Source: Erysipelotrichaceae bacterium (GTDB lineage Bacteria; Bacillota_I; Bacilli_A; Erysipelotrichales; Erysipelotrichaceae). Taken from it: a DNA stretch of 64,000 bases. The notes under the pieces are model-generated. The model searched no databases, had not been told where the DNA came from, and saw only the letters and a list, made by a program, of their open reading frames with translations. The translations under genes were made by a program, and so were the position numbers. Below, in pieces: positions 1-64,000 of the stretch (positions within the stretch are counted from its first letter, which is position 1; each line of letters begins with the position of its first letter). Location: contig JAFRKA010000015.1 of assembly GCA_017432005.1 (NCBI GenBank), positions 62,001 through 126,000 of the forward strand. Direction: 5' to 3'.

Positions 1-1
1 C

Positions 2-979
2 ATCCTGAACTATCATCAGGACGGCAAGCTCCTGAAGAGCTTCAAGGAACCGGTCGTCTTCTACGGATCGCTGCTGGACAAGGAAGGCTATGAGGATCAT
101 CCGCTCAGCTGCCCGAACTGTGGTCATGAGACGATGGCTTCGCTTCTTAAAGAGGGGTGTCCGTACTGCGGTACCCATTTCGAAATGGATGATGTCTACC
201 CCTGCTTCACTTCCTTTTACTCTGTTCCGATGATCGTGGAAAGAGACAGACTGATGAAGGTTCTCAAAAGAAATGTGCTGATCGGCGGCGGAGGTTCAGC
301 GATCGTCCTGTTTGTGCTGAGCATCATCACGGACACCGAAATGGTATGGTGGTTCAGAATAATCAAAGCCCTGTTCCTGTCGGCCTTGATGGGTGGCATG
401 TGTGCGGTGATGGTCTACATGACGATGAGCATGTTCCTGCTGATAAGAGTCTTCATGGAAGCCGGAAGGTCATTGCCGTTGCTGGGTGGGATCTCTACCG
501 GAAAAAAACTGACTGCCAGGATGAAGGGATATGATCCTGATTTCTCCTATCCGTATTTTGAAGGCAGACTGATCGCTCTTTTCCGCAGCATCGCTTTTTC
601 TGAAGCAAGAGAGAAGCTCAGTATCTATACCGGTCATGAGGATCTGTCTTTTCTTGATGATGCCGTGGATCTGTCTTATCGCGGTGCTTCAAAGCTGAAG
701 AGTTTTAAAGAAGAAGACGGACGTCTGAAGATCACGATGAAGATCTATATGCACAATACCTATATGAAGGAAAAGATCACCCGCAAGGACGAGGATCTTC
801 TGGTGACGATGGAAAGGAAAGCCGGACATGAAGATCCGGGCTTCCGCGCTTACAAGGTCCAGTGTCCAAACTGCGGAGGCAGCTTCGATGCGATGCATCA
901 GAAGAAGTGTCCGCACTGTTCTTCGGAATATGAACTGGTCAATGAGGACTGGGTCATCAGCAGTATCACCAAAGCCTGA
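2..979 (+). CDS. Zinc-ribbon membrane protein with Tim44-like domain (5' partial)
   Basis: The reading frame is open to the left edge, so the start is missing; the ATG at 134 is internal because a first zinc ribbon (CPNCGHE, then CPYCGTHF) straddles it. Two hydrophobic segments follow at about positions 290-470 of the window. The soluble C-terminal half resembles Tim44-like domains, and the protein closes with a second CxxC pair of ribbons (CPNCGG and CPHCSS). Bacterial proteins with this build are membrane proteins of unknown role. The Tim44 assignment is by resemblance only. Confidence 0.6.
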   Translation: MLNYHQDGKLLKSFKEPVVFYGSLLDKEGYEDHPLSCPNCGHETMASLLKEGCPYCGTHFEMDDVYPCFTSFYSVPMIVERDRLMKVLKRNVLIGGGGSAIVLFVLSIITDTEMVWWFRIIKALFLSALMGGMCAVMVYMTMSMFLLIRVFMEAGRSLPLLGGISTGKKLTARMKGYDPDFSYPYFEGRLIALFRSIAFSEAREKLSIYTGHEDLSFLDDAVDLSYRGASKLKSFKEEDGRLKITMKIYMHNTYMKEKITRKDEDLLVTMERKAGHEDPGFRAYKVQCPNCGGSFDAMHQKKCPHCSSEYELVNEDWVISSITKA

Positions 980-986
980 AAATAAA

Positions 987-1010
987 ACCGCTGTCTAATC
1001 AAACAGCGGT
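987..1010 (-). terminator. Terminator between convergent genes
   Basis: Stem ACCGCTGT/ACAGCGGT with an 8-base loop. On the minus strand it is followed by TTTTATTTT, so it mainly serves cysK. It overlaps the cysK stop codon and lies just past the stop of the zinc-ribbon gene. Confidence 0.8.
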
Positions 1011-1915
1011 GTTGAATAATATCTTTCGCCTGTATCCGGACAGATGGTGACGACTGTCTTGCCTCTGCCCAGTTTTTTTGCGAGTCTTAAGGCAGCTGCC
1101 ACATTGGTACCGGAACTGATACCGCACAGCAGTCCTTCTTTCCTTGCCAGGAGCTTGCTGACTTCGATGGCCTCTTCATCCGTGATGATACAGATCTCAT
1201 CATAGATATCTTTATTCAGGATCGGCGGGATGATCCCGTCACCGATGCCCATCTGCATGTGCGTACCGATCTGACTGCCGGAAAGGATCGCAGCATTCTC
1301 GGGTTCAGCTACCCAGATCGTTATGTCAGGATTATGTTCCTTCAGGACTTCACCGACGCCCGTCAGCGTACCGCCGGTGCCGAAGCCGGCCGTAAACCCG
1401 TCGATGTGCGGAAGATCTCTGACGATCTCTTCACCGGTCTTGCGCTGAGCTTCCACATTGGCAGGATTCTCGAACTGTCCGGGAACAAAGACGTAGGGGT
1501 CTTCACGCGCCGAATTCTCCACGATGTTCTGACACTTCTGGATGCATTCACCGATATTGCCTTCATCATGGACGAGTCTGACCTGTGCACCGTAGAGCTC
1601 GATCAGTTTTCTTCTTTCAACAGAGACGGAATCAGGCATGACGATGATGACCCGGTAACCTTTGACGGCACCTATCATTGCCAGGGCAATGCCCTGATTG
1701 CCCGATGTGCATTCCACGATGACGGAATTCTCATTGAGCAGACCTTTCTTTTCGGCATCATCGATCATATTGAAAGCCGTACGGGTCTTGATCGATCCGC
1801 CGATATTGACAGCTTCATATTTTACATAGATATCAGCACTGTCTTCATCAGTCATTCGGTTGAGTCTGATGAGCGGTGTATCACCGATCGCTTTTAACGT
1901 TGAATCATATAACAT
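995..1915 (-). CDS. cysK: Cysteine synthase (O-acetylserine sulfhydrylase)
   Basis: A fold-type II PLP enzyme that makes cysteine from O-acetylserine and sulfide in the cytoplasm. Seen: the PLP-lysine region GGSIKTR, the substrate loop TSGNQG, the phosphate-binding glycine loop GTGGTLTG and the C-terminal GISSGTN motif. About 306 residues, normal for the family. The lysine motif reads NIGGSIKTR where NPGGSxKDR is usual, so a related beta-replacement reaction is possible. The ATG at 1915 is preferred over the GTG at 1918, because an extended -10 (TGC TATATT) lies only 8 bases before it. Confidence 0.88.
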   Translation of the reverse strand: MLYDSTLKAIGDTPLIRLNRMTDEDSADIYVKYEAVNIGGSIKTRTAFNMIDDAEKKGLLNENSVIVECTSGNQGIALAMIGAVKGYRVIIVMPDSVSVERRKLIELYGAQVRLVHDEGNIGECIQKCQNIVENSAREDPYVFVPGQFENPANVEAQRKTGEEIVRDLPHIDGFTAGFGTGGTLTGVGEVLKEHNPDITIWVAEPENAAILSGSQIGTHMQMGIGDGIIPPILNKDIYDEICIITDEEAIEVSKLLARKEGLLCGISSGTNVAAALRLAKKLGRGKTVVTICPDTGERYYSTPLFD

Positions 1916-1923
1916 CACCTACC

Positions 1924-1929
1924 AATATA
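1924..1929 (-). promoter_or_regulatory. -10 box of cysK, near-leaderless
   Basis: TATATT preceded by TGC (extended -10) on the minus strand, 8 bases before the ATG at 1915. Any 5' leader would be 0 to 2 bases. Confidence 0.6.
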
Positions 1930-1962
1930 GCATATTTATTTTCTCCAGGCTCAGAGACTATC

Positions 1963-1971
1963 TGTTATAAT
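1963..1971 (+). promoter_or_regulatory. Extended -10 promoter of the phosphatidyltransferase operon
   Basis: TGT TATAAT, ending 11 bases before the ATG at 1983. No recognisable -35 and no Shine-Dalgarno site, so the transcript would carry a leader of about 5 bases. Confidence 0.7.
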
Positions 1972-1982
1972 CGAATTGGTAT

Positions 1983-3958
<1,976 letters not shown>

Positions 3959-3962
3959 AAAC

Positions 3963-3984
3963 AAAGCGGCTATGCCGCTTTTGT
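3963..3984 (+). terminator. Terminator after the GH1 gene
   Basis: Stem AAAGCGGC/GCCGCTTT with loop TAT, followed by a short T-rich stretch. Confidence 0.75.
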
Positions 3985-4001
3985 CATGAAGGACACAATA
4001 G

Positions 4002-4007
4002 TAGAAT
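4002..4007 (+). promoter_or_regulatory. -10 box of the deacetylase gene
   Basis: TAGAAT, 8 bases before the ATG at 4016 (5 before the ATG at 4013). TTGTCA at 3981-3986 is a possible but closely spaced -35. There is no Shine-Dalgarno site. Confidence 0.5.
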
Positions 4008-4015
4008 AGAAGATG

Positions 4016-5173
4016 ATGAGATACAGGATCATAATACTGCTGCTGATACTGCTGATCTGCGGCTGCGCTCCCAAATCAGACAATGAGGGAGCGATCAGTT
4101 ACCGAAACGGCAAGTGCTATGCCTTCTATCCGGAAGGAAACAGGGCAGCAGAAGAGTACGCAAAATCGCTGTGTGAAGATGAAAAGGAAAAGATCTTCGA
4201 TTATTCAATGGAGAAGAGCGGAGATTTTCTCGTGCTTTCATATGTCACGGGCAGAAAATTCTATCTTGAAGATGATCTCTCGGATCCGAACCTTGAAGTG
4301 AAAGACCGTCCGGACATCCTTGGCGACATGCTGAGGTATGAGATGAAGAAAGACGATCTCGACAGAGCCTATACGAGCAAGTTCATGCTGGAAACGGCAG
4401 CTGATACGCTCGATCTGTCAGGTGTCAGAGCTATCATCGGTGATGATGACATGCTTCATCTGTATTTCCCGCAGTTTGATTATGATCTCAAGGTCCCGTT
4501 CTGCTACGCACAGCAGATCGTCGGTAAAGATTTCAATGTTCCGGAAAGGACCTATCTGAAACAGTACTATATCAATCCGAACCGTCCGATGGTCGCCGTG
4601 ACCTATGATGACGGACCGTATCGTCCGGTCGATTCCGTGATATATGAGACGATGGCGAAATATGACGCTCACTGCACTTTCTATATCGTCGGCGACCGGC
4701 TTTCACCGAATAATCTGGAAAGCGTCAGACAGGGGATAGAACTGGGCCATGAGTTCGGATCGCACACCGAGAACCATCAGGATCTCTCGCAATACACTGC
4801 TGAAGAAGCCAGGAACTATGTACTTATGGTCAATGACTATGTTGAGAAAAAACTCGGATACAGGATAAAGACCTATCGTCCTCCTTACGGGGAAAGAAAC
4901 CTGGAGATGGAAGCGATCATCGATATGCCTTCGATCATGTGGAACGTCGATTCCAAAGACTGGAGCAACCGTGACCGCAACATCACGTATGACAACATCA
5001 TGGCGAAAGTCAGCGATCATGACGTCATCCTGATGCATTCGCTCTACACCTCCACTGCTCACGCAACAGAAAAGTTGGTCCCCGATCTGATCGATATGGG
5101 GTACCAGCTGGTAACAGTCTCCGAACTGATGGAGCATCTGGGAATAAAAGACAAGACCTTCAGCGGTCAGTAG
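4016..5173 (+). CDS. Polysaccharide deacetylase (NodB) lipoprotein
   Basis: A membrane-anchored, extracellular carbohydrate esterase family 4 enzyme that would remove acetyl groups from peptidoglycan or another surface glycan. A short hydrophobic signal ends in the lipobox ICGC at about residues 14-17. An unassigned domain of about 165 residues comes first. The NodB domain follows with TYDDGP, the metal-binding SHTENH, RPPYGERN and the C-terminal LMHS motif. The second of two tandem ATGs fits the -10 spacing better. The stop is back to back with that of the minus-strand ABC gene (TAGCTA at 5171-5176), and no terminator separates them. Confidence 0.9.
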   Translation: MRYRIIILLLILLICGCAPKSDNEGAISYRNGKCYAFYPEGNRAAEEYAKSLCEDEKEKIFDYSMEKSGDFLVLSYVTGRKFYLEDDLSDPNLEVKDRPDILGDMLRYEMKKDDLDRAYTSKFMLETAADTLDLSGVRAIIGDDDMLHLYFPQFDYDLKVPFCYAQQIVGKDFNVPERTYLKQYYINPNRPMVAVTYDDGPYRPVDSVIYETMAKYDAHCTFYIVGDRLSPNNLESVRQGIELGHEFGSHTENHQDLSQYTAEEARNYVLMVNDYVEKKLGYRIKTYRPPYGERNLEMEAIIDMPSIMWNVDSKDWSNRDRNITYDNIMAKVSDHDVILMHSLYTSTAHATEKLVPDLIDMGYQLVTVSELMEHLGIKDKTFSGQ

Positions 5174-8100
5174 CTATTCGGTACGCAGTGCGATGACCGG
5201 ATCCTGCTTGGCCGCTTTTTTAGACGGAATGAATCCGGCAAAGATCGTCAGGACCACCGAGATGATGACCAGCGCGATGGCACCTATGCCTGGCAGGACG
5301 GCGTTGACGTTGTAGTTGTTGGTGGTGGTGTGGATGATGTGATTGATCAGCGGAAGGGACGCAAACGTCAGTCCCACACCCAGCAGTCCCGCAAACAGTC
5401 CGATGATGAAAGTCTCGGCCGAGAAGATCGAGGAGATATTGCGCTTGGATGCACCCATGGCTCTCAAGATACCGATCTCTTTGGTCCTTTCCATGACGGA
5501 GATCAGGGTGATGACGGCGATCATGATGGACGAGACGACCAGTGAGATCGATACGAAAGCGATCAGTACATAAGTAACGACATCGACGATCGTCTTGACG
5601 GATGACATCAGGATACCGGTGACATCGGTATAGCGGATCTGCGTGTCTTCATCGACATTTTCATTGTAGCGGTCCAGGAAACTCAGGAAGTTCTCCTTGG
5701 CATCAAAATCCCGGAAATAGAAACTGATGGAGCTCGGATCTTCGATATCCTGATAACCGAGAGTGATAAGATTCTGGGAATAGGATTTCTCATCGCTGCC
5801 GTTGATCATCGTCTGCATGATACGTGACAGTTCATCCTGGTCCATATTGAATTTGAAAGCTTTCGCAAAGGCATCGGTATCGACCTTCATGAAATCACCG
5901 CTGAAAAGATCACCGAGCGAAGCCATCGATTCCGCCATCGGGGTGACGATCTCAGCTGTTGCCATACCGATCTGGGCTGCGATCATGCCGACCACATACT
6001 GATTCATGAACTTGTTTATGACGGCATTCGTACCGCTGAGACTGTCTTCATCGGTGATGATCGTCGCCAGCAGTATGTTCCTGGTCATAAGACCGCCTGT
6101 ACCGTAGCGGATATTATTCGGATCGGAATCATCATAAGGTATCATCTTCGTCTCTGCATCATATCCCATGATACCTTTGAGTGCCGTGAAGTAGCCATCA
6201 TACATTTTCTTCACATCTCCTGCCAGGGCAGCATAGTCATCGGCATCGAACATATATTTCAGCATCTCTTTCATCTCTGCCGGTATGCCTGCCGCATCAG
6301 GCAGATCATTCAGTACTCTGTTGAGATTATTCTGATAAGTCTCGGCAGTGATACCGTTTCTGATCTGTGAGATCTTTTCATCGTCAAGGATCAGATAGCG
6401 CGATACGGTCTCTTCGCCGCCTTCTTCCTGTGGAGGGATCCTCTCTTCACGAATGATATCAGGCAGCGCTTCATACTGACTGATGTAGCTGTTCAGCATC
6501 GAGGAATTGAGCAGTGTGAAAACGGTGATCAGCTGTGTCCTATCCGGTCCGTTGATGATCGAATCGGCACCTTTCTGTGCTGCTTCCATCACGATCTTCT
6601 GGATGCGGTCTTCTGAAGGCATATCGAATTTCAGATCGTCTTCACTGATATTGATCTTGAAGGCATCCTTGATCGCATCTTCATCGACAGTAATCATATC
6701 GTCAAAGTCGAGCTGATCCTTCTTTTTGTTTTCCTCATCAAAACGTTTTCCTGAAAAGACATCGACATCAGTATCGCGCAGCTGCTTCTGGACGATCGCA
6801 GTGTTCTGTGACTGCTCGATGATGTGGTTCGTCAGAGCTTTGGTGTAATTGACGCCTGTGCTCAAAGCCATCGAATCGTTGCCTTCTTTGAGGCAGACGA
6901 TGCCGACGATCTTCAGTTTCAGCGAACGATCATACATGTTTCTCATGTATTCTTCATCTTCAGACATATCTTCATAGATACCGTATTTAACGTTGTAGCG
7001 GTATGTGTCAGTCGGTCTGATCAGCCTCAGCTTCACATTCATCAGATCTTCATAGGTGAATTCCAGCGGTTCGTTATCGACTCCGGCCTCCTTGCCGGCC
7101 ATGACGTTGTTGACGATGGTCTTCAGTTCAGCAGTATCTCTCAGTCCCAGAGAATACAGCAGCAGGTCAGACACGGAATTAGGTTCGGAAAGTACGAGGA
7201 TCATCTCGTCGAATCTTTCCGGCCAGCGTCCCGCCAGGACATCATACTGATCGATATAGGATGCCGTATTGTCGTTCATCTCCGAGAAGATGGAGTTGTT
7301 GCTCATAGGCATCGCCGACATGAAAGAGATGGCTGAACTGGAATACATCATCGACCACAGGGAATTGGGATTCAGTTTTGCCAGATTGCCGGCAGAATCG
7401 ATCGTATAGATCAGCGGCTTGATGGAATAGGCATAATTGATATAGGAGATATCATTTTCATATTCTTCCTCGTGCGTATCGAGGTAATGTTTGAATGACT
7501 TGAGATCGTTGGTCCCGATCGATGAGAACATCGTCGTCAGGTACTGTCTCTCTCTGACGACGTCGCCTTCGGTCTTGTTGTTCTGCCGGTCAGAGACCAT
7601 TGACAGGATAGCTGAGGTGGCATCGGCTGTTTCCGAGGTGATCGTCAGCGGATATGATGAAAGAGTATCTTCCTGGATCTTGTCGATATAATTCTGAAAG
7701 CCGGTAGACAGAGAAAGGATCAGAGCGATACCGATGATACCGATAGATCCGGCAAAGGCAGTCAGGATGGTCCTGCCTTTCTTGGTCAGCAGATTGTTGA
7801 AAGACAGCGAGAGTGCCGTCAGGTAGGACATGTGAGCTTTTCTGGAACTTCCGGTCTTCTTATCCAACGGAGTCTCTTCAGGTTCAAAAGGATTGGAATC
7901 AGAGATGATATGACCGTCACGGAGTCTGACGATCCTGTTGGCATAGGTATCCGCCAGTTCCGGATTATGGGTGACCATGACGACCAGACGGTCGCGGGCT
8001 ACAGCTTTGAGCAGTTCCATGACCTGGATCGAAGTCTTGGAATCAAGAGCTCCGGTCGGCTCATCGGCCAGCAGGATATCCGGATTGTTTACGAGTGCTC

Positions 8101-8560
8101 TGGCGATCGCCACTCTCTGCATCTGACCGCCTGACATCTGGTTAGGCTTCTTGTGTGCCTGTTCTGCCAGACCGACTTCCTCCAGGGCTTTTAAAGCCCG
8201 GTTCTTTCTTTCCTTGCGGCCGATACCGCCGATCGTCAGCGCCAGCTCGACATTGGAAAGGATGCTCTGATGCGGGATCAGGTTGTATGACTGAAAAACG
8301 AAACCGATCGTGTGGTTCCGGTAGGTATCCCAGTCACGGTCTTTATAGTTCTTTGTAGAGACATTGTTGATGATCAGATCTCCCTCATCGTAGCGGTCCA
8401 GTCCGCCGATAATGTTTAGCAGTGTCGTTTTGCCTGAACCGGAAGGCCCCAGGATCGCCACGAATTCGTTATCTCTGAGATTGAGTGAAACATCATCCAG
8501 AGCCTGCTGGATGAGATCACCGGTCTTATAAGTCTTGGAAATGCCTTTCAGTCTGAGCAT
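5174..8560 (-). CDS. ABC transporter with fused ATPase and FtsX-type permease
   Basis: A MacB-type ABC protein of 1128 residues. The ATPase spans residues 1-225: Walker A GPSGSGKT at 38-45, signature MSGGQMQRVAIARAL, Walker B LLADEPT. A first membrane helix near residues 260-290 is followed by an extracellular region of about 650 residues. Three C-terminal helices (roughly 965-1120) form the FtsX-type permease core. Proteins of this build usually move lipids, peptides or antimicrobials, or transmit force, rather than import nutrients; the substrate is unknown. The external insert is much larger than in typical MacB. An extended -10 (TGT TAAAAT) sits 6 bases before the ATG. Confidence 0.9.
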   Translation of the reverse strand: MLRLKGISKTYKTGDLIQQALDDVSLNLRDNEFVAILGPSGSGKTTLLNIIGGLDRYDEGDLIINNVSTKNYKDRDWDTYRNHTIGFVFQSYNLIPHQSILSNVELALTIGGIGRKERKNRALKALEEVGLAEQAHKKPNQMSGGQMQRVAIARALVNNPDILLADEPTGALDSKTSIQVMELLKAVARDRLVVMVTHNPELADTYANRIVRLRDGHIISDSNPFEPEETPLDKKTGSSRKAHMSYLTALSLSFNNLLTKKGRTILTAFAGSIGIIGIALILSLSTGFQNYIDKIQEDTLSSYPLTITSETADATSAILSMVSDRQNNKTEGDVVRERQYLTTMFSSIGTNDLKSFKHYLDTHEEEYENDISYINYAYSIKPLIYTIDSAGNLAKLNPNSLWSMMYSSSAISFMSAMPMSNNSIFSEMNDNTASYIDQYDVLAGRWPERFDEMILVLSEPNSVSDLLLYSLGLRDTAELKTIVNNVMAGKEAGVDNEPLEFTYEDLMNVKLRLIRPTDTYRYNVKYGIYEDMSEDEEYMRNMYDRSLKLKIVGIVCLKEGNDSMALSTGVNYTKALTNHIIEQSQNTAIVQKQLRDTDVDVFSGKRFDEENKKKDQLDFDDMITVDEDAIKDAFKINISEDDLKFDMPSEDRIQKIVMEAAQKGADSIINGPDRTQLITVFTLLNSSMLNSYISQYEALPDIIREERIPPQEEGGEETVSRYLILDDEKISQIRNGITAETYQNNLNRVLNDLPDAAGIPAEMKEMLKYMFDADDYAALAGDVKKMYDGYFTALKGIMGYDAETKMIPYDDSDPNNIRYGTGGLMTRNILLATIITDEDSLSGTNAVINKFMNQYVVGMIAAQIGMATAEIVTPMAESMASLGDLFSGDFMKVDTDAFAKAFKFNMDQDELSRIMQTMINGSDEKSYSQNLITLGYQDIEDPSSISFYFRDFDAKENFLSFLDRYNENVDEDTQIRYTDVTGILMSSVKTIVDVVTYVLIAFVSISLVVSSIMIAVITLISVMERTKEIGILRAMGASKRNISSIFSAETFIIGLFAGLLGVGLTFASLPLINHIIHTTTNNYNVNAVLPGIGAIALVIISVVLTIFAGFIPSKKAAKQDPVIALRTE

Positions 8561-8566
8561 ATCTTG

Positions 8567-8575
8567 ATTTTAACA
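8567..8575 (-). promoter_or_regulatory. Extended -10 of the ABC fusion gene, leaderless
   Basis: TGT TAAAAT on the minus strand with a 6-base gap to the ATG at 8560 and no Shine-Dalgarno site. Confidence 0.55.
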
Positions 8576-8638
8576 TTATTGAACTGTCATTTCAGGAATA
8601 TGCTCATATATAAAAAAGCTGATTGCTTGAGATCGGAA

Positions 8639-8713
8639 GCCTGTAGCTCTTTGTGAGTTTCGGGTTCGCACCCTTGTGAGGGCGAGGTCGTCAGAGTTGG
8701 TTCAGGACCACCA
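8639..8713 (+). pseudogene. Decayed inverted copy of tRNA-Ile
   Basis: Read on the plus strand, this keeps GCCTGTAGCTC (5' acceptor and D-arm), AGGGCGAGGTCG (3' anticodon stem and variable loop) and a TCAGGxCCACCA end, in the same order as the intact tRNA-Ile at 8885-8961. The D-loop, 5' anticodon stem and T-arm are scrambled, so it cannot fold as a working tRNA. Confidence 0.6.
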
Positions 8714-8717
8714 GGGT

Positions 8718-8766
8718 GGGGAGAGTAAACTGAAAGGAGAGCACTTTGCAGGCAGGGGGGAGAACA
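8718..8766 (+). pseudogene. Decayed inverted copy of tRNA-Ala
   Basis: Starts 4 bases after the decayed tRNA-Ile, the same spacing as in the intact pair (spacer GGGT against GTGT). Matches to the intact tRNA-Ala are GGGGA, GGAGAGCAC and TTTGCA-GCAGGGGG. The CTGC of the 5' anticodon stem and the whole T-arm are missing. Confidence 0.6.
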
Positions 8767-8771
8767 AAAAA

Positions 8772-8791
8772 AGTCCGAAGTACTTCGGACT
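8772..8791 (-). terminator. Terminator of the tRNA-Ile/tRNA-Ala transcript
   Basis: Perfect 20-base palindrome made of AGTCCGAAGT and its complement. On the minus strand a run of seven T follows. It lies about 13 bases past the 3' end of tRNA-Ala. Confidence 0.9.
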
Positions 8792-8804
8792 TTATGCACT
8801 AGAA

Positions 8805-8880
8805 TGGTGGAGAATACGAGATTCGAACTCGTGACCCCCTGCTTGCAAAGCAGGTGCTCTCCCATCTGAGCTAATTCCCC
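8805..8880 (-). tRNA. tRNA-Ala, anticodon TGC
   Basis: 76 bases on the minus strand with encoded CCA. Acceptor GGGGAAT pairs with ATTCTCC, the anticodon loop is TTTGCAA, and the T-loop is TTCGAAT. It is the second gene of a two-tRNA transcript, 4 bases after tRNA-Ile. Confidence 0.97.
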
Positions 8881-8884
8881 ACAC

Positions 8885-8961
8885 TGGTGGGCCTGATAAG
8901 ACTTGAACTTGCGACCTCGCCCTTATCAGGGGCGCGCTCTAACCACCTGAGCTACAGGCCC
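8885..8961 (-). tRNA. tRNA-Ile, anticodon GAT
   Basis: 77 bases on the minus strand with encoded CCA. Acceptor GGGCCTG pairs with CAGGCCC, and the anticodon loop is CTGATAA. The Ile-Ala pairing is the one usually found in rRNA spacers, but no rRNA is present here. Confidence 0.97.
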
Positions 8962-9017
8962 ATAAACTCCAGTGCTTTATTATTCTACTTCACTACGCGC
9001 GCCTTGTCAATAAAAAC

Positions 9018-9047
9018 TTGAATGCGAGGTCGCCGGTGAACTATAAT
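9018..9047 (+). promoter_or_regulatory. Promoter of the secreted protein at 9060
   Basis: -35 TTGAAT at 9018-9023, an 18-base spacer and TATAAT at 9042-9047, 12 bases before the ATG. It shows that a longer frame starting with TTG at 9018 is not the real gene. Confidence 0.75.
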
Positions 9048-9059
9048 AAATATTATTAT

Positions 9060-9725
9060 ATGAGAAAGTATTTTTTATCTTTTCTGCTCTGTCTTCTGGT
9101 CATAGCAGTCTGCGGTTTTACAGCCTTCAACCTCGGCAAAGACGACAAGACTTTTGATATCGATACGCTGTATGACTATCAGAAAGAATTCAAGACTGAA
9201 GAGCTGAGTGTCTGCTCGGCCAACACGGCCAAGACCTATATGGATTACCGCATGACGACGGTAGTCAGCTCCAGACAGTATCAGTTTCTGAACTATGAGT
9301 GCACTGTAGATAAGAAGACCGGCTTCCTCTATGACGAAGAAGGATTTATCGCCGTCGCTCTCGGCTCATACTATGGAGTGATCGGTGACCGTTTCTATTT
9401 CACGCTTGATTCAGGCATCGTTCTGCCGCTGGTCAAAGGTGAAGAGAAAGCAGATGAAGATACGGACTATAGCGGCTGCTATCATACGATCGACGGTTCG
9501 GTCATTGAATTCGTCATTGATGATGACTATGCCAAAGCCTATTTCGGAACCAATTCCAACGGCTATGTCCTTGACGGCAATTACGATAACTATCCGCTCT
9601 TCAGCGGCAGCATCGTAAAAGTCGAAAAGGTGCTGGATGAAAAAAACGATAAGATCGTAAGCTACCAGGTCGATACCAGCGTTCCAAGCAGTATCGACAT
9701 TTTCAATTATGCTTCCGGTTATTGA
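9060..9725 (+). CDS. Secreted or membrane-anchored protein of unknown function
   Basis: 221 residues. The N-terminus is a basic-hydrophobic signal (MRKYF, then a leucine-rich core up to about residue 25). The rest is soluble, acidic and tyrosine-rich, with no motif I recognise. AVCGF near the signal end is not a convincing lipobox. The start at 9060 fits the promoter, whose -35 and -10 lie where a longer frame would be coding. Gene context (tRNAs behind, another secreted protein ahead) gives no clue to function. Confidence 0.75.
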   Translation: MRKYFLSFLLCLLVIAVCGFTAFNLGKDDKTFDIDTLYDYQKEFKTEELSVCSANTAKTYMDYRMTTVVSSRQYQFLNYECTVDKKTGFLYDEEGFIAVALGSYYGVIGDRFYFTLDSGIVLPLVKGEEKADEDTDYSGCYHTIDGSVIEFVIDDDYAKAYFGTNSNGYVLDGNYDNYPLFSGSIVKVEKVLDEKNDKIVSYQVDTSVPSSIDIFNYASGY

Positions 9726-9753
9726 GAAGGAAGATATAGTTCAACAGCTGAAG

Positions 9754-9780
9754 ATACGGTGATCCCGTATTTTTATTTTC
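9754..9780 (+). terminator. Terminator after the 9060 gene
   Basis: Stem ATACGG/CCGTAT with a 5-base loop, followed by TTTTATTTTC. Confidence 0.8.
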
Positions 9781-9797
9781 CGGGAAACCATATGAAG

Positions 9798-9803
9798 TAG
9801 AAT
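9798..9803 (+). promoter_or_regulatory. -10 box of the C39-like gene
   Basis: TAGAAT, 12 bases before the ATG at 9816. A TATAAT at 9809-9814 ends one base before the ATG, too close to give a transcript containing it. There is no Shine-Dalgarno site. Confidence 0.45.
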
Positions 9804-9815
9804 ATAGATATAATC

Positions 9816-10628
9816 ATGAAGAAACTTCTGATCTTATTATTTATCTGTCTTGCGCTTCCGATCGTCCTGGTGAAGGCTCCTTTTCTGCATGAGCAAAACA
9901 AAGAAAAACCTTCGACTGAAAAAGACAGTACTTCTTTATCAGATAAGAACGAGACCATTAATGAAGATAAGAAAGAGGATGCTGCAGCTGATCAGGATGA
10001 AACTCCAAAAGAGGAAGATCTTGAAGGAGTATACAGAATGCTGGATTTTGACCGCAGGCTGATCCTGAAAGTCGGAGTTCAGGACGACTATATGTGCAGC
10101 GTCTTCTCCCTGGCATACGCAAGAGCGATACTGGACAGCGATTATGAAGCCGATCCGTACGATTACTGGGAAGATGAAGCTGTCTGGCGTCTGGCGGACT
10201 TTGATGATATCGCTTTTTCCGATCCTCTTCTGACTGTTCTGCAGCGTGCCTATGACGAGATCGATGAAGGCAGGCCGACGCTCTTCTATACCAGCGGTCA
10301 GTATGCCCGCAGCGTCATAGATCCGGATCAGACCCGGACATCACAGGAACACTTTGTCCTGATCATCGGTTACAGAGCAGACGCTGATTATAAGGATCTG
10401 AAACCATCCGATTTCTATTGTGCCGACGCATCAGCCGGATACGGCGATGTGCCATGGGTCATCCTCACCGATGAGGCACCGGAGACGATGTCAGGAGAAT
10501 ATGCCCTGTATGCCTCAAACGATAAGACGAAACATGTGAAGACCTGCCTGGCTTATGCCGACACGGCCAGATGGGATGCAGATGAATCTGCTGTGATATA
10601 TCCAAACTATTATAAAAAAGAATCATAA
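9816..10628 (+). CDS. Secreted C39-like papain-fold protein
   Basis: 270 residues. An N-terminal signal (MKKLLILLF, hydrophobic to about residue 22) is followed by a charged Lys/Asp/Glu linker to about residue 70. The catalytic-looking core has Cys94 in YMCSVFSLAYARAI, His179 in EHFVLIIGY and an Asp in CADASAGYG. That Cys-His-Asp order fits peptidase C39-like secreted domains of Bacillota, whose substrates are mostly unknown. It is not a bacteriocin exporter, since there is no transporter part. Activity is inferred from residue pattern only. Confidence 0.7.
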   Translation: MKKLLILLFICLALPIVLVKAPFLHEQNKEKPSTEKDSTSLSDKNETINEDKKEDAAADQDETPKEEDLEGVYRMLDFDRRLILKVGVQDDYMCSVFSLAYARAILDSDYEADPYDYWEDEAVWRLADFDDIAFSDPLLTVLQRAYDEIDEGRPTLFYTSGQYARSVIDPDQTRTSQEHFVLIIGYRADADYKDLKPSDFYCADASAGYGDVPWVILTDEAPETMSGEYALYASNDKTKHVKTCLAYADTARWDADESAVIYPNYYKKES

Positions 10629-10631
10629 AAA

Positions 10632-10660
10632 AAGATTGCGGGATCTGATCCCGCAATCTT
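10632..10660. terminator. Bidirectional terminator
   Basis: 13-bp stem (AAGATTGCGGGAT and its complement) with a 3-base loop, A-run on the left and TTTTG on the right. It serves the C39-like gene and adhE, which converge here. Confidence 0.92.
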
Positions 10661-10667
10661 TTGTATA

Positions 10668-13283
10668 TCAGTTGCCTGAATAAGCCTTTCGGATGATGGT
10701 CTTCATATCCTCGACCAGCGGTACACGCGGATTGGCCGGTGAACACTGATCTTCATAAGCCGCAACAGCGATCTCATCGAGATGTGCTTCCAGATCTTCC
10801 TTGCTGATGCCCATGGCTTTGAGGTTAGGATCGAGTCCGCAGTCACGGCAGAGCTTGATGACCGCATCAGCCAGAGCGTCGACAGCTTCAGCCGGCGTCT
10901 TGGCCTTGAGACCAAGCAGCTGAGCGATCTCCTGGTATTTGACATCGGCACAGTAGTGATTGTATTTAGGCCATACCGAGAGCTTGGTCGGTACCTGACC
11001 GTTATATCTAATGACATGAGGCAGGAAAACAGCACAGGTGTATCCGTGAACGGTATGGAACTGTGCACCGACCTTGTGAGCCAGTGAGTGAGTCATGCCC
11101 AGGAAAGCATTGGCGAAAGCCATACCGGCGATCGTCGCCGCATTGTGCATCTTTTCTCTGGCTTCCAGATCGTTCTGTCCGTCCTTGACGGCCCGAGGCA
11201 GATAATCGAATACCAGCTTGATGGCCTTGAGACACAGACCGTCAGTATAGTCGTTGGCCATGACAGAGACGTAGGCCTCGATCGCATGGGTCAGTACATC
11301 AAGTCCGGTCATGGCAGTTGACTTAGGCGGCAGGTTGGTCGTGAATTCCGGATCGACGATCGCTACCGTCGGTGTCAGCGAATAATCGGTGAGCGGATAC
11401 TTCTTGTTGTTGGCCTTGTCGGAAATGACGGCGAACGGAGTGACTTCACTGCCAGTTCCCGAAGTAGTCGGGATACAGATGAGCCTTGACTTGCGTCCCA
11501 GTTCCGGATATTTGAAAGCTCTCTTTCTGATATCCATGAACTTCTGTTTGAGATCATCGAAATTTACTTCCGGATGTTCATAGAAGAGCCACATGCCCTT
11601 GGCCGCATCCATGACACTGCCTCCGCCCAGAGCGATGATCGCATCCGGTTTGAAGATGTCCATCATGTGCGCGCCTTTTTCAACGGTCCTGATATCCGGA
11701 TCCGGTTCGACGTCGCAGAAAAGCTGGATCGTGACCTTATTCCTTCTCAGATTCAGCTGCTCGGTGATCTTGCGCAGATAACCGAACTCGACCATCGAAG
11801 TATCAGTTACCAGGAAGACTCTGTTGAGATCCTTACAGGACTGCAGATACTGTATCGAATTTCTTTCAAAATATATTTTCTGCGGTACTTTGAACCACTG
11901 CACGGTATTTCTCCTTTTTCCGACTTTCTTGATATTGAGCAGATTCACGGCTGAAACATTTCCGCCGATCGAGTTACGGCCGTATGAGCCACAGCCCAGG
12001 GTCATGGACGGGAGGAAGGAATTGTAGATGTTTCCGATCCCTCCGAAGGTCGACGGTGAGTTCCAGATGATCCTCATCGCCGGTATCCTGTCTCCGAAGC
12101 TGTCAGCCAGCGACTGTTCCTTGCAATGGATGGCAGCAGAATGGCCCAGACCGTTGAATCTTACCATGCTGTCCGCAAAGTCGAAGCCTTCATCCTTGTT
12201 CTTGACTTTGAAGAAAGCCAGGACCGGAGAGAGCTTCTCTCTGGACATCGGTTCCTTTTCACCGACTTCCTTGCATGGAACACCGATGATGACTGTATCC
12301 TTCGGTATTTTGATGCCGGCTTTTTCAGCAATCCATTGTGCTGATTTGCCGACCAGATCAGGATTCAGTCTGGCATTCTCGACGCCTTTCTCTGCTTCGG
12401 CATAACCGAACATGTATCTGGAAAGTTTCTTCTTTTCTTCTCTGGTCACGAAGTGGACCTTGAATTTTCTGAACAGTTCCAGCGCTTCATCATAGATATC
12501 CTCGTCGATGATGACGGCCTGCTCAGAGGCACAGACCATTCCGTTATCGAATGATTTGGACATGACGATGTCGTTTACGGCCTGTTCGATGTTGCATGTC
12601 TTGTGCATATAGGCCGGGACATTTCCGGCACCGACGCCCATCGCCGGTTTGCCGCAGCTGTAGGCAGCCTTGACCATGGCATTTCCGCCGGTCGCCAGGA
12701 TCGTGGCCACACCGGGGTGATTCATCAGCGTCGTTGTGGCATCCATGGAAGGATGTTCGATCCACTGGATGCAGTTTTTCGGAGCACCGGCTTCCTCAGC
12801 CGTCTTCTTCATGATGATGGCTGCAGCCTTGGATGATTCCTGAGCGCTCGGATGGAAGGCGAAGATGATCGGATTGCGCGTCTTGAGACAGATCAGTGAT
12901 TTGAAGATGACCGTCGAAGTCGGATTGGTCACAGGTGTGATACCGCAGATGACACCGACCGGTTCAGCGATCTCGGTGATCCCGGTGACCGGATCATCAG
13001 AGATGATGCCGACCGTCTTGAGATGACGCATGTTGTTGACGACATACTCACACGCAAAAAGGTTCTTGGTGGCTTTGTCTTCAAAGACACCTCTGTGTGT
13101 CTCGTCGATCGCGGCCTTGGCCAGAACACCGTGGTTGTCCAGTCCGGCGACTGAGCATTTGGCGACGATATAATCTATCTTCTCCTGATCGAAATCGGCA
13201 AATTCATTCAGAGCCAGAGTAGCTCTGTCTACCAGACCGTTTACTTCATTCAGAACAGCCTTGCTGATTTTCTTTTCTTCCAT
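10668..13283 (-). CDS. adhE: Bifunctional acetaldehyde-CoA/alcohol dehydrogenase
   Basis: Reduces acetyl-CoA to acetaldehyde and then to ethanol, reoxidising NADH during fermentation. The N-terminal half is an aldehyde dehydrogenase with catalytic Cys251 in GMVCASEQ. The C-terminal half is an iron-dependent alcohol dehydrogenase with the NAD-binding GGGSVMDAAK and the metal-binding GMTHSLAHKVG and HGYTCAVFLPH. 871 residues is the full family length. GCGAGGT about 8 bases before the ATG is the ribosome site, and an extended -10 (TGT TAAGAT) lies at 13313-13321. I saw no clear Rex operator. Confidence 0.97.
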   Translation of the reverse strand: MEEKKISKAVLNEVNGLVDRATLALNEFADFDQEKIDYIVAKCSVAGLDNHGVLAKAAIDETHRGVFEDKATKNLFACEYVVNNMRHLKTVGIISDDPVTGITEIAEPVGVICGITPVTNPTSTVIFKSLICLKTRNPIIFAFHPSAQESSKAAAIIMKKTAEEAGAPKNCIQWIEHPSMDATTTLMNHPGVATILATGGNAMVKAAYSCGKPAMGVGAGNVPAYMHKTCNIEQAVNDIVMSKSFDNGMVCASEQAVIIDEDIYDEALELFRKFKVHFVTREEKKKLSRYMFGYAEAEKGVENARLNPDLVGKSAQWIAEKAGIKIPKDTVIIGVPCKEVGEKEPMSREKLSPVLAFFKVKNKDEGFDFADSMVRFNGLGHSAAIHCKEQSLADSFGDRIPAMRIIWNSPSTFGGIGNIYNSFLPSMTLGCGSYGRNSIGGNVSAVNLLNIKKVGKRRNTVQWFKVPQKIYFERNSIQYLQSCKDLNRVFLVTDTSMVEFGYLRKITEQLNLRRNKVTIQLFCDVEPDPDIRTVEKGAHMMDIFKPDAIIALGGGSVMDAAKGMWLFYEHPEVNFDDLKQKFMDIRKRAFKYPELGRKSRLICIPTTSGTGSEVTPFAVISDKANNKKYPLTDYSLTPTVAIVDPEFTTNLPPKSTAMTGLDVLTHAIEAYVSVMANDYTDGLCLKAIKLVFDYLPRAVKDGQNDLEAREKMHNAATIAGMAFANAFLGMTHSLAHKVGAQFHTVHGYTCAVFLPHVIRYNGQVPTKLSVWPKYNHYCADVKYQEIAQLLGLKAKTPAEAVDALADAVIKLCRDCGLDPNLKAMGISKEDLEAHLDEIAVAAYEDQCSPANPRVPLVEDMKTIIRKAYSGN

Positions 13284-13364
13284 AAAAAGTACCTCGCATT
13301 GTTTTCAAATATATCTTAACAGAAATAATAAAGCCGGAATCATTATTGATCTGCCAATATAGAA

Positions 13365-13370
13365 TATAAT
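13365..13370 (+). promoter_or_regulatory. -10 box of the GNAT-MiaA gene, leaderless
   Basis: TATAAT, six bases (GGAAAT), then ATG at 13377. Transcription would start at or within a base or two of the ATG. Confidence 0.7.
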
Positions 13371-13376
13371 GGAAAT

Positions 13377-14747
13377 ATGCCGGAGATAAGAAAAACGACA
13401 CCAGAAGATCTGAACGATGTGGAAAGAATCTTTGAAAGAGCACGCCGTTTCATGAAAGAAAACGGGAATCCGACCCAGTGGAAAGATGACCGTCCCTCCC
13501 TGGAACTGGTGAAAGAAGACATCACCTCGGGAAGCTCATATGTTGTCACAGATGACGGGAAGATCGTCGCCACTTTTGCGTTCATCATCGGCACTGAACC
13601 GACTTATCTTGAGATCGACGGCGCCTGGCTGGATGATGACCCTTACGGCACGATCCACCGCATCGCCTCTGACGGCAGTGTGAAAGGCATCTTTGCCGAA
13701 GTGCTGGAATTCTGTGAGAAGAAAGGTGTCGACATACGCATTGATACCCATAAAGACAACAGGCCGATGCTGCACGTGATCGAGAAAAGCGGCTTCACCA
13801 GATGCGGTATCATCATCGTCGATGACGGCACTGAACGCATCGCTTTCCAGAAAAAATGCAGCCGAAAGAAAGTCCTGGCTATCGTCGGTCCGACAGCTTC
13901 CGGAAAGACAGCTTTCGGAATAAGATGTGCTGGTGAGTTTAACGGAGAGATCATTTCCGGTGATTCGATCCAGATCTACAGAGGTCTCGATATCGGTTCA
14001 GCCAAGCCTGATACGCGTGAGCTTTCTGAAGCCCGTCATCATCTGATCGACATCAAAGACCCTGATGAGAATTACAGCGTCAAGGAATTTCAGGAACTGT
14101 CGCGTTCATGCATCGACAGGATCAGCGATGAGGGGAAACTGCCGATTATCGTCGGCGGTACGGGCTTATACATCAAAGCTGCCCTTTATGATTATGTCTT
14201 TTTTGAAGAAGACGAAGAAGACGATCAGTATGAAGATCTCAGCAATGCACAACTTTATGAACTGCTGCAGGAAAAAGACCCTAAGGCTTTGGAAAAGATC
14301 CATATCAACAACCGCAAACGTCTGATCAGAGCTCTTAATATATATGAGAAACACCACAAGGGCATCTCGCAGATCAAGGATGAACAGGAACACAGACCGA
14401 TCTATGACTGTCTCATCATTGGCCTCACTGCTCCAAGAGAGATCCTGTTTGAAAAGATAAATCAGAGAGTCGACCGCATGGTGGAAGCAGGGCTTATCAA
14501 AGAGATCGAGGGACTCCTTGAAAAGGGGATCAGTTTTGATGACCAGAGCATGCAGGGGATCGGCTACAAGGAATTCAGGGCCTACTTTGAAAACAGAAAG
14601 AGCCTTGAAGAATGCATTGAAGACGTCAAGATCAATTCCCGACACTTTGCGAAAAGACAGTATACCTTCTTCCGCAATCAGCTGAATGTGAAATGGTTTG
14701 ATGATACGGATGAAGCGATGAAAGAGGTGAGAGAATGGTTGACCTGA
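13377..14747 (+). CDS. miaA: GNAT acetyltransferase fused to MiaA tRNA dimethylallyltransferase
   Basis: One uninterrupted frame of 456 residues with two domains. Residues 1-160 resemble a GNAT N-acetyltransferase (RKTTPEDLNDVERIFERARR start, DKDNRP-like MLHVIEKSGF end). Residues 163-456 are a complete MiaA, which puts a dimethylallyl group on A37 of tRNAs reading UNN codons. Its P-loop is GPTASGKT at 171-178, with SGDSIQIYRGLDIGSAKP, IVGGTGLYI and the QGIGYKEF region after it. MiaA is normally a stand-alone protein of about 300 residues, so the fusion is unusual. It overlaps tcdA by 13 bases. Confidence 0.92.
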   Translation: MPEIRKTTPEDLNDVERIFERARRFMKENGNPTQWKDDRPSLELVKEDITSGSSYVVTDDGKIVATFAFIIGTEPTYLEIDGAWLDDDPYGTIHRIASDGSVKGIFAEVLEFCEKKGVDIRIDTHKDNRPMLHVIEKSGFTRCGIIIVDDGTERIAFQKKCSRKKVLAIVGPTASGKTAFGIRCAGEFNGEIISGDSIQIYRGLDIGSAKPDTRELSEARHHLIDIKDPDENYSVKEFQELSRSCIDRISDEGKLPIIVGGTGLYIKAALYDYVFFEEDEEDDQYEDLSNAQLYELLQEKDPKALEKIHINNRKRLIRALNIYEKHHKGISQIKDEQEHRPIYDCLIIGLTAPREILFEKINQRVDRMVEAGLIKEIEGLLEKGISFDDQSMQGIGYKEFRAYFENRKSLEECIEDVKINSRHFAKRQYTFFRNQLNVKWFDDTDEAMKEVREWLT

Positions 14748-15454
14748 GCAGAATGGAATACCTCGTCGGCAAAGACCGGCTGGAAAAGTTCAGAAATAAA
14801 AGTGTCCTGCTCTGCGGCTGCGGAGGAGTCGGCTCCTTTGTGGCTGAAGCGCTGTGCCGTTCGGGACTCGGACACATCACGCTGCTCGACTTTGACAAGG
14901 TCGAACCGTCCAACCTGAATCGTCAGCTGATGAGTGACAAGAACAATATCGGACAGTTCAAGACAGAAGCACTGAAGAAACGGCTGGAGGCTGTTTCGGA
15001 TACGGAAATCGATACACTGAACATGTTTATCGATGAGGGCTTTGAGCTCGATAAAGAATACGACTATGTGATCGACTGCATCGATACCCTGACATCCAAA
15101 TTCATCCTGGTAAAAAAGTGTGATGAAAAAAAGATCCCGCTTCTTTCTTCCCTCGGTTCAGCCCGAAGACTGAAACCGGAGAACATCAGACTGACGACCC
15201 TGGATAAGACGCGTAACGATCCGCTGGCCAAGGCCTTCAGGAATCTGGTCAGAAAGGAAGGTTACCGCAAGAAGATCGAAGTAGTCTTTGCGGATACCCC
15301 GGCGATGAAGACCGGGATCGTTCAGGAAGGAAAGACGAACAAGGAAAAATACCCGCTCGGTTCCAGCATCTTCGTGGTGGGAAGTGTGGGACTGTATATC
15401 GCATCTATCATATTTGAAAGACTGACGGAGGATGAGAAAGATGAAGTTCAGTGA
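14735..15454 (+). CDS. tcdA: tRNA threonylcarbamoyladenosine dehydratase
   Basis: An E1-like ThiF/MoeB-fold enzyme that activates the t6A37 carboxylate with ATP and closes it to cyclic t6A. Seen: the nucleotide-binding GCGGVGSFVAEAL, LLDFDKVEPSNLNRQ, and CIDTLTSK with the TcdA-type C-terminal half. 239 residues, near the usual 240-270. It overlaps both the gene before and the gene after, forming a tight operon with miaA: both enzymes modify position 37 of the anticodon loop. MoeB or ThiF roles are less likely because their partner genes are absent. Confidence 0.88.
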   Translation: MVDLSRMEYLVGKDRLEKFRNKSVLLCGCGGVGSFVAEALCRSGLGHITLLDFDKVEPSNLNRQLMSDKNNIGQFKTEALKKRLEAVSDTEIDTLNMFIDEGFELDKEYDYVIDCIDTLTSKFILVKKCDEKKIPLLSSLGSARRLKPENIRLTTLDKTRNDPLAKAFRNLVRKEGYRKKIEVVFADTPAMKTGIVQEGKTNKEKYPLGSSIFVVGSVGLYIASIIFERLTEDEKDEVQ

Positions 15455-17132
15455 ATTCCGCTATGAAAGGCCGGCTTATGAAGACATGAAAAAAGAATAT
15501 GAGGATAAGCTGGAAAAAATGAAGAACGCTGCCGACAGTGCAGCATATATGAAAGCCTTTGATGAACTCAATGAGTTCAGAGGCCATGTGCATTCCATGC
15601 ATGAACTGTGTTCGATCAGACATACGATCAATACGGCTGATGAATACTATGATGAGGAAAACGAATACTGGAACAGGACGATGCCGCTCATGGAAGTCTA
15701 TGAAGTTGAACTTGCAAAGCTCTTATTGAATTCGCCATTCCGTTCTGATACCAATATTCCGGAAGCTTTCTATCTGACCCTGGAAAACAAGCTGAAGTCC
15801 TTCTCGGAAGATATCATCGAAGATCTGCAGGAAGAAAACAGACTCTCCAGTGAATACGGCAAGCTCAAAGCCTCGGCAAAGATCAGCTTTGAGGGCAATA
15901 CCTACAACCTCTCTTCGATTGCTCCATTGATGCGAAGCGATGACCGTGATGTAAGGAAAAGAGCCACGGAAGCCTATAACCATTACTTTGAGGAAAACGA
16001 AGACCGATACGACGAGATCTATGATCAGCTGGTAAAAGTCAGAGACAGGATGGCAAAGAAACTTGGCTATGAGAATTTCACGCCTCTGGGTTACATCAGG
16101 ATGAACAGGCTCGACTATGATGAGAAGATGGTCAGCGATTACCGCGATCAGGTCATCAGAGATATCGTTCCGCTCAGTGTTGAATTAAGGAAACGTCAGG
16201 CCGCCAGGATCGGAGTTGACAGACTGGAGTGCTATGATATAGACTACAGGTTCAGATCAGGCAATCCGCGTCCTCACGGTACTCTCGATGAGATGGTGGA
16301 CAGCGCTCTGAAGATGTACACCGAGATGTCTAAGGAGACCGGAGATTTCTTCAGGATGATGGTCGAAGGGGAACTCTTCGATCTGCCGACCAGAGAAAAC
16401 AAGGAGATGGGCGGCTACTGTACCGGCATCTTTGACTACAAGGTCCCGTTCATCTTCGCGAATGCCAACGGCACCTCGGATGATATCAACACGCTGACTC
16501 ATGAAGCCGGTCACGCTTTCCAGGCTTACTGCTCATTCAAAAACGTGAAGATACCTGATCTCTGTTTCCCGACGATGGAATCGGCTGAGATCGATTCGAT
16601 GTCCATGGAATTCTTCACTCATCCGTGGATGTCGCTGTTCTTCAAAGAAGAGACGGAGAAGTATTATTATTCGCACATTGAAAGTTCCATCAATTTCCTG
16701 CCGTACGGCTGTCTCGTCGATCATTTCCAGCATGAAGTCTACAATCATCCGGAAATGACTCCGGCTGAGCGCAAGTCCTGCTGGAGAAGACTGGAAAAGA
16801 TCTACAAGCCGGACATCAGTTATGATGGCTTCGATCTGCTGGAAAGAGGCGGTTTCTTCTACCGGCAGCTTCATATCTTCCAGGCGCCTTTCTACTATAT
16901 CGACTACACGCTGGCTCAGGCCTGTGCTCTGCAGTTCTATGTGAGGATGCTAAACAAAGATCCTGATTACTGGAAAGACTATGTCCACATCTGTTCGCTT
17001 GGCGGTACTAAGACTTTCACCCAGATCGTCAAAGAAGCACATCTGAAGGTACCATTTGAAGAGGGATGTCTGAAAGAAGTGGCACAGCGGATGAAAGAAG
17101 AACTGGCCGGTATCGATGATACAAAACTCTGA
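15441..17132 (+). CDS. pepF: Oligoendopeptidase F (M3 metallopeptidase)
   Basis: A cytoplasmic zinc peptidase that cuts short peptides. The zinc motif HEAGH lies at residues 354-358, with the downstream glutamate in the MESAEIDSMSMEFF segment. 563 residues, normal for the M3B group. The start at 15441 (MKFSEFRYERP) is chosen over 15432 because GGAGG at 15426-15430 sits 10 bases before it but only one base before the other, and M3B proteins usually begin this way. The 5' end overlaps tcdA. Confidence 0.93.
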   Translation: MKFSEFRYERPAYEDMKKEYEDKLEKMKNAADSAAYMKAFDELNEFRGHVHSMHELCSIRHTINTADEYYDEENEYWNRTMPLMEVYEVELAKLLLNSPFRSDTNIPEAFYLTLENKLKSFSEDIIEDLQEENRLSSEYGKLKASAKISFEGNTYNLSSIAPLMRSDDRDVRKRATEAYNHYFEENEDRYDEIYDQLVKVRDRMAKKLGYENFTPLGYIRMNRLDYDEKMVSDYRDQVIRDIVPLSVELRKRQAARIGVDRLECYDIDYRFRSGNPRPHGTLDEMVDSALKMYTEMSKETGDFFRMMVEGELFDLPTRENKEMGGYCTGIFDYKVPFIFANANGTSDDINTLTHEAGHAFQAYCSFKNVKIPDLCFPTMESAEIDSMSMEFFTHPWMSLFFKEETEKYYYSHIESSINFLPYGCLVDHFQHEVYNHPEMTPAERKSCWRRLEKIYKPDISYDGFDLLERGGFFYRQLHIFQAPFYYIDYTLAQACALQFYVRMLNKDPDYWKDYVHICSLGGTKTFTQIVKEAHLKVPFEEGCLKEVAQRMKEELAGIDDTKL

Positions 17133-17179
17133 CCAGTTCGCAGATGATTCGTATATAAACAGAAGGAGGAAAAAACTCT

Positions 17180-18187
17180 ATGAAAAAATTACTGACATTC
17201 ATGCTGCTCGGGCTGATGATCATCGGTCTGTGCGGATGCAACAAAAAAGAAGAAGTCGTGACTGAGAATATGTCAGCGACCATCAACGTCGATAACGGTG
17301 ATCCGGCGGCAGTAAGATCATTCAATGTTGGTTTCGATGAAGGGAACAGCTCTTTCATTTCCCTGATCGCAGGACTGAAAGATTCCGGTATCTTAAGTTT
17401 CGGTACGGAAGTAAGTGACGGTAAAGAAGTCTTCACGATCGTCGACGGCAAGATCGCAGCTGAAGGCGGATCCTGGAAAGTAATGGTCAACAATACAGAA
17501 TATGAAGGACTGTTCAAGGATCTGACCGTCAGTGGCGGCGATGTCATCGATATCGTCCTGGATGAACCGGCTCCGTTACTCGGTGCATGGGAACTGTATG
17601 AGAAATATACGGCGGTCGTAAAGGCTGAAGAGAAAGAAGTCTTTGAAAAAGCCATGGAAGGTCTTACCGGCGTCGGTTATGAACCGGTCAGAGTCCTGGC
17701 TACACAGGTCGTCTCCGGTACCAACTATGCCTTCCTGGCCATGGGTACGACTGTCACGGCCGAGCCGAAGAAAGACTACTACATCTTACGCATCTACGCT
17801 GATCTGGAAGGAAATGCTGAGCTCAAGAGCATAAACAAGGTCGAGATCCCTGATCCGGAAACGAAGGAAGAAGAGAATTCTGTATTACTGGGTGGATGGG
17901 AGATCGCTCCGATCGACAATTCAGCCATCTTCCCGGATGAGGATGCCCAGAAATCATTTGGCCTGGCCGCATCCCTTTATACCGATGTGATGCTGGAACC
18001 GATGCAGTTACTGGCTACACAGCTGGTATCAGGAATGAACTATCTGGCTCTGTGCCGCGGATACGGTCCTGATTCAGGTCCGTTAGGAAGTCTCTACATC
18101 GTCAAGTGGTATGCAGATCTGAATGGCAATTCGACTATCACTGAAGCGAAACTGCTCAATCTGGAATACTACGTTGCCGGAGAGTAA
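17180..18187 (+). CDS. Lipoprotein with DUF4430-like domain and two cystatin-like repeats
   Basis: 335 residues. The signal ends in lipobox GLCGC at about residues 16-20, so the protein is anchored outside the membrane. Residues about 30-130 resemble DUF4430 (GGSWKVMVNN and a VSGGDVIDI end). Two repeats of about 90 residues follow, each opening with LLGxWE and carrying LATQxVSGxNY and a YADLxGN strand. QVVSG matches the first-loop QxVxG of cystatins. The repeats are about one-third identical by eye. AAGGAGG sits 8 bases before the ATG. Protease inhibition is only a possibility; cystatin-fold domains also bind other ligands. Confidence 0.8.
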   Translation: MKKLLTFMLLGLMIIGLCGCNKKEEVVTENMSATINVDNGDPAAVRSFNVGFDEGNSSFISLIAGLKDSGILSFGTEVSDGKEVFTIVDGKIAAEGGSWKVMVNNTEYEGLFKDLTVSGGDVIDIVLDEPAPLLGAWELYEKYTAVVKAEEKEVFEKAMEGLTGVGYEPVRVLATQVVSGTNYAFLAMGTTVTAEPKKDYYILRIYADLEGNAELKSINKVEIPDPETKEEENSVLLGGWEIAPIDNSAIFPDEDAQKSFGLAASLYTDVMLEPMQLLATQLVSGMNYLALCRGYGPDSGPLGSLYIVKWYADLNGNSTITEAKLLNLEYYVAGE

Positions 18188-18191
18188 ATAA

Positions 18192-18215
18192 AAACCGAAG
18201 GATAACCTTCGGTTT
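18192..18215. terminator. Bidirectional terminator
   Basis: 10-bp stem AAACCGAAGG/CCTTCGGTTT with loop ATAA, between the cystatin-like lipoprotein gene and the convergent transporter operon. Confidence 0.85.
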
Positions 18216-18996
18216 ATACCAGAAGAATCTCATCGTCGAGATCTTTGCCTGTTGCCTGACGGAAACGGGCTACCAGATCAGTGACGGTGAGTTTTTTTCT
18301 TTCTTCGCCTGATACGTCATAGACGATCTTTCCCTCTGACAGCATCAGGGTACGATCACCGATCTCCAGTGCCTGGTTCATGTTGTGAGTGATCATCAGA
18401 CAGGTGATCCTGTTTTTCGCGGTGATGTCTTTTGTGATCCTGATGACCTTTTCAGCACTTTCAGGATCAAGGGCAGCGGTATGTTCATCCAGCAAGAGGA
18501 TCTTGGGTGGATTGATCGTAGCCATGATCAGAGTCAGAGCCTGACGCTGACCGCCGGAGAGCAGTCTGACCGGCGTGTTCATCCTTTCATCCAGCCCCAT
18601 ATCCAGTTCACGGAGTCTTTCTTTCAGATATTCCTTTTCCTTTTTCTTCGGCACAGATAGCCAGCTTCCCTGTTTTGCCGCCAGCATCAGATTCTCGTAG
18701 ACCGTCAGATCGGGAGCCGATCCCAGCATCGGATCCTGGAAGAGCCTGCCGATGTAGGTGGCACGGATATATTCCTCATCCATCGTGACGTTCTTTCCGT
18801 CGATGATGATCTTTCCTTCATCAGAGAATTCACTGCCGGCGATCAGGGAGAACAGCGTCGACTTGCCCGAACCGTTGGCACCGATGATGCAGACGAATTC
18901 CCCGTCAGCCACGGACAGATCCAGATTTCTGATGACTTCCTTGGCATAGCTGGAATTGGCATTGAAAGTCTTGGAGACATTGATCATTTCTAGCAT
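18214..18996 (-). CDS. trpZ: ABC transporter ATPase (tryptophan importer, TrpZ type)
   Basis: Energises the importer with the two genes upstream. 260 residues with Walker A GANGSGKST, signature LLSGGQRQALTLIMA, Walker B ILLLDEHTAALDP and an H-loop ITHNM. It overlaps the permease gene by 7 bases and is the last gene of the T-box-controlled operon. The substrate is taken from the T-box specifier and the family of the binding protein, not from this subunit. Confidence 0.88.
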   Translation of the reverse strand: MLEMINVSKTFNANSSYAKEVIRNLDLSVADGEFVCIIGANGSGKSTLFSLIAGSEFSDEGKIIIDGKNVTMDEEYIRATYIGRLFQDPMLGSAPDLTVYENLMLAAKQGSWLSVPKKKEKEYLKERLRELDMGLDERMNTPVRLLSGGQRQALTLIMATINPPKILLLDEHTAALDPESAEKVIRITKDITAKNRITCLMITHNMNQALEIGDRTLMLSEGKIVYDVSGEERKKLTVTDLVARFRQATGKDLDDEILLV

Positions 18997-19904
18997 TGTT
19001 CTCTTCTGGCCTCCTGTCTTCTTTTAAGCAGCGGATAACGCTGTTTCAGATAAGGTACAGCGATCGCCATGATGACTATGACGGAAGATACGAGTTTGAG
19101 CATGTATGCCGGCATATTCAGACGTAAAGCGAACGTGTAGACCAGACGGAAGATGATCGTCCCGAAGACAGCACAGATGCTTCTTATCTCTAAGGAAGAT
19201 GATGATCCAGCCAGGATCTTTCCGATGAGAAGTGATGCCAGCGAGATCGTCAGCATGCCTGAACCGATATCGATGTTTACCGATTTCTGTGACTGGGAAA
19301 GCAGACAGCCGGACAGGGCCGTCATGCCTGAAGACAGGCACAGTCCGATCATCGTCATGACATGCGGATTGATCGAAGATGATTTGACCATGGCCGGATT
19401 GTTTCCGGTCGCTCTGATCGCTGTTCCGAGTCTGGTCTTCAGGAACATGTTGAGAAAGATCAGTACGATGATCACGGCAATGAGTGCACAGATCAGGACC
19501 TGCTTTCCTTCCAGAACAGTTCCCTCCAGTATCTTTTTGAGTACAGTGAAGACTGTTTCGGTCTTGTTCATATTGAGCAGCGATGAATTGCCCATGATCG
19601 CGATATTGATCGAGAACAGAGCCGTATTGACGATGATGCCGGAGAGCAGGGAATCGATGCCCATCTTGGTCTGCAGCAATGCCGTGATGCATCCCGAAAG
19701 CATACCGGCAAGGATGGCTGCCGGTAGCGACAGAAAAGGATGCCCGGCGATCGCCACGACGGCACCGGTGCAGGCACCGAGCGTAAAGCAGCCGTCAGTC
19801 GACAGGTCACAGACATTCAGCATCGAATAGCTGAGGAACAGAGCCAGAACGGTAAGTGAAGTTATCAGTCCCAGTTCAACAGCTGTCTCTATAAGCATAG
19901 ACAT
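18990..19904 (-). CDS. trpY: ABC transporter permease (tryptophan importer, TrpY type)
   Basis: 304 residues with about 8 to 9 hydrophobic segments, in the branched-chain-type permease superfamily that pairs with ABC_sub_bind proteins. Motifs seen: YSMLNVCDLSTDGCFTLGA near the N-terminus and TRLGTAIRATGNNPAM in the coupling region. It lies between the binding protein (14-base gap) and the ATPase (7-base overlap). Confidence 0.87.
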   Translation of the reverse strand: MSMLIETAVELGLITSLTVLALFLSYSMLNVCDLSTDGCFTLGACTGAVVAIAGHPFLSLPAAILAGMLSGCITALLQTKMGIDSLLSGIIVNTALFSINIAIMGNSSLLNMNKTETVFTVLKKILEGTVLEGKQVLICALIAVIIVLIFLNMFLKTRLGTAIRATGNNPAMVKSSSINPHVMTMIGLCLSSGMTALSGCLLSQSQKSVNIDIGSGMLTISLASLLIGKILAGSSSSLEIRSICAVFGTIIFRLVYTFALRLNMPAYMLKLVSSVIVIMAIAVPYLKQRYPLLKRRQEARREQC

Positions 19905-19918
19905 GAAATGATGATCTC

Positions 19919-20944
19919 CTATTCAAAGTATTCGGCTGTTTCGATCGGCTGGATCTTCGTGCAGTACGGAGCGAAGATGTTTTCCAGCTCACTGTAGTCA
20001 AGTCCGAGCGTCTCACAGATCTCGGTATTGATCGTGACGATGCCGTTATCGAAAGTCTTTACCGGCAGTTCACCAGGCGCTTTTTCATTTACCAGGATCT
20101 CACAGACCATGTCGGCTGTCTCTTTGCCCAGGTTGGCATAATCGACGCCATAGCCTGCAAAGGCTCCGTTGAGCGCAAAGGAATCGGCTCCGGCATAGTG
20201 TGGAATACCGGCTTTGGCCAGATCCTCATAGATGGACAGTTCTGCCGTCATGACGGTATTGTCGCTCGGAGTGAAGACGGCTTCGACTTTATCGGAGATC
20301 AGGGCCTGAGCTGCCAGTCTGATCTCATCGACATTGGTACCGGTCCTCTCGATCGTTTCGATGCCTTTTGCGTTCAGGATCTCTTTGGCCTGAGCGATCG
20401 GTGTAACGGAAGAATCCTGTGACAGGTCATAGAGCAGACCGACTTTCTTTATCTGAGGATTAAGAGCCGTGATCAGTTCCATCACTGCTGCCGTATCCAG
20501 ATAATCGGATGTACCGGTGATGTTTGCGCCCGGGTTTTCCAGCGAAGCGACGAGTTCCACAGCCAGCGGATCAGAAACGGCGGCAAAGACGACCGGGATC
20601 TGATTGTCTTCGGTCATTGCCTGCATATTCATGGCGACCGGTGTTGCGACACCGATCATCAGATCGACCTCATCGGCAATGAAGTTCTGAATGATCTGGG
20701 TCATGACGTTCGCATCGGCATTGGCATTGTCATAATTGATCTTGAAAGTCACACCGTTCTGCTTTCCCAGTTCTTCAAGTCGGGAAATGATGTTGTCGCA
20801 GATCTGATTCAGTGAAGCGTCATCGACATAGTTGCACAGACCGACCGTATAGACTTTTTCCGTTTGCGTGTTATCTTCCTTATCTGCACTGGAACACCCG
20901 CAGATCATAAACAGACATAAGATGATAGCCAACAGTTTTTTCAT
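19919..20944 (-). CDS. trpX: ABC substrate-binding lipoprotein (TrpX type)
   Basis: 341 residues of the ABC_sub_bind family (PF04392 by recognition). The signal ends in lipobox ICGC. Family signs are the ...FAAVSDPLAVELVASLENPGANITG... region in pieces and the late GVDYANLGKETADMV segment. AGGAGG lies 7 bases before the ATG. The T-box just upstream has a UGG specifier, matching the TrpXYZ tryptophan uptake systems described in other Bacillota. Confidence 0.88.
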   Translation of the reverse strand: MKKLLAIILCLFMICGCSSADKEDNTQTEKVYTVGLCNYVDDASLNQICDNIISRLEELGKQNGVTFKINYDNANADANVMTQIIQNFIADEVDLMIGVATPVAMNMQAMTEDNQIPVVFAAVSDPLAVELVASLENPGANITGTSDYLDTAAVMELITALNPQIKKVGLLYDLSQDSSVTPIAQAKEILNAKGIETIERTGTNVDEIRLAAQALISDKVEAVFTPSDNTVMTAELSIYEDLAKAGIPHYAGADSFALNGAFAGYGVDYANLGKETADMVCEILVNEKAPGELPVKTFDNGIVTINTEICETLGLDYSELENIFAPYCTKIQPIETAEYFE

Positions 20945-21234
20945 TACTCTTTCCTCCTGACAAATAAAAATCCTGTCCCTGATTGCTGGGACAGGATGTA
21001 TATTTTTCCTGCGGTGCCACCCGGCTTGGTATCAAAGATACCCACTTAGCGCATACTTACATATGCTGACAACTCTTACGCGATGTCTCTACGTCTCACA
21101 TACTCTCGTACGATTTCTGCTCGCCCTCAGAAGTCCATTCAGTCGCACTTTTCTGCTGCTTTCCACCCTTGACAGCTCTCTATGTGAATCTTTATGAGAC
21201 TTACTTACTCTTCCTCACAGGTTTAACTAATTCT
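20945..21234 (-). promoter_or_regulatory. T-box riboswitch, tryptophan specifier
   Basis: Leader of the trpXYZ-like operon. On the minus strand it shows a stem I with the AGAGAGCTG and GGTGGAAAGC landmarks, then the specifier UGG at 21137-21135 in GAA-UGG-ACTTCTGAG. The T-box bulge CCGGGTGGCACCGC lies at about 21024-21011. A terminator has a 10-bp stem ATCCTGTCCC/GGGACAGGAT (20997-20970) and TTTTTATTT. Uncharged tRNA-Trp would stabilise the antiterminator and turn transport on. Confidence 0.95.
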
Positions 21235-21259
21235 ATTTCGTATCACGTGAAGATGTCAA
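21230..21259 (-). promoter_or_regulatory. Promoter of the T-box operon
   Basis: -35 TTGACA at 21259-21254, an 18-base spacer and -10 TAGAAT at 21235-21230 on the minus strand. Confidence 0.8.
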
Positions 21260-21283
21260 TACTTTTGACCTGAAGCCTGATTC

Positions 21284-21311
21284 TTGTTTCTGAGCCTGCT
21301 GCGTTTATAAT
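21284..21311 (+). promoter_or_regulatory. Promoter of the nucleoside kinase gene
   Basis: -35 TTGTTT at 21284-21289, a 16-base spacer and TATAAT at 21306-21311. AAGGAAG lies about 9 bases before the ATG at 21335, so this transcript has a normal leader. Confidence 0.65.
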
Positions 21312-21334
21312 AGTTGTGTAAGGAAGTACCTATT

Positions 21335-22993
21335 ATGACTAACAATGCGAAAATACTTAATCTCAAAGACAGGACTCTGACTTTTGAAAACAGGATCAGA
21401 GTCGAGGAACTGCTGAAGCAGGTCCAGGATGAACTGCCTTATCCGATATATCTGGCCAAGCTGGATAATGCCTACCGTGCTCTGACGCATATCACCGAAC
21501 ACGACTGTTCGATCGAATTCCTCGATCTGCGCAATCAGGAAGCCTGGCTGGTCTATCAGAACTCGCTGATCCTGATCTTCATCAAAGCCGTTCACGATGT
21601 CCTGGGCAAGAAGGTCCTGGTCACCGTCAACAATTCTCTGAACAAAGGTCTCTACATCACTTCAAGCCACAAGTTCAATGAAGATGATGTGAATGCGGTA
21701 AAACAGCGGATGGATGAGATCGTCAAGGCCGATCTGCCGATCGTCAAGGAACATATGACCAAGGAAGGCGCCAGACAGCTGGCCCGCAGGCAGAAGCTCT
21801 CCGAAGCCAACAAGCTGCTGGATTCCATCACCAATATCGACGATATCGAAATATATTCCCTGGAAGACGAAGTACAGATCTTCTACAACCTGCTGGTACC
21901 GTCGACCGGCTATGTGAAATTATATGATCTGAACATCTACCGCAACGGACTGATCTTAAGATACCCGCATCCCGGCAACCCCAACGAGATCCCGCCTTAC
22001 GAGGAACAGGAGATGCTTTATAACGCCTTCTCCGAAGCGACCAAATGGGGTCAGCTGATGAACGTAAATTTCGTCTGTGATCTGAATGAACGGATCATCT
22101 TTGACAGATCGGAAGATATGATCCTGATGCAGGAAGCACTGCATGAGAAACGCATAAGCAATATCGCCGACATGATCTGTGAAAAGAATGCCCATGTCGT
22201 TCTGATCTGCGGACCGAGTTCTTCAGGCAAGACCACCTTTGCGAAGAGACTGTGCATCCAGCTGCATGTCAACGGATTCAAGACCCTGTACATGGGTACC
22301 GATGACTACTACAAGGAATACAGTGAGAGAGTCTATGACGAGAACGGTGAAGTCGATCTCGAAAGCATCAGAGCCATCGATACACAACTGTTCATGAGAC
22401 AGATCAACGAACTTCTGGAAGGTAAGGAAGTCGATCTGCCGCATTATGATTTCTCCATCCCGGGCAAGGTCTTCGGTGAAAGGATCACCAAGATCGACAA
22501 GAACACCATTATCGTCATCGAAGGTATCCATGCGATGAATGATGAACTCACCTGCAATATCCCGGATGCCGAGAAATTCAAGATCTACATCTCGCCATTC
22601 ACGCCGATCTCTATCGATCATCACAACCGTATCTCAACGACCGATGCCAGACTGATCAGAAGGATGGTCAGAGACCACAAGTTCAGATCATCTCCGGCTC
22701 AGCGTACCATCTCGATGTGGCCGAAGGTCAGATCTTCAGAAGATTCGAATATCTTCCCGTACAGTGCCAAGGCCGACGTTTTCTTCAACTCCAACTGTAT
22801 CTATGAAACATCTGTCTTAAAGAAGTATGCGGAACCTCTCTTAAAGAGGATACAGCGTAATGAACCGGAGTACGGTGAAGCACAAAGAATACTGAGTTTC
22901 CTCAAGTATTTCGACCCGATCTATGATGATTCGATGATCCCGAACAACTCGATCATCAGGGAATTCATCGGCGGTTCTGTCATCGTCAAATAA
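21335..22993 (+). CDS. Nucleoside kinase with threonyl-tRNA synthetase-like N-terminal domains
   Basis: 552 residues. About the first 270 resemble the TGS and second additional domains of threonyl-tRNA synthetase. The C-terminal part is a uridine-kinase-like P-loop kinase: GPSSSGKTTF, TDDYYKEY, HYDFSIPGKV, VIEGIHAMN and TTDARLIRRMVRD. This build is common in Bacillota and usually annotated as nucleoside (uridine) kinase. The in-frame TGT-AAG-GAA stretch upstream of the ATG holds the ribosome site and is not coding. Confidence 0.87.
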   Translation: MTNNAKILNLKDRTLTFENRIRVEELLKQVQDELPYPIYLAKLDNAYRALTHITEHDCSIEFLDLRNQEAWLVYQNSLILIFIKAVHDVLGKKVLVTVNNSLNKGLYITSSHKFNEDDVNAVKQRMDEIVKADLPIVKEHMTKEGARQLARRQKLSEANKLLDSITNIDDIEIYSLEDEVQIFYNLLVPSTGYVKLYDLNIYRNGLILRYPHPGNPNEIPPYEEQEMLYNAFSEATKWGQLMNVNFVCDLNERIIFDRSEDMILMQEALHEKRISNIADMICEKNAHVVLICGPSSSGKTTFAKRLCIQLHVNGFKTLYMGTDDYYKEYSERVYDENGEVDLESIRAIDTQLFMRQINELLEGKEVDLPHYDFSIPGKVFGERITKIDKNTIIVIEGIHAMNDELTCNIPDAEKFKIYISPFTPISIDHHNRISTTDARLIRRMVRDHKFRSSPAQRTISMWPKVRSSEDSNIFPYSAKADVFFNSNCIYETSVLKKYAEPLLKRIQRNEPEYGEAQRILSFLKYFDPIYDDSMIPNNSIIREFIGGSVIVK

Positions 22994-23002
22994 CGATCCC
23001 TG

Positions 23003-23030
23003 AAACAATGGCCTGAAGACCATTGTTTTT
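23003..23030 (+). terminator. Terminator after the nucleoside kinase
   Basis: 9-bp stem AAACAATGG/CCATTGTTT with an 8-base loop and a T-run. Confidence 0.88.
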
Positions 23031-23041
23031 ACTGTAAAAAC

Positions 23042-23067
23042 AGCTTACTTAAACGTTTAAGTAAGCT
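23042..23067. promoter_or_regulatory. Perfect 26-bp palindrome upstream of the adhesin operon
   Basis: The sequence AGCTTACTTAAAC and its exact complement, centred on ACGT, 20 bases before the likely -35. No T-run follows on the plus strand, though GTTTTT follows on the minus strand. It could be a repressor operator or an insulating terminator against minus-strand transcription. The centre AAACGTTT recalls LacI-family sites but the flanks do not match cre. Confidence 0.6.
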
Positions 23068-23087
23068 CGAAAAATAACCTTAATATA

Positions 23088-23117
23088 TAGACACCATTTT
23101 TAAATAAAATATATAAT
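23088..23117 (+). promoter_or_regulatory. Promoter of the adhesin-SipW operon
   Basis: -35 TAGACA at 23088-23093, an 18-base spacer and TATAAT at 23112-23117, giving a leader of about 88 bases. The leader holds an imperfect dyad, GTGTGAAACTTACAC, near 23163-23177. Confidence 0.7.
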
Positions 23118-23211
23118 TATATTAACGAATTATGCGCTTTTTTCATGGTTTGATCTTTTTGAGTGTGAAACTTACACCGATCGATCAGAAAGAATATTGG
23201 GGTAAATGATT

Positions 23212-26200
23212 ATGAGAAAGAAAAGATTCCTGAATCTCAGTAAACTTCTGATTATTGCAGCACTGTTTGCATGTGTTTTTTCATACCGCATTTATGCGGA
23301 AGAACCAAAGAATGAAGGTTCAGGTACCGATGATACAGTGAACACTGAAGGTACAGGATCTGGAGGAAACGATTCTTCCGGTAACGGTAGCGGAAACCAG
23401 GGTGAAGGAAGTGGTCCTTTCAGCAATGACAATGGAAACCAGAATGAAGGAACTGATTCTTCTGGCAACGCAGGTACTGGAAATGATCCTGCTGCTCCTG
23501 CTTTAACAACAGTGGCAGGAACAGGAGCATATTCTACGACTCCTGGTTCAAACAGTGGCAACGACGAAGGCAATGGTCAGAATGGCAATGGTGGTGATGC
23601 ACCGAAGAGCCCAACTGTTAAAGAAGCTGGTGATTTTTTGGTTACCGGTCCGGATGAAAACAGTGAGTTTGATGAAGAAAAAGGTGTTCTGGTAATTAAA
23701 GGTGATGTCAGTGTAAAAAATAAAGATGATGTTGAAATAACAGGCCAGAGCATTATTGTTTCTGCAAGCTGCACTGTTGTTCTGGAAGGAATCAATATCG
23801 AGGCAGCTAAAGGACCCGCTATTCTTATCGGATCTCCGAATAATGTCACTTTAGCATTAGCGGATAATACGGTTAATACCGTAACCGGAGCTCCAGGTGT
23901 AAACGTCAACGCAACTAAAGGCTCTTTTGCCGGAATAGAAGTTGAATTTGAATTTGAAGACACAGAAACCCCCGCCAATAAAATGGCTTCTCTGACGATT
24001 AACGGAAATGGTACTTTAAATGCGACCGGAAACGCTAATGCTGCAGGTATCGGCGGAAGCAACAGCGCCGGAGGAAGTAAAGGCAGAGGATTATACGGCA
24101 ATATTACAATTGACAGCGGAACTATAAATGCCACAGGTACAGGCGGAGGAGCCGGTATAGGATCCAGCAATAATCCGAATGGTGGAACCAGCATCGGTTC
24201 TTTTAAAGCAACCGGATATAATACCTGGGGAACAATAACGATCAACGGTGGTAAAGTAACTGCTAGAGCAGGCAATGCTGCAGGTATCGGTGGCGGTAAT
24301 CACGTTGACAGCGGAAAGATAATCATCAATGGCGGAACTATAGACGCAAAAGGTAACTCTGGCATCGGATGTGGTACCGGTTCGTCAAAAAACATGGGTA
24401 ACAATGATGATAGCAACAAAGGACCAGGTTACTATTTTGTGGATATTGAAATAAACGGCGGAGACATAACTGCAACTGCAAGTGGAGATGATAACTGGGG
24501 CGGCGCCGGCATCGGTGGCGGAGGTTATGCTGACGCAATTATTAAGATCACTGGTGGAACAATCAAAGCTCAAGGTGGAAGTTGCAAAGATCATAATTCA
24601 TTCCATCATGGTGGTGCCGGTATCGGCGGTGGATATGAAAGTCATGCCAATATAACCATTACCGGCGGTACTATTTATGCATATGCCGGATATTCTGCAG
24701 CTGCTGGTATCGGCAGTGGAGGTACACCAAACTCAAATCCAGACAGAGGTAATACAGGCAGAAGTACGGTAGAAGGAGTAACCAGACTTACAGAAACTGA
24801 AATTTTAATCAGTGGTGGAGAAGTTCATGCCTTCGCTTATCCGGAGAATTATGATAGTACTGTTGCGGTCTGTGACAGAGGTGGTGCAGGCATAGGTGGA
24901 GGAACTGGAGCAGATAAGGTAACAGTTACCATTACCGGAGGAACAGTTGAGGCCTGGGGTGCCCCTTCAAATGAAGATGATATGAATGGTGGAGCTGGTG
25001 GTGGAGCTGGTATCGGCTCAGGTTTATATGCACCAAATCTAACAATTCCTGGCACAAATAACAAAGAATCTGCTAAGTATCAGGTTGAAACTGATGTCGA
25101 TATTTCCATTACCGGAGGAACAGTACTTGCTGTTGGCGGATGGGGAGCTGCTGGTATTGGTTCCGGTGCCAGAAACAAAATGGCAAACACCATAATAATC
25201 GACAACGAGAAAGCAGATGTTGTAGCTTATGCAGATGGAACAAAATTCGCAATAGATACAAGAGATCTTCATGAAGACGGATCAACTACCAGTCATACTG
25301 AAGGAAGAACGATTACCGGATACATGTTACAGGGAACGCTTGTTCATGATTATTCACAACCGGAAGGCGAAACAACTTTAAATCAGAATACTGAAGGTTT
25401 GGATGATATTCAGGTCATCAACGATGAAACTAATGAAAAGAGAATTCTTACAGGTATGCCTTCAGGATATCGTTCTTTTGCAACGACCGTTTCAGAGCAG
25501 GGTATCTATACTGTCTATACAGATTCTGAGCACATTTCAAATGGCGGTGGCAGATATTTTACGGAATATGACTATGATGTGATTCCTGATACTTATTGGG
25601 ATGAAAACATAGATTATGGCAGACTTGTACAATATGCTGTTGGAGATAAAAAGGATCAGTTATCAGATAATTTCTATTTGTATCCGGTTAAATCAATCGT
25701 TGTAAGTAAAGAAGTAAACACTGAAGATGGTCTGGATGTAACAGGAATTAATCTTGCAGCTTATTTTACTATCAGAGAAAAGAAATATGATCTAGATGGC
25801 AATAAGATTACAACCGATGAAGTCTATCTAAAGATAAAAAAAGGTGAGGACATGGTTAGATGGATACAGTCTATCGAAATAGTAAATGGCGTTCCACAGA
25901 ATAAAGTGTATTTCACCAATATTGAAGATAAGACTTACGAAATCCTAGAAGTAGATGAAAAAGGAGAACCGCTCAATACTAAAACAGGTTCTATACCTTA
26001 TGGCGAAATCATTTTAAAGAAGATAAGTACCAAACATGGTGATTTAATACATCCGGATCAGGAGGACCAAAGTTATACATTGGATAACGATGGCATAATT
26101 TCTGCACAGGTCTGGACCGATTATGTAACAGTTGTAAACACTTATGGTATTGATAACAAAGCTGATATTGTGATCAGAAAGATCCTGCCGGCAGAATACA

Positions 26201-26586
26201 GATTTGATCAGTATACTGATATGACAGTCGTATTCAAAGTTCAGGTCGTCAACAACGACGGTGTGACTTACGAAAACCATGTTGGTCTGACTATGGACAC
26301 TGACAGTGCAAGATGGGACAGTGACCTCAATGCTTATGTATATGAAAAGAAACTGAAAGATGTTCCGTTCAATCCGTTAACTGATGAATTCAATGTTGAA
26401 GAAGTCTATACAGCCGGTTATGAAGGAACAGTCAATGCCATCAATCTGATAATAGAAGAAAAGAACAAGTATTATCGTGTTGATACTGTTAACACGGTCA
26501 AGGATTATATTCCAACTACCGGAGCAGTTAACTCATACAGCAACAAGGCCTATGTTCCACAGGCTGTTGAGGAAGGAGGCGAATGA
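23212..26586 (+). CDS. Giant secreted repeat adhesin
   Basis: About 1124 residues. The signal ends near RIYAEEP. A Gly/Asn/Ser/Glu-rich linker runs to about residue 135. About residues 265-690 hold ten AGIGG/AGIGS units, most followed by an I-T-G-G-T-I/V-x-A strand, as in a right-handed beta-helix or carbohydrate-binding surface domain. The C-terminal third looks like collagen-binding-B-type beta-sandwiches. The end carries YIPTTG but has no membrane helix or basic tail, so normal sortase anchoring is not possible as read. GGGG at 23199 fits the ATG at 23212 better than the one at 23206. Base composition is richer in A and T than neighbouring genes, which may mean transfer. Confidence 0.85.
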   Translation: MRKKRFLNLSKLLIIAALFACVFSYRIYAEEPKNEGSGTDDTVNTEGTGSGGNDSSGNGSGNQGEGSGPFSNDNGNQNEGTDSSGNAGTGNDPAAPALTTVAGTGAYSTTPGSNSGNDEGNGQNGNGGDAPKSPTVKEAGDFLVTGPDENSEFDEEKGVLVIKGDVSVKNKDDVEITGQSIIVSASCTVVLEGINIEAAKGPAILIGSPNNVTLALADNTVNTVTGAPGVNVNATKGSFAGIEVEFEFEDTETPANKMASLTINGNGTLNATGNANAAGIGGSNSAGGSKGRGLYGNITIDSGTINATGTGGGAGIGSSNNPNGGTSIGSFKATGYNTWGTITINGGKVTARAGNAAGIGGGNHVDSGKIIINGGTIDAKGNSGIGCGTGSSKNMGNNDDSNKGPGYYFVDIEINGGDITATASGDDNWGGAGIGGGGYADAIIKITGGTIKAQGGSCKDHNSFHHGGAGIGGGYESHANITITGGTIYAYAGYSAAAGIGSGGTPNSNPDRGNTGRSTVEGVTRLTETEILISGGEVHAFAYPENYDSTVAVCDRGGAGIGGGTGADKVTVTITGGTVEAWGAPSNEDDMNGGAGGGAGIGSGLYAPNLTIPGTNNKESAKYQVETDVDISITGGTVLAVGGWGAAGIGSGARNKMANTIIIDNEKADVVAYADGTKFAIDTRDLHEDGSTTSHTEGRTITGYMLQGTLVHDYSQPEGETTLNQNTEGLDDIQVINDETNEKRILTGMPSGYRSFATTVSEQGIYTVYTDSEHISNGGGRYFTEYDYDVIPDTYWDENIDYGRLVQYAVGDKKDQLSDNFYLYPVKSIVVSKEVNTEDGLDVTGINLAAYFTIREKKYDLDGNKITTDEVYLKIKKGEDMVRWIQSIEIVNGVPQNKVYFTNIEDKTYEILEVDEKGEPLNTKTGSIPYGEIILKKISTKHGDLIHPDQEDQSYTLDNDGIISAQVWTDYVTVVNTYGIDNKADIVIRKILPAEYRFDQYTDMTVVFKVQVVNNDGVTYENHVGLTMDTDSARWDSDLNAYVYEKKLKDVPFNPLTDEFNVEEVYTAGYEGTVNAINLIIEEKNKYYRVDTVNTVKDYIPTTGAVNSYSNKAYVPQAVEEGGE

Positions 26587-26588
26587 TC

Positions 26589-27110
26589 ATGAAGATGAAT
26601 AAAACCATTCTGTTCTCTATTCTGTTTGTAGCTGTATCGCTGTTTATGTTTACGACAGTATCCAAGAGCGGTGCCTGGTTCTCCAGTTACAGAGAACTTG
26701 ATGGCGGTGCCAATCTGAGGCTTTCTCATGAGACGACTATTATTGAGCAGATCGATGATGGTAACAAGACCATAGAAGTATATAATTCCGGAGAAACGGA
26801 TGTGGTCGTGAGACTTCAGATCTTTGGAGGAAATTTTGTAAATATCGAAGCCGGAAAAGACTGGACCAAGTCCGGAGACTGGTATTACTACAGCAAAGTA
26901 CTTAAAGCCGGAGAATACAGTGACCGCGGTAATGATGGCGCCGGTATCATCAAAGCAACAGTAATCGGTGATGGTACTCCGAATTTCGACTTTGACGTAA
27001 TCGTCATTGTAGAAGCTGAAAGAGCTGTCTATGACAGCCAGCAGCTGATCGCTCCTTTAGAGACATGGGATATCGAATATCCTGTTTCGGGACAGGGAGG
27101 TAATGCGTAA
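26589..27110 (+). CDS. Small TasA/CalY-like secreted protein 1
   Basis: 173 residues. A basic-hydrophobic signal leads into SKSGAWFSSYRELDGG, like the processing region of SipW-dependent fibre proteins (an aromatic pair shortly after the membrane core, then an acidic turn). A compact beta-rich domain follows, including IEVYNSGETDVVVRLQI. Such proteins form extracellular fibres in bacilli. GGAGG at 26575-26579, within the adhesin's last codons, is 9 bases before the chosen ATG. The link to TasA is by N-terminal pattern and the SipW neighbour, not by overall similarity. Confidence 0.65.
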   Translation: MKMNKTILFSILFVAVSLFMFTTVSKSGAWFSSYRELDGGANLRLSHETTIIEQIDDGNKTIEVYNSGETDVVVRLQIFGGNFVNIEAGKDWTKSGDWYYYSKVLKAGEYSDRGNDGAGIIKATVIGDGTPNFDFDVIVIVEAERAVYDSQQLIAPLETWDIEYPVSGQGGNA

Positions 27111-27868
27111 TGGTTAAAAGATCTATTGCGATATTTACACTGACATTATCCTTTGCGATGCTGCTGTTTGCAGGAATGCAGTTGTCAGAAACAAGATCTG
27201 CTCCTAACCCTGGAACAGAGAACTATAATACTTCGCTTTCTATTTCAACACTCGATATTATGGCTGTTGATGAAAAAGGCAATGAAGTAAAAGAATTATT
27301 GAGCAGTTACAGTGGAAAAGAAACGCTGGAACTTGGAATGCTTTATCCTGAATATCTGGCTGCAGAAAACATTGGAAGAAGCGATGAATATGTCAGAGCT
27401 ATCGTCCGTAAATACTGGACAGATATGAATGGCAATAAAGTTACCAAAGTCGATGCAAAGACAGAAAACAACACTGTCACCAAAACAGAAGCTATCGATC
27501 CGGAATACATCATTCTGGAAGGAAGAGATGCTTCATGGCAGCTGGATGAGAATACTTCCGCAAGAGAAACAAAGATCTATTACTGGAAGAACAAACTTGC
27601 TGCCAGGGAAACTACCGGTGCACTGATGACCGGTATCAAGATCTCCAAAGATGTTCGTGATCATTACGTAGAAACGATCAAAGAGACAGAGAACAGCAAG
27701 ACTATCACTGTCACTTATCTCTACGATAATCTCAAGCTCAATCTGGAAATCGAGATCCAGTCAGTTCAGGCCAATGAAAATGCGATCAGAAGTATCTGGG
27801 GAGTCGATTATCTTTCTGTTGAAGGTGATACCCTCAAGATAAACGGACAAGGAGGCTCAAATGAATAA
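27110..27868 (+). CDS. TasA/CalY-like secreted protein 2
   Basis: 252 residues with an N-terminal signal (MVKRSIAIFTLTLSF, hydrophobic to about residue 25) and a soluble, charged mature part. YNTSLSISTLDIMAVDEKG near residue 45 resembles the first strand of SipW-dependent fibre proteins. There is no anchor. It shares one base with the gene before and overlaps the next by 8 bases, so synthesis is tightly coupled. Specific function is unknown; a fibre subunit or cap is the best guess from context. Confidence 0.6.
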   Translation: MVKRSIAIFTLTLSFAMLLFAGMQLSETRSAPNPGTENYNTSLSISTLDIMAVDEKGNEVKELLSSYSGKETLELGMLYPEYLAAENIGRSDEYVRAIVRKYWTDMNGNKVTKVDAKTENNTVTKTEAIDPEYIILEGRDASWQLDENTSARETKIYYWKNKLAARETTGALMTGIKISKDVRDHYVETIKETENSKTITVTYLYDNLKLNLEIEIQSVQANENAIRSIWGVDYLSVEGDTLKINGQGGSNE

Positions 27869-28553
27869 GATATTCAAACTTGTAATGTGTTCCTTGTTGC
27901 TGAGTCTGCTGTGTATGAATATCATATCGGCAGCAGACGGCGGAGTCGTATATGACGGCAAGAAGATAAAAGTTACCGGTGAAGCTGATTTCCGTGAGCT
28001 TCTTCCGGGTGAGGAAGTATCATTCAATGTGGTATTATCCAACACTTCCAACAAGAAGACGGAATGGTATATCTCCAATGAAGTTCTTTCTTCCTTTGAA
28101 GAGAGCAAGAATAAACCGTCAGATGGCGGTTATACCTATAAGCTTTCTTATAATGGAAAGGAACTGTATAACTCCGAGAATATCGGTGGTAAAGATCTTA
28201 ACGGTCTCAAGCAGCTGAATGATGAGACCAACGGCAAGTTCTTCTATCTCGGTTCACTTGATCCGAAGGCTACAGGAACGATCTCTGTGACAGTTGGCCT
28301 TGACGGTGAATCACAGGCTAACGACTATATGGAAGCCATGGCCGATCTGCAGATGAAGTTTGCAGTAGAAGAGGAGAAAGCCAGCAAGATCACTTCCAAG
28401 AAAACAGTCAGATATTATATGCCTAATACCGGTATAGAGGAAGCTGCACAGAAGAAAGAACTGACAGCATACTACCTGATCATTGCAGCAGCTATGATCA
28501 TGATGTCGGCATCAAGTGCTTATCTGATCCATACCAGAAAGGAGGCCAGGTAA
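27861..28553 (+). CDS. Surface protein with LPXTG-like (MPNTG) anchor
   Basis: 230 residues: a signal ending near IISAADGG, a domain whose LLPGEEVSFNVVLSNTSNKKTEWYI is in the style of TasA-like and NEAT-adjacent beta-sandwiches, then MPNTG, a membrane helix and the basic tail HTRKEAR. That order (motif, helix, positive tail) is a sortase sorting signal with Met replacing Leu. No sortase gene lies in the window. GGAGG is 6 bases before the ATG. It may anchor the fibre made by the neighbouring genes. Confidence 0.7.
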   Translation: MNKIFKLVMCSLLLSLLCMNIISAADGGVVYDGKKIKVTGEADFRELLPGEEVSFNVVLSNTSNKKTEWYISNEVLSSFEESKNKPSDGGYTYKLSYNGKELYNSENIGGKDLNGLKQLNDETNGKFFYLGSLDPKATGTISVTVGLDGESQANDYMEAMADLQMKFAVEEEKASKITSKKTVRYYMPNTGIEEAAQKKELTAYYLIIAAAMIMMSASSAYLIHTRKEAR

Positions 28554-28554
28554 G

Positions 28555-29466
28555 ATGAAGAAACTTATAATGGCTATCCTGGTCGCTCTGCTTATCATCC
28601 CGGTAAGCACAGTTGCGGCTGATGATTATTCTTATGATGTAACAGTTTATACCGGTGATCAGGGACAGTTTGAAGATGGTTCTACTTCCAGGAAGATCAC
28701 AGTCGATCCGGGCAGCGAACTTGTAATTTCGTTCGATTCAGATACGAATGTGATCACTGTCAACGGTACGAATTACGTACTGCAGATGAAAGATACCGAT
28801 TCCAAGTATTCGGCGATCGGTTTCAAGAGGACCGGTTATGACAACAAGCAGTTCATTGCATCCTACAAAGGAACTGTTAATGAAGATCTGAGCTTTGTCG
28901 TAACTTACGGTATCAGTGGCAGTCTGATCGAATACAAAGTTATTTATAAGACTGACAGCGGAACGGTTCTGGGAACATCTGTATACAAAGGCAAGGTAGA
29001 TGATAAACCGATCGTGGCAGCATTGCCGTTTGACGGTTATCTGCCTGATGCCTACAACCGTACCAGAACACTGAAAGAAGGAGAAGATAATACTTTCACG
29101 TTCATCTATCATCCGGCAGGAAGTTCAACAGAAACAGTAGAAGAGACCGAGTATATCACTCTTGATGACGGAACAGTCGTTCCGGCAACGACCGGCGGCA
29201 ACAACACAGCCGCACCGGCAGCAGGAAATACTGAAACGGTCGAACCGGTCGAGATCATCGATGAAGATGTACCTCTGGCCGGACCGAGCGTATCCGATAC
29301 ATCAGAACAGGCTGCAGGCATAGACAATCCTGAAGCTTCGGTACCGGAATTCGCTTCACACGCTACACCGTTCAATCTGATCCTGGTCGTAGCAGGTATC
29401 TTATCACTTCTGATCCAGCTGATGTTCATCATCCTGGCAGAAAGAAAAACAGTAGAGGAAGAATAA
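28555..29466 (+). CDS. Membrane-anchored surface protein with MucBP-like domain
   Basis: 303 residues. The signal ends near VAADDYS. A YKVIYKTDSGTVLG segment and a TFTFIYH end resemble mucin-binding (MucBP) repeats. A Thr/Ala/Glu-rich linker contains DEDVPLAGP, a short motif often found before the wall anchor of Bacillota surface proteins. A C-terminal helix (NLILVVAGILSLLIQ onwards) and an acidic tail hold it in the membrane. The tail lacks the positive charge of a sortase substrate. Confidence 0.65.
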   Translation: MKKLIMAILVALLIIPVSTVAADDYSYDVTVYTGDQGQFEDGSTSRKITVDPGSELVISFDSDTNVITVNGTNYVLQMKDTDSKYSAIGFKRTGYDNKQFIASYKGTVNEDLSFVVTYGISGSLIEYKVIYKTDSGTVLGTSVYKGKVDDKPIVAALPFDGYLPDAYNRTRTLKEGEDNTFTFIYHPAGSSTETVEETEYITLDDGTVVPATTGGNNTAAPAAGNTETVEPVEIIDEDVPLAGPSVSDTSEQAAGIDNPEASVPEFASHATPFNLILVVAGILSLLIQLMFIILAERKTVEEE

Positions 29467-29988
29467 ATGAAAGAAAAACGCAGTATGAACAGCAGCAGAT
29501 CAGTCAGTCTCGTACTGCGTTTTTTTGCGATCATGCTTCTTGGATTCACACTGATCATCACCGGTTCACTGATCGTTCCGCGTATCTTCAACTGTGCTCC
29601 GTACGTGATCATTTCTGAAAGTATGACACCGGAACTGAATGTCGGTGATGTGGTCTATGTGAGAGATGAAGATCCTTCGACATATGCCGAAGGTGATGTG
29701 ATCAGTTTCTACATGAATTCTGATGCTCTGACACCTGTGACCCACAGGGTCGTAAAGAACGATCTGAACAAGAAAGAATTCGTCACCAAGGGCGATGCGA
29801 ACGAGAAAGAGGACATCATTCCTATTCCTTATGAATATGTGATCGGCAGAGTCAAATTCAGGATACCGTTCATCGGCAATATCCTGCTGTTTCTGGAATC
29901 GGTCACAGGCAAGATCATCTTTGTCCTGCTGTTCCTGGCAGGGGTCCTGATGATGGAACTGAGTAGTCTCAAAGCGGTCAGAAAATAA
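29467..29988 (+). CDS. sipW: SipW-type signal peptidase I
   Basis: A membrane-bound signal peptidase of the ER type (S26B), which uses a Ser-His pair instead of Ser-Lys. Seen: an N-terminal helix, the nucleophile Ser52 in SESMTPELNVGD, His93 in VTHRVV, the TKGDANEKED box at about 108-117, and a second helix near the C-terminus. 173 residues, as in SipW. In Bacillus, SipW processes TasA and TapA. Its position directly after four exported proteins points to them as substrates. No start spacing remains from the previous gene. Confidence 0.92.
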   Translation: MKEKRSMNSSRSVSLVLRFFAIMLLGFTLIITGSLIVPRIFNCAPYVIISESMTPELNVGDVVYVRDEDPSTYAEGDVISFYMNSDALTPVTHRVVKNDLNKKEFVTKGDANEKEDIIPIPYEYVIGRVKFRIPFIGNILLFLESVTGKIIFVLLFLAGVLMMELSSLKAVRK

Positions 29989-29997
29989 CCGCTTTTT
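29971..29997 (+). terminator. Terminator ending the adhesin-SipW operon
   Basis: Stem AAAGCGGT/ACCGCTTT followed by TTT, overlapping the sipW stop. It separates this operon from the next. Confidence 0.75.
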
Positions 29998-30011
29998 AAG
30001 TGCTTTTGAAT

Positions 30012-30017
30012 TATAAT
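30012..30017 (+). promoter_or_regulatory. -10 box of the transglutaminase-pilus operon
   Basis: TATAAT, 10 bases before the ATG at 30028, with no Shine-Dalgarno site and no clear -35. Confidence 0.6.
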
Positions 30018-30027
30018 TAGGTTAGTA

Positions 30028-30960
30028 ATGAAGACAGTCAGAATCTTATCTGTTTTTATGCTGGTGATCCTGATGCTGAGTGGCTGTTCATCAGAAGGAA
30101 GCAGTGAAAAGCCGGGCAATGATACACCGCCTGAAAACACGGAAAAATCATCTGAAAAATACAAGGTTCCGGAATATGCGGAAGCTGTTTTTCATGAGGA
30201 TATGGCTGAAGGTGAAGGCGATGTCTATATCGACATCTCAGCTGTTGAACAGGGTTATGTAGCAGTCTCAGCCGTTTCTGACAGCCGACTTAAATTCCAG
30301 GTTATAACAGGTGATACCTATAACTATGATCTGAAGAATGACGGTACACCATCGATCTTTCCTTTGCAGAGCGGAAACGGTGAATATACTTTCCGGGTCA
30401 TGGAGAATATCGTCGATAATTCCTATGCGCCACTTTATGAAACAAGTGCTGATGTGACACTGCTGGATGAATTCCAGCCATATATAAGGACAAACAATTA
30501 TGTTAAATATGACAGAGATTCAAAGTGTGTGAAACTGGCCAGTGAGTTTTCTGCTGATTCCAGTGATGCCATGGATCTCATCGATCATGTCTTTACATAT
30601 GTCTGCGAAAACATCGTTTACGATGCTGATAAGGCATCAAGCGTCACTACCGGTTATATTCCTGATCCTGATGAGACTATTTCATCACGCAAGGGCATCT
30701 GTTTTGATTACGCATCACTGACGGCTGCAATGTTCCGTTCACAGGGCATTCCGACCAAGGTCATCTTCGGTTATGTCTCACCGGATAATCTTTATCATGC
30801 ATGGAACATGATCTATACGAGCGAACAGGGCTGGATCGTGGCGGAATTCAAGATGGATCAGAATAACTGGAATCGTGTCGATCTGACTTTCAGTGCCAAC
30901 GGGGCAAATGCGGAATTTGTCGGCGACGGAAGCAACTATACGGATATATATCAATACTAG
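30028..30960 (+). CDS. Transglutaminase-like lipoprotein
   Basis: 310 residues. Lipobox LSGC lies near residues 17-20, followed by a Ser/Glu/Asn-rich linker. The C-terminal half is a transglutaminase-like papain fold with Cys225 in RKGICFDYA and His257 in YHAWN; the acidic third residue is probably in the AEFKMD stretch. Such domains act as peptidases, crosslinkers or ligand-binding relics. Placed first in the pilus-like operon and just after the fibre operon, it could crosslink or mature surface fibres, but that is inference. Confidence 0.83.
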   Translation: MKTVRILSVFMLVILMLSGCSSEGSSEKPGNDTPPENTEKSSEKYKVPEYAEAVFHEDMAEGEGDVYIDISAVEQGYVAVSAVSDSRLKFQVITGDTYNYDLKNDGTPSIFPLQSGNGEYTFRVMENIVDNSYAPLYETSADVTLLDEFQPYIRTNNYVKYDRDSKCVKLASEFSADSSDAMDLIDHVFTYVCENIVYDADKASSVTTGYIPDPDETISSRKGICFDYASLTAAMFRSQGIPTKVIFGYVSPDNLYHAWNMIYTSEQGWIVAEFKMDQNNWNRVDLTFSANGANAEFVGDGSNYTDIYQY

Positions 30961-30973
30961 GGGGAGTGTGTTT

Positions 30974-32020
30974 ATGGCAAAACAGGGAAAACTCGATCTG
31001 CTGGGGGTCAGTGCTTTCTGTGAAAGCATGGCGATGATGATCCAGTCTGGCATTCAGCTGGATGAAGCAATTTCGCTTTTCACTCAGAAAGACGGCAAAG
31101 GCGGTCTGCTGGATGAAAGCATCACGACCATGGAGAAATGCATCAATGAAGGAAGTACCCTCAAGGAAGCCATGGAGAAGACCGGACTGTTCCCGGAATA
31201 TACACTGCAGATGGTGGAGACAGGCGAATCGACAGGCAAGCTTGAAAATGTGCTTTTCCGTCTTTCCTCGTATTATCAGGAACAGGATCAGATCAGCAGG
31301 AAACTGCGCTCAGCCATTATCTACCCGCTGGCGATGCTGGTGATGATCATCATCGTACTGTTCATCATGCTGAAAGCTGTACTGCCGTCTTTTTCCGGTG
31401 TCTATAACACCCTGACCGGAAGCCTGGCGGACAGTTCCTACCGCTATATAGATTATGCCTACGCGTTCTGCAGGATCGCTCTGGTGCTGATGATAGCACT
31501 GCTCGTGATCTCGCTGATCGCCTGTTTCATGTATAAAGGAAACGGTAAAGCAAAGATACAGAAGCTTCTTTCTGCCAACAGAAGCTGTGCATCGATCATG
31601 GAAGCTCTGGCTTTATACCGTTTCACTTCAGCATATGAAGTACTGCTGGCCAGCGGTATGATGCAGGATGATGCTCTGGAAGAGGCATCAGCCATGTGTG
31701 ACTATGAGCCGGTGAAAAAGAAACTGGATAAGGTAGCTGAACGCATGAAGGAAGGTGTTGGTTTTGCGACAGCTGCCAATGATGCGGAACTCTACGAACC
31801 GATCTATGGCAGGATGCTGATACCGGGAGAAAGAAGCGGCAACACCGAAGATATCTTGAGAAGACTCATCGAACTGCTTTCAAAGTCAGTCATCAATGAG
31901 CTGGACAGACTGATCGCTACGATCGAACCGCTGCTTTCAGGTATCCTGATGATCACGATCGGCATCGCTCTTCTGAGTCTAATGCTGCCACTGATCGGTA
32001 TCATGAATTCCATAGGATAA
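30974..32020 (+). CDS. PilC/GspF-type inner membrane platform protein
   Basis: 348 residues with the two-fold T2SF architecture: domain 1 with FPEYTLQMVETGESTG and SAIIYPLAMLVMII, domain 2 with LASGMMQDDALEEA and a matching LIPGERSG...TIEPLLSGILMI segment. PilC, ComGB and GspF anchor the pilus motor ATPase and recruit pilins. The start at 30974 follows GGGGGAG by 7 bases; a longer frame into the upstream gene is not real. Among the four pilus-related gene types here it is the most recognisable apart from the ATPase. Confidence 0.88.
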   Translation: MAKQGKLDLLGVSAFCESMAMMIQSGIQLDEAISLFTQKDGKGGLLDESITTMEKCINEGSTLKEAMEKTGLFPEYTLQMVETGESTGKLENVLFRLSSYYQEQDQISRKLRSAIIYPLAMLVMIIIVLFIMLKAVLPSFSGVYNTLTGSLADSSYRYIDYAYAFCRIALVLMIALLVISLIACFMYKGNGKAKIQKLLSANRSCASIMEALALYRFTSAYEVLLASGMMQDDALEEASAMCDYEPVKKKLDKVAERMKEGVGFATAANDAELYEPIYGRMLIPGERSGNTEDILRRLIELLSKSVINELDRLIATIEPLLSGILMITIGIALLSLMLPLIGIMNSIG

Positions 32021-32023
32021 AGA

Positions 32024-32338
32024 ATGTATAGAGACAGAAAAAGAAACAATTGGATGATACCTCTTATCATTATGATTATCATGATGAGTGTTTTTGCTGT
32101 ACGCAGTTTCATTAATGAACGTGCCGGCAAAGACAGTGAGGAAGAAAGCATCCTGGCGATAAAGACGGCAGTCGAAAAGAGTGCACTGCAGTGCTATGTC
32201 GTCGAAGGAGCTTATCCGCCTGATCTTAAATATCTGGAAGACAATTACGGACTTAAAGTAAATACTGATAAATACTATGTCGTCTACAATGCATATGCGG
32301 AGAACCAGCTGCCTGATATCAGGGTAGTAAAGAAATAA
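32024..32338 (+). CDS. Pilin-like bitopic protein 1
   Basis: 104 residues: a basic start (MYRDRKRNN), one hydrophobic helix, then a small soluble domain with ALQCYVVEGAYPPDLKYL, which resembles the end of the helix and first loop of type IV pilins and T2SG proteins. The canonical G-F-T-L-x-E prepilin cleavage site is missing. Three bases separate it from the GspF-like gene. Confidence 0.65.
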   Translation: MYRDRKRNNWMIPLIIMIIMMSVFAVRSFINERAGKDSEEESILAIKTAVEKSALQCYVVEGAYPPDLKYLEDNYGLKVNTDKYYVVYNAYAENQLPDIRVVKK

Positions 32339-32343
32339 GAGAG

Positions 32344-32805
32344 ATGAAGCGAAACAAGGATCTGTTGTCAGAGTTTTCAATTATCGGGATCACAGCGTTC
32401 TTTCTTGGCTGTTTCTTTCTGCTGATCATTTTCGGTACCGGTGTCTACAGAGATATCGCCCGTTCCCAGAATGCCAACAGCGAAGAAAGATCTCTTTCGT
32501 CATACCTGCTGACTGTCTCCAAGATGGGCGAGACAGCGATAACTATCGGCAAGAGCGATGACGGCGGAAAGATGCTGGTGATCGAAGACGGTGATACCGG
32601 TTATGGCAACCGCATCTATCTGCATGACGGATATCTTGTTGAAGATTACGGTCAGATCGGCGGCAAGCTGTTCCCGAAGGCAGCGATCAGGATCGCTGAA
32701 GACAGTATCTTTGAAATAGAGAAGATCAGAGAAGACCTGCTGCAGGTCGAGACTGATGCCGGCATCGTCTATATCCATATCAAAAACAGGGAGGCAGCAC
32801 AATAA
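32344..32805 (+). CDS. Pilin-like bitopic protein 2 (DUF4860-like)
   Basis: 153 residues: MKRNKDLLSEFSIIG, one membrane helix, then a domain with repeated G/D-rich turns. Order and size recall DUF4860 proteins, which occur beside GspF-type genes. No prepilin peptidase site is visible. It shares one base with the next gene. Confidence 0.6.
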   Translation: MKRNKDLLSEFSIIGITAFFLGCFFLLIIFGTGVYRDIARSQNANSEERSLSSYLLTVSKMGETAITIGKSDDGGKMLVIEDGDTGYGNRIYLHDGYLVEDYGQIGGKLFPKAAIRIAEDSIFEIEKIREDLLQVETDAGIVYIHIKNREAAQ

Positions 32806-33221
32806 TGAAAAAGGGCAATATGACATTTGCTGTCGAACTGATGGTCATGCTGGTAGTATTCATCGCTGTCATCGAAGTGACGGTTGCCGTCTATGCAAAA
32901 GCCAGGTCTTTATCACTTGATGCCAGACATCTTTCGGATGCGACGATCCTGGCATCCAACGGAGCGGAAGTCTTCCTGGCTGCCGATTCGGATGAAGAGA
33001 TAATAGAGATACTAAACAGAAACAATAATGTGACTGCTGACAAATCGATCAGTATCACTTATGATGACGATCTGAAACCTGATCCTGAAGGAAGGATGAG
33101 GATGGAGATCGAAAGACAGACAGAAAACGATTTCGTCAAAGGACAGATAACCGTCTTCTACGATGATAAGCAGATCTATGATCTGCATACAGGCTATGTC
33201 CTGAACGGAGGTGGACAATGA
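32805..33221 (+). CDS. Pilin-like bitopic protein 3
   Basis: 138 residues. The N-terminus KKGNMTFAVELMVMLVVFIAV is close to a type IV prepilin helix: TFAVEL sits where FTLVEL is expected, with Glu at the fifth position, but Met rather than Gly precedes it. An alpha-helical spine leads to a mixed soluble domain. Of the four small proteins it is the best candidate for a processed pilin. It overlaps the next gene by 4 bases. Confidence 0.65.
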   Translation: MKKGNMTFAVELMVMLVVFIAVIEVTVAVYAKARSLSLDARHLSDATILASNGAEVFLAADSDEEIIEILNRNNNVTADKSISITYDDDLKPDPEGRMRMEIERQTENDFVKGQITVFYDDKQIYDLHTGYVLNGGGQ

Positions 33222-33577
33222 GGAACACTCCGATGAGACTTGGTCTGCTGGCACTGCTGTTAAGCGTGATCGCCATCTGCCTCTCCACTCTGGCCGTGCT
33301 CTCGGTAGCCAGTTCCAGTGCTGATATGCGTCTGGCTGAAAGATTTGCGGACAGTGTATCCACCAGATATGAACTGGAAGAGGAAGGTCAGCGTTATCTG
33401 CAGGAGATGAACAGAAATGTCAGTGAAGATGAGGTGAGCAAGGAATTCAGCAGAAACGGATTCACGCTCAGCATAACATTGCAGAAAAATGAAGACCGAT
33501 ATGAGATAAAATTATGGAAGATAAAGAAACAGTGGGAAGAATCGACAAAGATCGATAATCTGTGGAAGGGAGAATAG
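33218..33577 (+). CDS. Pilin-like bitopic protein 4
   Basis: 119 residues: a hydrophobic N-terminal helix (LGLLALLLSVIAICLSTLAV) runs into an amphipathic helix (SSSADMRLAERFADSV), then a short basic domain. The layout recalls PilX- or ComGG-like minor pilins. No canonical cleavage site. Overlaps the gene before and lies 3 bases before the ATPase gene. Confidence 0.6.
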   Translation: MRNTPMRLGLLALLLSVIAICLSTLAVLSVASSSADMRLAERFADSVSTRYELEEEGQRYLQEMNRNVSEDEVSKEFSRNGFTLSITLQKNEDRYEIKLWKIKKQWEESTKIDNLWKGE

Positions 33578-33580
33578 AAA

Positions 33581-34636
33581 ATGAATCTACATGAGATCCT
33601 GGAAAATGCCATACAGAATGATGCATCTGATATATTCCTGATCCCGGGCGCTCAGGTGACTCTGAAGTGCGGCGGCGGACAGAAACGTCTGGAAGGTGAC
33701 AGACTCGTTCCGGAAACGATCAGTGCCCTGGTCGATGAGATCTACAGCGAATCCGGAAGGACAAAGATCAATCTGGATAACAATCTGGATGATGATTTCT
33801 CATTCTCCATCGCCAAATTCGGACGTTTCCGTGTGAATATCTTCAGACAGCGCGGATCGCTGGCAGCAGTCATCCGTGTCATTCATTTCGGTATCCCTGA
33901 TCCGGAAAAGCTCGGTATCCCTGAGAGCGTTCTTTCCCTGGCTGACAACAAGAAAGGTCTGATCCTGGTCACAGGTTCGGCCGGAACAGGCAAGACGACA
34001 ACGCTGGCCTGTATGATCGACAGGATCAATAAATCCAGAGCCTGTCACATCATCACGATGGAAGATCCGATCGAATTCGTTCATCGTCATGAGAAATCGA
34101 TCGTTACACAGCGTGAGATCTTCATCGATACTCCAAGCTATCTGGAATCTTTGAGATCAGCTCTGCGTGAAAGCCCTGATGTCATCCTGCTGGGTGAAAT
34201 GAGAGACTACGACACGATCTCCGCTGCCCTGACGGCTGCCGAGACCGGAACACTGCTGTTCTCTACTCTGCATACCAGTTCAGCAGCCAATACGATCAAC
34301 CGTATCGTAGATGTCTTCCCGGCATCACAGCAGCAGCAGATCAAGATCCAGCTCTCCCAGATCCTGAAAGGCATCGTCTGTCAGCAGCTGGTCCCGGGTC
34401 TTAACGGTGAACTGATCCCGGCTTTCGAGATCCTCAAGTGCAACAATGCCGTACAGAACATGATTCGTGACGGCAAGCTGCATCAGCTGGAATCAACGAT
34501 GCAGGCAAGTTCGGCTGAAGGCATGTATACGATGGATTCATATCTGCAGAAACTTTATAACGAAGGCAAGATCAGCAAGGAAACTGCTCTGGTCTACTGC
34601 ACAAATTATGATGTGATGTCCAAGCGCATCGGATAA
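33581..34636 (+). CDS. pilT: PilT-type pilus motor ATPase
   Basis: A hexameric secretion-superfamily ATPase on the cytoplasmic face of the pilus machine. 351 residues, the PilT rather than PilB length. Seen: Walker A GSAGTGKT at 132-139, Asp box EDPIEFVH at 161-168, Walker B VILLGEMRD at 201-209, His box STLHTSSA at 228-235, and the PilT-specific AVQNMIRDGK at 290-299 (AIRNLIREGK in retraction ATPases). The PilB/ComGA N-terminal domain and tetracysteine zinc site are absent. It is the only motor ATPase in the cluster and the last gene of the operon. Confidence 0.92.
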   Translation: MNLHEILENAIQNDASDIFLIPGAQVTLKCGGGQKRLEGDRLVPETISALVDEIYSESGRTKINLDNNLDDDFSFSIAKFGRFRVNIFRQRGSLAAVIRVIHFGIPDPEKLGIPESVLSLADNKKGLILVTGSAGTGKTTTLACMIDRINKSRACHIITMEDPIEFVHRHEKSIVTQREIFIDTPSYLESLRSALRESPDVILLGEMRDYDTISAALTAAETGTLLFSTLHTSSAANTINRIVDVFPASQQQQIKIQLSQILKGIVCQQLVPGLNGELIPAFEILKCNNAVQNMIRDGKLHQLESTMQASSAEGMYTMDSYLQKLYNEGKISKETALVYCTNYDVMSKRIG

Positions 34637-34658
34637 CAGTATTAATAAAGGTAACAAA

Positions 34659-34692
34659 AAATCGGTCCAGTTAATATACACTGGACCGATTT
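34659..34692. terminator. Bidirectional terminator after pilT
   Basis: 12-bp stem AAATCGGTCCAG/CTGGACCGATTT with A- and T-rich flanks; the next gene converges. Confidence 0.92.
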
Positions 34693-34710
34693 TGACATAA
34701 TGATCAGGAA

Positions 34711-36666
34711 TTAGAGGATCGATGAACCGCCGGTCACGATCCAGCATGCCAGCATCGCTGCCAGCAGTGCTCCGGTATAGGCCCTTCCGGTTTTGCGGTA
34801 GGCATAGGTGCACAGGATCGAGAAGAACATTACCTGCGGAACAAAGAGGATCAGGATCGACATGAACGGTCCGCCGAAGGTAGAACCGAAGAAGACGTCA
34901 GCACCCGGTCCGATACCCATGAAGAACGGAATGTATTCGATAGCTACGATGATCAGTACGCCGCCGGCCATCAGCAGGAAATTGATGAACCAATTGCCCA
35001 GGAAACCCGAGAGGCCCGGACTGTAAAGAGCTTTCGTTCTGAGATCCCTCATGATCTTGCTGTTGTTCAGCAGATAGAAGATCGCGAAGAACGGCAGATA
35101 GATCAGGAACTGGAAGAATCTCTCCAATGTGAATGGTCTGAAGAACGGCCAGATGAAACGCAGATCGAGATCGAAGATCCAGTAGAAGACCTGGTTGATG
35201 AGATACATGCAGGCGATCATGATCACGCTCATCAGCAGTGATTTGATGAAGACGCCAAGATCGAACTTCTCGTTCTCATAGCCTTTCTTCTTGTTGTTCC
35301 TTCTGGTGATGAAGGAAGTGATGATCATGATGATGATCAGTAAGAGATACCAGCCTAAGAAGCCGTTACCGACTGTCATGCGGAAGATGTTTTCCGGAAG
35401 CGGCAGCAGGGCATGACCGAGCTGAGTCATGAACGGGAAGGTAGCACCTGACAACATGATAGTGATAAGTGCACCCTTGAACCAGCCCTTGCTTGTCGCC
35501 ATCTGTTCAGCTGAAGGATATTCCTGAATGATACCGCTGAAGAAAGGAAGCTCCAGCAACAGATTCATCAGTGGGAATAGACTTGCGAGTACGCAAAGCA
35601 TCGCCGCCAGGACAAGATACTCTTTGGTCTTGGCAACAAGATCATCATTGGCCAGCTTGTTTGGCAGATCGATAGCCTTGTCGAACCAGTCCATGGCCAC
35701 AGAGAGTCCGCCGAGATGATGGGTGGTCAGACGGTGATTTGTATTGAGCAGTTCCATCCTTCTTGCGGAACCGTCAGCGAAATCACCATAAGTCTTGTTC
35801 CATTCAGCCTTGTCAGCTGTTGTTTTCAGGAAAGAAGTACGCAGATCTGACTTGAGCAGATTATCTCCGACGGTACGCTGATAGTCTCTGAAGTAAGAGA
35901 ATTCATCATACTTGGCCTGTAAGAGCAGGACATTGTTGAAACTGATGTTCTTTGAATCATAGACATCATCAGTGAAAAGTTCACCGCACTGCAGTACTAT
36001 CGCTTTCGGTGCAATAGCTGTATTGGCATAATCTGCAGCTACTGTCCAGCTGGACCATGTACCCATGGAGTGGCCGCTCACAGCCATACGCTTGTTATCA
36101 ACATAATCAAGTTTGGAAAGATAATCATAGGCAATGGATCCGCCGCATGATGAATCCTTGATCATATTACCGGCATCATCTTTTGTGTAATGATCATTGA
36201 AGAAAGACAGGTTGGAGAAGTTCATCAGCAGGCGATAGCGCATGCTTCCACCAATCTTCTTGAATGTACCGTCTGCTTCGGAATCGTTGCCGTAATTGAC
36301 TTTGACTACATGGTTCACATAGCCTCTTTCGAGCAGTCCTATCGAAGTCATTCCGTGTCCGTATTCATCAAGGCACAGTACAACAGCTCCTCTTCTGGCC
36401 AGTTCGATGGCATAGGCGGCACAGGTCTCATGGTCATTCTGATAACCGTGCAGCAGTAGAACGGCTGGAGCCTTGTTTTCAGCTGTAGCAGTTACTGGCT
36501 TGTACAGTTTATAGACCAGATCGCCCCGTTCATCAGCGATCACTCCGTCGATGATCTGGATCCTGCCGGAATCTCTCTGGACAGAATTTGCCAGTGTCAT
36601 ACAGACAGTTGCAATCGCAATAAACAGGATACATAAAATGAGAAATAGCTTATTTCTGTTCTTCAT
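34711..36666 (-). CDS. Alpha/beta hydrolase fused to a polytopic membrane domain
   Basis: 651 residues. After an N-terminal helix, residues about 40-330 form an extracytoplasmic alpha/beta hydrolase: oxyanion region LLLHGYQND, nucleophile GHSMG, and a late His in TTHHLGG. The second half has about eight membrane helices and no recognisable family motif. Esterase or acyl-transfer activity on a surface or lipid substrate is the likely role. AAGGGGTG lies 6 bases before the ATG. Confidence 0.82.
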   Translation of the reverse strand: MKNRNKLFLILCILFIAIATVCMTLANSVQRDSGRIQIIDGVIADERGDLVYKLYKPVTATAENKAPAVLLLHGYQNDHETCAAYAIELARRGAVVLCLDEYGHGMTSIGLLERGYVNHVVKVNYGNDSEADGTFKKIGGSMRYRLLMNFSNLSFFNDHYTKDDAGNMIKDSSCGGSIAYDYLSKLDYVDNKRMAVSGHSMGTWSSWTVAADYANTAIAPKAIVLQCGELFTDDVYDSKNISFNNVLLLQAKYDEFSYFRDYQRTVGDNLLKSDLRTSFLKTTADKAEWNKTYGDFADGSARRMELLNTNHRLTTHHLGGLSVAMDWFDKAIDLPNKLANDDLVAKTKEYLVLAAMLCVLASLFPLMNLLLELPFFSGIIQEYPSAEQMATSKGWFKGALITIMLSGATFPFMTQLGHALLPLPENIFRMTVGNGFLGWYLLLIIIMIITSFITRRNNKKKGYENEKFDLGVFIKSLLMSVIMIACMYLINQVFYWIFDLDLRFIWPFFRPFTLERFFQFLIYLPFFAIFYLLNNSKIMRDLRTKALYSPGLSGFLGNWFINFLLMAGGVLIIVAIEYIPFFMGIGPGADVFFGSTFGGPFMSILILFVPQVMFFSILCTYAYRKTGRAYTGALLAAMLACWIVTGGSSIL

Positions 36667-36704
36667 GTTTTCACCCCTTATTATCTGTAATATTCTCTGC
36701 TTTT

Positions 36705-36710
36705 ATTATA
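36705..36710 (-). promoter_or_regulatory. -10 box of the hydrolase gene
   Basis: TATAAT on the minus strand, about 38 bases before the start at 36666. With a Shine-Dalgarno site present, this gene has a normal leader. Confidence 0.55.
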
Positions 36711-36856
36711 GAAGAAAAGAGAATTCTCGGGCAAAAGAAGCAGATTTCATTAGCGAAGGATATAGATTAAGGATATGTTGTTTTATGGAACTTATTCAGG
36801 AAATAATACTGTTTATTCTCAGAAATAAATTTAGTGTTTTTTCAATGGTACAGATT

Positions 36857-37443
36857 CTACATATTGATTATTATCGTCGAATACCGGGCGGTACATTGTA
36901 AAAAATTCTGCTTCTTCTGTCTCTCTACCGGTTTTCTATGTTTTGATAACACATCACAGAACCTTTCACAGGACGATATACTCAATTTATCAAATCCATA
37001 TGCTATGAATTGGGCCAGATTTTCCTGATTGATTTCTGCTTCTTCACATAGTTTAAAACTGGAGTATCAGTGACTCTTAGTTCATTTTCAAAATAAGAAC
37101 GATATTGTTCTTTGGAAGCAGAATGTGCATTGGTTTTTTCAAGATATGCTTCATATCCTTGGCGAACTTTATAAAACTCGAGATGCTCTTGATCATTCAT
37201 TAGCATCAGATCATGAGGATTTGCAGACAGAGAAACATGAGAAGCCCGTTCTGTATATTTCTAATCACTGTTGTTATAGAAAACATTCATTGATCCATAA
37301 TAATATGCATATACCAGAACATAAGGAAAAGAGATCCAATTCATATTCTTACAGAAAGTGGATAGTCTGTAATTATCTGAATTGGTCATTTTTTTGATCT
37401 GCCTTTTTAGATACGCTTTGAAACTAAGTTTTCTACCTGCCAT
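36857..37443 (-). pseudogene. Broken gene, possible HTH-ended Bacillota protein
   Basis: On the minus strand a frame opens with MAGRKLSFKAYLKRQIKK at 37443, meets an in-frame TAG at 37261-37263, and continues in the same frame to 37003. A -1/+2 shift near 37020 then continues as NLAQFIAYGFDKLSIS and on to a TAG at 36857. One nonsense codon plus one frameshift would join about 195 codons. The first 18 residues resemble a widespread Bacillota family (LSFKAYLRxYV start, helix-turn-helix end). The family call is uncertain; the shared frame across the stop is directly visible. It fills most of the otherwise gene-free 36.7-37.6 kb stretch, the rest of which is AT-rich with nothing else recognisable. 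Confidence 0.5.
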
Positions 37444-37589
37444 AATAATCTGTTATCAAGAAAACTGAAATCTTCTTCATAAATCTAGAACACTATATTT
37501 TTACTAAAAAATTAGTTTTTATATAAAAAATATTTTGAAAGGTATTAATTCAGCGTGATTGTCAAACTTTCAATTTAATTATTAAAGCC

Positions 37590-37595
37590 TATAAT
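37590..37595 (+). promoter_or_regulatory. -10 box of the MATE gene, leaderless
   Basis: TATAAT followed by GTAA and tandem ATGs at 37600 and 37603. The second ATG, 7 bases away, fits a leaderless start best. CTTTCA at 37567-37572 is a weak -35. Confidence 0.6.
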
Positions 37596-37602
37596 GTAAA
37601 TG

Positions 37603-38967
37603 ATGAAAAAACGATCTGTTGATTTTCTGGAAGGAAGTCTTTTCAGAAATGTACTTGTATTTACGATACCTCTGATCCTGTCAGGTGTTTTACAGTTACT
37701 GTTCAATGCCATAGACATGGTCGTTGTCGGCAAGTTTTCCGGATCGACTTCCATGGCTGCTGTCAGCTCAACAGGATCGTTGATCAATCTGATCACCAAT
37801 CTGTTTATCGGTCTTTCGATCGGCAGTTCTGTTGCGATCGCCAAACGTATCGGCAAAAGAGATTATGACGGTGTATCGAAGGCTGTACATACATCCATAA
37901 GTATCGCGTTCACTGCGGGTCTTTTTCTGACGGTGATCGGTATCGTCTTCTGTAGAGTCTTTCTGGAGATGATGAATTCACCGGAAGATGTCATCGATCT
38001 CAGTACCACTTATCTGCGTTTCTATTTCACCGGTATGCTTGGAACGATGGTGTATAACTTCTCCAGCGCGATCTTAAGAGCGCGTGGTGATACAAAAAGA
38101 CCGCTGATAGCTCTAACGATCGCCGGAGTGCTCAATGCTCTGCTGAATCTGTTTTTCGTTATCGTACTCAAGATAGATGTGGCCGGAGTCGGATTGGCCA
38201 GTTCGCTGTCTTCATATGTATCTGCAATCTTGGTCCTTTTGGTGCTGATCAAAGATGAAGGACCTATGCAACTTGATATCAGGCATCTGAATGTCGATGT
38301 CGAAGCGATGAAGGATATCGCGATCGTCGGCGTACCGGCCGGTATCCAGTCGACTGTCTTCTCCTTGAGTAATGTCGCTGTACAGTCATCAGTCAATGAA
38401 TTCGGCAGGATCGTCATGGCCGGTAACGGAGCGGCTGCTTCGATCGGCGATTTCGTCTACAACATCATGAATTCATTCTCACAATCGTGTCTGACTTTCA
38501 CTTCCCAGAATGTCGGTGCTGGCAAATATAAAAGGATCGGAAAGATCCTGGCTACCTGTCTTTGTCTTGTGACCATATTCGGAATCGTCTTTGGTATGGG
38601 TTCCTATATCTTCGCTGATCCGCTCTTACATATATATTCTGATGATCCGGAAGTCATTGCCGCCGGTATCACAAGACTGGGTATCTTCAACAGACCTTAT
38701 TTCCTCTGCGGCATCATGGATGTCATGGTCGGATCCTTGAGAGGCATGGGGTCTTCGCTCGTACCGATGATCGTCTCTCTTCTGGGAGCGTGTCTTTTCC
38801 GTCTGGTATGGATCGCAACTTATTTCCGTGTCCATCATACGATCGAAGTATTGTATTATTCATATCCGCTCAGCTGGACGATAACTGGTCTTGTTCATAT
38901 GCTGACCTTTATAATTGTATATAGAAGACTTATCCGCAGGCAGCATGGAAAGAAACACAATGACTGA
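37603..38967 (+). CDS. MATE family efflux transporter
   Basis: A 12-helix multidrug/toxin exporter, usually driven by sodium or protons. 454 residues, two homologous halves. Seen: the N-terminal [24 protein letters not shown] and the mid-protein [22 protein letters not shown], both typical of bacterial MATE proteins. The substrate cannot be predicted. Its 3' end overlaps the HTH gene by 8 bases. Confidence 0.92.
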
Positions 38968-39457
38968 TAAAGAACTTTTAAAAGATATTCAGAACTATCT
39001 CGACAGGTATTATCATGAAGAGACTTTTCATCTGTATTCTTCTGCCAAGGAATGTGCTGCTGAAGATGTGGCATATGATCTTGAAGAATCGGGATATGAT
39101 GATATCATCATCGATCTGGATGAATCGTTCTCCCGGAGTGTTCTGAAACTCATCGATGAGAAAGGCATGAGCGACGTGGAGTGTTACAATGCCGCCAATA
39201 TGGACAGAAGGCTCTTCTCCAAACTCAGAAACGACGATTACCGTCCCAGCAAGCAGACAGCACTGTCGCTGTGTATCGCTCTGAAGCTCGATCTGCAGCA
39301 GACGGAGGATCTTCTCAAGAAAGCCGGTTACGCCCTTTCTCATTCGAATAAAGCTGATGTCATCGTCGAGTATTTTATCAAGAAAGGGATCTATGATATC
39401 AGGCAGATCGATGAAGCCCTGCTGGCCTTCGATCAGCGGACACTAAGTTCCTACTGA
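38960..39457 (+). CDS. Helix-turn-helix protein of a conserved HTH-VWA pair
   Basis: 165 residues. The first 70 contain an alpha-helical region with [20 protein letters not shown]. The centre ([33 protein letters not shown]) is an XRE-like helix-turn-helix, and the end is helical with [18 protein letters not shown] recognise this as a Bacillota family that is often beside a VWA protein like the next gene. GGAAAG lies 8 bases before the chosen ATG; earlier ATGs fall inside the MATE gene. Function of the pair is not known to me. Confidence 0.75.
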
Positions 39458-39500
39458 TGTCGCTTTCAAAGCGACCTGTAAAAGCTTTCCATAACTTATG

Positions 39501-39530
39501 ATGTGATCGTAGAAATACGGTCACATTTTA
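39501..39530 (+). terminator. Hairpin between the HTH and VWA genes
   Basis: 10-bp stem ATGTGATCGT/ACGGTCACAT (one G-T pair), loop AGAAAT, then TTTTA. It may be a terminator or attenuator. A second 7-bp hairpin without a T-run precedes it at 39459-39475. Confidence 0.5.
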
Positions 39531-39546
39531 AAGGAGGAAAGAAAAA

Positions 39547-40188
39547 ATGAAGAAAGATCTTACTGAACTCGTATTTATCCTTGACAGGAGCGGATCGATG
39601 TCCGGACTGGAAAAGGACTGTGTCGGAGGATTCAATTCCATGCTGAAGAAACAGAAGGCAGTCAAAGGTAATTGCCTGGTCTCCTGTGTGCTCTTCAACA
39701 ACGACAGCGAAGTGATCTATGACAGAGTCGATCTCAAAAAGATCAGAAATATGAAGGAAAGCGATTATTTTGCGACAGGCTGTACAGCCTTGATCGATGC
39801 AATGGGCAACAGTATAAAACACATTGAAAGAGTCCATCGTTATATCAGGAAAGAAGACGTTCCTGAACATACTGTCTTTGTGATCACGACTGACGGTATG
39901 GAGAACGCTTCGAAGAAGTATTCGTCATCCGAAGTGAAGAAGATGGTAGAGAAACACAAGGAGGAAGGCTGGGAGTTCATCTTCCTGGCAGCCAATATCG
40001 ATGCGGTAGAAACGACTAAAGAATACGGTATCGATGAAGAAAGAGCCGTGGAATTCCACAATGATGCGAAAGGATATAAAAAGAATTATAAAGCCATTTC
40101 GGATGCACTGTGTGAGATGAGAGAATGCGGATGCATCTCTGATGACTGGGCTGAGGAGATAAAAGAGGATTACAGGCAGAGAGCCTGA
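39547..40188 (+). CDS. VWA domain protein
   Basis: 213 residues, a stand-alone von Willebrand A domain with an intact metal site: DRSGSMSG near the N-terminus, the Thr in GCTALIDA, and TDGMENAS. No signal or membrane segment, so it is cytoplasmic. AAGGAGG is 9 bases before the ATG. It probably binds a protein partner through Mg2+; the neighbouring HTH protein is the obvious candidate. Confidence 0.87.
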   Translation: MKKDLTELVFILDRSGSMSGLEKDCVGGFNSMLKKQKAVKGNCLVSCVLFNNDSEVIYDRVDLKKIRNMKESDYFATGCTALIDAMGNSIKHIERVHRYIRKEDVPEHTVFVITTDGMENASKKYSSSEVKKMVEKHKEEGWEFIFLAANIDAVETTKEYGIDEERAVEFHNDAKGYKKNYKAISDALCEMRECGCISDDWAEEIKEDYRQRA

Positions 40189-40210
40189 AGGATATTGAAG
40201 CGGGGCAAAA

Positions 40211-40221
40211 TATAATATAAT
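40211..40221 (+). promoter_or_regulatory. Overlapping -10 boxes of the 40245 gene
   Basis: Two overlapping TATAAT hexamers (40211-40216 and 40216-40221). AAAGG lies 9 bases before the ATG at 40245. Confidence 0.55.
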
Positions 40222-40244
40222 AGTATCTGGAAAGGTAGAAGAGG

Positions 40245-40721
40245 ATGCTTAAAAACAACATTAAGGAACTCAACGGAAATGACGACTGGCTCGCTAAAGA
40301 GCTGGAAAGAGAAAGCCGTGTCTCGGCCTGGGATTTTGATGAGGCCAGGATCCTGCGCAATGAACACGCGGAGAACTGCGATGTCAGAGCAGTCGCTGAT
40401 GAACATCATCAGAAGCATATGGGCACATACAGGCCCAAACCGACAGCTCAGGATACGCTGTGGATGACGCTGGCTATCTTCTTTACGGTCTTTCTGATCA
40501 TCTTCAATACGATGCTGGAGATACATGAATATCTGGCACCGATCCTGCTGTTCCTGTGTATCAACCCGGGCATCTTCATCTGGCTTCTGGTCACCAAGCG
40601 GATGCCGACCAAACGCTACTATATCACGGTCATCCTGCTGGCGATCCTGATGGAACTGTTCTCTATATCATCAGATCCATACTTACGTTTCCGATTTTTC
40701 AGATATTTTGGGAGGTTATAA
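40245..40721 (+). CDS. Small membrane protein upstream of the SPFH gene
   Basis: 158 residues: a charged, soluble N-terminal half (about 1-70) and two or three membrane helices after it, ending FRFFRYFGRL. No family recognised. The ribosome site of the SPFH gene is inside its last codons, so the two are co-expressed. In many bacteria SPFH proteins pair with NfeD-type membrane proteins; this one may fill that place but has no NfeD motif that I can see. Confidence 0.7.
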   Translation: MLKNNIKELNGNDDWLAKELERESRVSAWDFDEARILRNEHAENCDVRAVADEHHQKHMGTYRPKPTAQDTLWMTLAIFFTVFLIIFNTMLEIHEYLAPILLFLCINPGIFIWLLVTKRMPTKRYYITVILLAILMELFSISSDPYLRFRFFRYFGRL

Positions 40722-40723
40722 AC

Positions 40724-41608
40724 ATGAAAACAATCATTATCCTGATCATTCTGGCGATCATCGTCGCCTCAGTGCTGCTCTCCTGCCTGTGCATCGTTCC
40801 TCAGGGCAATGCCTGGGTCATTGAAAGACTCGGTAAGTATTCTGCCACCTGGCAGGCCGGTATGCATATCAAGACACCGCTGATTGAAAGAGTTGCCAGA
40901 AAGATCTCACTGAAGGAACAGGTCGCTGACTTTGAACCTCAGTCAGTTATCACCAAGGATAACGTTACGATGAATGTCGACTCTGTCGTCTATTTCAAAG
41001 TCCTCGATCCTCAGGCTCTGACTTATGGCGTTGAAAGACCGATCGCAGCCATTGAAAACCTGTGTGCTACGACGCTAAGAAACGTCATCGGTTCAATGAC
41101 GCTCGATGAGACTCTGACCAGCCGTGAACATATCAACTCTGAAACGATCAAGGTCCTCGATGAAGCCACCAACAAGTGGGGCATCGATATCACCCGTGTG
41201 GAAGTTCAGAACATCACTCCACCGAAATCCATTCAGGAAGCTATGGAGAAGCAGATGAAGGCTGAACGTGAAAAGAGAGCTGTCATCCTGACGGCTGAAG
41301 GTGAGAAGCAGTCTGCGATCACCAGAGCTGAAGGTGAAAAGGAATCAGCTATCTTAAGAGCTGATGCGATCAGAGAAGAAAGGATCAGAACGGCTCAGGG
41401 TGAAGCTGAAGCTATCGCCGCTGTGGCAGAAGCCAAGGCTAAAGCAATCCAGCTGGTCAATGATTCAAAGCCATCTAAGGAATATCTCTCGATCAGAGCT
41501 ATGGAAGCTTCTGAGAAGATGGCTGACGGTCAGGCCAGCAAGATCATCGTTCCGTCCAATCTGCAGGATGTGACGAGCTGGGCTACGATCTTCAAAGAGA
41601 GCAAATAG
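40724..41608 (+). CDS. SPFH (stomatin-like) membrane scaffold protein
   Basis: 294 residues: one N-terminal helix, then an SPFH/Band 7 domain (VPQGNAWVIERLGKYSATW, SVVYFKVLDP, TLRNVIGSMTLDE), then a long Glu/Ala-rich coiled coil (AEGEKQSAI and repeats) and IIVPSNLQD. It is of the paraslipin type. These form oligomeric rings in membrane microdomains. GGGAGG lies 8 bases before the ATG; an earlier in-frame start lies in the previous gene. Confidence 0.93.
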   Translation: MKTIIILIILAIIVASVLLSCLCIVPQGNAWVIERLGKYSATWQAGMHIKTPLIERVARKISLKEQVADFEPQSVITKDNVTMNVDSVVYFKVLDPQALTYGVERPIAAIENLCATTLRNVIGSMTLDETLTSREHINSETIKVLDEATNKWGIDITRVEVQNITPPKSIQEAMEKQMKAEREKRAVILTAEGEKQSAITRAEGEKESAILRADAIREERIRTAQGEAEAIAAVAEAKAKAIQLVNDSKPSKEYLSIRAMEASEKMADGQASKIIVPSNLQDVTSWATIFKESK

Positions 41609-41629
41609 TCCATTTACGATCATTCACTG

Positions 41630-41655
41630 AAACTGCCTTAAAAAGGCAGTTTTAT
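41630..41655 (+). terminator. Terminator after the SPFH gene
   Basis: 8-bp stem AAACTGCC/GGCAGTTT with a 7-base loop and a T-rich tail. Confidence 0.85.
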
Positions 41656-41719
41656 TATGGTCAGCAAGAATACGGATAAAGAGCATTCACAAACTATCGA
41701 AGGAAAGCTCTATTCGCGT

Positions 41720-41725
41720 TATAAT
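41720..41725 (+). promoter_or_regulatory. -10 box of the DUF1232 operon
   Basis: TATAAT, 20 bases before the ATG at 41746; only a weak AAGAGA stands as a ribosome site. Confidence 0.5.
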
Positions 41726-41745
41726 AAATAGCAAGAGATACTGTT

Positions 41746-42120
41746 ATGGATTTACTTAAAATATCCGCTACCTTCAATATCTGTATGGAGAATGCCAAAA
41801 AGATGCTTCCCCGTAAAGATGAGGTGCTGAAAGTCCTGGATGAAGCAGAGAAGAAGATCGAAGCTTTTCCGGACGATCAGAAGGATGAGGAGAAGATGCC
41901 GCTGATGATCACGATGGTCCGTTCCTGTCTGAACGGTGAGTATCCGCTTAATAATGAGGATGCGATCGCAGCCGTTGTCGGGGCAGCACTGTATCTGAAT
42001 GAAGGAGATATCATTCCTGATGAGATACCGCTGATCGGTATCATGGATGATCTGGCTGTCATCGATCTGGCATACAAACACTGTACCAATGAAGTAAGTG
42101 CCTACAGGCTTTGGAAATAA
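41746..42120 (+). CDS. DUF1232 protein, copy 1
   Basis: 124 residues. The C-terminal part holds the DUF1232 (YkvA) core: AALYLNEGDIIPDEIPLIGIMDD, normally YL-x-P-x-DLIPD-x-IP-x-LG-x-DD. Here GDIIPDEIP replaces DLIPD. The charged N-terminal half is helical. Function of the family is unknown; members are small and often membrane-associated. The next gene is a paralogue. Confidence 0.8.
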   Translation: MDLLKISATFNICMENAKKMLPRKDEVLKVLDEAEKKIEAFPDDQKDEEKMPLMITMVRSCLNGEYPLNNEDAIAAVVGAALYLNEGDIIPDEIPLIGIMDDLAVIDLAYKHCTNEVSAYRLWK

Positions 42121-42139
42121 TAAGGAGGAAAATCTGATA

Positions 42140-42592
42140 ATGGAAGAAATCAAAATCGAAGAACTTCTGGGTCAATACTCAGAAAAAGCCAAGGAACTTC
42201 TGTCTGATGAAGGCAAAGTCGAGGAAGTCCTGAATGCTGCCGAGACCAAGCTCAAAGAGATCCCGAATGTCGGCGATCAGATCGCAAAACTGCCGCTGAT
42301 GTTCTCAATGATCCGTTCCTATGTGACCAAGGAATATACGGAAGTATCACCTAAGGTCGTAGCTTCAGTTGCAGGCGCTTTCCTGTATCTGATCAAGGGC
42401 AAGGATCTGATCCCTGACAAGATCCCAGTACTGGGCATCGTCGACGATCTGGCTGTCATCGCTCTGGCTCTCAAGCTCAACGAAAAAGAAGTTGATGCCT
42501 ATGGTGCTTGGCGCGAGGAAAAGCAGAACACGATCAGCAGAGAAGTCGTAGAACCGGAAGTTGAAGAAACAGAAACTGAAGGCGAAGCATAA
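42140..42592 (+). CDS. DUF1232 protein, copy 2
   Basis: 150 residues, same layout as copy 1 and similar along the whole length, with a better-conserved core (GKDLIPDKIPVLGIVDDLAV) and an extra acidic tail rich in Glu and Val. GGAGG lies 11 bases before the ATG at 42140; an upstream in-frame start falls inside copy 1. Tandem duplication followed by divergence is the simplest explanation. Confidence 0.83.
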   Translation: MEEIKIEELLGQYSEKAKELLSDEGKVEEVLNAAETKLKEIPNVGDQIAKLPLMFSMIRSYVTKEYTEVSPKVVASVAGAFLYLIKGKDLIPDKIPVLGIVDDLAVIALALKLNEKEVDAYGAWREEKQNTISREVVEPEVEETETEGEA

Positions 42593-42599
42593 GAAGACA

Positions 42600-42622
42600 G
42601 GCGCATGAAAATGCGCCCTTTT
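42600..42622 (+). terminator. Terminator after the DUF1232 pair
   Basis: 8-bp stem GGCGCAT-x-ATGCGCC with GAAA loop, then CTTTT. It ends only about 6 bases before the next ATG. Confidence 0.8.
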
Positions 42623-42627
42623 AAAAT

Positions 42628-43251
42628 ATGGAAATAAGACAGCACGCATTACTGTATGCATTGATCGCTAAGCACTGTCTTGAACGTTACGGCAGAGAAA
42701 AAGGTGAAGAACTGATCAGAAAGATCACCGTTCTTTACGGCAACACAAGAGGACAGCGCATGGCAGCACTGGCAAAACAAGACAACGAAGACACGGATCT
42801 GAATTCTTTTTTCATTCACGGCGAATGGAAAGGAAGAGATGGTGAAAACATTTCATCGATGTCATATGAAGATGATCATACCGTTTCGACTGTAACGGAA
42901 TGTGCCTGGTATGATACCTGGAAAGAATATGGCCTGCTGAATTACGGAACTTATTACTGCCGCTATATCGACAAGGCGATCTGTGAAGGTTTTGACGGTG
43001 ATTTCTCACTGGAAGTACAGAAGTCCATGGGTCAAGGTGACGATGAATGTATCTTCTGCTGGAACAGCAGTGCCGATAAAGGATATATCGATGATCAGAA
43101 GAAGATAGCTCAGGATAAATGGATCAGGGATTTTGATTTCCATTGTGAAGAACTGTATGCGTGCGCCAAAGAGATACTTAAAGATGATGAAAAGATCCTG
43201 GAACTGATCAGTAAAGATCTTGAGGATCTGAAGGAAGGAAAAGAAATATGA
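42628..43251 (+). CDS. L-2-amino-thiazoline-4-carboxylate hydrolase-like protein
   Basis: 207 residues. The opening ALIAKHCLERYGREKGEELIRK and YGNTRGQRMAALA match the ATC_hydrolase family (PF14196 by recognition), as does a later ECAWYDTWKEYG. The named reaction opens a thiazoline ring to S-carbamoyl-cysteine, but most family members are untested. The ATG lies 10 bases after a terminator with no ribosome site and with TAAAAT touching it, so how it is expressed is unclear; the real start may be further in. It overlaps the next gene by 4 bases. Confidence 0.65.
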   Translation: MEIRQHALLYALIAKHCLERYGREKGEELIRKITVLYGNTRGQRMAALAKQDNEDTDLNSFFIHGEWKGRDGENISSMSYEDDHTVSTVTECAWYDTWKEYGLLNYGTYYCRYIDKAICEGFDGDFSLEVQKSMGQGDDECIFCWNSSADKGYIDDQKKIAQDKWIRDFDFHCEELYACAKEILKDDEKILELISKDLEDLKEGKEI

Positions 43252-44099
43252 AGAAAGTGATAATGATACTGCTGCTGTTATTGTGTCTGTGTTCATGTGC
43301 AGCGGAAAATACAGAAAGCAGTGAAAGTCCTTCAGTGACACCACTGACCGATTCCTGGCGGGAAGGCATGGATGATTATGAACAGCTGGAGATCGCGCTG
43401 ATCGGCGGTATCAGTCCGGAGTTTTCTCTTGAAGATATCCTGAAAAGAGCCAGGGAAGAACTGGGACTTGAACTGATCAGCGAGATAGATGAGGATCATA
43501 TCGTTCAGGGTGAAAAGGCAGATCTGGAATATGTCTATCTGATCATTCCGGCAAAGGATACGGATCTGGCGATCGGCTCCCTCGATCCTTTACATGACTG
43601 CATGGACGAGATCTACTACATGGAAGAGAACAGCGCTCCTGTCATCTACATCGAAAGCACTGACGGCATGACGCCGCGCGGTCTCATCGAATGTGTCAGA
43701 CACAGAGGGAACGATTCCGATGTCACACACATGTATACCGGAAGAAATTACGGTACCGGTGCCCTGCGCACGGATTATCTGATGGGTGTCGTCGATATCA
43801 CGAGGTATCAGGAATTCACCTCCGGAGAGATCGGTTTCCTCGGTCAACTCGTCTTTGACTACATCTGTTATGATATCCCGGAGATCTCAGAGAAGATCCA
43901 GGTCGGTGAATATTCGGTCCATACGATGGATGAGATGATGCGTGAAGGAAAGATGTATCTTATCTACAGCATTACGGACGCAGACGGAAACGAACAGTGC
44001 CTGCTGGCAGTCAACTATGAAAGCAAGACGCGGGAATTCAGACTCCTGCAGACTTACGACATGGAGAACTGGTTCGAACCGGATACGGCTCAGGGATAG
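43248..44099 (+). CDS. Lipoprotein of unknown function
   Basis: 283 residues with lipobox LCSC near residues 14-17 and a Ser/Glu-rich linker after it. The mature part is soluble and acidic; no motif recognised. It is coupled to the ATC_hydrolase-like gene by ATGA overlap, with GGAAGG before the start. Confidence 0.8.
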   Translation: MKKVIMILLLLLCLCSCAAENTESSESPSVTPLTDSWREGMDDYEQLEIALIGGISPEFSLEDILKRAREELGLELISEIDEDHIVQGEKADLEYVYLIIPAKDTDLAIGSLDPLHDCMDEIYYMEENSAPVIYIESTDGMTPRGLIECVRHRGNDSDVTHMYTGRNYGTGALRTDYLMGVVDITRYQEFTSGEIGFLGQLVFDYICYDIPEISEKIQVGEYSVHTMDEMMREGKMYLIYSITDADGNEQCLLAVNYESKTREFRLLQTYDMENWFEPDTAQG

Positions 44100-44118
44100 A
44101 AAAAATCATAATCGGCGT

Positions 44119-44147
44119 TTGACGGATGTGATGTTAACGTTTACATT
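44119..44147 (+). promoter_or_regulatory. Probable promoter of glgA
   Basis: -35 TTGACG at 44119-44124, a 17-base spacer and TACATT at 44142-44147. The -10 is weak, and the spacer and -10 are overlapped by the cre-like site. Confidence 0.5.
44132..44145 (+). promoter_or_regulatory. cre-like catabolite site
   Basis: TGTTAACGTTTACA matches the CcpA operator consensus TGWAANCGNTNWCA at all but one position. Overlapping the promoter suggests repression of glgA by carbon catabolite control. Confidence 0.6.
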
Positions 44148-44220
44148 AAGGACAAGTTGCAGAAAATGCGCTGTTTAGCAGTCAAACATGCCTAAATAAG
44201 CAAAATACATGCGATAATAT

Positions 44221-44270
44221 AACTGTCAGAAGAATCTGAATATTTATCAGAACATTGACAGTTTTTTATT
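44221..44270 (+). terminator. Attenuator-like terminator in the glgA leader
   Basis: Outer stem AACTGTCA/TGACAGTT, inner stem TCTGA/TCAGA, then TTTTTT, ending about 24 bases before glgA. A terminator this close in a 5' leader suggests regulated readthrough. Confidence 0.65.
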
Positions 44271-44290
44271 AAATTACGGGGGTTTGAATA

Positions 44291-46087
44291 ATGTCTGAGA
44301 AAAAAGAAGTAAAAGAAACCAAGACAAAAAACAAAACAGTAAAAAAAGAGACTGCCGAAGCTGTAAAGAAAGAAACAGTTAAGGCCGTAAAAAAAGCTGC
44401 CGAAAAAGCTGAGACCGAACTTGCGGAAGTAGTGGTCGCCGCAGACGGCAAAAAGACAAAAGCTGCAGCCAAGAAGAGTACGACTGCCAAAAAGGCGACT
44501 GCCAAGAAGACGGTCAAGAAGGCTGAAGAAGCCAAGAAGGAAGGACCGGAAAAGAAGGTCGTAGCCAGAAAGACGGTCAAGAAGACCGTAAAGAAGGAAG
44601 AACCTGCAGCTGAAGAACATTATGAAGATATGGGTCCGCGCAGAAGCGTAGCCTTCATCGGTTCCGAGTGCTATCCGTTCGTCAAGACGGGTGGTCTGGC
44701 TGATGTCATGTATGCCTTACCGAAAGAACTGGCCAAGCAGAACTGCGATGTGAAGGTCATCCTTCCGCGTTACAACTGCATCCCTTGGGAGTACCAGGAG
44801 AAGATGGTCTACCGCGGTGAATTCTACATGGATCTGTGCCTCGACGGACGTGACTTCTATGTCGGTATCATGGAATACATCGCTGATGGTGTCGTCTATG
44901 ACTTCATCGACAACGAAGAATTCTTCACGAGCGGCAATCCTTACACCAACATGGTCGACGATATCCCTAAGTTCTGCTTCTTCTCGAAAGCAGCTCTGTC
45001 AGCCCTGCTGTATCTGGACTGGATCCCAGATGTGATCCATTGCCATGACTGGCAGGCAGCACTGGTACCGGTATATCTGCGCACCTTGTTTGCCAACACA
45101 GGACTGTCTTCATGCAAGACGATCATGACCGTTCACAATCTGCGCTTCCAAGGCATCTACAACATCGATACGATCCGTTACTGGTCAGGTCTTCCTGAGT
45201 ATGTCTTCAACAAAGACGCTCTCAAGGTCGGCTATGAAGATGCCAACATGCTGAAAGGCGGACTGACCTACGCTGATATGATCACGACCGTAAGCCCGAC
45301 CTATGCCGGCGAGATCCAGAGTGAATTCTTCGGTGAAGGTCTGGATGCCCATCTGAGGTATCATTCAGGCAAGATGGTCGGTATCGTCAACGGTATCGAC
45401 TGCGATATCTGGAATCCGGCTACGGACGAAAGGATCTATAAGAACTATTCCGTGAAGGATGCGATCGAAAAGAAGAAAGCCAACAAGAAGGCTCTGCAGG
45501 AAGAACTGGGTCTGAATGTCGATGACAACAAATTCGTCATCGGTCTGATCTCTCGTCTGACCAATCAGAAGGGTCTGGATCTGGTCAACTGGATCGTTCC
45601 GGATATGATCGACGGCAATACACAGCTGGTCGTACTGGGTACAGGTGATCCTTACTACGAGGATTCATTCAGATACTATGAAGATGCCTACAAAGGTGAA
45701 GTATGTTCCAACATCATGTACGATGAAGACAGAGCTCACCACATCTATGCAGGTGCTGATGCTCTGCTGGTCCCGTCACTGTTTGAACCGTGCGGACTGA
45801 CACAGCTGATCGCCATGCGTTACGGTACTGTACCGATCGTCAGAGAGACCGGCGGTCTCAAGGACACAGTTGAACCTTACAACCTGTTTGAAGACAGCGG
45901 CAACGGCTTCACTTTCGCTGACTACGATCCGGGCATCCTGCTCGATGCAGTCAACAGAGCCAAGACGCTCTACTTCGAATACCGCGACAGCTTCGACAAC
46001 ATGGCAAAACGCGATATGGAAAAAGACGTATCATGGTCAAGATCAGCTTCGGCATACCGTGAGCTGTATCTGTGGCTCAGACCATAA
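44291..46087 (+). CDS. glgA: Glycogen synthase with a lysine-rich N-terminal tail
   Basis: Adds glucose from ADP-glucose to glycogen in the cytoplasm. Residues 1-113 are a low-complexity Lys/Ala/Glu/Thr tail with several KKTVKK units, like the C-terminal tail of histone H1. The GT5 enzyme begins at about 117: ADP-glucose site KTGGLADV at 132-139, HCHDWQA, EDANMLKGGLTYAD, LISRLTNQKGLD and PSLFEPCGLTQLIAMRYG. Without the tail it is the usual 480 residues. GGGGG lies about 8 bases before the ATG. No other glycogen gene is nearby. Confidence 0.95.
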   Translation: MSEKKEVKETKTKNKTVKKETAEAVKKETVKAVKKAAEKAETELAEVVVAADGKKTKAAAKKSTTAKKATAKKTVKKAEEAKKEGPEKKVVARKTVKKTVKKEEPAAEEHYEDMGPRRSVAFIGSECYPFVKTGGLADVMYALPKELAKQNCDVKVILPRYNCIPWEYQEKMVYRGEFYMDLCLDGRDFYVGIMEYIADGVVYDFIDNEEFFTSGNPYTNMVDDIPKFCFFSKAALSALLYLDWIPDVIHCHDWQAALVPVYLRTLFANTGLSSCKTIMTVHNLRFQGIYNIDTIRYWSGLPEYVFNKDALKVGYEDANMLKGGLTYADMITTVSPTYAGEIQSEFFGEGLDAHLRYHSGKMVGIVNGIDCDIWNPATDERIYKNYSVKDAIEKKKANKKALQEELGLNVDDNKFVIGLISRLTNQKGLDLVNWIVPDMIDGNTQLVVLGTGDPYYEDSFRYYEDAYKGEVCSNIMYDEDRAHHIYAGADALLVPSLFEPCGLTQLIAMRYGTVPIVRETGGLKDTVEPYNLFEDSGNGFTFADYDPGILLDAVNRAKTLYFEYRDSFDNMAKRDMEKDVSWSRSASAYRELYLWLRP

Positions 46088-46110
46088 GCGTATCCTGAAT
46101 ACTGTGAAGA

Positions 46111-46144
46111 AACAGATATCTGCAAAAGGATATCTGTTTTTTTT
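46111..46144 (+). terminator. Terminator after glgA
   Basis: 10-bp stem AACAGATATC/GATATCTGTT with an 8-base loop and a T-run. Confidence 0.92.
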
Positions 46145-46176
46145 GATTATCTGTTAATTCAGCTGTTTATTTCCTG

Positions 46177-46182
46177 TATAAT
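46177..46182 (+). promoter_or_regulatory. -10 box of the NlpC/P60 gene
   Basis: TATAAT, 15 bases before the ATG at 46198. TTAATT at 46155-46160 is a possible -35. No Shine-Dalgarno site. Confidence 0.55.
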
Positions 46183-46197
46183 AGTATTAATTGTGAT

Positions 46198-47538
46198 ATG
46201 GAAGAGAGCAGCAAGAGATCGTTCAAAATAATCCTCGGCATGCTGATCGGCAGTCTGATCTACTGTTACTTTTTTTATTACACGAAGCCGGTCCATCGAA
46301 CAGAGACATATGTAGAAAACAATGAGATCGTCATCGTTCTCGACGGTGAGGGACACTGCTATCTCGGTGATGATCCCGACAAGGGGAAATGGGCAGATAC
46401 CGATGATTCTTATGCCTGTCGTCTGCCTTTTGTTTCGGGACCTGTCGATCTGTATCTTTCCAACCGTTACAATTACCGTGCACCGAAAGAAGAAGGTCTG
46501 ATCTTCAGTTACATCGAATCAGTAAAGATCCTCGGTGGTGATGTCTATCTGGCTGTCGATGATGAAGAAAAAATCACTTATGAGACAAAATATAAAGGCG
46601 AGATCGATGAAAAGGTCATCCTCACCAGCGCAGATCCGAAGATCGCTGAGATAAGCGAAGACGGCGTCATCCATTCCGATGCACCGGGAAAGACGACCGT
46701 CACGGCCACGTTTGGTGATATGAAAGATACGATCAACGTGACGGTAACTGATCTGATCGTCAAAATGCCTCCGGAATTCGATACATCTAAACCGTTCCTC
46801 AGCGCTGAACTGTACAGTGAAGAAGACAACGATCTCATGGATGCGATCCTGGAATCGAGAGTAGAGAAGGCCGGTTATCTTACCAGAGCCGGTGCCGTAG
46901 CTGCTGCACGTTTCCTCGGTCTGGAATTCCCGTACCGCATCAATTACTTTACGGAAAACGGCAGGATCAATTCATACCGCAATGTCGAAGCTGACGGTGA
47001 AGGAAGATACTATCACAAAGGTCTCTATCTCCATCCATCCCGCTACGTGAACATCGATCCGACCCGTATCGTTTCTGGTCCTAAACCATGGGGCTATCCG
47101 ATGGCAGAACTCTCTTATAACAGAGTAGCAGCCAACGGTCTTGACTGTTCTGGTTCCATTACCTGGATCCTGGTCCAGGCGGGATTCGATCCCGGTGATA
47201 TCGGAGCCGGTATCATGGCCGGAGTGAAGGACATGACAGACCTCGGTGAGATGTACTGGCTGGCCGATGCGATCGACAACAAGACGATCAAGGTCGGTGA
47301 TCTGCTGAGTGGCGGAGACGGCGGAGCAGCCGGAGGCGGTCATATCGCCTTGCTGGCAGCGATCGATCCGGACGGATATTTCTATGTTGCGGAAGAACTT
47401 GGTTACAGGACTCACTGGGGATTCTGGTTAAGAAAGTATGACCGCAATGAGCTGCTCAGGTATTTCTACTGGCAGGTCGATATGGACGAATTCTACGGAC
47501 ATAAAGACGGCAATCTGACAGATTACTGGATGGAATAA
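46198..47538 (+). CDS. Cell wall hydrolase with Ig-like and NlpC/P60 domains
   Basis: 446 residues. An N-terminal uncleaved-type membrane helix is followed by an Ig-like Big_2 domain (VILTSADPKIAEISEDGVIHSD, TTVTATFGD) and then an NlpC/P60-like catalytic domain with Cys317 in LDCSGS and His382 in GGGHIALLAAI. Such enzymes cut stem peptides of peptidoglycan outside the cell. The region between is unassigned. A terminator lies before and after, so it stands alone. Confidence 0.83.
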   Translation: MEESSKRSFKIILGMLIGSLIYCYFFYYTKPVHRTETYVENNEIVIVLDGEGHCYLGDDPDKGKWADTDDSYACRLPFVSGPVDLYLSNRYNYRAPKEEGLIFSYIESVKILGGDVYLAVDDEEKITYETKYKGEIDEKVILTSADPKIAEISEDGVIHSDAPGKTTVTATFGDMKDTINVTVTDLIVKMPPEFDTSKPFLSAELYSEEDNDLMDAILESRVEKAGYLTRAGAVAAARFLGLEFPYRINYFTENGRINSYRNVEADGEGRYYHKGLYLHPSRYVNIDPTRIVSGPKPWGYPMAELSYNRVAANGLDCSGSITWILVQAGFDPGDIGAGIMAGVKDMTDLGEMYWLADAIDNKTIKVGDLLSGGDGGAAGGGHIALLAAIDPDGYFYVAEELGYRTHWGFWLRKYDRNELLRYFYWQVDMDEFYGHKDGNLTDYWME

Positions 47539-47553
47539 AATTAATGATATCTG

Positions 47554-47587
47554 AGATCATCCCGACTGATACGGATGATCTTTTTTG
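47554..47587 (+). terminator. Terminator after the NlpC/P60 gene
   Basis: 9-bp stem AGATCATCC/GGATGATCT, 10-base loop, then a run of T. Confidence 0.88.
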
Positions 47588-47701
47588 TTTACATCATGTT
47601 TTCATGAAATGTTTTTCACGACCGACAGCTTTTCTGTTAAAAATGACATGTTTTCTTAAATTTGGGGTAGGAAAATGATCTATTTTTGGACATAAAGAAT
47701 A

Positions 47702-47767
47702 GAGGAACTGAAAGACCGTTTTTTCTCAAATTAAGACATGTACGTATCTCCTGTCTTTCAGCTCCTC
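47702..47767. repeat. 15-bp inverted repeat before the Rpn-like gene
   Basis: GAGGAACTGAAAGAC at 47702-47716 is the complement of 47753-47767 with one mismatch, 36 bases apart. It ends 16 bases before the ATG. It could fold in the leader RNA or serve as an operator. It does not flank the gene, so it is not a transposon end. Confidence 0.6.
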
Positions 47768-47783
47768 AGAATGTGAGGTGATC

Positions 47784-48785
47784 ATGGGAAAGAAGACCAA
47801 CAGAAAACACAAAGACCGTCTTTTTGTCTTTATGTTCGGCAATGAGAAGTTCAAGGAATTCACACTGTCTCTGTACAATGCCATCAACAATTCATCATAT
47901 GAAGACAAAGAGATGATCACTTTCAATATACTTGATGATTATCTGTATATGGGAGTCAAAAACGATGTTTCTTTCATCATCGCGGATACGATCAATGTGT
48001 ATGAACATCAGAGCACGCTGTCCGACAATCTTCCATACAGGATGCTGCTGTATGCTATGAAACTGTATGAACCGATCGTTGAATCTGCCGGCAACAGTAT
48101 CTACCAGGAAAAGATCGTCAGGCTTCCAAAACCGCGGCTGATAGTATTCTATAACGGCAGCAAAGAGATCGAAGATGAGAGAGATCTGTATCTGTCGGAT
48201 ATGTTTGACGGTGACAAAGAGATCGAGGCACATGTAAAGATGCTAAACATCAATTACGGTCATAACAGACATCTGCTTGAAAGCTGCAGACCGCTGATGG
48301 AATATTCAACTTTCATATACAGGATCAGACAGAATCTGGATGACGGAATGAATACTTTTGATGCGATCAGCGATGTTATAATTAATCTGGAAAATGACTT
48401 CATAATCAAGTCGTTTATCACGTCGCACAGAATGGAGGTCACAGGTATGTTATTTTCAGCTGAAGGCGATAGACGCCAGACAGAATTGTACTACAAGAAT
48501 TTGGAAGATGATTTGAAAGAAAGAGTAACAAAGGAAGTCACAGAAAGAGTAACAAAGGAAGTCACAGAAACAGTAAGAAAGGAAATCACTGAAAAAATAA
48601 CAGAAGAAGTAAAGAAAGATGTGACAGAAAGAGTAACAAAGGAAGTCACTGAAAAAACGATCTCAGATCTTTATACAAGCCTTGTCCAAGGAGGCATTGA
48701 CAAAGATATTGTCATTAACAGCATAATGAGTTCAATGAAAATGGACAAAGAAGAGGTAATGAGGATCATCGGAAACGGAGAATAA
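47784..48785 (+). CDS. Rpn/PD-(D/E)XK nuclease-like protein with a coiled-coil repeat
   Basis: 333 residues. The N-terminal half resembles the Rpn (recombination-promoting nuclease) and transposase-like PD-(D/E)XK group: an Asp in GVKNDVSFII, then the EHQS core in VYEHQSTLSDNLPYRML, and a YNGS turn. The C-terminal part (about residues 240-300) repeats an 8-residue unit near ERVTKEVT, predicted as coiled coil. GAGGTG immediately precedes the ATG at 47784. No transposon ends are seen. Confidence 0.75.
   Translation: MGKKTNRKHKDRLFVFMFGNEKFKEFTLSLYNAINNSSYEDKEMITFNILDDYLYMGVKNDVSFIIADTINVYEHQSTLSDNLPYRMLLYAMKLYEPIVESAGNSIYQEKIVRLPKPRLIVFYNGSKEIEDERDLYLSDMFDGDKEIEAHVKMLNINYGHNRHLLESCRPLMEYSTFIYRIRQNLDDGMNTFDAISDVIINLENDFIIKSFITSHRMEVTGMLFSAEGDRRQTELYYKNLEDDLKERVTKEVTERVTKEVTETVRKEITEKITEEVKKDVTERVTKEVTEKTISDLYTSLVQGGIDKDIVINSIMSSMKMDKEEVMRIIGNGE
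48522..48653 (+). repeat. 24-bp tandem repeat inside the Rpn-like gene
   Basis: Two identical 24-base units (48522-48545 and 48546-48569), a third with four changes (48570-48593), a 36-base diverged stretch, and a fifth near-identical unit (48630-48653). All keep the reading frame, so copy number could vary by slippage without breaking the protein. Confidence 0.9.
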
Positions 48786-48798
48786 TCAGACTGTCCAG

Positions 48799-48824
48799 GT
48801 CATCCGGAAACGGATGACTTTTTT
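48799..48824 (+). terminator. Terminator after the Rpn-like gene
   Basis: 8-bp stem GTCATCCG/CGGATGAC with GAAA loop and six T. Confidence 0.92.
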
Positions 48825-48967
48825 AATATATTTAGAAATTCAATACTTCCTTTTAAACAATATCTGACAGCTGTTTGTCATATCTCACGACATACGGATC
48901 CATTAATATAAGCAAACGAAAACCTTGTGCGTGAGATCATCAGTATTTACGGGATATATATTCATAC

Positions 48968-48976
48968 TGATATAAT
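48968..48976 (+). promoter_or_regulatory. Extended -10 of the small double-glycine gene
   Basis: TGA TATAAT at 48968-48976, 43 bases before the ATG at 49020. Confidence 0.6.
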
Positions 48977-49019
48977 ATAAACAGAAGAAAAAACACATAA
49001 TTAAGAAAGGTGAAACACA

Positions 49020-49304
49020 ATGACAGAGAGAAAAATATATGAACTGTCTCTTGATGAACTTAACAGTATTGCAGGCGGCAGAAGATTTTATGAAGAAGAA
49101 TGGGATAATTATTATGACGCCTCTGTTTCTTTAACCAAAAAGCTGAGAAGAATGAGACTTGACGGCAAGGAAAATGAAGCCGCTGAAATACGCAAGACCT
49201 GTTCAGATCTGTTTGATCAATGGATGGCAGATGTGGGAAATTCTCCGGATGGATCTGCTCCGATTTACTTCAGAAATTACATACAACAGTATCTTGACGA
49301 TTAA
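49020..49304 (+). CDS. Small protein with a double-glycine-type leader
   Basis: 94 residues. The N-terminus reads MTERKIYELSLDELNSIAGGRR: an acidic amphipathic helix with the ELSxxELxxIxGG pattern of leader peptides removed by C39 peptidase-ABC exporters. The 75-residue remainder begins with an aromatic acidic stretch (FYEEEWDNYYD) and then a helical, charged region. No Cys/Ser/Thr-rich lanthipeptide core. AAGAAAGGTG lies 7 bases before the ATG. No exporter or modification gene is next to it. It has its own promoter and terminator. Confidence 0.75.
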   Translation: MTERKIYELSLDELNSIAGGRRFYEEEWDNYYDASVSLTKKLRRMRLDGKENEAAEIRKTCSDLFDQWMADVGNSPDGSAPIYFRNYIQQYLDD

Positions 49305-49311
49305 ACACAAG

Positions 49312-49334
49312 TCACCACTCAATGGTGATTTTTT
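49312..49334 (+). terminator. Terminator after the double-glycine gene
   Basis: 6-bp stem TCACCA/TGGTGA with CTCAA loop and six T. Confidence 0.85.
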
Positions 49335-49369
49335 AATCATTGATTCGTGTTTTGTAGATTCGGCATAGC

Positions 49370-49398
49370 TTGGAATCAATAATTCGATAAGTTACAAT
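49370..49398 (+). promoter_or_regulatory. Promoter of the lipoprotein at 49426
   Basis: -35 TTGGAA at 49370-49375, a 17-base spacer and TACAAT at 49393-49398; AAGGTAGG precedes the ATG. Confidence 0.7.
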
Positions 49399-49425
49399 TA
49401 ATTCAAATAAGGTAGGTCAATAATC

Positions 49426-50238
49426 ATGAAGAAAATTTTTGTTTTGCTGTTCTGTCTGCTGATCATCCTGAGTGGATGCGGAGGCAAAGAAGAAGAAACT
49501 GTGCCTGTAGAAGAACCGGTCGAAGAACCGGAAGCAGTTGAGGAACCTGAACCTCAGATCGTTTATGTAGATATTACCGATGATGTGATCGTTGATAGCG
49601 GAAGCTCCGTTCAGGTACAGATAGATGAGGCTAAATACGAGATCCTTCCTAATGGAAGCTACAGACTTTATCTGACACTGAAGGGACCAAAGGGATACAA
49701 TTTTGTCTCTTTTAACAGCGGACCTGATGAGGTCTATAAAAGCGAATTTACAGAGTTAAACGGAAACACACAGGAGATCGTACTGACGATCCCTGAAAAG
49801 AAACTCAGGCAGATCGATGATCTCATGGCGAGCGTCTTTAATAGCGACGATGTCTGTTATATACGGCTGATGGAGACAAAATATCTGTTTGTGTTAGAGG
49901 TTGAAGATCCTGATGACGGTACATATGAATATACAGATATCACCGAATACGGTGAAGCTGATTACAACACCCTGAGTACAGGAACTATTGAGCTGATCAA
50001 TTATTCATATGTGAAGCTCGATGGAGACAAGACGAGATTCTCTGTCACTTTCACCAGTGATCCGGATATGGAAATGATCCTGTACGATCCTGCTGGAAAA
50101 GCTATTGGATCTCTAGGTTTGACAGAAAGCAATGAGACGACGATCAGATTCACGATCATGGATGAATTTATCGGCGACGGTCTGAAACTGCATGTCACCG
50201 GAGAAGACGGGACCGGTATCATCCACCTGTATAATTAG
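49426..50238 (+). CDS. Lipoprotein of unknown function
   Basis: 270 residues. Lipobox LSGC lies near residues 15-18, then a Glu/Pro/Val-rich linker (EEPVEEPEAVEEP) that would span the wall. The mature part is beta-rich with two possible Ig-like domains. No motif recognised. It has its own promoter and terminator. Confidence 0.82.
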   Translation: MKKIFVLLFCLLIILSGCGGKEEETVPVEEPVEEPEAVEEPEPQIVYVDITDDVIVDSGSSVQVQIDEAKYEILPNGSYRLYLTLKGPKGYNFVSFNSGPDEVYKSEFTELNGNTQEIVLTIPEKKLRQIDDLMASVFNSDDVCYIRLMETKYLFVLEVEDPDDGTYEYTDITEYGEADYNTLSTGTIELINYSYVKLDGDKTRFSVTFTSDPDMEMILYDPAGKAIGSLGLTESNETTIRFTIMDEFIGDGLKLHVTGEDGTGIIHLYN

Positions 50239-50251
50239 GATTTGAGATCAA

Positions 50252-50294
50252 AAATGCTCAGGACAGTCGATCATCCTGAGCATTCTTTTTTCTT
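50252..50294. terminator. Bidirectional terminator
   Basis: 11-bp stem AATGCTCAGGA/TCCTGAGCATT with a 10-base loop. T-runs on both strands serve the lipoprotein gene and the tRNA-Ala. Confidence 0.92.
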
Positions 50295-50370
50295 TGGTGG
50301 AGCTTACCGGGATCGAACCGGCGACCTTCTGATTGCGAACCAGACGCTCTCCCAGCTGAGCTAAAGCCCC
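50295..50370 (-). tRNA. tRNA-Ala, anticodon CGC
   Basis: 76 bases on the minus strand with encoded CCA. Acceptor GGGGCTT pairs with AAGCTCC (one G-T). The anticodon loop is TTCGCAA, giving anticodon CGC for codon GCG, and the T-loop is TTCGATC. It differs from the tRNA-Ala(TGC) at 8805. Confidence 0.95.
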
Positions 50371-50380
50371 GTATGCATCC

Positions 50381-50386
50381 ATTATA
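50381..50386 (-). promoter_or_regulatory. -10 box of tRNA-Ala(CGC)
   Basis: TATAAT on the minus strand, 10 bases before the mature 5' end. Confidence 0.65.
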
Positions 50387-50399
50387 GTACAAAAGACAG

Positions 50400-50421
50400 A
50401 AGAAAAGCTCCCGAAGGAGCT
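50400..50421 (-). terminator. Terminator downstream of the GH43 gene
   Basis: Minus-strand stem AGCTCC-TTCG-GGAGCT followed by TTTCTT. The 129 bases between it and the GH43 stop hold nothing else I can identify. Confidence 0.75.
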
Positions 50422-50550
50422 GTTCTTTATTTAAGGGGATAAATATTGGCACATTCTCTCATGTACTGCATAGGCAGGCAATTTTCCTTGCATATTCATC
50501 ATAGGAGAAATCTATATCAGAATTATGGCGGAAATATGTAAAATTATGTG

Positions 50551-52005
50551 TTAACCGGAAAAAGTGAGATCAAGGAAATCGATGCTTCCTTCACCGCGGT
50601 AAGTGAAATACAAAGAGAGTTTATCTGTTTCCGGAAACAGTATTTCAACAGACTCACTTTCAGTAAATGATCCGCTCTCATTCAGCGGGATCTTTGCCAG
50701 GATCTCTCCATCATATTCACAGCGGACTTCAAAGTATCCGGATGAGCCTCTGGTCTTTACTTTCAGGGATGTTTTTCTTATTGGAGCGAAGTAACGAAAA
50801 CCGGCGATCGCCCCGTCACGCATATTCTTTATGTACTGTCCGGGATCGCTTTCCCGGTCTTCGCCATCCTGGGAAAAGGCCGGATGATCAAGACGGATAT
50901 TTTCGTATCCTTCTCCTTCGCAATTACCCAGGTAATGAAGAGCACCGTGTTTCGATCGCAGATGACAGGCGATGAAGGCTCCATATGTGCCTTCAGGGAT
51001 CAAGAGTCCGTCATTTAGACCGCAGCTGGTAAGTTCAGCCTGCGGGATACTTCCGTCTTTTTGGATAAAGACTTTTTCAGCAATTCCCTGGCGGGCATAG
51101 ACGCCATAGTTGGTCTGACGGTGTCCGAAGATATACCACTGATCATTCAGTCTGATCAGTGAACCGTGATTGTTTCCGGTATAGGCCATGCGCTCATCTT
51201 CAACGATGCCCGGAAGACCGATATCGCCATTATCGAGCAGGATCCCTCTGTAGGTGAAAGGCCCGCTAGGATCTGCTCCGGTAGCATAGCACAGTTCGTG
51301 GGAATTCCATGATGAGTAGATGAAGTAATATGTGCTGCCAATCTTTCTCATGGAAGAAGCTTCCAGAAAACCATGGCCGGGATCAGGACAGTCTGTGATC
51401 TCTACTTTATGGACATCACCTTTGAGCGTATACATATCATCTTCCAGTTCTACTGCATAGGCACCGGAAGATAAAGGCAGAGGACCGAATTCTCTTTCCA
51501 GAAAATCCCAGGAAGGATCAGGCGCAAAGCCAAGGTAGAAGAAGATCTTTCCGTCATCATTTATAAAGATAGCAGGATCGAAAGGATAAGGATCGTTTTC
51601 TCTCATGCCGAGCAGATCGCCATCATGATCTTTGAGATGAGAAAGGAATTCAAAAGGACCTTCAGGTTTTTCACTTACGGCCACACCGATCGATCTGGTC
51701 CCGCACGGGGCGTAGTAAAGATAATATCTGCCGTCTTTTCCTTCGATGCAGTCAGGCGCAAACAGAGGAAAGTTTTCTGTATTAAGAGGATCCTGATCAC
51801 GACGGAAGATAATGCCGTGGTATTTCCAGTCAGAGAGATCTTCTAAAGGTGCAGACCAGAGGGCATAGTCGTTGTCACAGAAAAAGCGGCAGCCGAAGCG
51901 GTCATGGGAACCATAGACGTATAAACGGTCATTGAAGAGACGTGGCTCACCGTCCGGTATGTATTCATAATTAGGAAGATAGGGATTATAGATCTGTTTT
52001 TTCAT
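50551..52005 (-). CDS. Family 43 glycoside hydrolase
   Basis: 484 residues, a five-bladed beta-propeller glycosidase acting on arabinose- or xylose-containing glycans. Seen: the opening NPYLPNYEYIPDGEPRLFNDRLYVYGSHD, DPAIFINDDGKIFFYLG around the central Asp, and EASSMRKIGSTYYFIYSS with the catalytic Glu. A C-terminal beta-sandwich follows the propeller. No signal peptide, so it is cytoplasmic. The start at 52005 is preferred over 52035 because a TATAAT lies between them. It diverges from the M24 gene. Confidence 0.88.
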   Translation of the reverse strand: MKKQIYNPYLPNYEYIPDGEPRLFNDRLYVYGSHDRFGCRFFCDNDYALWSAPLEDLSDWKYHGIIFRRDQDPLNTENFPLFAPDCIEGKDGRYYLYYAPCGTRSIGVAVSEKPEGPFEFLSHLKDHDGDLLGMRENDPYPFDPAIFINDDGKIFFYLGFAPDPSWDFLEREFGPLPLSSGAYAVELEDDMYTLKGDVHKVEITDCPDPGHGFLEASSMRKIGSTYYFIYSSWNSHELCYATGADPSGPFTYRGILLDNGDIGLPGIVEDERMAYTGNNHGSLIRLNDQWYIFGHRQTNYGVYARQGIAEKVFIQKDGSIPQAELTSCGLNDGLLIPEGTYGAFIACHLRSKHGALHYLGNCEGEGYENIRLDHPAFSQDGEDRESDPGQYIKNMRDGAIAGFRYFAPIRKTSLKVKTRGSSGYFEVRCEYDGEILAKIPLNESGSFTESESVEILFPETDKLSLYFTYRGEGSIDFLDLTFSG

Positions 52006-52018
52006 CTGTTCTGTCTTA

Positions 52019-52024
52019 ATTATA
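52019..52024 (-). promoter_or_regulatory. -10 box of the GH43 gene
   Basis: TATAAT on the minus strand, 13 bases before the ATG at 52005, inside the longest frame, with no Shine-Dalgarno site. Confidence 0.6.
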
Positions 52025-52043
52025 ACTGTATCCATCCCTGTTC

Positions 52044-52052
52044 TGTTACAAT
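52044..52052 (+). promoter_or_regulatory. Extended -10 of the nucleoside operon, leaderless
   Basis: TGT TACAAT followed by six bases (CAAATT) and the ATG at 52059. No Shine-Dalgarno site. Confidence 0.65.
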
Positions 52053-52058
52053 CAAATT

Positions 52059-52805
52059 ATGGATAAAGAAGTATTTGTCGCTCATTATCAGAATACGGAT
52101 GTTGAAGCCGAGAATATCTATAATGCTCAGAGTATCGCCAGAGACTGTCTTGAATATATGACCGGTTTTCTGAAACCCGGAATGAACAGAAAAACGGTCC
52201 ATGAAGAATGTGCCCGATACATGAATGAAAAAGGTTCAGAAGGCTGGTGGATCCACAATGATCCGGCACTGATCCTTTTCGGAGAACTGAGCACCTATTC
52301 GGCACATGAAGATCCTTCGCCTTTGTTTGCAGGCAAAAAGATCGGGGAAAACGATCTGATCACGATCGATGTAGCACCGATGATCGGTAACGGGTGGGGC
52401 GATATGGCCAGATCGTTCGTCATGGAGAAGGGAAAGATCATCAGCTGGGAGCTGTCCGAAAATGAAGAGATCAGAGCAGGTATGGAACTGGAGATGAGAC
52501 TGCACAGACTGTTCATCGACAGTATCCGGCCGGGCATGACTTTTTCCGCCCTGCACAGGCTGATCGATGATCAGGTGAAAGAAGCCGGATACCGCAACTG
52601 CGATTATCACGGCAACTACGGTCATACGATCGAAAACGATCAGAAAGACAGAGTGACGATCGCGGAAGGCGTCGATGTCGATATCATCGGTTACGATAAA
52701 CCGATCACTTTTGAACCGCATATCTGCAGGATCGGCGGTACGCTTGGCATCAAACACGAGAACATGTATGCCTATATAAACGGAAAGATGGAGGATATCC
52801 TGTGA
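52059..52805 (+). CDS. M24 (pita-bread fold) metallohydrolase
   Basis: 248 residues of the creatinase/aminopeptidase fold. The five metal ligands can be followed: Asp in ITIDVAPM, Asp in GWGDMARS, His in YGHTIEND, Glu in TFEPHI and Glu in IKHENMY. No N-terminal creatinase domain. The family includes Xaa-Pro dipeptidases, methionine aminopeptidases and creatinases; the substrate is open. It overlaps the kinase gene by 4 bases, the first of a nucleoside-related run, so a peptide substrate is not assured. Confidence 0.82.
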   Translation: MDKEVFVAHYQNTDVEAENIYNAQSIARDCLEYMTGFLKPGMNRKTVHEECARYMNEKGSEGWWIHNDPALILFGELSTYSAHEDPSPLFAGKKIGENDLITIDVAPMIGNGWGDMARSFVMEKGKIISWELSENEEIRAGMELEMRLHRLFIDSIRPGMTFSALHRLIDDQVKEAGYRNCDYHGNYGHTIENDQKDRVTIAEGVDVDIIGYDKPITFEPHICRIGGTLGIKHENMYAYINGKMEDIL

Positions 52806-53737
52806 AATACCGCTATATCACAGCCGGGATCTCCATCATCAATGACATAAAATATGCGGACGGCAGGACCAGCAACGGAAAACTGGGCGGCTGTTTTGTC
52901 TTTGCCTATGACGGCATCGCTCTGTTCAGTGATGAAGTTATACCGGTAAGCAGTGGCGGTCCGGACTATTGGGATTATTACGGAGAGTATTTCAAGGATA
53001 ATGATGTTCCGACTGAGGGCATCTATTTGACCATGCCTAAGACTCATCATACGCTGCTGAAATATGAACAAAGCGGTGCCTGGAAAGAAGAATCGCTCTG
53101 GGGAAATGATTATTTCACCCTGCAGAAAGAAAACTGCCGTACTTCATACAGGAAGCTGCAACCTTTCCTGAACAAGGATGTCAAAGGTATATATCTTGAC
53201 AGCAATGCGGATGAAGACATTTTTGAAGAGATCGAAATGATCAGGGAAAAAGCACCTGCGGTGAAGATAATGTGGGAACCGCCGACGATGTCATCCAAGG
53301 ATCCTTCCCTGCATGATCGCGTATTGAACGATCTTCATAAAATCGATTTTTATTCCATGAATCTCGATGAGGCATCATCTTTTTTTGGCAGCAGCGATCG
53401 CGAAGAGGTCATCAGGAAGATCATCGCTTTGAAGATCCCGTGTTTTCTAAGAGAAGGTGAAAACGGATCGACATGGATCGAAGACGGAAGAAGCGTTTAT
53501 CTGAAAGCTCTGGATCCTGAAAAGGCCGTCGATGTCACAGGCTGCGGCAACTGTTCGGCAGCAGCAGCTCTTTACTGGCGACTGGAAGGAAAAAGTTTTG
53601 AAGACATCGTGCTCAACGCCAATGTGGCAGCAGCTCTTTGTGCAAGATCTGACGGTCCGGTCCAGATCAGAAAAGCCCGGGAAGAGAAAGTTTACCTGAA
53701 GCTGTGTCAGGATTACGCTGAATATGATATGCGATAA
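52802..53737 (+). CDS. PfkB-like sugar/nucleoside kinase with Asn at the catalytic position
   Basis: 311 residues, ribokinase fold: N-terminal substrate lid, the GGP turn (SSGGPDYW), LNxDEA (MNLDEASSFF) and the C-terminal signature. That signature reads VTGCGNCSAAAAL where TGAGDxF is usual, so the catalytic Asp is Asn250. Fungal MAK32-like proteins have a similar GxGN. It may be a sluggish kinase, a different chemistry, or a binding protein. It lies between the M24 and hydrolase genes in the nucleoside run. Confidence 0.82.
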   Translation: MKYRYITAGISIINDIKYADGRTSNGKLGGCFVFAYDGIALFSDEVIPVSSGGPDYWDYYGEYFKDNDVPTEGIYLTMPKTHHTLLKYEQSGAWKEESLWGNDYFTLQKENCRTSYRKLQPFLNKDVKGIYLDSNADEDIFEEIEMIREKAPAVKIMWEPPTMSSKDPSLHDRVLNDLHKIDFYSMNLDEASSFFGSSDREEVIRKIIALKIPCFLREGENGSTWIEDGRSVYLKALDPEKAVDVTGCGNCSAAAALYWRLEGKSFEDIVLNANVAAALCARSDGPVQIRKAREEKVYLKLCQDYAEYDMR

Positions 53738-53761
53738 TAGATATACAAGGAGACCAGATCT

Positions 53762-54574
53762 ATGAAAATAATCGAAACCCTTATACCTTCCAGACGTGAT
53801 ACCATGATCCCTCTGACGGTCGTGGAGGCTGACAGCTATCCGGCCAGACTTTTGATCTGCGCCCATGGCTTCAAAGCCAACCGCAAGGAAGACGGACGTT
53901 TTGTGACAGTGGCCAAGGCCCTGGCAGCCAACGGCATCACTTCTGTCATGATGGGTTTTCCGGGCTGTGATGAATCAAAAGACGATTTCATCAACTACAC
54001 TCTGAAAAACTGTCTGGATGATATCGGAACAGCCAGAGCATATATGGAAAGCAATTACGAGATCATTCCTGATGAGATGGGCATGATCGGCTACAGTATG
54101 GGCGGCAGACTGACTGCTTTGTATATAGCTGAACATCCGGAAATAAAATGTATCGGCTTATGGGCAGCTGCATCCTATGACGGCTTCGACAGTGAAGAAG
54201 ATTTCCTGGGCGTAAGTCTCAAACATATATATATGGAAACAGAAGAAAAAGGCTACTGTGATTTCCACAATGAATTTGATGATACCTGGATCAAACTCAG
54301 CAAGGGTCTGATCGATGATATGGCTCAGCTGAAACCGGAAGACGGTCTGAAAGGATATGAGGGCTGTGCTCTGGTCGTCCATGGCGATGAAGACATAACC
54401 GTGCCTTATGCGGTCGCAGAAAACACTTATGCGAAGCTGGAAAAGGCAAAGGATAAAAAACTGCTGACTGTTCACGGAGCTGATCACGGTTTCGGAGCCT
54501 GGAACGATAGGCCTGATCTATCGGCTCAGCTCACTGACGGCACGATCGAATACTTCAGGAAACATCTTGCATGA
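53762..54574 (+). CDS. Alpha/beta hydrolase
   Basis: 270 residues. Seen: oxyanion region CAHGFKANRKEDG, nucleophile GYSMGG, Asp in VVHGDEDITVP and His in VHGADHGFG. This is the dienelactone-hydrolase-like/serine aminopeptidase type of cytoplasmic esterase. AAGGAG is 9 bases before the ATG. It overlaps the ADP-ribosylglycohydrolase gene by 4 bases. Confidence 0.88.
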   Translation: MKIIETLIPSRRDTMIPLTVVEADSYPARLLICAHGFKANRKEDGRFVTVAKALAANGITSVMMGFPGCDESKDDFINYTLKNCLDDIGTARAYMESNYEIIPDEMGMIGYSMGGRLTALYIAEHPEIKCIGLWAAASYDGFDSEEDFLGVSLKHIYMETEEKGYCDFHNEFDDTWIKLSKGLIDDMAQLKPEDGLKGYEGCALVVHGDEDITVPYAVAENTYAKLEKAKDKKLLTVHGADHGFGAWNDRPDLSAQLTDGTIEYFRKHLA

Positions 54575-56535
54575 GCGAAGAAAGCAGAAGCTATCTGGAA
54601 AAAGTCTATGCCTCATGGCTGGGTAAAGTCATCGGTGTGCGTCTTGGTTCACCGGTGGAGAACTGGTCCAGTGAAAAGATCATGGAGACTTATCCGGATG
54701 AGGAAGGATATCTTGTCGATTATGATATCTATGCGGCCGATGACGATCTCAACGGTCCGCTGTTTTTTGTACGGGCTTTGCTGGACTATGATGATATCGA
54801 TGCGGAGAAGATCGGTGAGACTTTCCTGAATTATCTTGAAGAATACCGCGGTTTCTTCTGGTGGGGCGGAGTAGGTGTATCTACTGAACATACAGCCTAT
54901 GAAAACCTCAAGAACGGTCTCATGGCACCGGAGTCGGGATCGGCTCTGACCAATGGCCTGACCATGGCTGAACAGATCGGCGGACAGATCTTCTCTGACT
55001 GCTGGGGCTATGTCGCTTTAGAGGATCCTGAGCTGGCAAAGAAACTGGCAGTCATGGCTTCCAGTGTCACGCATGACAGAAACGGTATCGAAGGCGGTAT
55101 CTTCGTAGCGACAGCCATTGCCTTGGCGATGCGTAAAGATGACATCCATGAAGTGATCACTGAAGCACTGGAATATCTCAACAAAGATCTTGAATACTGC
55201 AAAGTGGCAAAAGACATCATCGGTTTCTACGAGAACAATAAAGACGATTGGACAAAATGTCTTAACTATATTCAGGAACACTACGGATACGATAAATATC
55301 CGGGTGTCTGTCATATCATCCCCAACATGGCTCTGATGATCATGGCCATGAGTTACGGAGACAACGATTTTGACAGGACGCTGATCATCCTGAACCGCAG
55401 TGGCTGGGATACTGACTGCAACTGCGGCAATGTCGGCAGCATCATGGGAGCACTGCTCGGACTCAAAGGTATCAGCGAGAAGTGGATCACGCCGATCGAT
55501 GATATCGTCAATGCCTCGAGCGCCATCGGCTGTCTCAACATCCAGAGCGTTTCAGGAGCGGCCAAAATGTTCACAAAACTGGCATACAGACTGAAGAACG
55601 AACCTGAACCGGAATTTCCGTACTTCGTCCTGCCTTACGGTACGAACGGATTCAGATGCAGAGACGGAAAGATCGAAGTCAGAGATGACGCTCTGCAGGT
55701 CGACAGTCAGGATATATACCGCTACGTCTACTATCTTACAGATGATCTCTATGATGCCCGCTATGATCCGGAATTCTCACCTGTACTGGAACCGGGCGAT
55801 CAGCTGGAGATAAAGATCAGCAGTGAAATGAAACAGGAACTCATCGCCTACGTGAAAGACTGTGACGGCACGGAATACGAAAGCGTCCATGAGGCCAAAG
55901 GCGATGCATTGATCGTCATCGATGTCCCGACCGGGAAGAACATAGTCATCAATCTCTTTGGCATAAGAGCGAAATATCCATATCGGATCATCGATATAAA
56001 AGTAAACAGAAGGCCGAAGCTGCACTACGAATTCAGTGAATATCCTCTGGAACACTACGGACCGCGCTATGGCGGAGACTGCATGAACAACATCCGGGCC
56101 TTCGTCAGACATTCCGGAGACTGGGATATCGCTGATGGTTTAAAAGGAGAAAGTGAAGAACATGCGCTGATCAGCTCCGGCAATTACGGAAACGGATATG
56201 ATCGGATCGAATGGACTTTCATCCCGGAAAAGGGAAGGAAACATTATCTGGTCTTCGATATGACCGGTTATCTGCATTACGAAGCGATCGGTTTCCGCAA
56301 CGATGAGATCGTGCATATAAGAAAGCAGATCAAAGAGAAAACGCTAAAGTCTTATCCGTATGCCTGGAAGAACGATGAAGAATACCACTTCCTGCTGAAG
56401 AAAGAAGACGGTGTTCTTAAACTGCAGGTAAATGATACTGAATTTGAATTTGAAGGTCAGGAACTTAAAGACCTCTTCGGCATATCCATGGGTGAAGCAG
56501 GTGTCTCAAAGACCCGTGAACTGAAACTGTACTGA
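54571..56535 (+). CDS. ADP-ribosylglycohydrolase family protein with C-terminal beta domain
   Basis: 654 residues. About residues 1-340 are the all-helical DraG fold: SWLGKVIGVRLGSPVENW near the N-terminus, DDDLNGPLF in place of the usual DDT, and NRSGWDTDCNCGNVGSIMGALLGL carrying the metal-site WDTD. The rest looks like beta-sandwich (lectin-like) domains not found in classical DraG. Family members remove ADP-ribose from proteins or cleave related ribosyl bonds. The nucleoside-salvage neighbours make a ribosyl-bond-cleaving or free-nucleoside role attractive, but that is inference. Confidence 0.87.
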   Translation: MSEESRSYLEKVYASWLGKVIGVRLGSPVENWSSEKIMETYPDEEGYLVDYDIYAADDDLNGPLFFVRALLDYDDIDAEKIGETFLNYLEEYRGFFWWGGVGVSTEHTAYENLKNGLMAPESGSALTNGLTMAEQIGGQIFSDCWGYVALEDPELAKKLAVMASSVTHDRNGIEGGIFVATAIALAMRKDDIHEVITEALEYLNKDLEYCKVAKDIIGFYENNKDDWTKCLNYIQEHYGYDKYPGVCHIIPNMALMIMAMSYGDNDFDRTLIILNRSGWDTDCNCGNVGSIMGALLGLKGISEKWITPIDDIVNASSAIGCLNIQSVSGAAKMFTKLAYRLKNEPEPEFPYFVLPYGTNGFRCRDGKIEVRDDALQVDSQDIYRYVYYLTDDLYDARYDPEFSPVLEPGDQLEIKISSEMKQELIAYVKDCDGTEYESVHEAKGDALIVIDVPTGKNIVINLFGIRAKYPYRIIDIKVNRRPKLHYEFSEYPLEHYGPRYGGDCMNNIRAFVRHSGDWDIADGLKGESEEHALISSGNYGNGYDRIEWTFIPEKGRKHYLVFDMTGYLHYEAIGFRNDEIVHIRKQIKEKTLKSYPYAWKNDEEYHFLLKKEDGVLKLQVNDTEFEFEGQELKDLFGISMGEAGVSKTRELKLY

Positions 56536-56554
56536 TAAAGGAGAAACAAACAGA

Positions 56555-57265
56555 ATGACAGAATTTAAAGGCACACCGCACAACAGTGCACTGATCGGCG
56601 ATATCGCCAGAACGGTAGTCATGCCGGGAGATCCTCTGAGAGCGAAATTCATTGCGGAGAACTTTCTGGAAGATGCGAAAGAATTCAACCATGTCAGAGG
56701 AATGCTCGGATATACAGGAAAATACAAAGGAAAAGAGATCTCGGTCATGGGACATGGTATGGGTATCCCTTCCATCGCCATCTATTCCTATGAGCTTTTC
56801 AATTTCTACGGTGTCGACAACATCATCAGAGTCGGATCCTGCGGCGGCTGGCTGAAGGAGATGAAGATCTTCGATGTGATCCTGGTCGATGCATCCTATT
56901 CGGAATCGACTTTCGCGAAAGTGGCTTTCGATTATGATGAGGATCTGATGTATCCGGACAAGGAGATCACGGAGATGCTTTATCAGAAAGCAACTGAAAA
57001 AGGCAAACAGATCTTCAGAGGTATCGTTCACACCGGTGATGCGTTCTACTATGACCGCAGCAAGAGGAAACCTGATCCGTATCCGACGATCGCCGGTGAG
57101 ATGGAGAGCTTCGCGCTGTTTGCCAACGCGCGTTATCTGAACAAGAGAGCGGCATGCATGCTGACGGTATCAGACAAGGAAGATATGGTCACGACTCATG
57201 AAGAAAGAAGGACAGCGTTCAAAGACATGATCACGATCGCTCTGGATACGGCGATCGAACTGTAG
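56555..57265 (+). CDS. deoD: Purine nucleoside phosphorylase, DeoD type
   Basis: Splits purine (deoxy)nucleosides with phosphate into base and (deoxy)ribose-1-phosphate. 236 residues: phosphate loop PGDPLRAKFIAE, VMGHGMGIPS, GSCGGW, and the late VSDKED that carries the general-acid Asp. AAAGGAG lies before the ATG. Fifth gene of the co-directional run. Confidence 0.96.
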   Translation: MTEFKGTPHNSALIGDIARTVVMPGDPLRAKFIAENFLEDAKEFNHVRGMLGYTGKYKGKEISVMGHGMGIPSIAIYSYELFNFYGVDNIIRVGSCGGWLKEMKIFDVILVDASYSESTFAKVAFDYDEDLMYPDKEITEMLYQKATEKGKQIFRGIVHTGDAFYYDRSKRKPDPYPTIAGEMESFALFANARYLNKRAACMLTVSDKEDMVTTHEERRTAFKDMITIALDTAIEL

Positions 57266-57278
57266 GGAAGGAAAGAAG

Positions 57279-57794
57279 ATGAATAAGGGGAAAGTATATC
57301 TGTCCGGACCGGACCGGCTGTTAAAGGACAGGGTCGAGCGTTTTGTCGGGTACGAAAAGCTCTGTGAGAAATATGATCTCATCCTGCTGAAATATCCGGA
57401 AGAGCTCTTCAAATTCAGCGATACACTGGAAAACAACAGAAAGATCGCCGAAGAAAGGATCAGACTGATCAAGGAATGCGACATCGTCATCGCCAATGCC
57501 ATGGATTTCCGCAGCTATGTGGAACCCTACAGTGAGGTCGGTCTTGAACTGGGGATAGCCTTCAGTCTGGGCAAGAAACTTTACTGCTATGTGCCGGATC
57601 TGAGGACCTGTGCCGAAAGATATCCCGGGACTACGCACGTCAAAGAAAATGGCAAGACCGTCGATGAGAACGGGATCGGCTTTGAACCGGGTCCGCTCAA
57701 TGTGATGCTGGAACAGAGCTCGAAACTGATCAAAGGCGATCTGGAAGACGCCCTGAAAGTGGCTCATGATGATTATTACGGGGGTGAAGACTGA
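57279..57794 (+). CDS. Nucleoside 2-deoxyribosyltransferase-like protein 1
   Basis: 171 residues. The N-terminus VYLSGPDRLLKD matches the NDT (PF05014) start; CDIVIANAMDF and EVGLELGIAFSLGKKLYCYV hold the substrate Asp/Glu positions. NDTs exchange bases between deoxynucleosides. AGGAAAG precedes the ATG. It meets the next gene at TGATG. Confidence 0.85.
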   Translation: MNKGKVYLSGPDRLLKDRVERFVGYEKLCEKYDLILLKYPEELFKFSDTLENNRKIAEERIRLIKECDIVIANAMDFRSYVEPYSEVGLELGIAFSLGKKLYCYVPDLRTCAERYPGTTHVKENGKTVDENGIGFEPGPLNVMLEQSSKLIKGDLEDALKVAHDDYYGGED

Positions 57795-58354
57795 TGTTTA
57801 TCGATAAAGAAGGAAAGATCAGAAAACCTATTGCCTATCTGGCTGATTTCGAGATGTTCTTACCGACCTGTGATGAGACGGTCGCATACTGGAAAAAGAC
57901 CTGTGAGAAATACGGGATCATCGGACTCTTCCCCGGAGAAGGCGATCCGGTCTTACCGGGCGATGATTTCTGGCGCAGAGTCTTTGAACATGATGTGAAC
58001 TGGATGAAATACTGCGATATGTGCCTTGCCCAGCTGGATGACTGGAGAGGTCATGAACCGGACAGCGGCACGCTGTTTGAACTTGGTTATTATGTAGGAC
58101 TGGGGCTTCCGGCCTACGGTTTCTACAGCGGTCCCAAGACGCTCCTGGAGCGCAAGATCGAGCGGAAAGAGGAAGACGGTGTCATCTACGATCTCAACGG
58201 CTACATGATCGAAGATAAGGGCTCAGCCTTTGATAATATCCTGACTTCCGTGAAGATCGCCGACTCATTTGAGGAGGCCTGCAGGATGGCCAGACGGGAT
58301 TTTGACGAAGAACTGATAAAGGCCGGTCACGAACCATTCAAAATTGTCGATTAA
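57794..58354 (+). CDS. Nucleoside 2-deoxyribosyltransferase-like protein 2
   Basis: 186 residues, related to the preceding protein but distinct. Seen: PIAYLADFEMFLP at the start, QLDDWRGHEPDSGTLFELGYYVGLGLPAYGF with the catalytic Glu, and a long C-terminal helix. The tandem pair may accept different bases. GGGGGTG of the upstream gene serves as ribosome site. Confidence 0.88.
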   Translation: MFIDKEGKIRKPIAYLADFEMFLPTCDETVAYWKKTCEKYGIIGLFPGEGDPVLPGDDFWRRVFEHDVNWMKYCDMCLAQLDDWRGHEPDSGTLFELGYYVGLGLPAYGFYSGPKTLLERKIERKEEDGVIYDLNGYMIEDKGSAFDNILTSVKIADSFEEACRMARRDFDEELIKAGHEPFKIVD

Positions 58355-58369
58355 AGCGCTGAAATTGTG

Positions 58370-58398
58370 TTGAAAGACCTCTGTTTCGGTGATAAAAT
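58370..58398 (+). promoter_or_regulatory. Internal promoter of the nucleoside importer operon
   Basis: -35 TTGAAA at 58370-58375, a 17-base spacer and TAAAAT at 58393-58398, within the 125-base gap before the BmpA gene. It allows separate control of the importer. Confidence 0.75.
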
Positions 58399-58438
58399 TA
58401 CTATATTATAGAAGGCATATTTCTATATCTTAAATTGG

Positions 58439-58459
58439 TTTAAAGCGCAACGCTTTAAA
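58439..58459. promoter_or_regulatory. Inverted repeat in the importer leader
   Basis: TTTAAAGCG/CGCTTTAAA with CAA between, 20 bases before the BmpA start. The half-site TTAAAGCGC recurs in the terminator downstream and near the preceding stop codon. It may be an operator or an mRNA-stabilising hairpin. Confidence 0.55.
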
Positions 58460-58479
58460 TAGAAAGAAAAGGAGAGAAA

Positions 58480-59601
58480 ATGAAAAAATTATTATCTGTA
58501 TTACTTGCACTGTTAATGGTTTTTGCCTTATTCGGCTGCGGTAAAAAAGAAGAACCGGCTCCTACTGGCGGTGACGATGATGGCACTACCAAGATCGCTG
58601 TCTTACTTCCGTTCACAGGCGACCAGTCTTACTTCGACACTTTAGCAAATGCTGCTAAGGAAGTAAATGATGCTGACAACAACATCACTGTAGAAGTATT
58701 CGAGTGTGACCCGAATGGTGCTGCTGAAGAATCCAACTGGATGAACTGGTATGACAACGTATGTGAAGAAGGTAAATATGACCTCGTTGTTTCCGGTAAC
58801 GGTACTTATGAAGGATTCCTTTACAAAGCATGTGAAAAGTATCCTGATCAGAAGTTCTATAACTTCGACTGCTCATGGGTTCCTGAAGGTGGCGTTCCAG
58901 CAAACTGCTACGCTGTTGACTGGGCTCTTGACGACTTAGGTTACGTTGTAGGTGCATTATCTGCAGCTGCTACCAAGACCGGTACTGTCGGTGTCGTTGT
59001 CGGTATGGAATCACAGGATATGAACCAGTTCATCGGTGGTTACTGCCAGGTTCTGGCTGCTAACGATGTCAAGTATGTCATCTCTTATCCTGGATCATTC
59101 TCTGATACTGCTTTAGGTAAAGAAGTAACAGAAGATATGATCTCTAAGGGTGCTGATGTCATTTGGCAGGTTGCCGGTGGCTTAGGTAACGGTGTTATCG
59201 ATGCTTGTTCAGGTCATGACGATGTATGGTGCATCGGTGTTGACCAGGACCAGTACTTACAGTTCAAAGATACTAACCCTGCATGGGCTAACACGATCCT
59301 CACTTCTGCTTTAAAGAACACTAACGTTGCTTTCAAGGCTGTATGTGAAATGGTTGCTGACGGCTCTTACAGCAAGAAGCTTGGTACTCATGAAACTTGG
59401 GGTATCGCTCTTAACGGTGTAGGTCTTGCTGAAAATGATTACTACCTTGCAAATGCAAGCGAAGAAATCAGAAACAAGGTCGCTGATACACTGGCTCAGG
59501 TTGCCAGCGGTGCAGTTGAAGTTGTTGATACCAAGGCTTGGGATGAAGCAACTTACGAAACTGAATGGCCAAAAGTCAGAGACGCAAACCGTGTTGACTA
59601 A
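58480..59601 (+). CDS. BmpA-family nucleoside-binding lipoprotein
   Basis: 373 residues. Lipobox LFGC lies near residues 17-20. The mature part is a type I periplasmic-binding fold (IAVLLPFTGDQSYFDTLANAA, VVSGNGTYEGFLY, GVDQDQYLQF) of the Bmp/PnrA family, which captures purine or pyrimidine nucleosides. Codon choice is strongly biased (GGT, GTT, GCT, TAC, AAC) compared with its neighbours, as in highly expressed genes. AAGGAGAG precedes the ATG. Confidence 0.93.
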   Translation: MKKLLSVLLALLMVFALFGCGKKEEPAPTGGDDDGTTKIAVLLPFTGDQSYFDTLANAAKEVNDADNNITVEVFECDPNGAAEESNWMNWYDNVCEEGKYDLVVSGNGTYEGFLYKACEKYPDQKFYNFDCSWVPEGGVPANCYAVDWALDDLGYVVGALSAAATKTGTVGVVVGMESQDMNQFIGGYCQVLAANDVKYVISYPGSFSDTALGKEVTEDMISKGADVIWQVAGGLGNGVIDACSGHDDVWCIGVDQDQYLQFKDTNPAWANTILTSALKNTNVAFKAVCEMVADGSYSKKLGTHETWGIALNGVGLAENDYYLANASEEIRNKVADTLAQVASGAVEVVDTKAWDEATYETEWPKVRDANRVD

Positions 59602-59625
59602 TTGCTGATCTAATTCGTATCTAAC

Positions 59626-59659
59626 AAGTCATGCGCTGTTTTAAAGCGCATGACTTTTT
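59626..59659 (+). terminator. Intra-operon terminator after the BmpA gene
   Basis: 11-bp stem AAGTCATGCGC/GCGCATGACTT with a 9-base loop and a T-run, 20 bases before the ATPase gene. Partial readthrough would yield more binding protein than transporter. Confidence 0.85.
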
Positions 59660-59679
59660 CTAAATATAAGGAGAATCTA

Positions 59680-61242
59680 ATGAAAGAGACGATATTGAAA
59701 CTTGATAATGTTACAAAGGTCTACCCTAACGGAACCGTAGCAAATCGTGACATTAACATGGAATTCGAAAAGGGAGAAATCCACTCTATCGTTGGTGAGA
59801 ACGGTGCCGGCAAATCGACACTGATGAAGGTCATATTCGGAATCGAGAGGCCCTCAAGCGGAACAGTCACCTACAAGGGAGAGGAAACTCATTTCAACAG
59901 TTCTATGGATGCCATCAAAGCAGGTATCGGTATGGTGCACCAGCATTTTATGCTGATTCCGTCATTTTCGATCGTTGATAATATCATCCTCGGTGATGAA
60001 CCGACGAAGAGTGTTTTCATCGACCAGAAAGAGGCGGCCAGAAGATGTCAGGAACTGTCTGACAAATATGATTTCGAACTCGATGTCAATGCCAAGGTTT
60101 CGACATTATCAGTAGCGAAACGTCAGAAAGTCGAGATCCTCAAGACTCTTTACCGTAACGCCGAGCTGATCATCCTGGATGAACCGACTTCGGTCCTTAC
60201 ACCTCAGGAGACGGAAAAACTGTTCAATCAGCTGCGTTTCTTCAAGGAACAGGGTCATACGATCATCTTCATTTCCCACAAGCTGGAAGAGGTCAAGCAG
60301 ATCTCCGACAAGATCTCCGTTATCCGTAACGGTGTTTCCAAGGGAACTTATCTCAATGAAGAACTGTCGATGGAACAGCTCACCAATCTGATCATCGGCC
60401 GTGATCTCGATAACGACATGGATGAATACAAGACCCATGAGGATTTCCATCATCAGAACGCTCTCGAGATCAAGGATCTGTATATGGAACAAAACGGCAA
60501 GCCGGTTCTGGACAATATATCCTTTGCGGTCAAATGCGGTGAGATCCTGGGTGTTGCCGGTGTTGAGGGTAATGGTCAGCAGCAGCTGGTCAAATGTATC
60601 ACCGGTCTTGAAGAGACAGCCTATACCGGCGATATCGTCATCTGTGGAAAGAGAGTCAATGAACTCAACATCAAGGGACGCAGAGACGGCGGTATGGCTT
60701 ATATCCCGGAAGACAGAATGGGCGACGGTGTCGCCGGACAGCTTCCGATCAGCGATAACCTGATCTCGACTTACTACACCAGAGAAGATATCAACAGCAA
60801 GCTGTTCATGGATTCCAAGAAGATCGCTGCCGTATCAGACAACCTGATCAAGACGTTTGCGGTCAAGACCAAGAGTGCCGATGCGCCGGTCAACAGCCTT
60901 TCCGGCGGTAACGTCCAGAAGGTCGTCGTTGCCAGAGAGTACAATACTGATTCCAAGTTCATGATCGCTGAGCAGCCGACTCACGGTATCGATATCGGTT
61001 CAGCTGAATTCGTTCATCACAAGCTGATCGAAATGCGCAATGCGGGTGCCGGTATCCTGCTTGTATCGGCTGACCTCAATGAGGTCATGGCCCTGTCCGA
61101 CAGGATCATCGTCATGTTCAACGGACAGATAGCCGGTTATTTCCCGGATGCGAACAAAGTCGGTGAATCCGAGCTCGGTATGTATATGCTGGGTGCGAAA
61201 CACCAGAGTGCCGAAGAGATTGGAGGTGCCTTAAATGACTGA
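59680..61242 (+). CDS. Nucleoside ABC importer ATPase (two ABC domains)
   Basis: 520 residues with tandem ATPase domains. Domain 1 has Walker A GENGAGKST and a degenerate signature TLSVAKRQKVEILK. Domain 2 has GVEGNGQQQL and signature LSGGNVQKVVVAREY. This is the NupA/YufO and sugar-type layout. AAGGAG lies 7 bases before the ATG at 59680; a longer frame runs into the terminator. It overlaps the first permease gene by 8 bases. Confidence 0.95.
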   Translation: MKETILKLDNVTKVYPNGTVANRDINMEFEKGEIHSIVGENGAGKSTLMKVIFGIERPSSGTVTYKGEETHFNSSMDAIKAGIGMVHQHFMLIPSFSIVDNIILGDEPTKSVFIDQKEAARRCQELSDKYDFELDVNAKVSTLSVAKRQKVEILKTLYRNAELIILDEPTSVLTPQETEKLFNQLRFFKEQGHTIIFISHKLEEVKQISDKISVIRNGVSKGTYLNEELSMEQLTNLIIGRDLDNDMDEYKTHEDFHHQNALEIKDLYMEQNGKPVLDNISFAVKCGEILGVAGVEGNGQQQLVKCITGLEETAYTGDIVICGKRVNELNIKGRRDGGMAYIPEDRMGDGVAGQLPISDNLISTYYTREDINSKLFMDSKKIAAVSDNLIKTFAVKTKSADAPVNSLSGGNVQKVVVAREYNTDSKFMIAEQPTHGIDIGSAEFVHHKLIEMRNAGAGILLVSADLNEVMALSDRIIVMFNGQIAGYFPDANKVGESELGMYMLGAKHQSAEEIGGALND

Positions 61243-62347
61243 TAACAAGAACAGCAAATATTCAAAGAACTATAAATTATCGATCTCCAATCCGAAGATC
61301 TTCGATGCGATCAAGATGCTTATTTCCATCCTGATCGCGCTGGCCATCACATTCGTGATCCTGTGCCTGGTGTCTTCCGATCCGGTCAATGCGATCATCA
61401 CGATCCTGACTGGTCCTCTGACCAAGACCAGATATATTGGTGCGGTCATCGAAAGCTTCATTCCTTATGCTTTCGCCGGTCTGGCTGCCGGTGTCCTGTT
61501 CAGTGCCGGTGCTTTCAACCTCGGTGCTGAAGGTATCTATATCCTTTCTGGTGCGGTCGTAACGGCTGTGGCTATCACGCCGCTTACCGAGAGTTCGATC
61601 CTGCATCCGATCCTGTGCTATCTGGCTGCCATGGCTTTCGGCGGTACCCTGATGATCCTGCCTTCTTTCCTGAAGGCCAAATTCGGTACCAACGAAATGG
61701 TCGTTTCCCTGATGCTCAACTCGATCTATGCCGGTATCGCAGCCTATGTCGTCAGAAACTATCTGGGAACGCTCAAAAGAGGCGGCAACAGCTCAAAGGA
61801 CTATCTGGCAACAGCCAAGATCCCTTACATCTATGATCCTTTACATATCACGATCTGCTTTATCCTGCTGATCGTTGTAACGATAATCCTGTATCTGGTC
61901 ATGAAAAAGAGCCGTCTGGGCTATCAGATCAGACTGGCCGGAACCAACCCGAAGTTTGCGGAATATTCCGGTATCAGTGCATTCAAGCTGGCTATCTCTA
62001 CCGCAGCCATCGCCGGTGTTCTCTCTGGTATGGGTGCAACGACAGCGCTGTTGACGCAGACGACCTTCTATACGCCGTCACAGTCCCTGGTCGGTATCGG
62101 TTTCAGCGGCATGCTGATGTCGATGCTGGGAAGAAACAATCCTATCGGTATCGTCATTGCTGCCTTCATGATCAAGTATCTTGAACAGGGTACTGCAATA
62201 CTTTACTTCGTCGATAATTCCGTTCCTTCAGAGATCGTTGCGATCGTTGAAGGTATCATTATCATGCTGATCTCTTCTCAGCACTTCCTGAGAAGATTCA
62301 GAGAGAAGAAGTTATTAAAGGAGGGCTTGGAAGAACATGCTGAGTAG
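61235..62347 (+). CDS. Nucleoside ABC importer permease 1
   Basis: 370 residues with about eight to ten helices, of the branched-chain-type permease group (NupP/YufP). Seen: the Ala/Gly-rich FSAGAFNLGAEGIYILSGA and the coupling stretch SRLGYQIRLAGTNPKFAEYSGI. Overlaps both neighbours. Confidence 0.93.
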   Translation: MTDNKNSKYSKNYKLSISNPKIFDAIKMLISILIALAITFVILCLVSSDPVNAIITILTGPLTKTRYIGAVIESFIPYAFAGLAAGVLFSAGAFNLGAEGIYILSGAVVTAVAITPLTESSILHPILCYLAAMAFGGTLMILPSFLKAKFGTNEMVVSLMLNSIYAGIAAYVVRNYLGTLKRGGNSSKDYLATAKIPYIYDPLHITICFILLIVVTIILYLVMKKSRLGYQIRLAGTNPKFAEYSGISAFKLAISTAAIAGVLSGMGATTALLTQTTFYTPSQSLVGIGFSGMLMSMLGRNNPIGIVIAAFMIKYLEQGTAILYFVDNSVPSEIVAIVEGIIIMLISSQHFLRRFREKKLLKEGLEEHAE

Positions 62348-63275
62348 TATTTTATCAACTCTGTTTACAATGAGATTTCTCTTGACGATCATCCGTATGG
62401 CCACTCCGATCCTCTTCGCAGCTCTCGGTGCCTTCATCGCTGCATCGACCGGTATCGGCAATATCGCCATCGAATCGATCATGACTTTCGCAGCTCTGGC
62501 AGGTGTACTGGGCAGCTATCTGACCGGCAGTGCCTGGGCAGGCGTCGTCTTCGGTATGGTCGTCGGTGTACTGACCGTCATGCTGATCGCGTTCTTCTCC
62601 ATGAAACTGGGTGCGGATGCCTTCCTGATCATGATCGCTCTCAATACGTTTGCGGATGCGGTCGCGATCTTCATCCTGTATCAGATCACGGGTGATAAAG
62701 GTACGACTGCTTCACTCACGACTCCGATCCTGGGTTCAGTCGATATACCGGTCATCAAGGATATCCCGATCATCGGTGAGATCCTCTCTGGACACTATAT
62801 CCTGACATATCTGTGCTGGCTGCTGATCATCGTCATGTTCATCGTCATCTACAAGACTCCTCTCGGTATGAGAATGAGAGCCTGCGGACTCAATGCCGAT
62901 GCAGCCAAGACAGCCGGTGTCAACGTTGAAAGACTTCAGGTCCTTTCACTTGTCTTATCCGGTATCTTCGCAGCTTTAGGCGGTGTCTACCTGTCATTAA
63001 ACTATCTGAAGATCTTCTCCAAGGGAATGGTCTCCGGACAGGGCTGGATGGGCGTTGCCGCCAACGGTATCGCCAACGGCAACTACTGGATGCTGGTCTT
63101 ATCCGGACTGGTCTTTGCAGTCTTCCGTGCCGTTTCGATCATTTTCAGCTCCAACTCGGCTTTCCCGACGGACCTCGTAGGTGCTATTCCTTACTTCTCC
63201 GTCTTTGTGATCCTGACAGTCGTCTCGATCGTCAATTACTACCGTGTGAAACGCGGTAAAGTTGAAGGACAATAA
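62337..63275 (+). CDS. Nucleoside ABC importer permease 2
   Basis: 312 residues, the NupQ/YufQ-type partner: STGIGNIAIESIMTFAALAG, then TPLGMRMRACGLNADAAKTAGV in the coupling region and a GVYLSLNYLKIFSKGMVSG loop. It overlaps permease 1 by 11 bases and lies 2 bases before the nucleoside hydrolase. Confidence 0.93.
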   Translation: MLSSILSTLFTMRFLLTIIRMATPILFAALGAFIAASTGIGNIAIESIMTFAALAGVLGSYLTGSAWAGVVFGMVVGVLTVMLIAFFSMKLGADAFLIMIALNTFADAVAIFILYQITGDKGTTASLTTPILGSVDIPVIKDIPIIGEILSGHYILTYLCWLLIIVMFIVIYKTPLGMRMRACGLNADAAKTAGVNVERLQVLSLVLSGIFAALGGVYLSLNYLKIFSKGMVSGQGWMGVAANGIANGNYWMLVLSGLVFAVFRAVSIIFSSNSAFPTDLVGAIPYFSVFVILTVVSIVNYYRVKRGKVEGQ

Positions 63276-63277
63276 TA

Positions 63278-64000
63278 ATGCGCAAAATAGTTTTTGATAC
63301 CGATCCGGGTCACGACGATATCATGGCTATCCTTACAGCTCTAGCTCACAGTGATGAACTAGAGCTTTTTGGATTTGCAACTGTTGCCGGAAATCAGACC
63401 CTTGATAAAGTAACGAATAATATCCTTAAAGTAGAAGAATATCTGAAAATAAATTATCCGGTCTATAAGGGGCTTGATCGTCCTCTGGTCAAGCAGCCTC
63501 AGCCTCAGCCTGCTGCCCATGGTGAATCAGGCATGGACGGTCCGGTGCTGGCTGACCCGGAAAAGAAAGCGGAACCGATATCAGCGATCGATTTCTATTG
63601 CGAACTTTTAAAGAATAATGACAAGGTCACGATCATCGCTCTGGCACCTTTGACCAATCTCGGTGTACTGTTGAGAGACCACCCGGAAGTAAAAGAACAT
63701 ATCGAAGAGATCGTCCTGATGGGCGGAGCACTTAACGGCGGCAATATCAACAAGTATGCCGAATTCAATATCTGGCATGATCCTGAAGCAGCGAAGATCG
63801 TCTTTGATTCCGGTGTACCGGTAACGATGGCTCCGCTGGAAGTCTGCTATGCCGGAGGCATACTGCTGAAGGAGACAGAAAGATTTGAAGAGGGGGGCTA
63901 TGTTTCAAGCCTTGTCTGGGATCTCTTTGATTTCTATTGTGAATATGCCCGCAAGCGGAATTGGGACAAGACAGCCGTCTTCGATCTGATCCCGGTATTG
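63278..64000 (+). CDS. Nucleoside hydrolase (3' partial)
   Basis: 241 codons before the window ends. An inosine-uridine-preferring nucleoside hydrolase splitting nucleosides into base and ribose. The calcium-site DTDPGHDDIMAIL is at residues 7-19, followed by ALAPLTNLGVLL, VLMGGALNGGNI and EFNIWHDPEAA. AAGGA lies 9 bases before the ATG. It extends the importer operon directly. Confidence 0.93.
   Translation, partial: MRKIVFDTDPGHDDIMAILTALAHSDELELFGFATVAGNQTLDKVTNNILKVEEYLKINYPVYKGLDRPLVKQPQPQPAAHGESGMDGPVLADPEKKAEPISAIDFYCELLKNNDKVTIIALAPLTNLGVLLRDHPEVKEHIEEIVLMGGALNGGNINKYAEFNIWHDPEAAKIVFDSGVPVTMAPLEVCYAGGILLKETERFEEGGYVSSLVWDLFDFYCEYARKRNWDKTAVFDLIPVL

Follow-up and report, generated by a model that had tools for sequence, protein, structure and literature searches.

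Six co-directional genes, p1 to p6, lie as one unit (23206-29988) on the forward strand of the 64,000-nt stretch of gut-bacterial DNA that we analyzed (the window; Table 1). Their junctions are overlaps of 4, 1, and 8 nt followed by gaps of 1 and 0 nt, in agreement with the initial annotation, which had noted that nearly all of the genes overlap or abut. Terminators border the unit on both sides: the upstream hairpin spans 23002-23029, and the hairpin over the sipW stop codon spans 29971-29995 (-9.1 kcal/mol, z -2.7). The initial annotation had placed one promoter and one terminator around the operon. As for the promoter, the TAGACA-18-TATAAT site is among the best two of 22 promoter-like sites, but shuffled sequences give 25.1; with a regional count no higher than chance would give, this one is weak evidence.

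Table 1. Features of the p1-p6 unit, with positions in the window
Feature	Position	Strand	Details
Terminator of preceding gene, upstream unit border	23002..23034	+	10-bp stem, -10.4 kcal/mol, z -5.1
Promoter-like site TAGACA-18-TATAAT	23088..23117	+	11/12 consensus matches
p1, 1126-aa secreted giant adhesin	23206..26586	+	PF18889, 78 bits
p1 C-terminal tail, begins GAVNSY, 21 residues to protein end	26521..26583	+	Shared motif
p2, small SipW-type exported subunit	26583..27110	+	Mature start AWF at 26673
p3, BsaA-like subunit, probable shaft	27110..27868	+	TIGR04090 E 2.3e-5, 24.3 bits
p4, Sec-exported subunit with C-terminal membrane or wall anchor	27861..28553	+	MPNTG at 28419-28433
p5, Sec-exported, MucBP-like domain	28555..29466	+	PF06458 in 17/40 alignment members
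p6, ER/archaeal-type (Ser/His) signal peptidase, SipW-like	29467..29988	+	TIGR02228 92.7 bits, cut-off 51.85
Intrinsic terminator over sipW stop codon	29971..29997	+	8-bp stem, 9-nt loop, T run

The first product, p1, consists of a Sec-type signal, a Gly/Ser/Asn-rich linker, beta-helix repeats, and C-terminal domains; the repeats and the PF18889 match bear out its earlier description as a repeat adhesin. It carries neither an LPXTG motif nor a C-terminal transmembrane segment (C-terminal hydropathy, 0.37). At the other end of the operon, the TIGR02228 score of p6 confirms an ER-type signal peptidase, with SESM and THRV presumably its Ser and His motifs; the Bacillus SipW model NF046067 gave 74 bits, under its cut-off of 190.

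Two of the intervening proteins have anchor-like segments at their C termini. The initial annotation had described p4 as MPNTG-anchored, and the sequence does contain MPNTG as well as a hydrophobic stretch at the C terminus; however, its three nearest relatives have QPKTA in that place, and p4 was not among the two matches of a Gram_pos_anchor search of its own genome (E ≤ 0.1). A TM-like C-terminal segment is found in 77 of 78 p4 relatives, with TG ahead of the segment in 62 of the 78. p4 is not demonstrably related to p2 or p3 (hhalign, 1-2%), and its candidacy as a TasA relative was dropped, since the PDB-profile E values (0.32 and 0.68) stood alongside those for ribosomal L19 and a cold-shock domain and are not proof. 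The reading of p5 as a MucBP-like anchored protein drew no Pfam match from the window protein itself, but PF06458 is found among its alignment members. The window p5 also has an acidic Pro-containing linker and a C-terminal hydrophobic TM segment without LPXTG, and such a segment recurs in 71 of 75 relatives.

Among 80 loci of other genomes, 74 have p2-p3-p4-p5 contiguous, and because the order is kept to this extent, the grouping of the operon goes beyond chance. The six remaining loci comprise four contig-end truncations, one p4-p5 fusion, and one inserted SipW. At most loci, neighboring genes overlap or adjoin, with median gaps of -1, 12, and -4 nt, and 53 of 68 loci have SipW within 1.5 kb after p5. 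Carriers of the module include gut Lachnospiraceae and Erysipelotrichaceae, among others. Searching a phylum-wide sample with a p4 profile listed 16 of 392 genomes, seven of which (the source genome included) matched at E < 1e-18; the other nine, with best E values of 4e-5 to 9e-4 and matches mostly in the C-terminal anchor region, were not counted. Three queries had no match in plasmid and phage collections, and a literature search found no description of this module. In other genomes, the module often comes immediately after the genes of a sortase (SpaA/class C) pilus, namely a sortase gene and LPXTG pilins. The window operon, in contrast, has no sortase and no LPXTG pilins, and the single sortase of this genome lies on another contig (C32) with no adjoining pilin.

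Across loci, the protein encoded upstream of p2 is either a giant adhesin, as in the window, or a short CnaB-type protein. The short type has a sortase gene directly upstream in 53 of 56 cases, a count that takes in overlapping genes. Proteins this unlike in size and build, beta-helix giants and short CnaB-type proteins, share a C-terminal tail: at 75 of 79 loci (L085, which has no upstream ORF, was excluded), the product of the gene immediately preceding p2 ends in the motif G-x-G-[IV]-x-N-x-F, against a background of 25/959 control ORFs and 204/3950 shuffles. Of the four loci without a match, L055, L100, and L110 seem to come close to the pattern, whereas L062 clearly lacks it. The pattern was drawn up after viewing the tails of the 80 loci; a separate test used 20 held-out loci, less 7 that duplicated earlier ones, and the motif was present in 13 of 13, two of which come from one genome and have identical tails. 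Immediately ahead of the tail lies a CnaB-type domain with conserved K (63/63), E (63/63), and N (60/63); a Lys-Glu-Asn triad is described as belonging to DUF5979 (PMC12617251). Order-level relatives with a rearranged module likewise have an adhesin directly preceding a p2-like gene and ending in [IV]xN[TK]F (3/3). Tail similarity across loci tracks both p3 and p2 (partial r of 0.27 and 0.21), so covariation, set against p3 and p4, does not single out p2. That the tail might copy the N-terminal strand of SipW substrates is a suggestion only: it is true in three order-level relatives but not in the main clade, where 7 of 92 p2 N termini bear the N-x-F signature. The conserved tail was unexpected, and the initial annotation had seen neither it nor the linkage to sortase pili.

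SipW-like processing regions had been ascribed to both small proteins. An h-region scan of the main clade found a canonical SipW-type start in 79 of 80 p2 relatives but in 0 of 80 p3 relatives, so that the region is canonical for p2 only; [ASG][YWFC][FIL] occupies the mature-start column of p2 in 80 of 80. Starts of this type were found in 2/67 relatives of p1, 0/78 of p4, and 0/75 of p5, and as p1, p4, and p5 are without them, the further suggestion that all subunits are dedicated SipW substrates fails. The core of the earlier interpretation, a SipW-linked fiber or adhesive-coat operon, is nevertheless supported: the p2 cleavage region is conserved in homologues and the gene order is kept far outside this genome, and it was the absence of either that had been named as counting against it.

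The members other than the peptidase had also been called unlike TasA, a view that the NCBIfam BsaA model does not bear out: TIGR04090 matched 50 of 67 p3 and 32 of 72 p2 alignment members at E ≤ 0.001, although the window proteins fall under its cut-off of 60 bits (p3, 24.3; p2, 10.1). PF12389 (TasA/CalY), applied at E ≤ 0.01, matched none of the 72 p2 members and none of the 67 of p3; it also found nothing in the source genome, while the B. subtilis control matched. Profile-profile comparison linked p2 to p3 with a probability of 93.9. Judged by their profiles, p2 and p3 resemble the TasA-like class, in the neighborhood of BsaA, which depends on SipW and has been likened to TasA. One p3 alignment member matches archaeal 'BasC'.

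AlphaFold2 models of the monomers (p2, pLDDT 84.6, a beta-sandwich; p3, pLDDT 88.1) leave the N-terminal ~20 residues of each unpaired, as expected of donor strands, and at low confidence. In VIA-align, the TasA fiber 8aur aligned over model residues 2-194 with 146 residues (Z 4.9, rmsd 4.4), a middling score tied with integrins and unrelated beta-sandwiches. Foldseek searches with the p2 and p3 models gave nothing at E ≤ 0.001, just weak beta-sandwich matches; the top match of p3, p53 (E 0.015, prob 0.33), was taken as noise. TasA was absent from PDB profile searches with p2 and p3.

SipW fibers of Bacillus and C. perfringens are described as biofilm matrix. Like the C. perfringens sipW-bsaABCRSD locus, whose BsaA forms SipW-dependent filaments and where sortase is reportedly unneeded (PMC7395162), the operon pairs an exported subunit of the TIGR04090 type with a SipW-like peptidase. 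Unlike that locus, the window has no two-component genes and places SipW last rather than first; its module type has a tailed giant or CnaB-type protein directly before p2, p4 and p5 carry C-terminal anchors, and p3 and p2 of the window score below the TIGR04090 cut-off. With B. subtilis tapA-sipW-tasA (PMC9674648, PMC10151520), where the TasA fiber uses N-terminal donor strands (PMC9674648), it shares SipW processing, an exported beta-sandwich subunit, and a predicted free N-terminal strand; it differs in lacking a PF12389 match and a TapA counterpart recognizable by sequence, and in adding an adhesin partner and anchored p4 and p5. B. cereus TasA-CalY-CapP (PMC13082335) is similar in having two co-assembling SipW substrates and a wall-located accessory protein, but its accessory families are others, and the portions of that account drawn on here mention no docking-tail adhesin.

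We put at roughly 0.5 the probability that the operon builds a SipW-dependent fiber or stalk of the BsaA/TasA class that displays p1. SipW would trim p2, and probably p3 as well, of its signal peptide, setting the N-terminal strand free. The shaft would consist of BsaA-like p3 joined by donor-strand exchange, with p2 as an adaptor at the distal end; p1, which has no anchor of its own, would dock on p2, its conserved tail serving as the first donor strand. At the envelope, p4 would accept the last strand, and membrane-anchored p5 would support the base, such that gene order would mirror fiber order from tip to base. The gene unit, its conserved order, the tail, the SipW-type start of p2, the kinship with BsaA, and the anchoring segments are observed; polymerization, strand exchange, the tail-p2 contact, and polarity are what we infer here.

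We also weighed three other readings. It is unlikely that p2 and p3 form a loose extracellular BsaA/TasA-like matrix with p1 co-secreted and undocked: C. perfringens BsaA polymers are indeed described as chiefly extracellular and sortase-independent (PMC7395162), but the tail is retained on upstream proteins that otherwise differ, and almost every relative of p4 and p5 has a C-terminal anchor. The single copy of each gene, the conserved order, and the overlapping or abutting genes of most loci would also suit a short, non-polymeric stalk of fixed stoichiometry, with p2 to p5 holding one adhesin or sortase pilus at the wall; with p3 in the neighborhood of BsaA, which polymerizes, we consider this quite unlikely. 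We think it very unlikely that the tail serves as a signal for secretion or processing, read by SipW, p5, or an unknown factor, rather than as a docking strand. Its shortness, C-terminal position, and presence on both p1 types would fit such a role, but a Sec-type signal is already present at the N terminus of p1, and the window p1 has no C-terminal hydrophobic segment.

The display fiber lends itself to a tentative extension, in which, at sortase-linked loci, a covalent sortase-built pilus would end at its base in the short CnaB-type p1, plugged by its donor-like C-terminal tail into p2 atop a SipW-processed, strand-exchanged p3 shaft that p4 and p5 fix at the envelope; in the lineage of the window, the giant adhesin would replace the sortase pilus. 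If so, a common tail would mount two unrelated Gram-positive fiber systems one on the other, and the two types of pilus might thereby be physically connected. Overall, the operon probably builds a thin surface fiber, kin to the biofilm fibers of Bacillus and Clostridium, that holds a large adhesin by its tail. The module seems to serve as a mount on which adhesins and sortase pili are carried, and the tail provides a testable motif and a candidate explanation for how anchorless giant adhesins stay on Gram-positive cells.

The operon encodes, in order, a giant adhesin (p1), two small exported proteins (p2 and p3), two C-terminally anchored proteins (p4 and p5) and a SipW-like signal peptidase (p6). 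The initial annotation had one promoter and one terminator enclosing this unit. The terminator was borne out, as a hairpin overlapping the sipW stop codon, and another terminator hairpin closes the gene preceding the operon. The promoter-like site is good, yet the region holds no excess of such sites over chance, and it is weak evidence. The source genome comprises 2.19 Mb in 35 contigs, and the closest named p3 records are from uncultured Erysipelotrichaceae (62-63% identity in p3), one of them labelled as from goat jejunum.

Features of the operon and its surroundings in the window
Feature	Position	Strand	Remarks
Promoter-like site	23088		
Six co-directional genes, p1-p6	23206-29988	+	Overlaps of 4, 1 and 8 nt, then gaps of 1 and 0 nt
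Transglutaminase-domain lipoprotein, then type IV-pilus/T2SS-like cluster	30028-34636		After the operon

Among 61 genomes including the source genome, p3 was present in 16 and p4 in 18. Across the order, p2 occurred in 50 of 315 genomes, representing 22 of 79 genera. Scanning GTDB species genomes with the p3 alignment gave 140 confirmed stretches, and we used the best 80 of the 140, which are not a random sample because they were picked by p3 similarity. Their source names include Erysipelotrichaceae, Lachnospiraceae, Oscillospiraceae, Blautia, Coprococcus comes, Eubacterium ramulus, Faecalibacillus and Adlercreutzia, among others. Gene order, initially proposed as a check, is kept outside the source genome: p2-p3-p4-p5 were contiguous in 74 of these 80 loci, and of the other six, four end at contig ends, one (L102) has a p4-p5 fusion and one (L099) an inserted SipW gene. 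SipW lay within 1.5 kb after p5 in 53 of the 68 loci with room.

Window p2 has the SipW-type mature start AWF, and [ASG][YWFC][FIL] occupies the aligned column in 80/80 relatives (AYF in 68 of these). A separate scan after the h-region found such a start in 79/80 p2 proteins and 2/67 complete p1 proteins, and in 0/80 p3, 0/78 p4 and 0/75 p5. The SipW-like processing region first ascribed to both small proteins was thus confirmed for p2 and not for p3, and the counts for p1, p4 and p5 do not support the proposal that all subunits are dedicated SipW substrates. Because p3 of some order-level relatives starts with AFF or AYF, we infer that p3 is a derived SipW substrate.

Window p3 matched the model of BsaA (TIGR04090), the SipW-dependent fibre protein of Clostridium perfringens, weakly, with 24.3 bits where the cut-off is 60; at E 0.001 this model matched 50/67 p3 and 32/72 p2 alignment members, and the p2 and p3 profiles aligned with each other (probability 93.9). 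The TasA/CalY model PF12389, which did match B. subtilis, matched no p2 or p3 alignment member and nothing in the source genome. The first description of the members as unlike TasA is not supported as it stands: this model does not match, yet many p2 and p3 relatives match BsaA, a fibre protein likened to TasA. One p3 member of alignment A3 matched NF053671, bindosome assembly system protein BasC (E 1.6e-7). In four loci of order-level relatives (L042, L043, L048 and L050), a single cluster encodes one or two SipW peptidases together with several additional TasA/CalY-like proteins whose starts are of the AYF/AYL type.

AlphaFold2 predicted p2 (pLDDT 84.6) and p3 (88.1) as strand-rich beta proteins; in each model confidence is lower over roughly the first 20 residues of the mature chain, which are left unpaired. 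The p3 model aligned with TasA fibre 8aur over 146 residues (2-194 of the model against 30-236 of the chain; rmsd 4.4) at Z 4.9, a score tied with integrins and other sandwiches, and matches to the p2 model included several chaperone-usher pilins among many Ig-like folds (Z about 6). These predicted structures are compatible with a TasA-class fold, short of proof.

The protein whose gene immediately precedes p2 finishes in a short conserved tail, G-x-[GS]-[VIA]-x-N-x-[FY], in 75/79 loci, compared with 25/959 of the remaining ORFs in these loci and 204/3950 shuffled tails. As the pattern was written after viewing the original tails, it was tested on new loci, and 13/13 non-duplicate ones carried it. 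Across 87 aligned tails, F-x-N precedes the motif at a fixed distance (F 67/87, N 68/87). The carriers are very unlike: beta-helix giants (the window, L053, L074 and L093), other giants of up to 3143 residues, and proteins mostly of 320-480 residues. Beta-helix repeats were recognised in window p1 (PF18889, 78 bits), and neither a sorting signal nor a C-terminal hydrophobic segment was found in it. In the 63 short p1 proteins K and E are invariant and N is present in 60, resembling the Lys-Glu-Asn triad listed for isopeptide domain DUF5979 (PMC12617251), and Pfam found DUF5979 in all 7 short p1 proteins scanned; the tail in short p1 is thus attached directly to a CnaB-type domain. Three order-level relatives with p3-p4-p5 split off have an adhesin of 591, 956 or 1263 residues, ending in [IV]xN[TK]F, immediately ahead of a p2-like gene and SipW.

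The description of p4 as MPNTG-anchored holds for the letters and the hydrophobic C-terminus; the three nearest relatives have QPKTA instead, and p4 was absent from the Pfam anchor search matches. In the wider family, 77/78 members have the hydrophobic segment and 62/78 have TG before it. For p5, 71/75 have a hydrophobic C-terminal segment and 17/40 alignment members are MucBP-like. A single fused p4-p5 protein of about 530-560 residues in L037, L038, L039 and L102 supports a joint role of the two. The peptidase p6 is of the ER/archaeal type (TIGR02228, 92.7 bits); the Bacillus SipW model scored 74 bits, under its cut-off.

Among loci with at least 1.2 kb visible upstream, a sortase gene directly preceded short p1 in 53/56 and giant p1 in 0/6; one giant-p1 locus had sortases elsewhere, and 12 more giant-p1 loci had too little upstream sequence to be counted. 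LPXTG-type proteins lay upstream on the same strand in 43/52 short-p1 loci with at least 3 kb. For L029 and L034, the two loci examined with Pfam, both sortases and SpaA-type LPXTG pilins were confirmed. The window operon belongs to the giant type, and the source genome's only sortase is encoded on a different contig, next to a signal peptidase and with no pilin beside it. Two module copies per genome occur in G024 (L024/L026) and G031 (L025/L035), one copy in G031 being giant and the other sortase-linked. Erysipelotrichaceae bacterium OPF54 also has two (L064, L065), on a 3.1-Mb sequence and a separate 74-kb sequence, which could reflect either a mobile element or duplication in the assembly. 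The cluster after the window operon comprises, by eye, T2SSF, small pseudopilin-like genes and a PilT-like ATPase, and L034 and L049 have a similar transglutaminase-T2SSF cluster next to their SipW modules. In C. perfringens, deletion of pilA2 is reported to turn on the sipW-bsaA operon (PMC7395162).

BsaA filaments are described as SipW-dependent and sortase-independent (PMC7395162), and TasA fibres as assembling through N-terminal donor strands, the first of them believed to come from TapA (PMC9674648, PMC10151520). By analogy with BsaA and TasA, p3 would form the shaft, with p4 as the end that is anchored; p2 would be the adaptor adjoining the adhesin, and the p1 tail would supply the first donor strand. 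Such a scheme would account for a SipW requirement confined to the middle proteins, for the lack of an anchor on p1 and for the rigid gene order. From these parallels we infer polymerisation, strand exchange and p1-p2 contact in this module. Counting against this scheme, tail covariation across loci did not favour p2 over p3, and no relationship of p4 to p2 or p3 was proven. Full-text literature searches, read by titles and abstract starts in a collection with few subscription papers and no bioRxiv preprints, found no published account of this module or its tail, or of any SipW module located behind genes for a sortase pilus. Because the curated cut-offs were not reached, we place the operon in neither the BsaA nor the TasA family; by working principle, we class it as a variant of SipW-dependent fibres of the BsaA/TasA class.

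Follow-up and report, generated by a model that had tools for sequence, protein, structure and literature searches.

According to a 2023 review, every type IV filament system comprises a pilin, a prepilin peptidase, an extension ATPase and a platform protein (PMC10191384). The module described here appears to lack two of these four components that the review calls universal. MSH loci without a peptidase have been reported in a large survey, always in genomes whose other system encodes one (PMC6668835), whereas in many genomes with our module no peptidase is detected at all. The Com (ComG) pilus of monoderms resembles the module in that a single operon encodes a few pilins together with one platform and one ATPase, and in lacking MNOP proteins, but it needs the ComC peptidase, the ComGA extension ATPase and class III pilins, none of which the module has. 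The type IVa pilus shares with it a PilT/PilU-family ATPase and a GspF/PilC platform; unlike that system, the module is devoid of PilB, PilM-O, PilD and a cleavable pilin, its ATPases form a clade of their own, and it stands alone in many genomes. The Tad/Flp (T4c) pilus also relies on a single ATPase, CpaF being reported to drive both extension and retraction, but Tad comprises two platform proteins, TadV, the Flp pilin and TadA/CpaF, while the module has one platform gene. The pseudopilus of type II secretion has subunits of similar GspG/GspJ/GspK-like shapes, yet GspE, a peptidase, a secretin and cleavage sites are all missing from the module. We lean, by a narrow margin, towards the view that the operon encodes a type IV filament-superfamily machine that is complete in itself, has pilin-like subunits that are not cleaved, and is driven only by a PilT-type motor; its function is unproven, and there is no experimental evidence of a filament, of motion or of secretion. 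We found no description of this gene set in the literature searched (including queries for DUF4860 and for PilT combined with transglutaminase), but most subscription journals were outside the search and a prior description cannot be excluded.

Composition and borders of the operon

The module was identified in a stretch of 64,000 nucleotides (hereafter "the window") from Erysipelotrichaceae bacterium GCA_017432005.1, contig JAFRKA010000015.1, forward strand, positions 62,001-126,000 (contig C9 of the assembly). The operon spans window positions 30028-34636, with all seven genes on the plus strand and intergenic gaps of -4 to +13 bp, and encodes, in this order, a transglutaminase-like (TG) lipoprotein, a GspF/PilC platform, four small proteins named here pA, pB, pC and pD, and a PilT-family ATPase. 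The TG lipoprotein (30028..30960, 310 aa) matches PF01841 (E 3e-21) and exhibits the lipobox LSGC and the triad Cys225-His257-Asp285. The platform protein (30974..32020, 348 aa) is a short form of the GspF/PilC type; it meets the superfamily criterion for a platform (PF00482, E 2e-44) and reaches the cut-off of none of the named NCBIfam platform equivalogs listed. The small proteins comprise the probable major pilin-like subunit pA (32024..32338, 104 aa) with the motif CYxxEGxYPxxLxYL, the DUF4860 protein pB (32344..32805, 153 aa; PF16152, 27.7 bits, cut-off 25), a candidate GspJ-like minor pseudopilin, the pilin-like pC (32805..33221, 138 aa) and the GspK/PilX-like candidate pD (33218..33577, 119 aa). 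The ATPase (33581..34636, 351 aa) is the sole motor of the module.

An earlier note, made from the sequence alone, had claimed one operon of this composition, and this held; one correction concerns the GspF gene, which starts at 30974, the longer reading frame from 30893 being a false start. Its further claims, namely that the ATPase carries the motif AVQNMIRDGK, that it lacks an N-domain of the PilB/ComGA type (we found the PilB/GspE N-domain absent) and that none of the four small proteins has a canonical G-FTLxE site, held as well.

Folding recovered a terminator-like hairpin on either side of the operon, both of which had been missed by a terminator scan. One, resembling an intrinsic terminator, follows the upstream SipW gene (29971..29995, plus strand, fold z -3.1, -9.1 kcal/mol), and the other, a strong one, follows the ATPase gene (34658..34693, strand not assigned, fold z -8.0, -21.4 kcal/mol); a T run comes after each. 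Since these predicted hairpins flank the module, it probably constitutes its own transcription unit.

The motor and the pilin-like subunits

The module motor is of PilT ancestry. It passes the PilT/PilU model TIGR01420 (406 bits vs. a cut-off of 319), does not pass the ComGA equivalog test (131.5 vs. 300) or the TadA/CpaF-family test (43 bits vs. 373), and its nearest solved chains are PilT proteins. In a tree that also contains PilB, ComGA and PilT sequences from related genomes, the module ATPases (24/24) fall into one clade (support 100/98) beside the PilT of type IVa pili; one row of this tree, L175, was labelled PilT by length and is actually a ComGA.

Analysis of the small proteins reveals one N-terminal transmembrane (TM) segment in each of pA-pD and no class III site before it. 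The class III signal peptide expected of the superfamily, marked by both Gly-1 and Glu5, is missing, Glu5 being present in pC only. In pC, Glu11 occupies the place of the pilin Glu5 (+5) and is invariant in 54/54 aligned sequences, while position -1 holds Thr in 42/65 sequences and never Gly (0/65). In pD a Gly precedes the TM segment in 71/73 sequences and is followed by Pro in 63/73, without Glu5; neither the Gly site nor Glu5 is conserved in pA or pB. As a control, the ComG and type IVa pilins encoded in genomes of this family retain GFTLLE-type sites.

Structure models, which cover only pA and pB, predict a pilin/pseudopilin architecture for these two subunits. The AlphaFold model of pB (pLDDT 91.7) comprises a helix of 58 residues (3-60) and eight strands, and that of pA (pLDDT 86.1) a helix (11-61), a short helix and two strands. 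The highest-probability Foldseek matches are XcpW (5bw0, 0.57) and EpsJ (3cfi, 0.44) for pB, with E-values that are not significant, and the type IV pilin PilA4 (6xxd, 0.69, E 1.0) for pA; by E-value, other folds rank ahead of pilins for both. When solved structures were searched by sequence with the pA, pB and pC profiles, no pilin was among the matches. Comparisons of pA-pD with ComGC and ComGD by hhalign were weak, and the pA-ComGC alignment, likewise weak, has the expected register; the N-terminal half of pD is related to pC (hhalign, 92.6%). We consider kinship of the subunits with pilins likely, but it is not proven, the matches to solved pilins being weak.

The main rival to our interpretation is a true surface pilus, in which the PilT-type ATPase would act in both directions and the pilins would be either uncleaved or cut by the TG-like enzyme or a signal peptidase. 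This remains possible. In its favor, the combination of a major-pilin-like pA and three minor-like subunits is similar to a full Com set, CpaF has been described as a single ATPase for extension and retraction (PMC11300603), Glu5 of pC is fully conserved, and so is, to a large extent, the TG triad: the Cys and His motifs were found in 72/73 loci and the Asp motif pattern in 60/73, and all three are invariant in 11 relatives. Against it, pA and pC have no Gly site and still carry their basic N-terminal tails, which should hinder extraction, the TG protein is extracytoplasmic while prepilin leaders are removed from the cytoplasmic side (PMC10191384), and the ATPase is nearest to PilT rather than to CpaF or PilB. 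Because of the retained basic tails, we infer that assembly of a long fibre by the module is unlikely.

Distribution of the module and of other pilus components

A single-protein search found pB in 12/146 genomes of the family, including the host, with the seven-gene order in each. A scan of one-per-species genomes with the transglutaminase-like profile yielded at least 583 relatives, and the best 80 of these loci were fetched. The earlier note had proposed tabulating the gene order across Erysipelotrichia and Lachnospiraceae. In 73/80 loci all seven genes are present, share one strand and keep their order, spanning 3.9-5.9 kb; several of the remaining loci are truncated by contig ends. The carriers belong to Erysipelotrichaceae, Lachnospiraceae and Oscillospiraceae, as well as to Coriobacteriia (Collinsella tanakaei ET30, Slackia, Eggerthellaceae). 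The module is common in gut and rumen Bacillota and also present in Coriobacteriia, and an order kept intact across two phyla is far beyond chance.

The host assembly (2.19 Mb, 35 contigs) contains other pilus systems. The earlier note had stated that no prepilin peptidase lies in the window, which is correct; the only one in the genome sits on contig C30, within a complete type IVa pilus locus (pilD, pilM, pilN, pilO, pilB, pilT and pilC). PilB, PilM-O and PilD, the criterion for a type IVa pilus, are thus missing from the operon and present in a separate locus. That locus (G000:C30:1-7800, L013:423-7792) lies near a contig end, includes one pseudopilin, and is followed by GGDEF and GGDEF-EAL genes. 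A separate comG locus lies on contig C33 of the host genome; its operon (L014:6868-10284) encodes ComGC and ComGD as canonical class III pilins and is followed by an apparent EF-P gene.

These loci allow a rival explanation, namely that the operon is an auxiliary cluster of the type IVa or ComG pilus of the same cell, for which the module PilT would be the retraction motor. It is supported by the presence of both systems in the host genome and by the lack of a dedicated retraction motor in the ComG locus. However, the type IVa locus already owns a PilT, the module brings its own platform and pilin-like genes, and many relatives (see below) carry the module without any other secretion ATPase or above-cut-off A24 peptidase, so that this explanation is largely refuted and we regard it as very unlikely. 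"Auxiliary to the host type IVa pilus" was the first reading considered, and it was dropped on the evidence of these module-only genomes.

Full-length PilB is absent from 7/12 module-bearing genomes of the family, some of them 99-100% complete; the well-assembled genomes among these retain ComGA and a prepilin peptidase. We then examined two wider sets. In 45 named module genomes searched for the A24 peptidase and for PF00437 ATPases (E 1e-8 or better), 20 had no A24 peptidase and 25 had one; the module ATPase was the sole PF00437 protein in 18/20 of the former vs. 0/25 of the latter, which had two or more each. To control for completeness, a second set was compiled of 200 genomes at >=97% completeness from the family of Neglectibacter sp. 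X58 (Oscillospiraceae-family). Here pA was found in 27/200 genomes, and A24 above the cut-off was missing in 11/27, ten of them without any match and one (G655) with a single sub-cut-off match (22.6 bits). In all 11/11 the module ATPase is the only PF00437 ATPase at E<=1e-8, while the other 16/27 have A24 and 2-5 such ATPases (p 7.7e-8 for the split, genome relatedness not corrected for). The 45-genome and 27-genome sets share three genomes (G507, G518 and G536), and over both sets there are 27 distinct module-only genomes, in which further ATPase matches are only weaker than E 1e-8.

Two superfamily criteria, a prepilin peptidase and an extension ATPase of the PilB/GspE type, are thus not met in the module-only genomes, where no A24 peptidase above the cut-off was found and the only ATPase is PilT-type. 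The prepilin peptidase thus tracks the other pilus systems and not the module. Absence of the peptidase is based on a single Pfam model, PF01478, which found nothing in 2/14 control genomes, and processing of the subunits by a protease of another family remains possible; most of the genomes searched are MAGs. One genome, G073, carries two full-length PilB-type ATPases on separate contigs (G073:C25 and G073:C33) in addition to the module.

The earlier note had proposed a minimal machine, distinct from ComG, Tad and ordinary type IV pilus systems, with a PilT-type ATPase only, and had named as refutation a separate pilB/pilD locus to which this operon is just auxiliary. The first half of this refutation is met in the host, and since a full locus is present elsewhere in its genome, the minimal-machine reading could not be concluded from the host alone. 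The second half is not borne out by the relatives; they settle the minimal-machine reading, because the module is alone in the 27 genomes, and this reading is supported more strongly than the note had put it.

Gene neighborhood and possible mode of action

Directly upstream of the operon lies a cluster (26583..29988, plus strand) whose genes encode four exported proteins together with a signal peptidase of the SipW type, with a weak match to BsaA. The five-gene set ending in SipW precedes the TG gene in the window and in nine other loci (L094, L095, L098, L099, L100, L103, L105, L113 and L140) and is partial in L120. A third rival explanation is a pseudopilus similar to that of type II secretion, which would export or assemble these neighboring surface-matrix proteins. 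The position of the cluster and the GspG/GspJ/GspK-like subunit set speak for it; yet only a minority of loci carry the cluster, substrates of SipW travel by the Sec route, and the module-only genomes have no GspE-type ATPase, so we consider it unlikely. L099, truncated by a contig end, and L100 combine the SipW set with TG and BTAD without pilus genes nearby. In 28/73 loci the ATPase gene is followed by one for a BTAD-domain regulator, and genes of the Hpt, GGDEF and EAL types often lie nearby; these associations, like that with the SipW set, are stated without comparison to background frequency. PADLOC gave no meaningful match for the module, only P-loop matches.

To return to the machine with uncleaved subunits, the bolder reading, to which we give a slight preference, is a widespread undescribed branch of the superfamily in which a PilT-type motor alone moves uncleaved pilin-like subunits, so that prepilin processing and an extension ATPase would both be dispensable. 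The mechanism is inferred. The pilin-like proteins would stay membrane-anchored, and pA-pD would surround the GspF platform as a short stub or pseudopilus. The PilT hexamer would cyclically turn and pull GspF. No long fibre would be built; the stub would instead act as a piston or tether that moves across the membrane, and would present the TG-like lipoprotein to cell-surface proteins or work with it on them. The most likely use would be surface-matrix deployment or surface sensing, favored by neighborhood only, because of the recurrent SipW/BsaA-like, BTAD and c-di-GMP-type genes. The earlier note had offered as alternatives that one motor both extends and retracts or that no classical pilus is built; our analysis decides neither. 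The module is a natural test of PilT action without PilB and of whether uncleaved pilins can work, and in module-only strains no other such machine would interfere.

Some neighbors deserve separate mention. Just upstream of the SipW cluster, the window (23206-26586) encodes an exported protein of 1126 aa with beta-helix repeats (PF18889, 5e-22), and within the cluster the product of 27861-28553 ends with MPNTG and a membrane tail, like a sortase-anchored protein. In L100 (6027-9786), two TG-like genes and a BTAD regulator lie downstream of the SipW cluster, with no GspF-PilT genes within the locus. In L033 (10544-13787), three genes in a row follow the module, encoding a BTAD regulator whose C-terminus is weakly GGDEF-like, a receiver-GGDEF-EAL protein and an Hpt protein.
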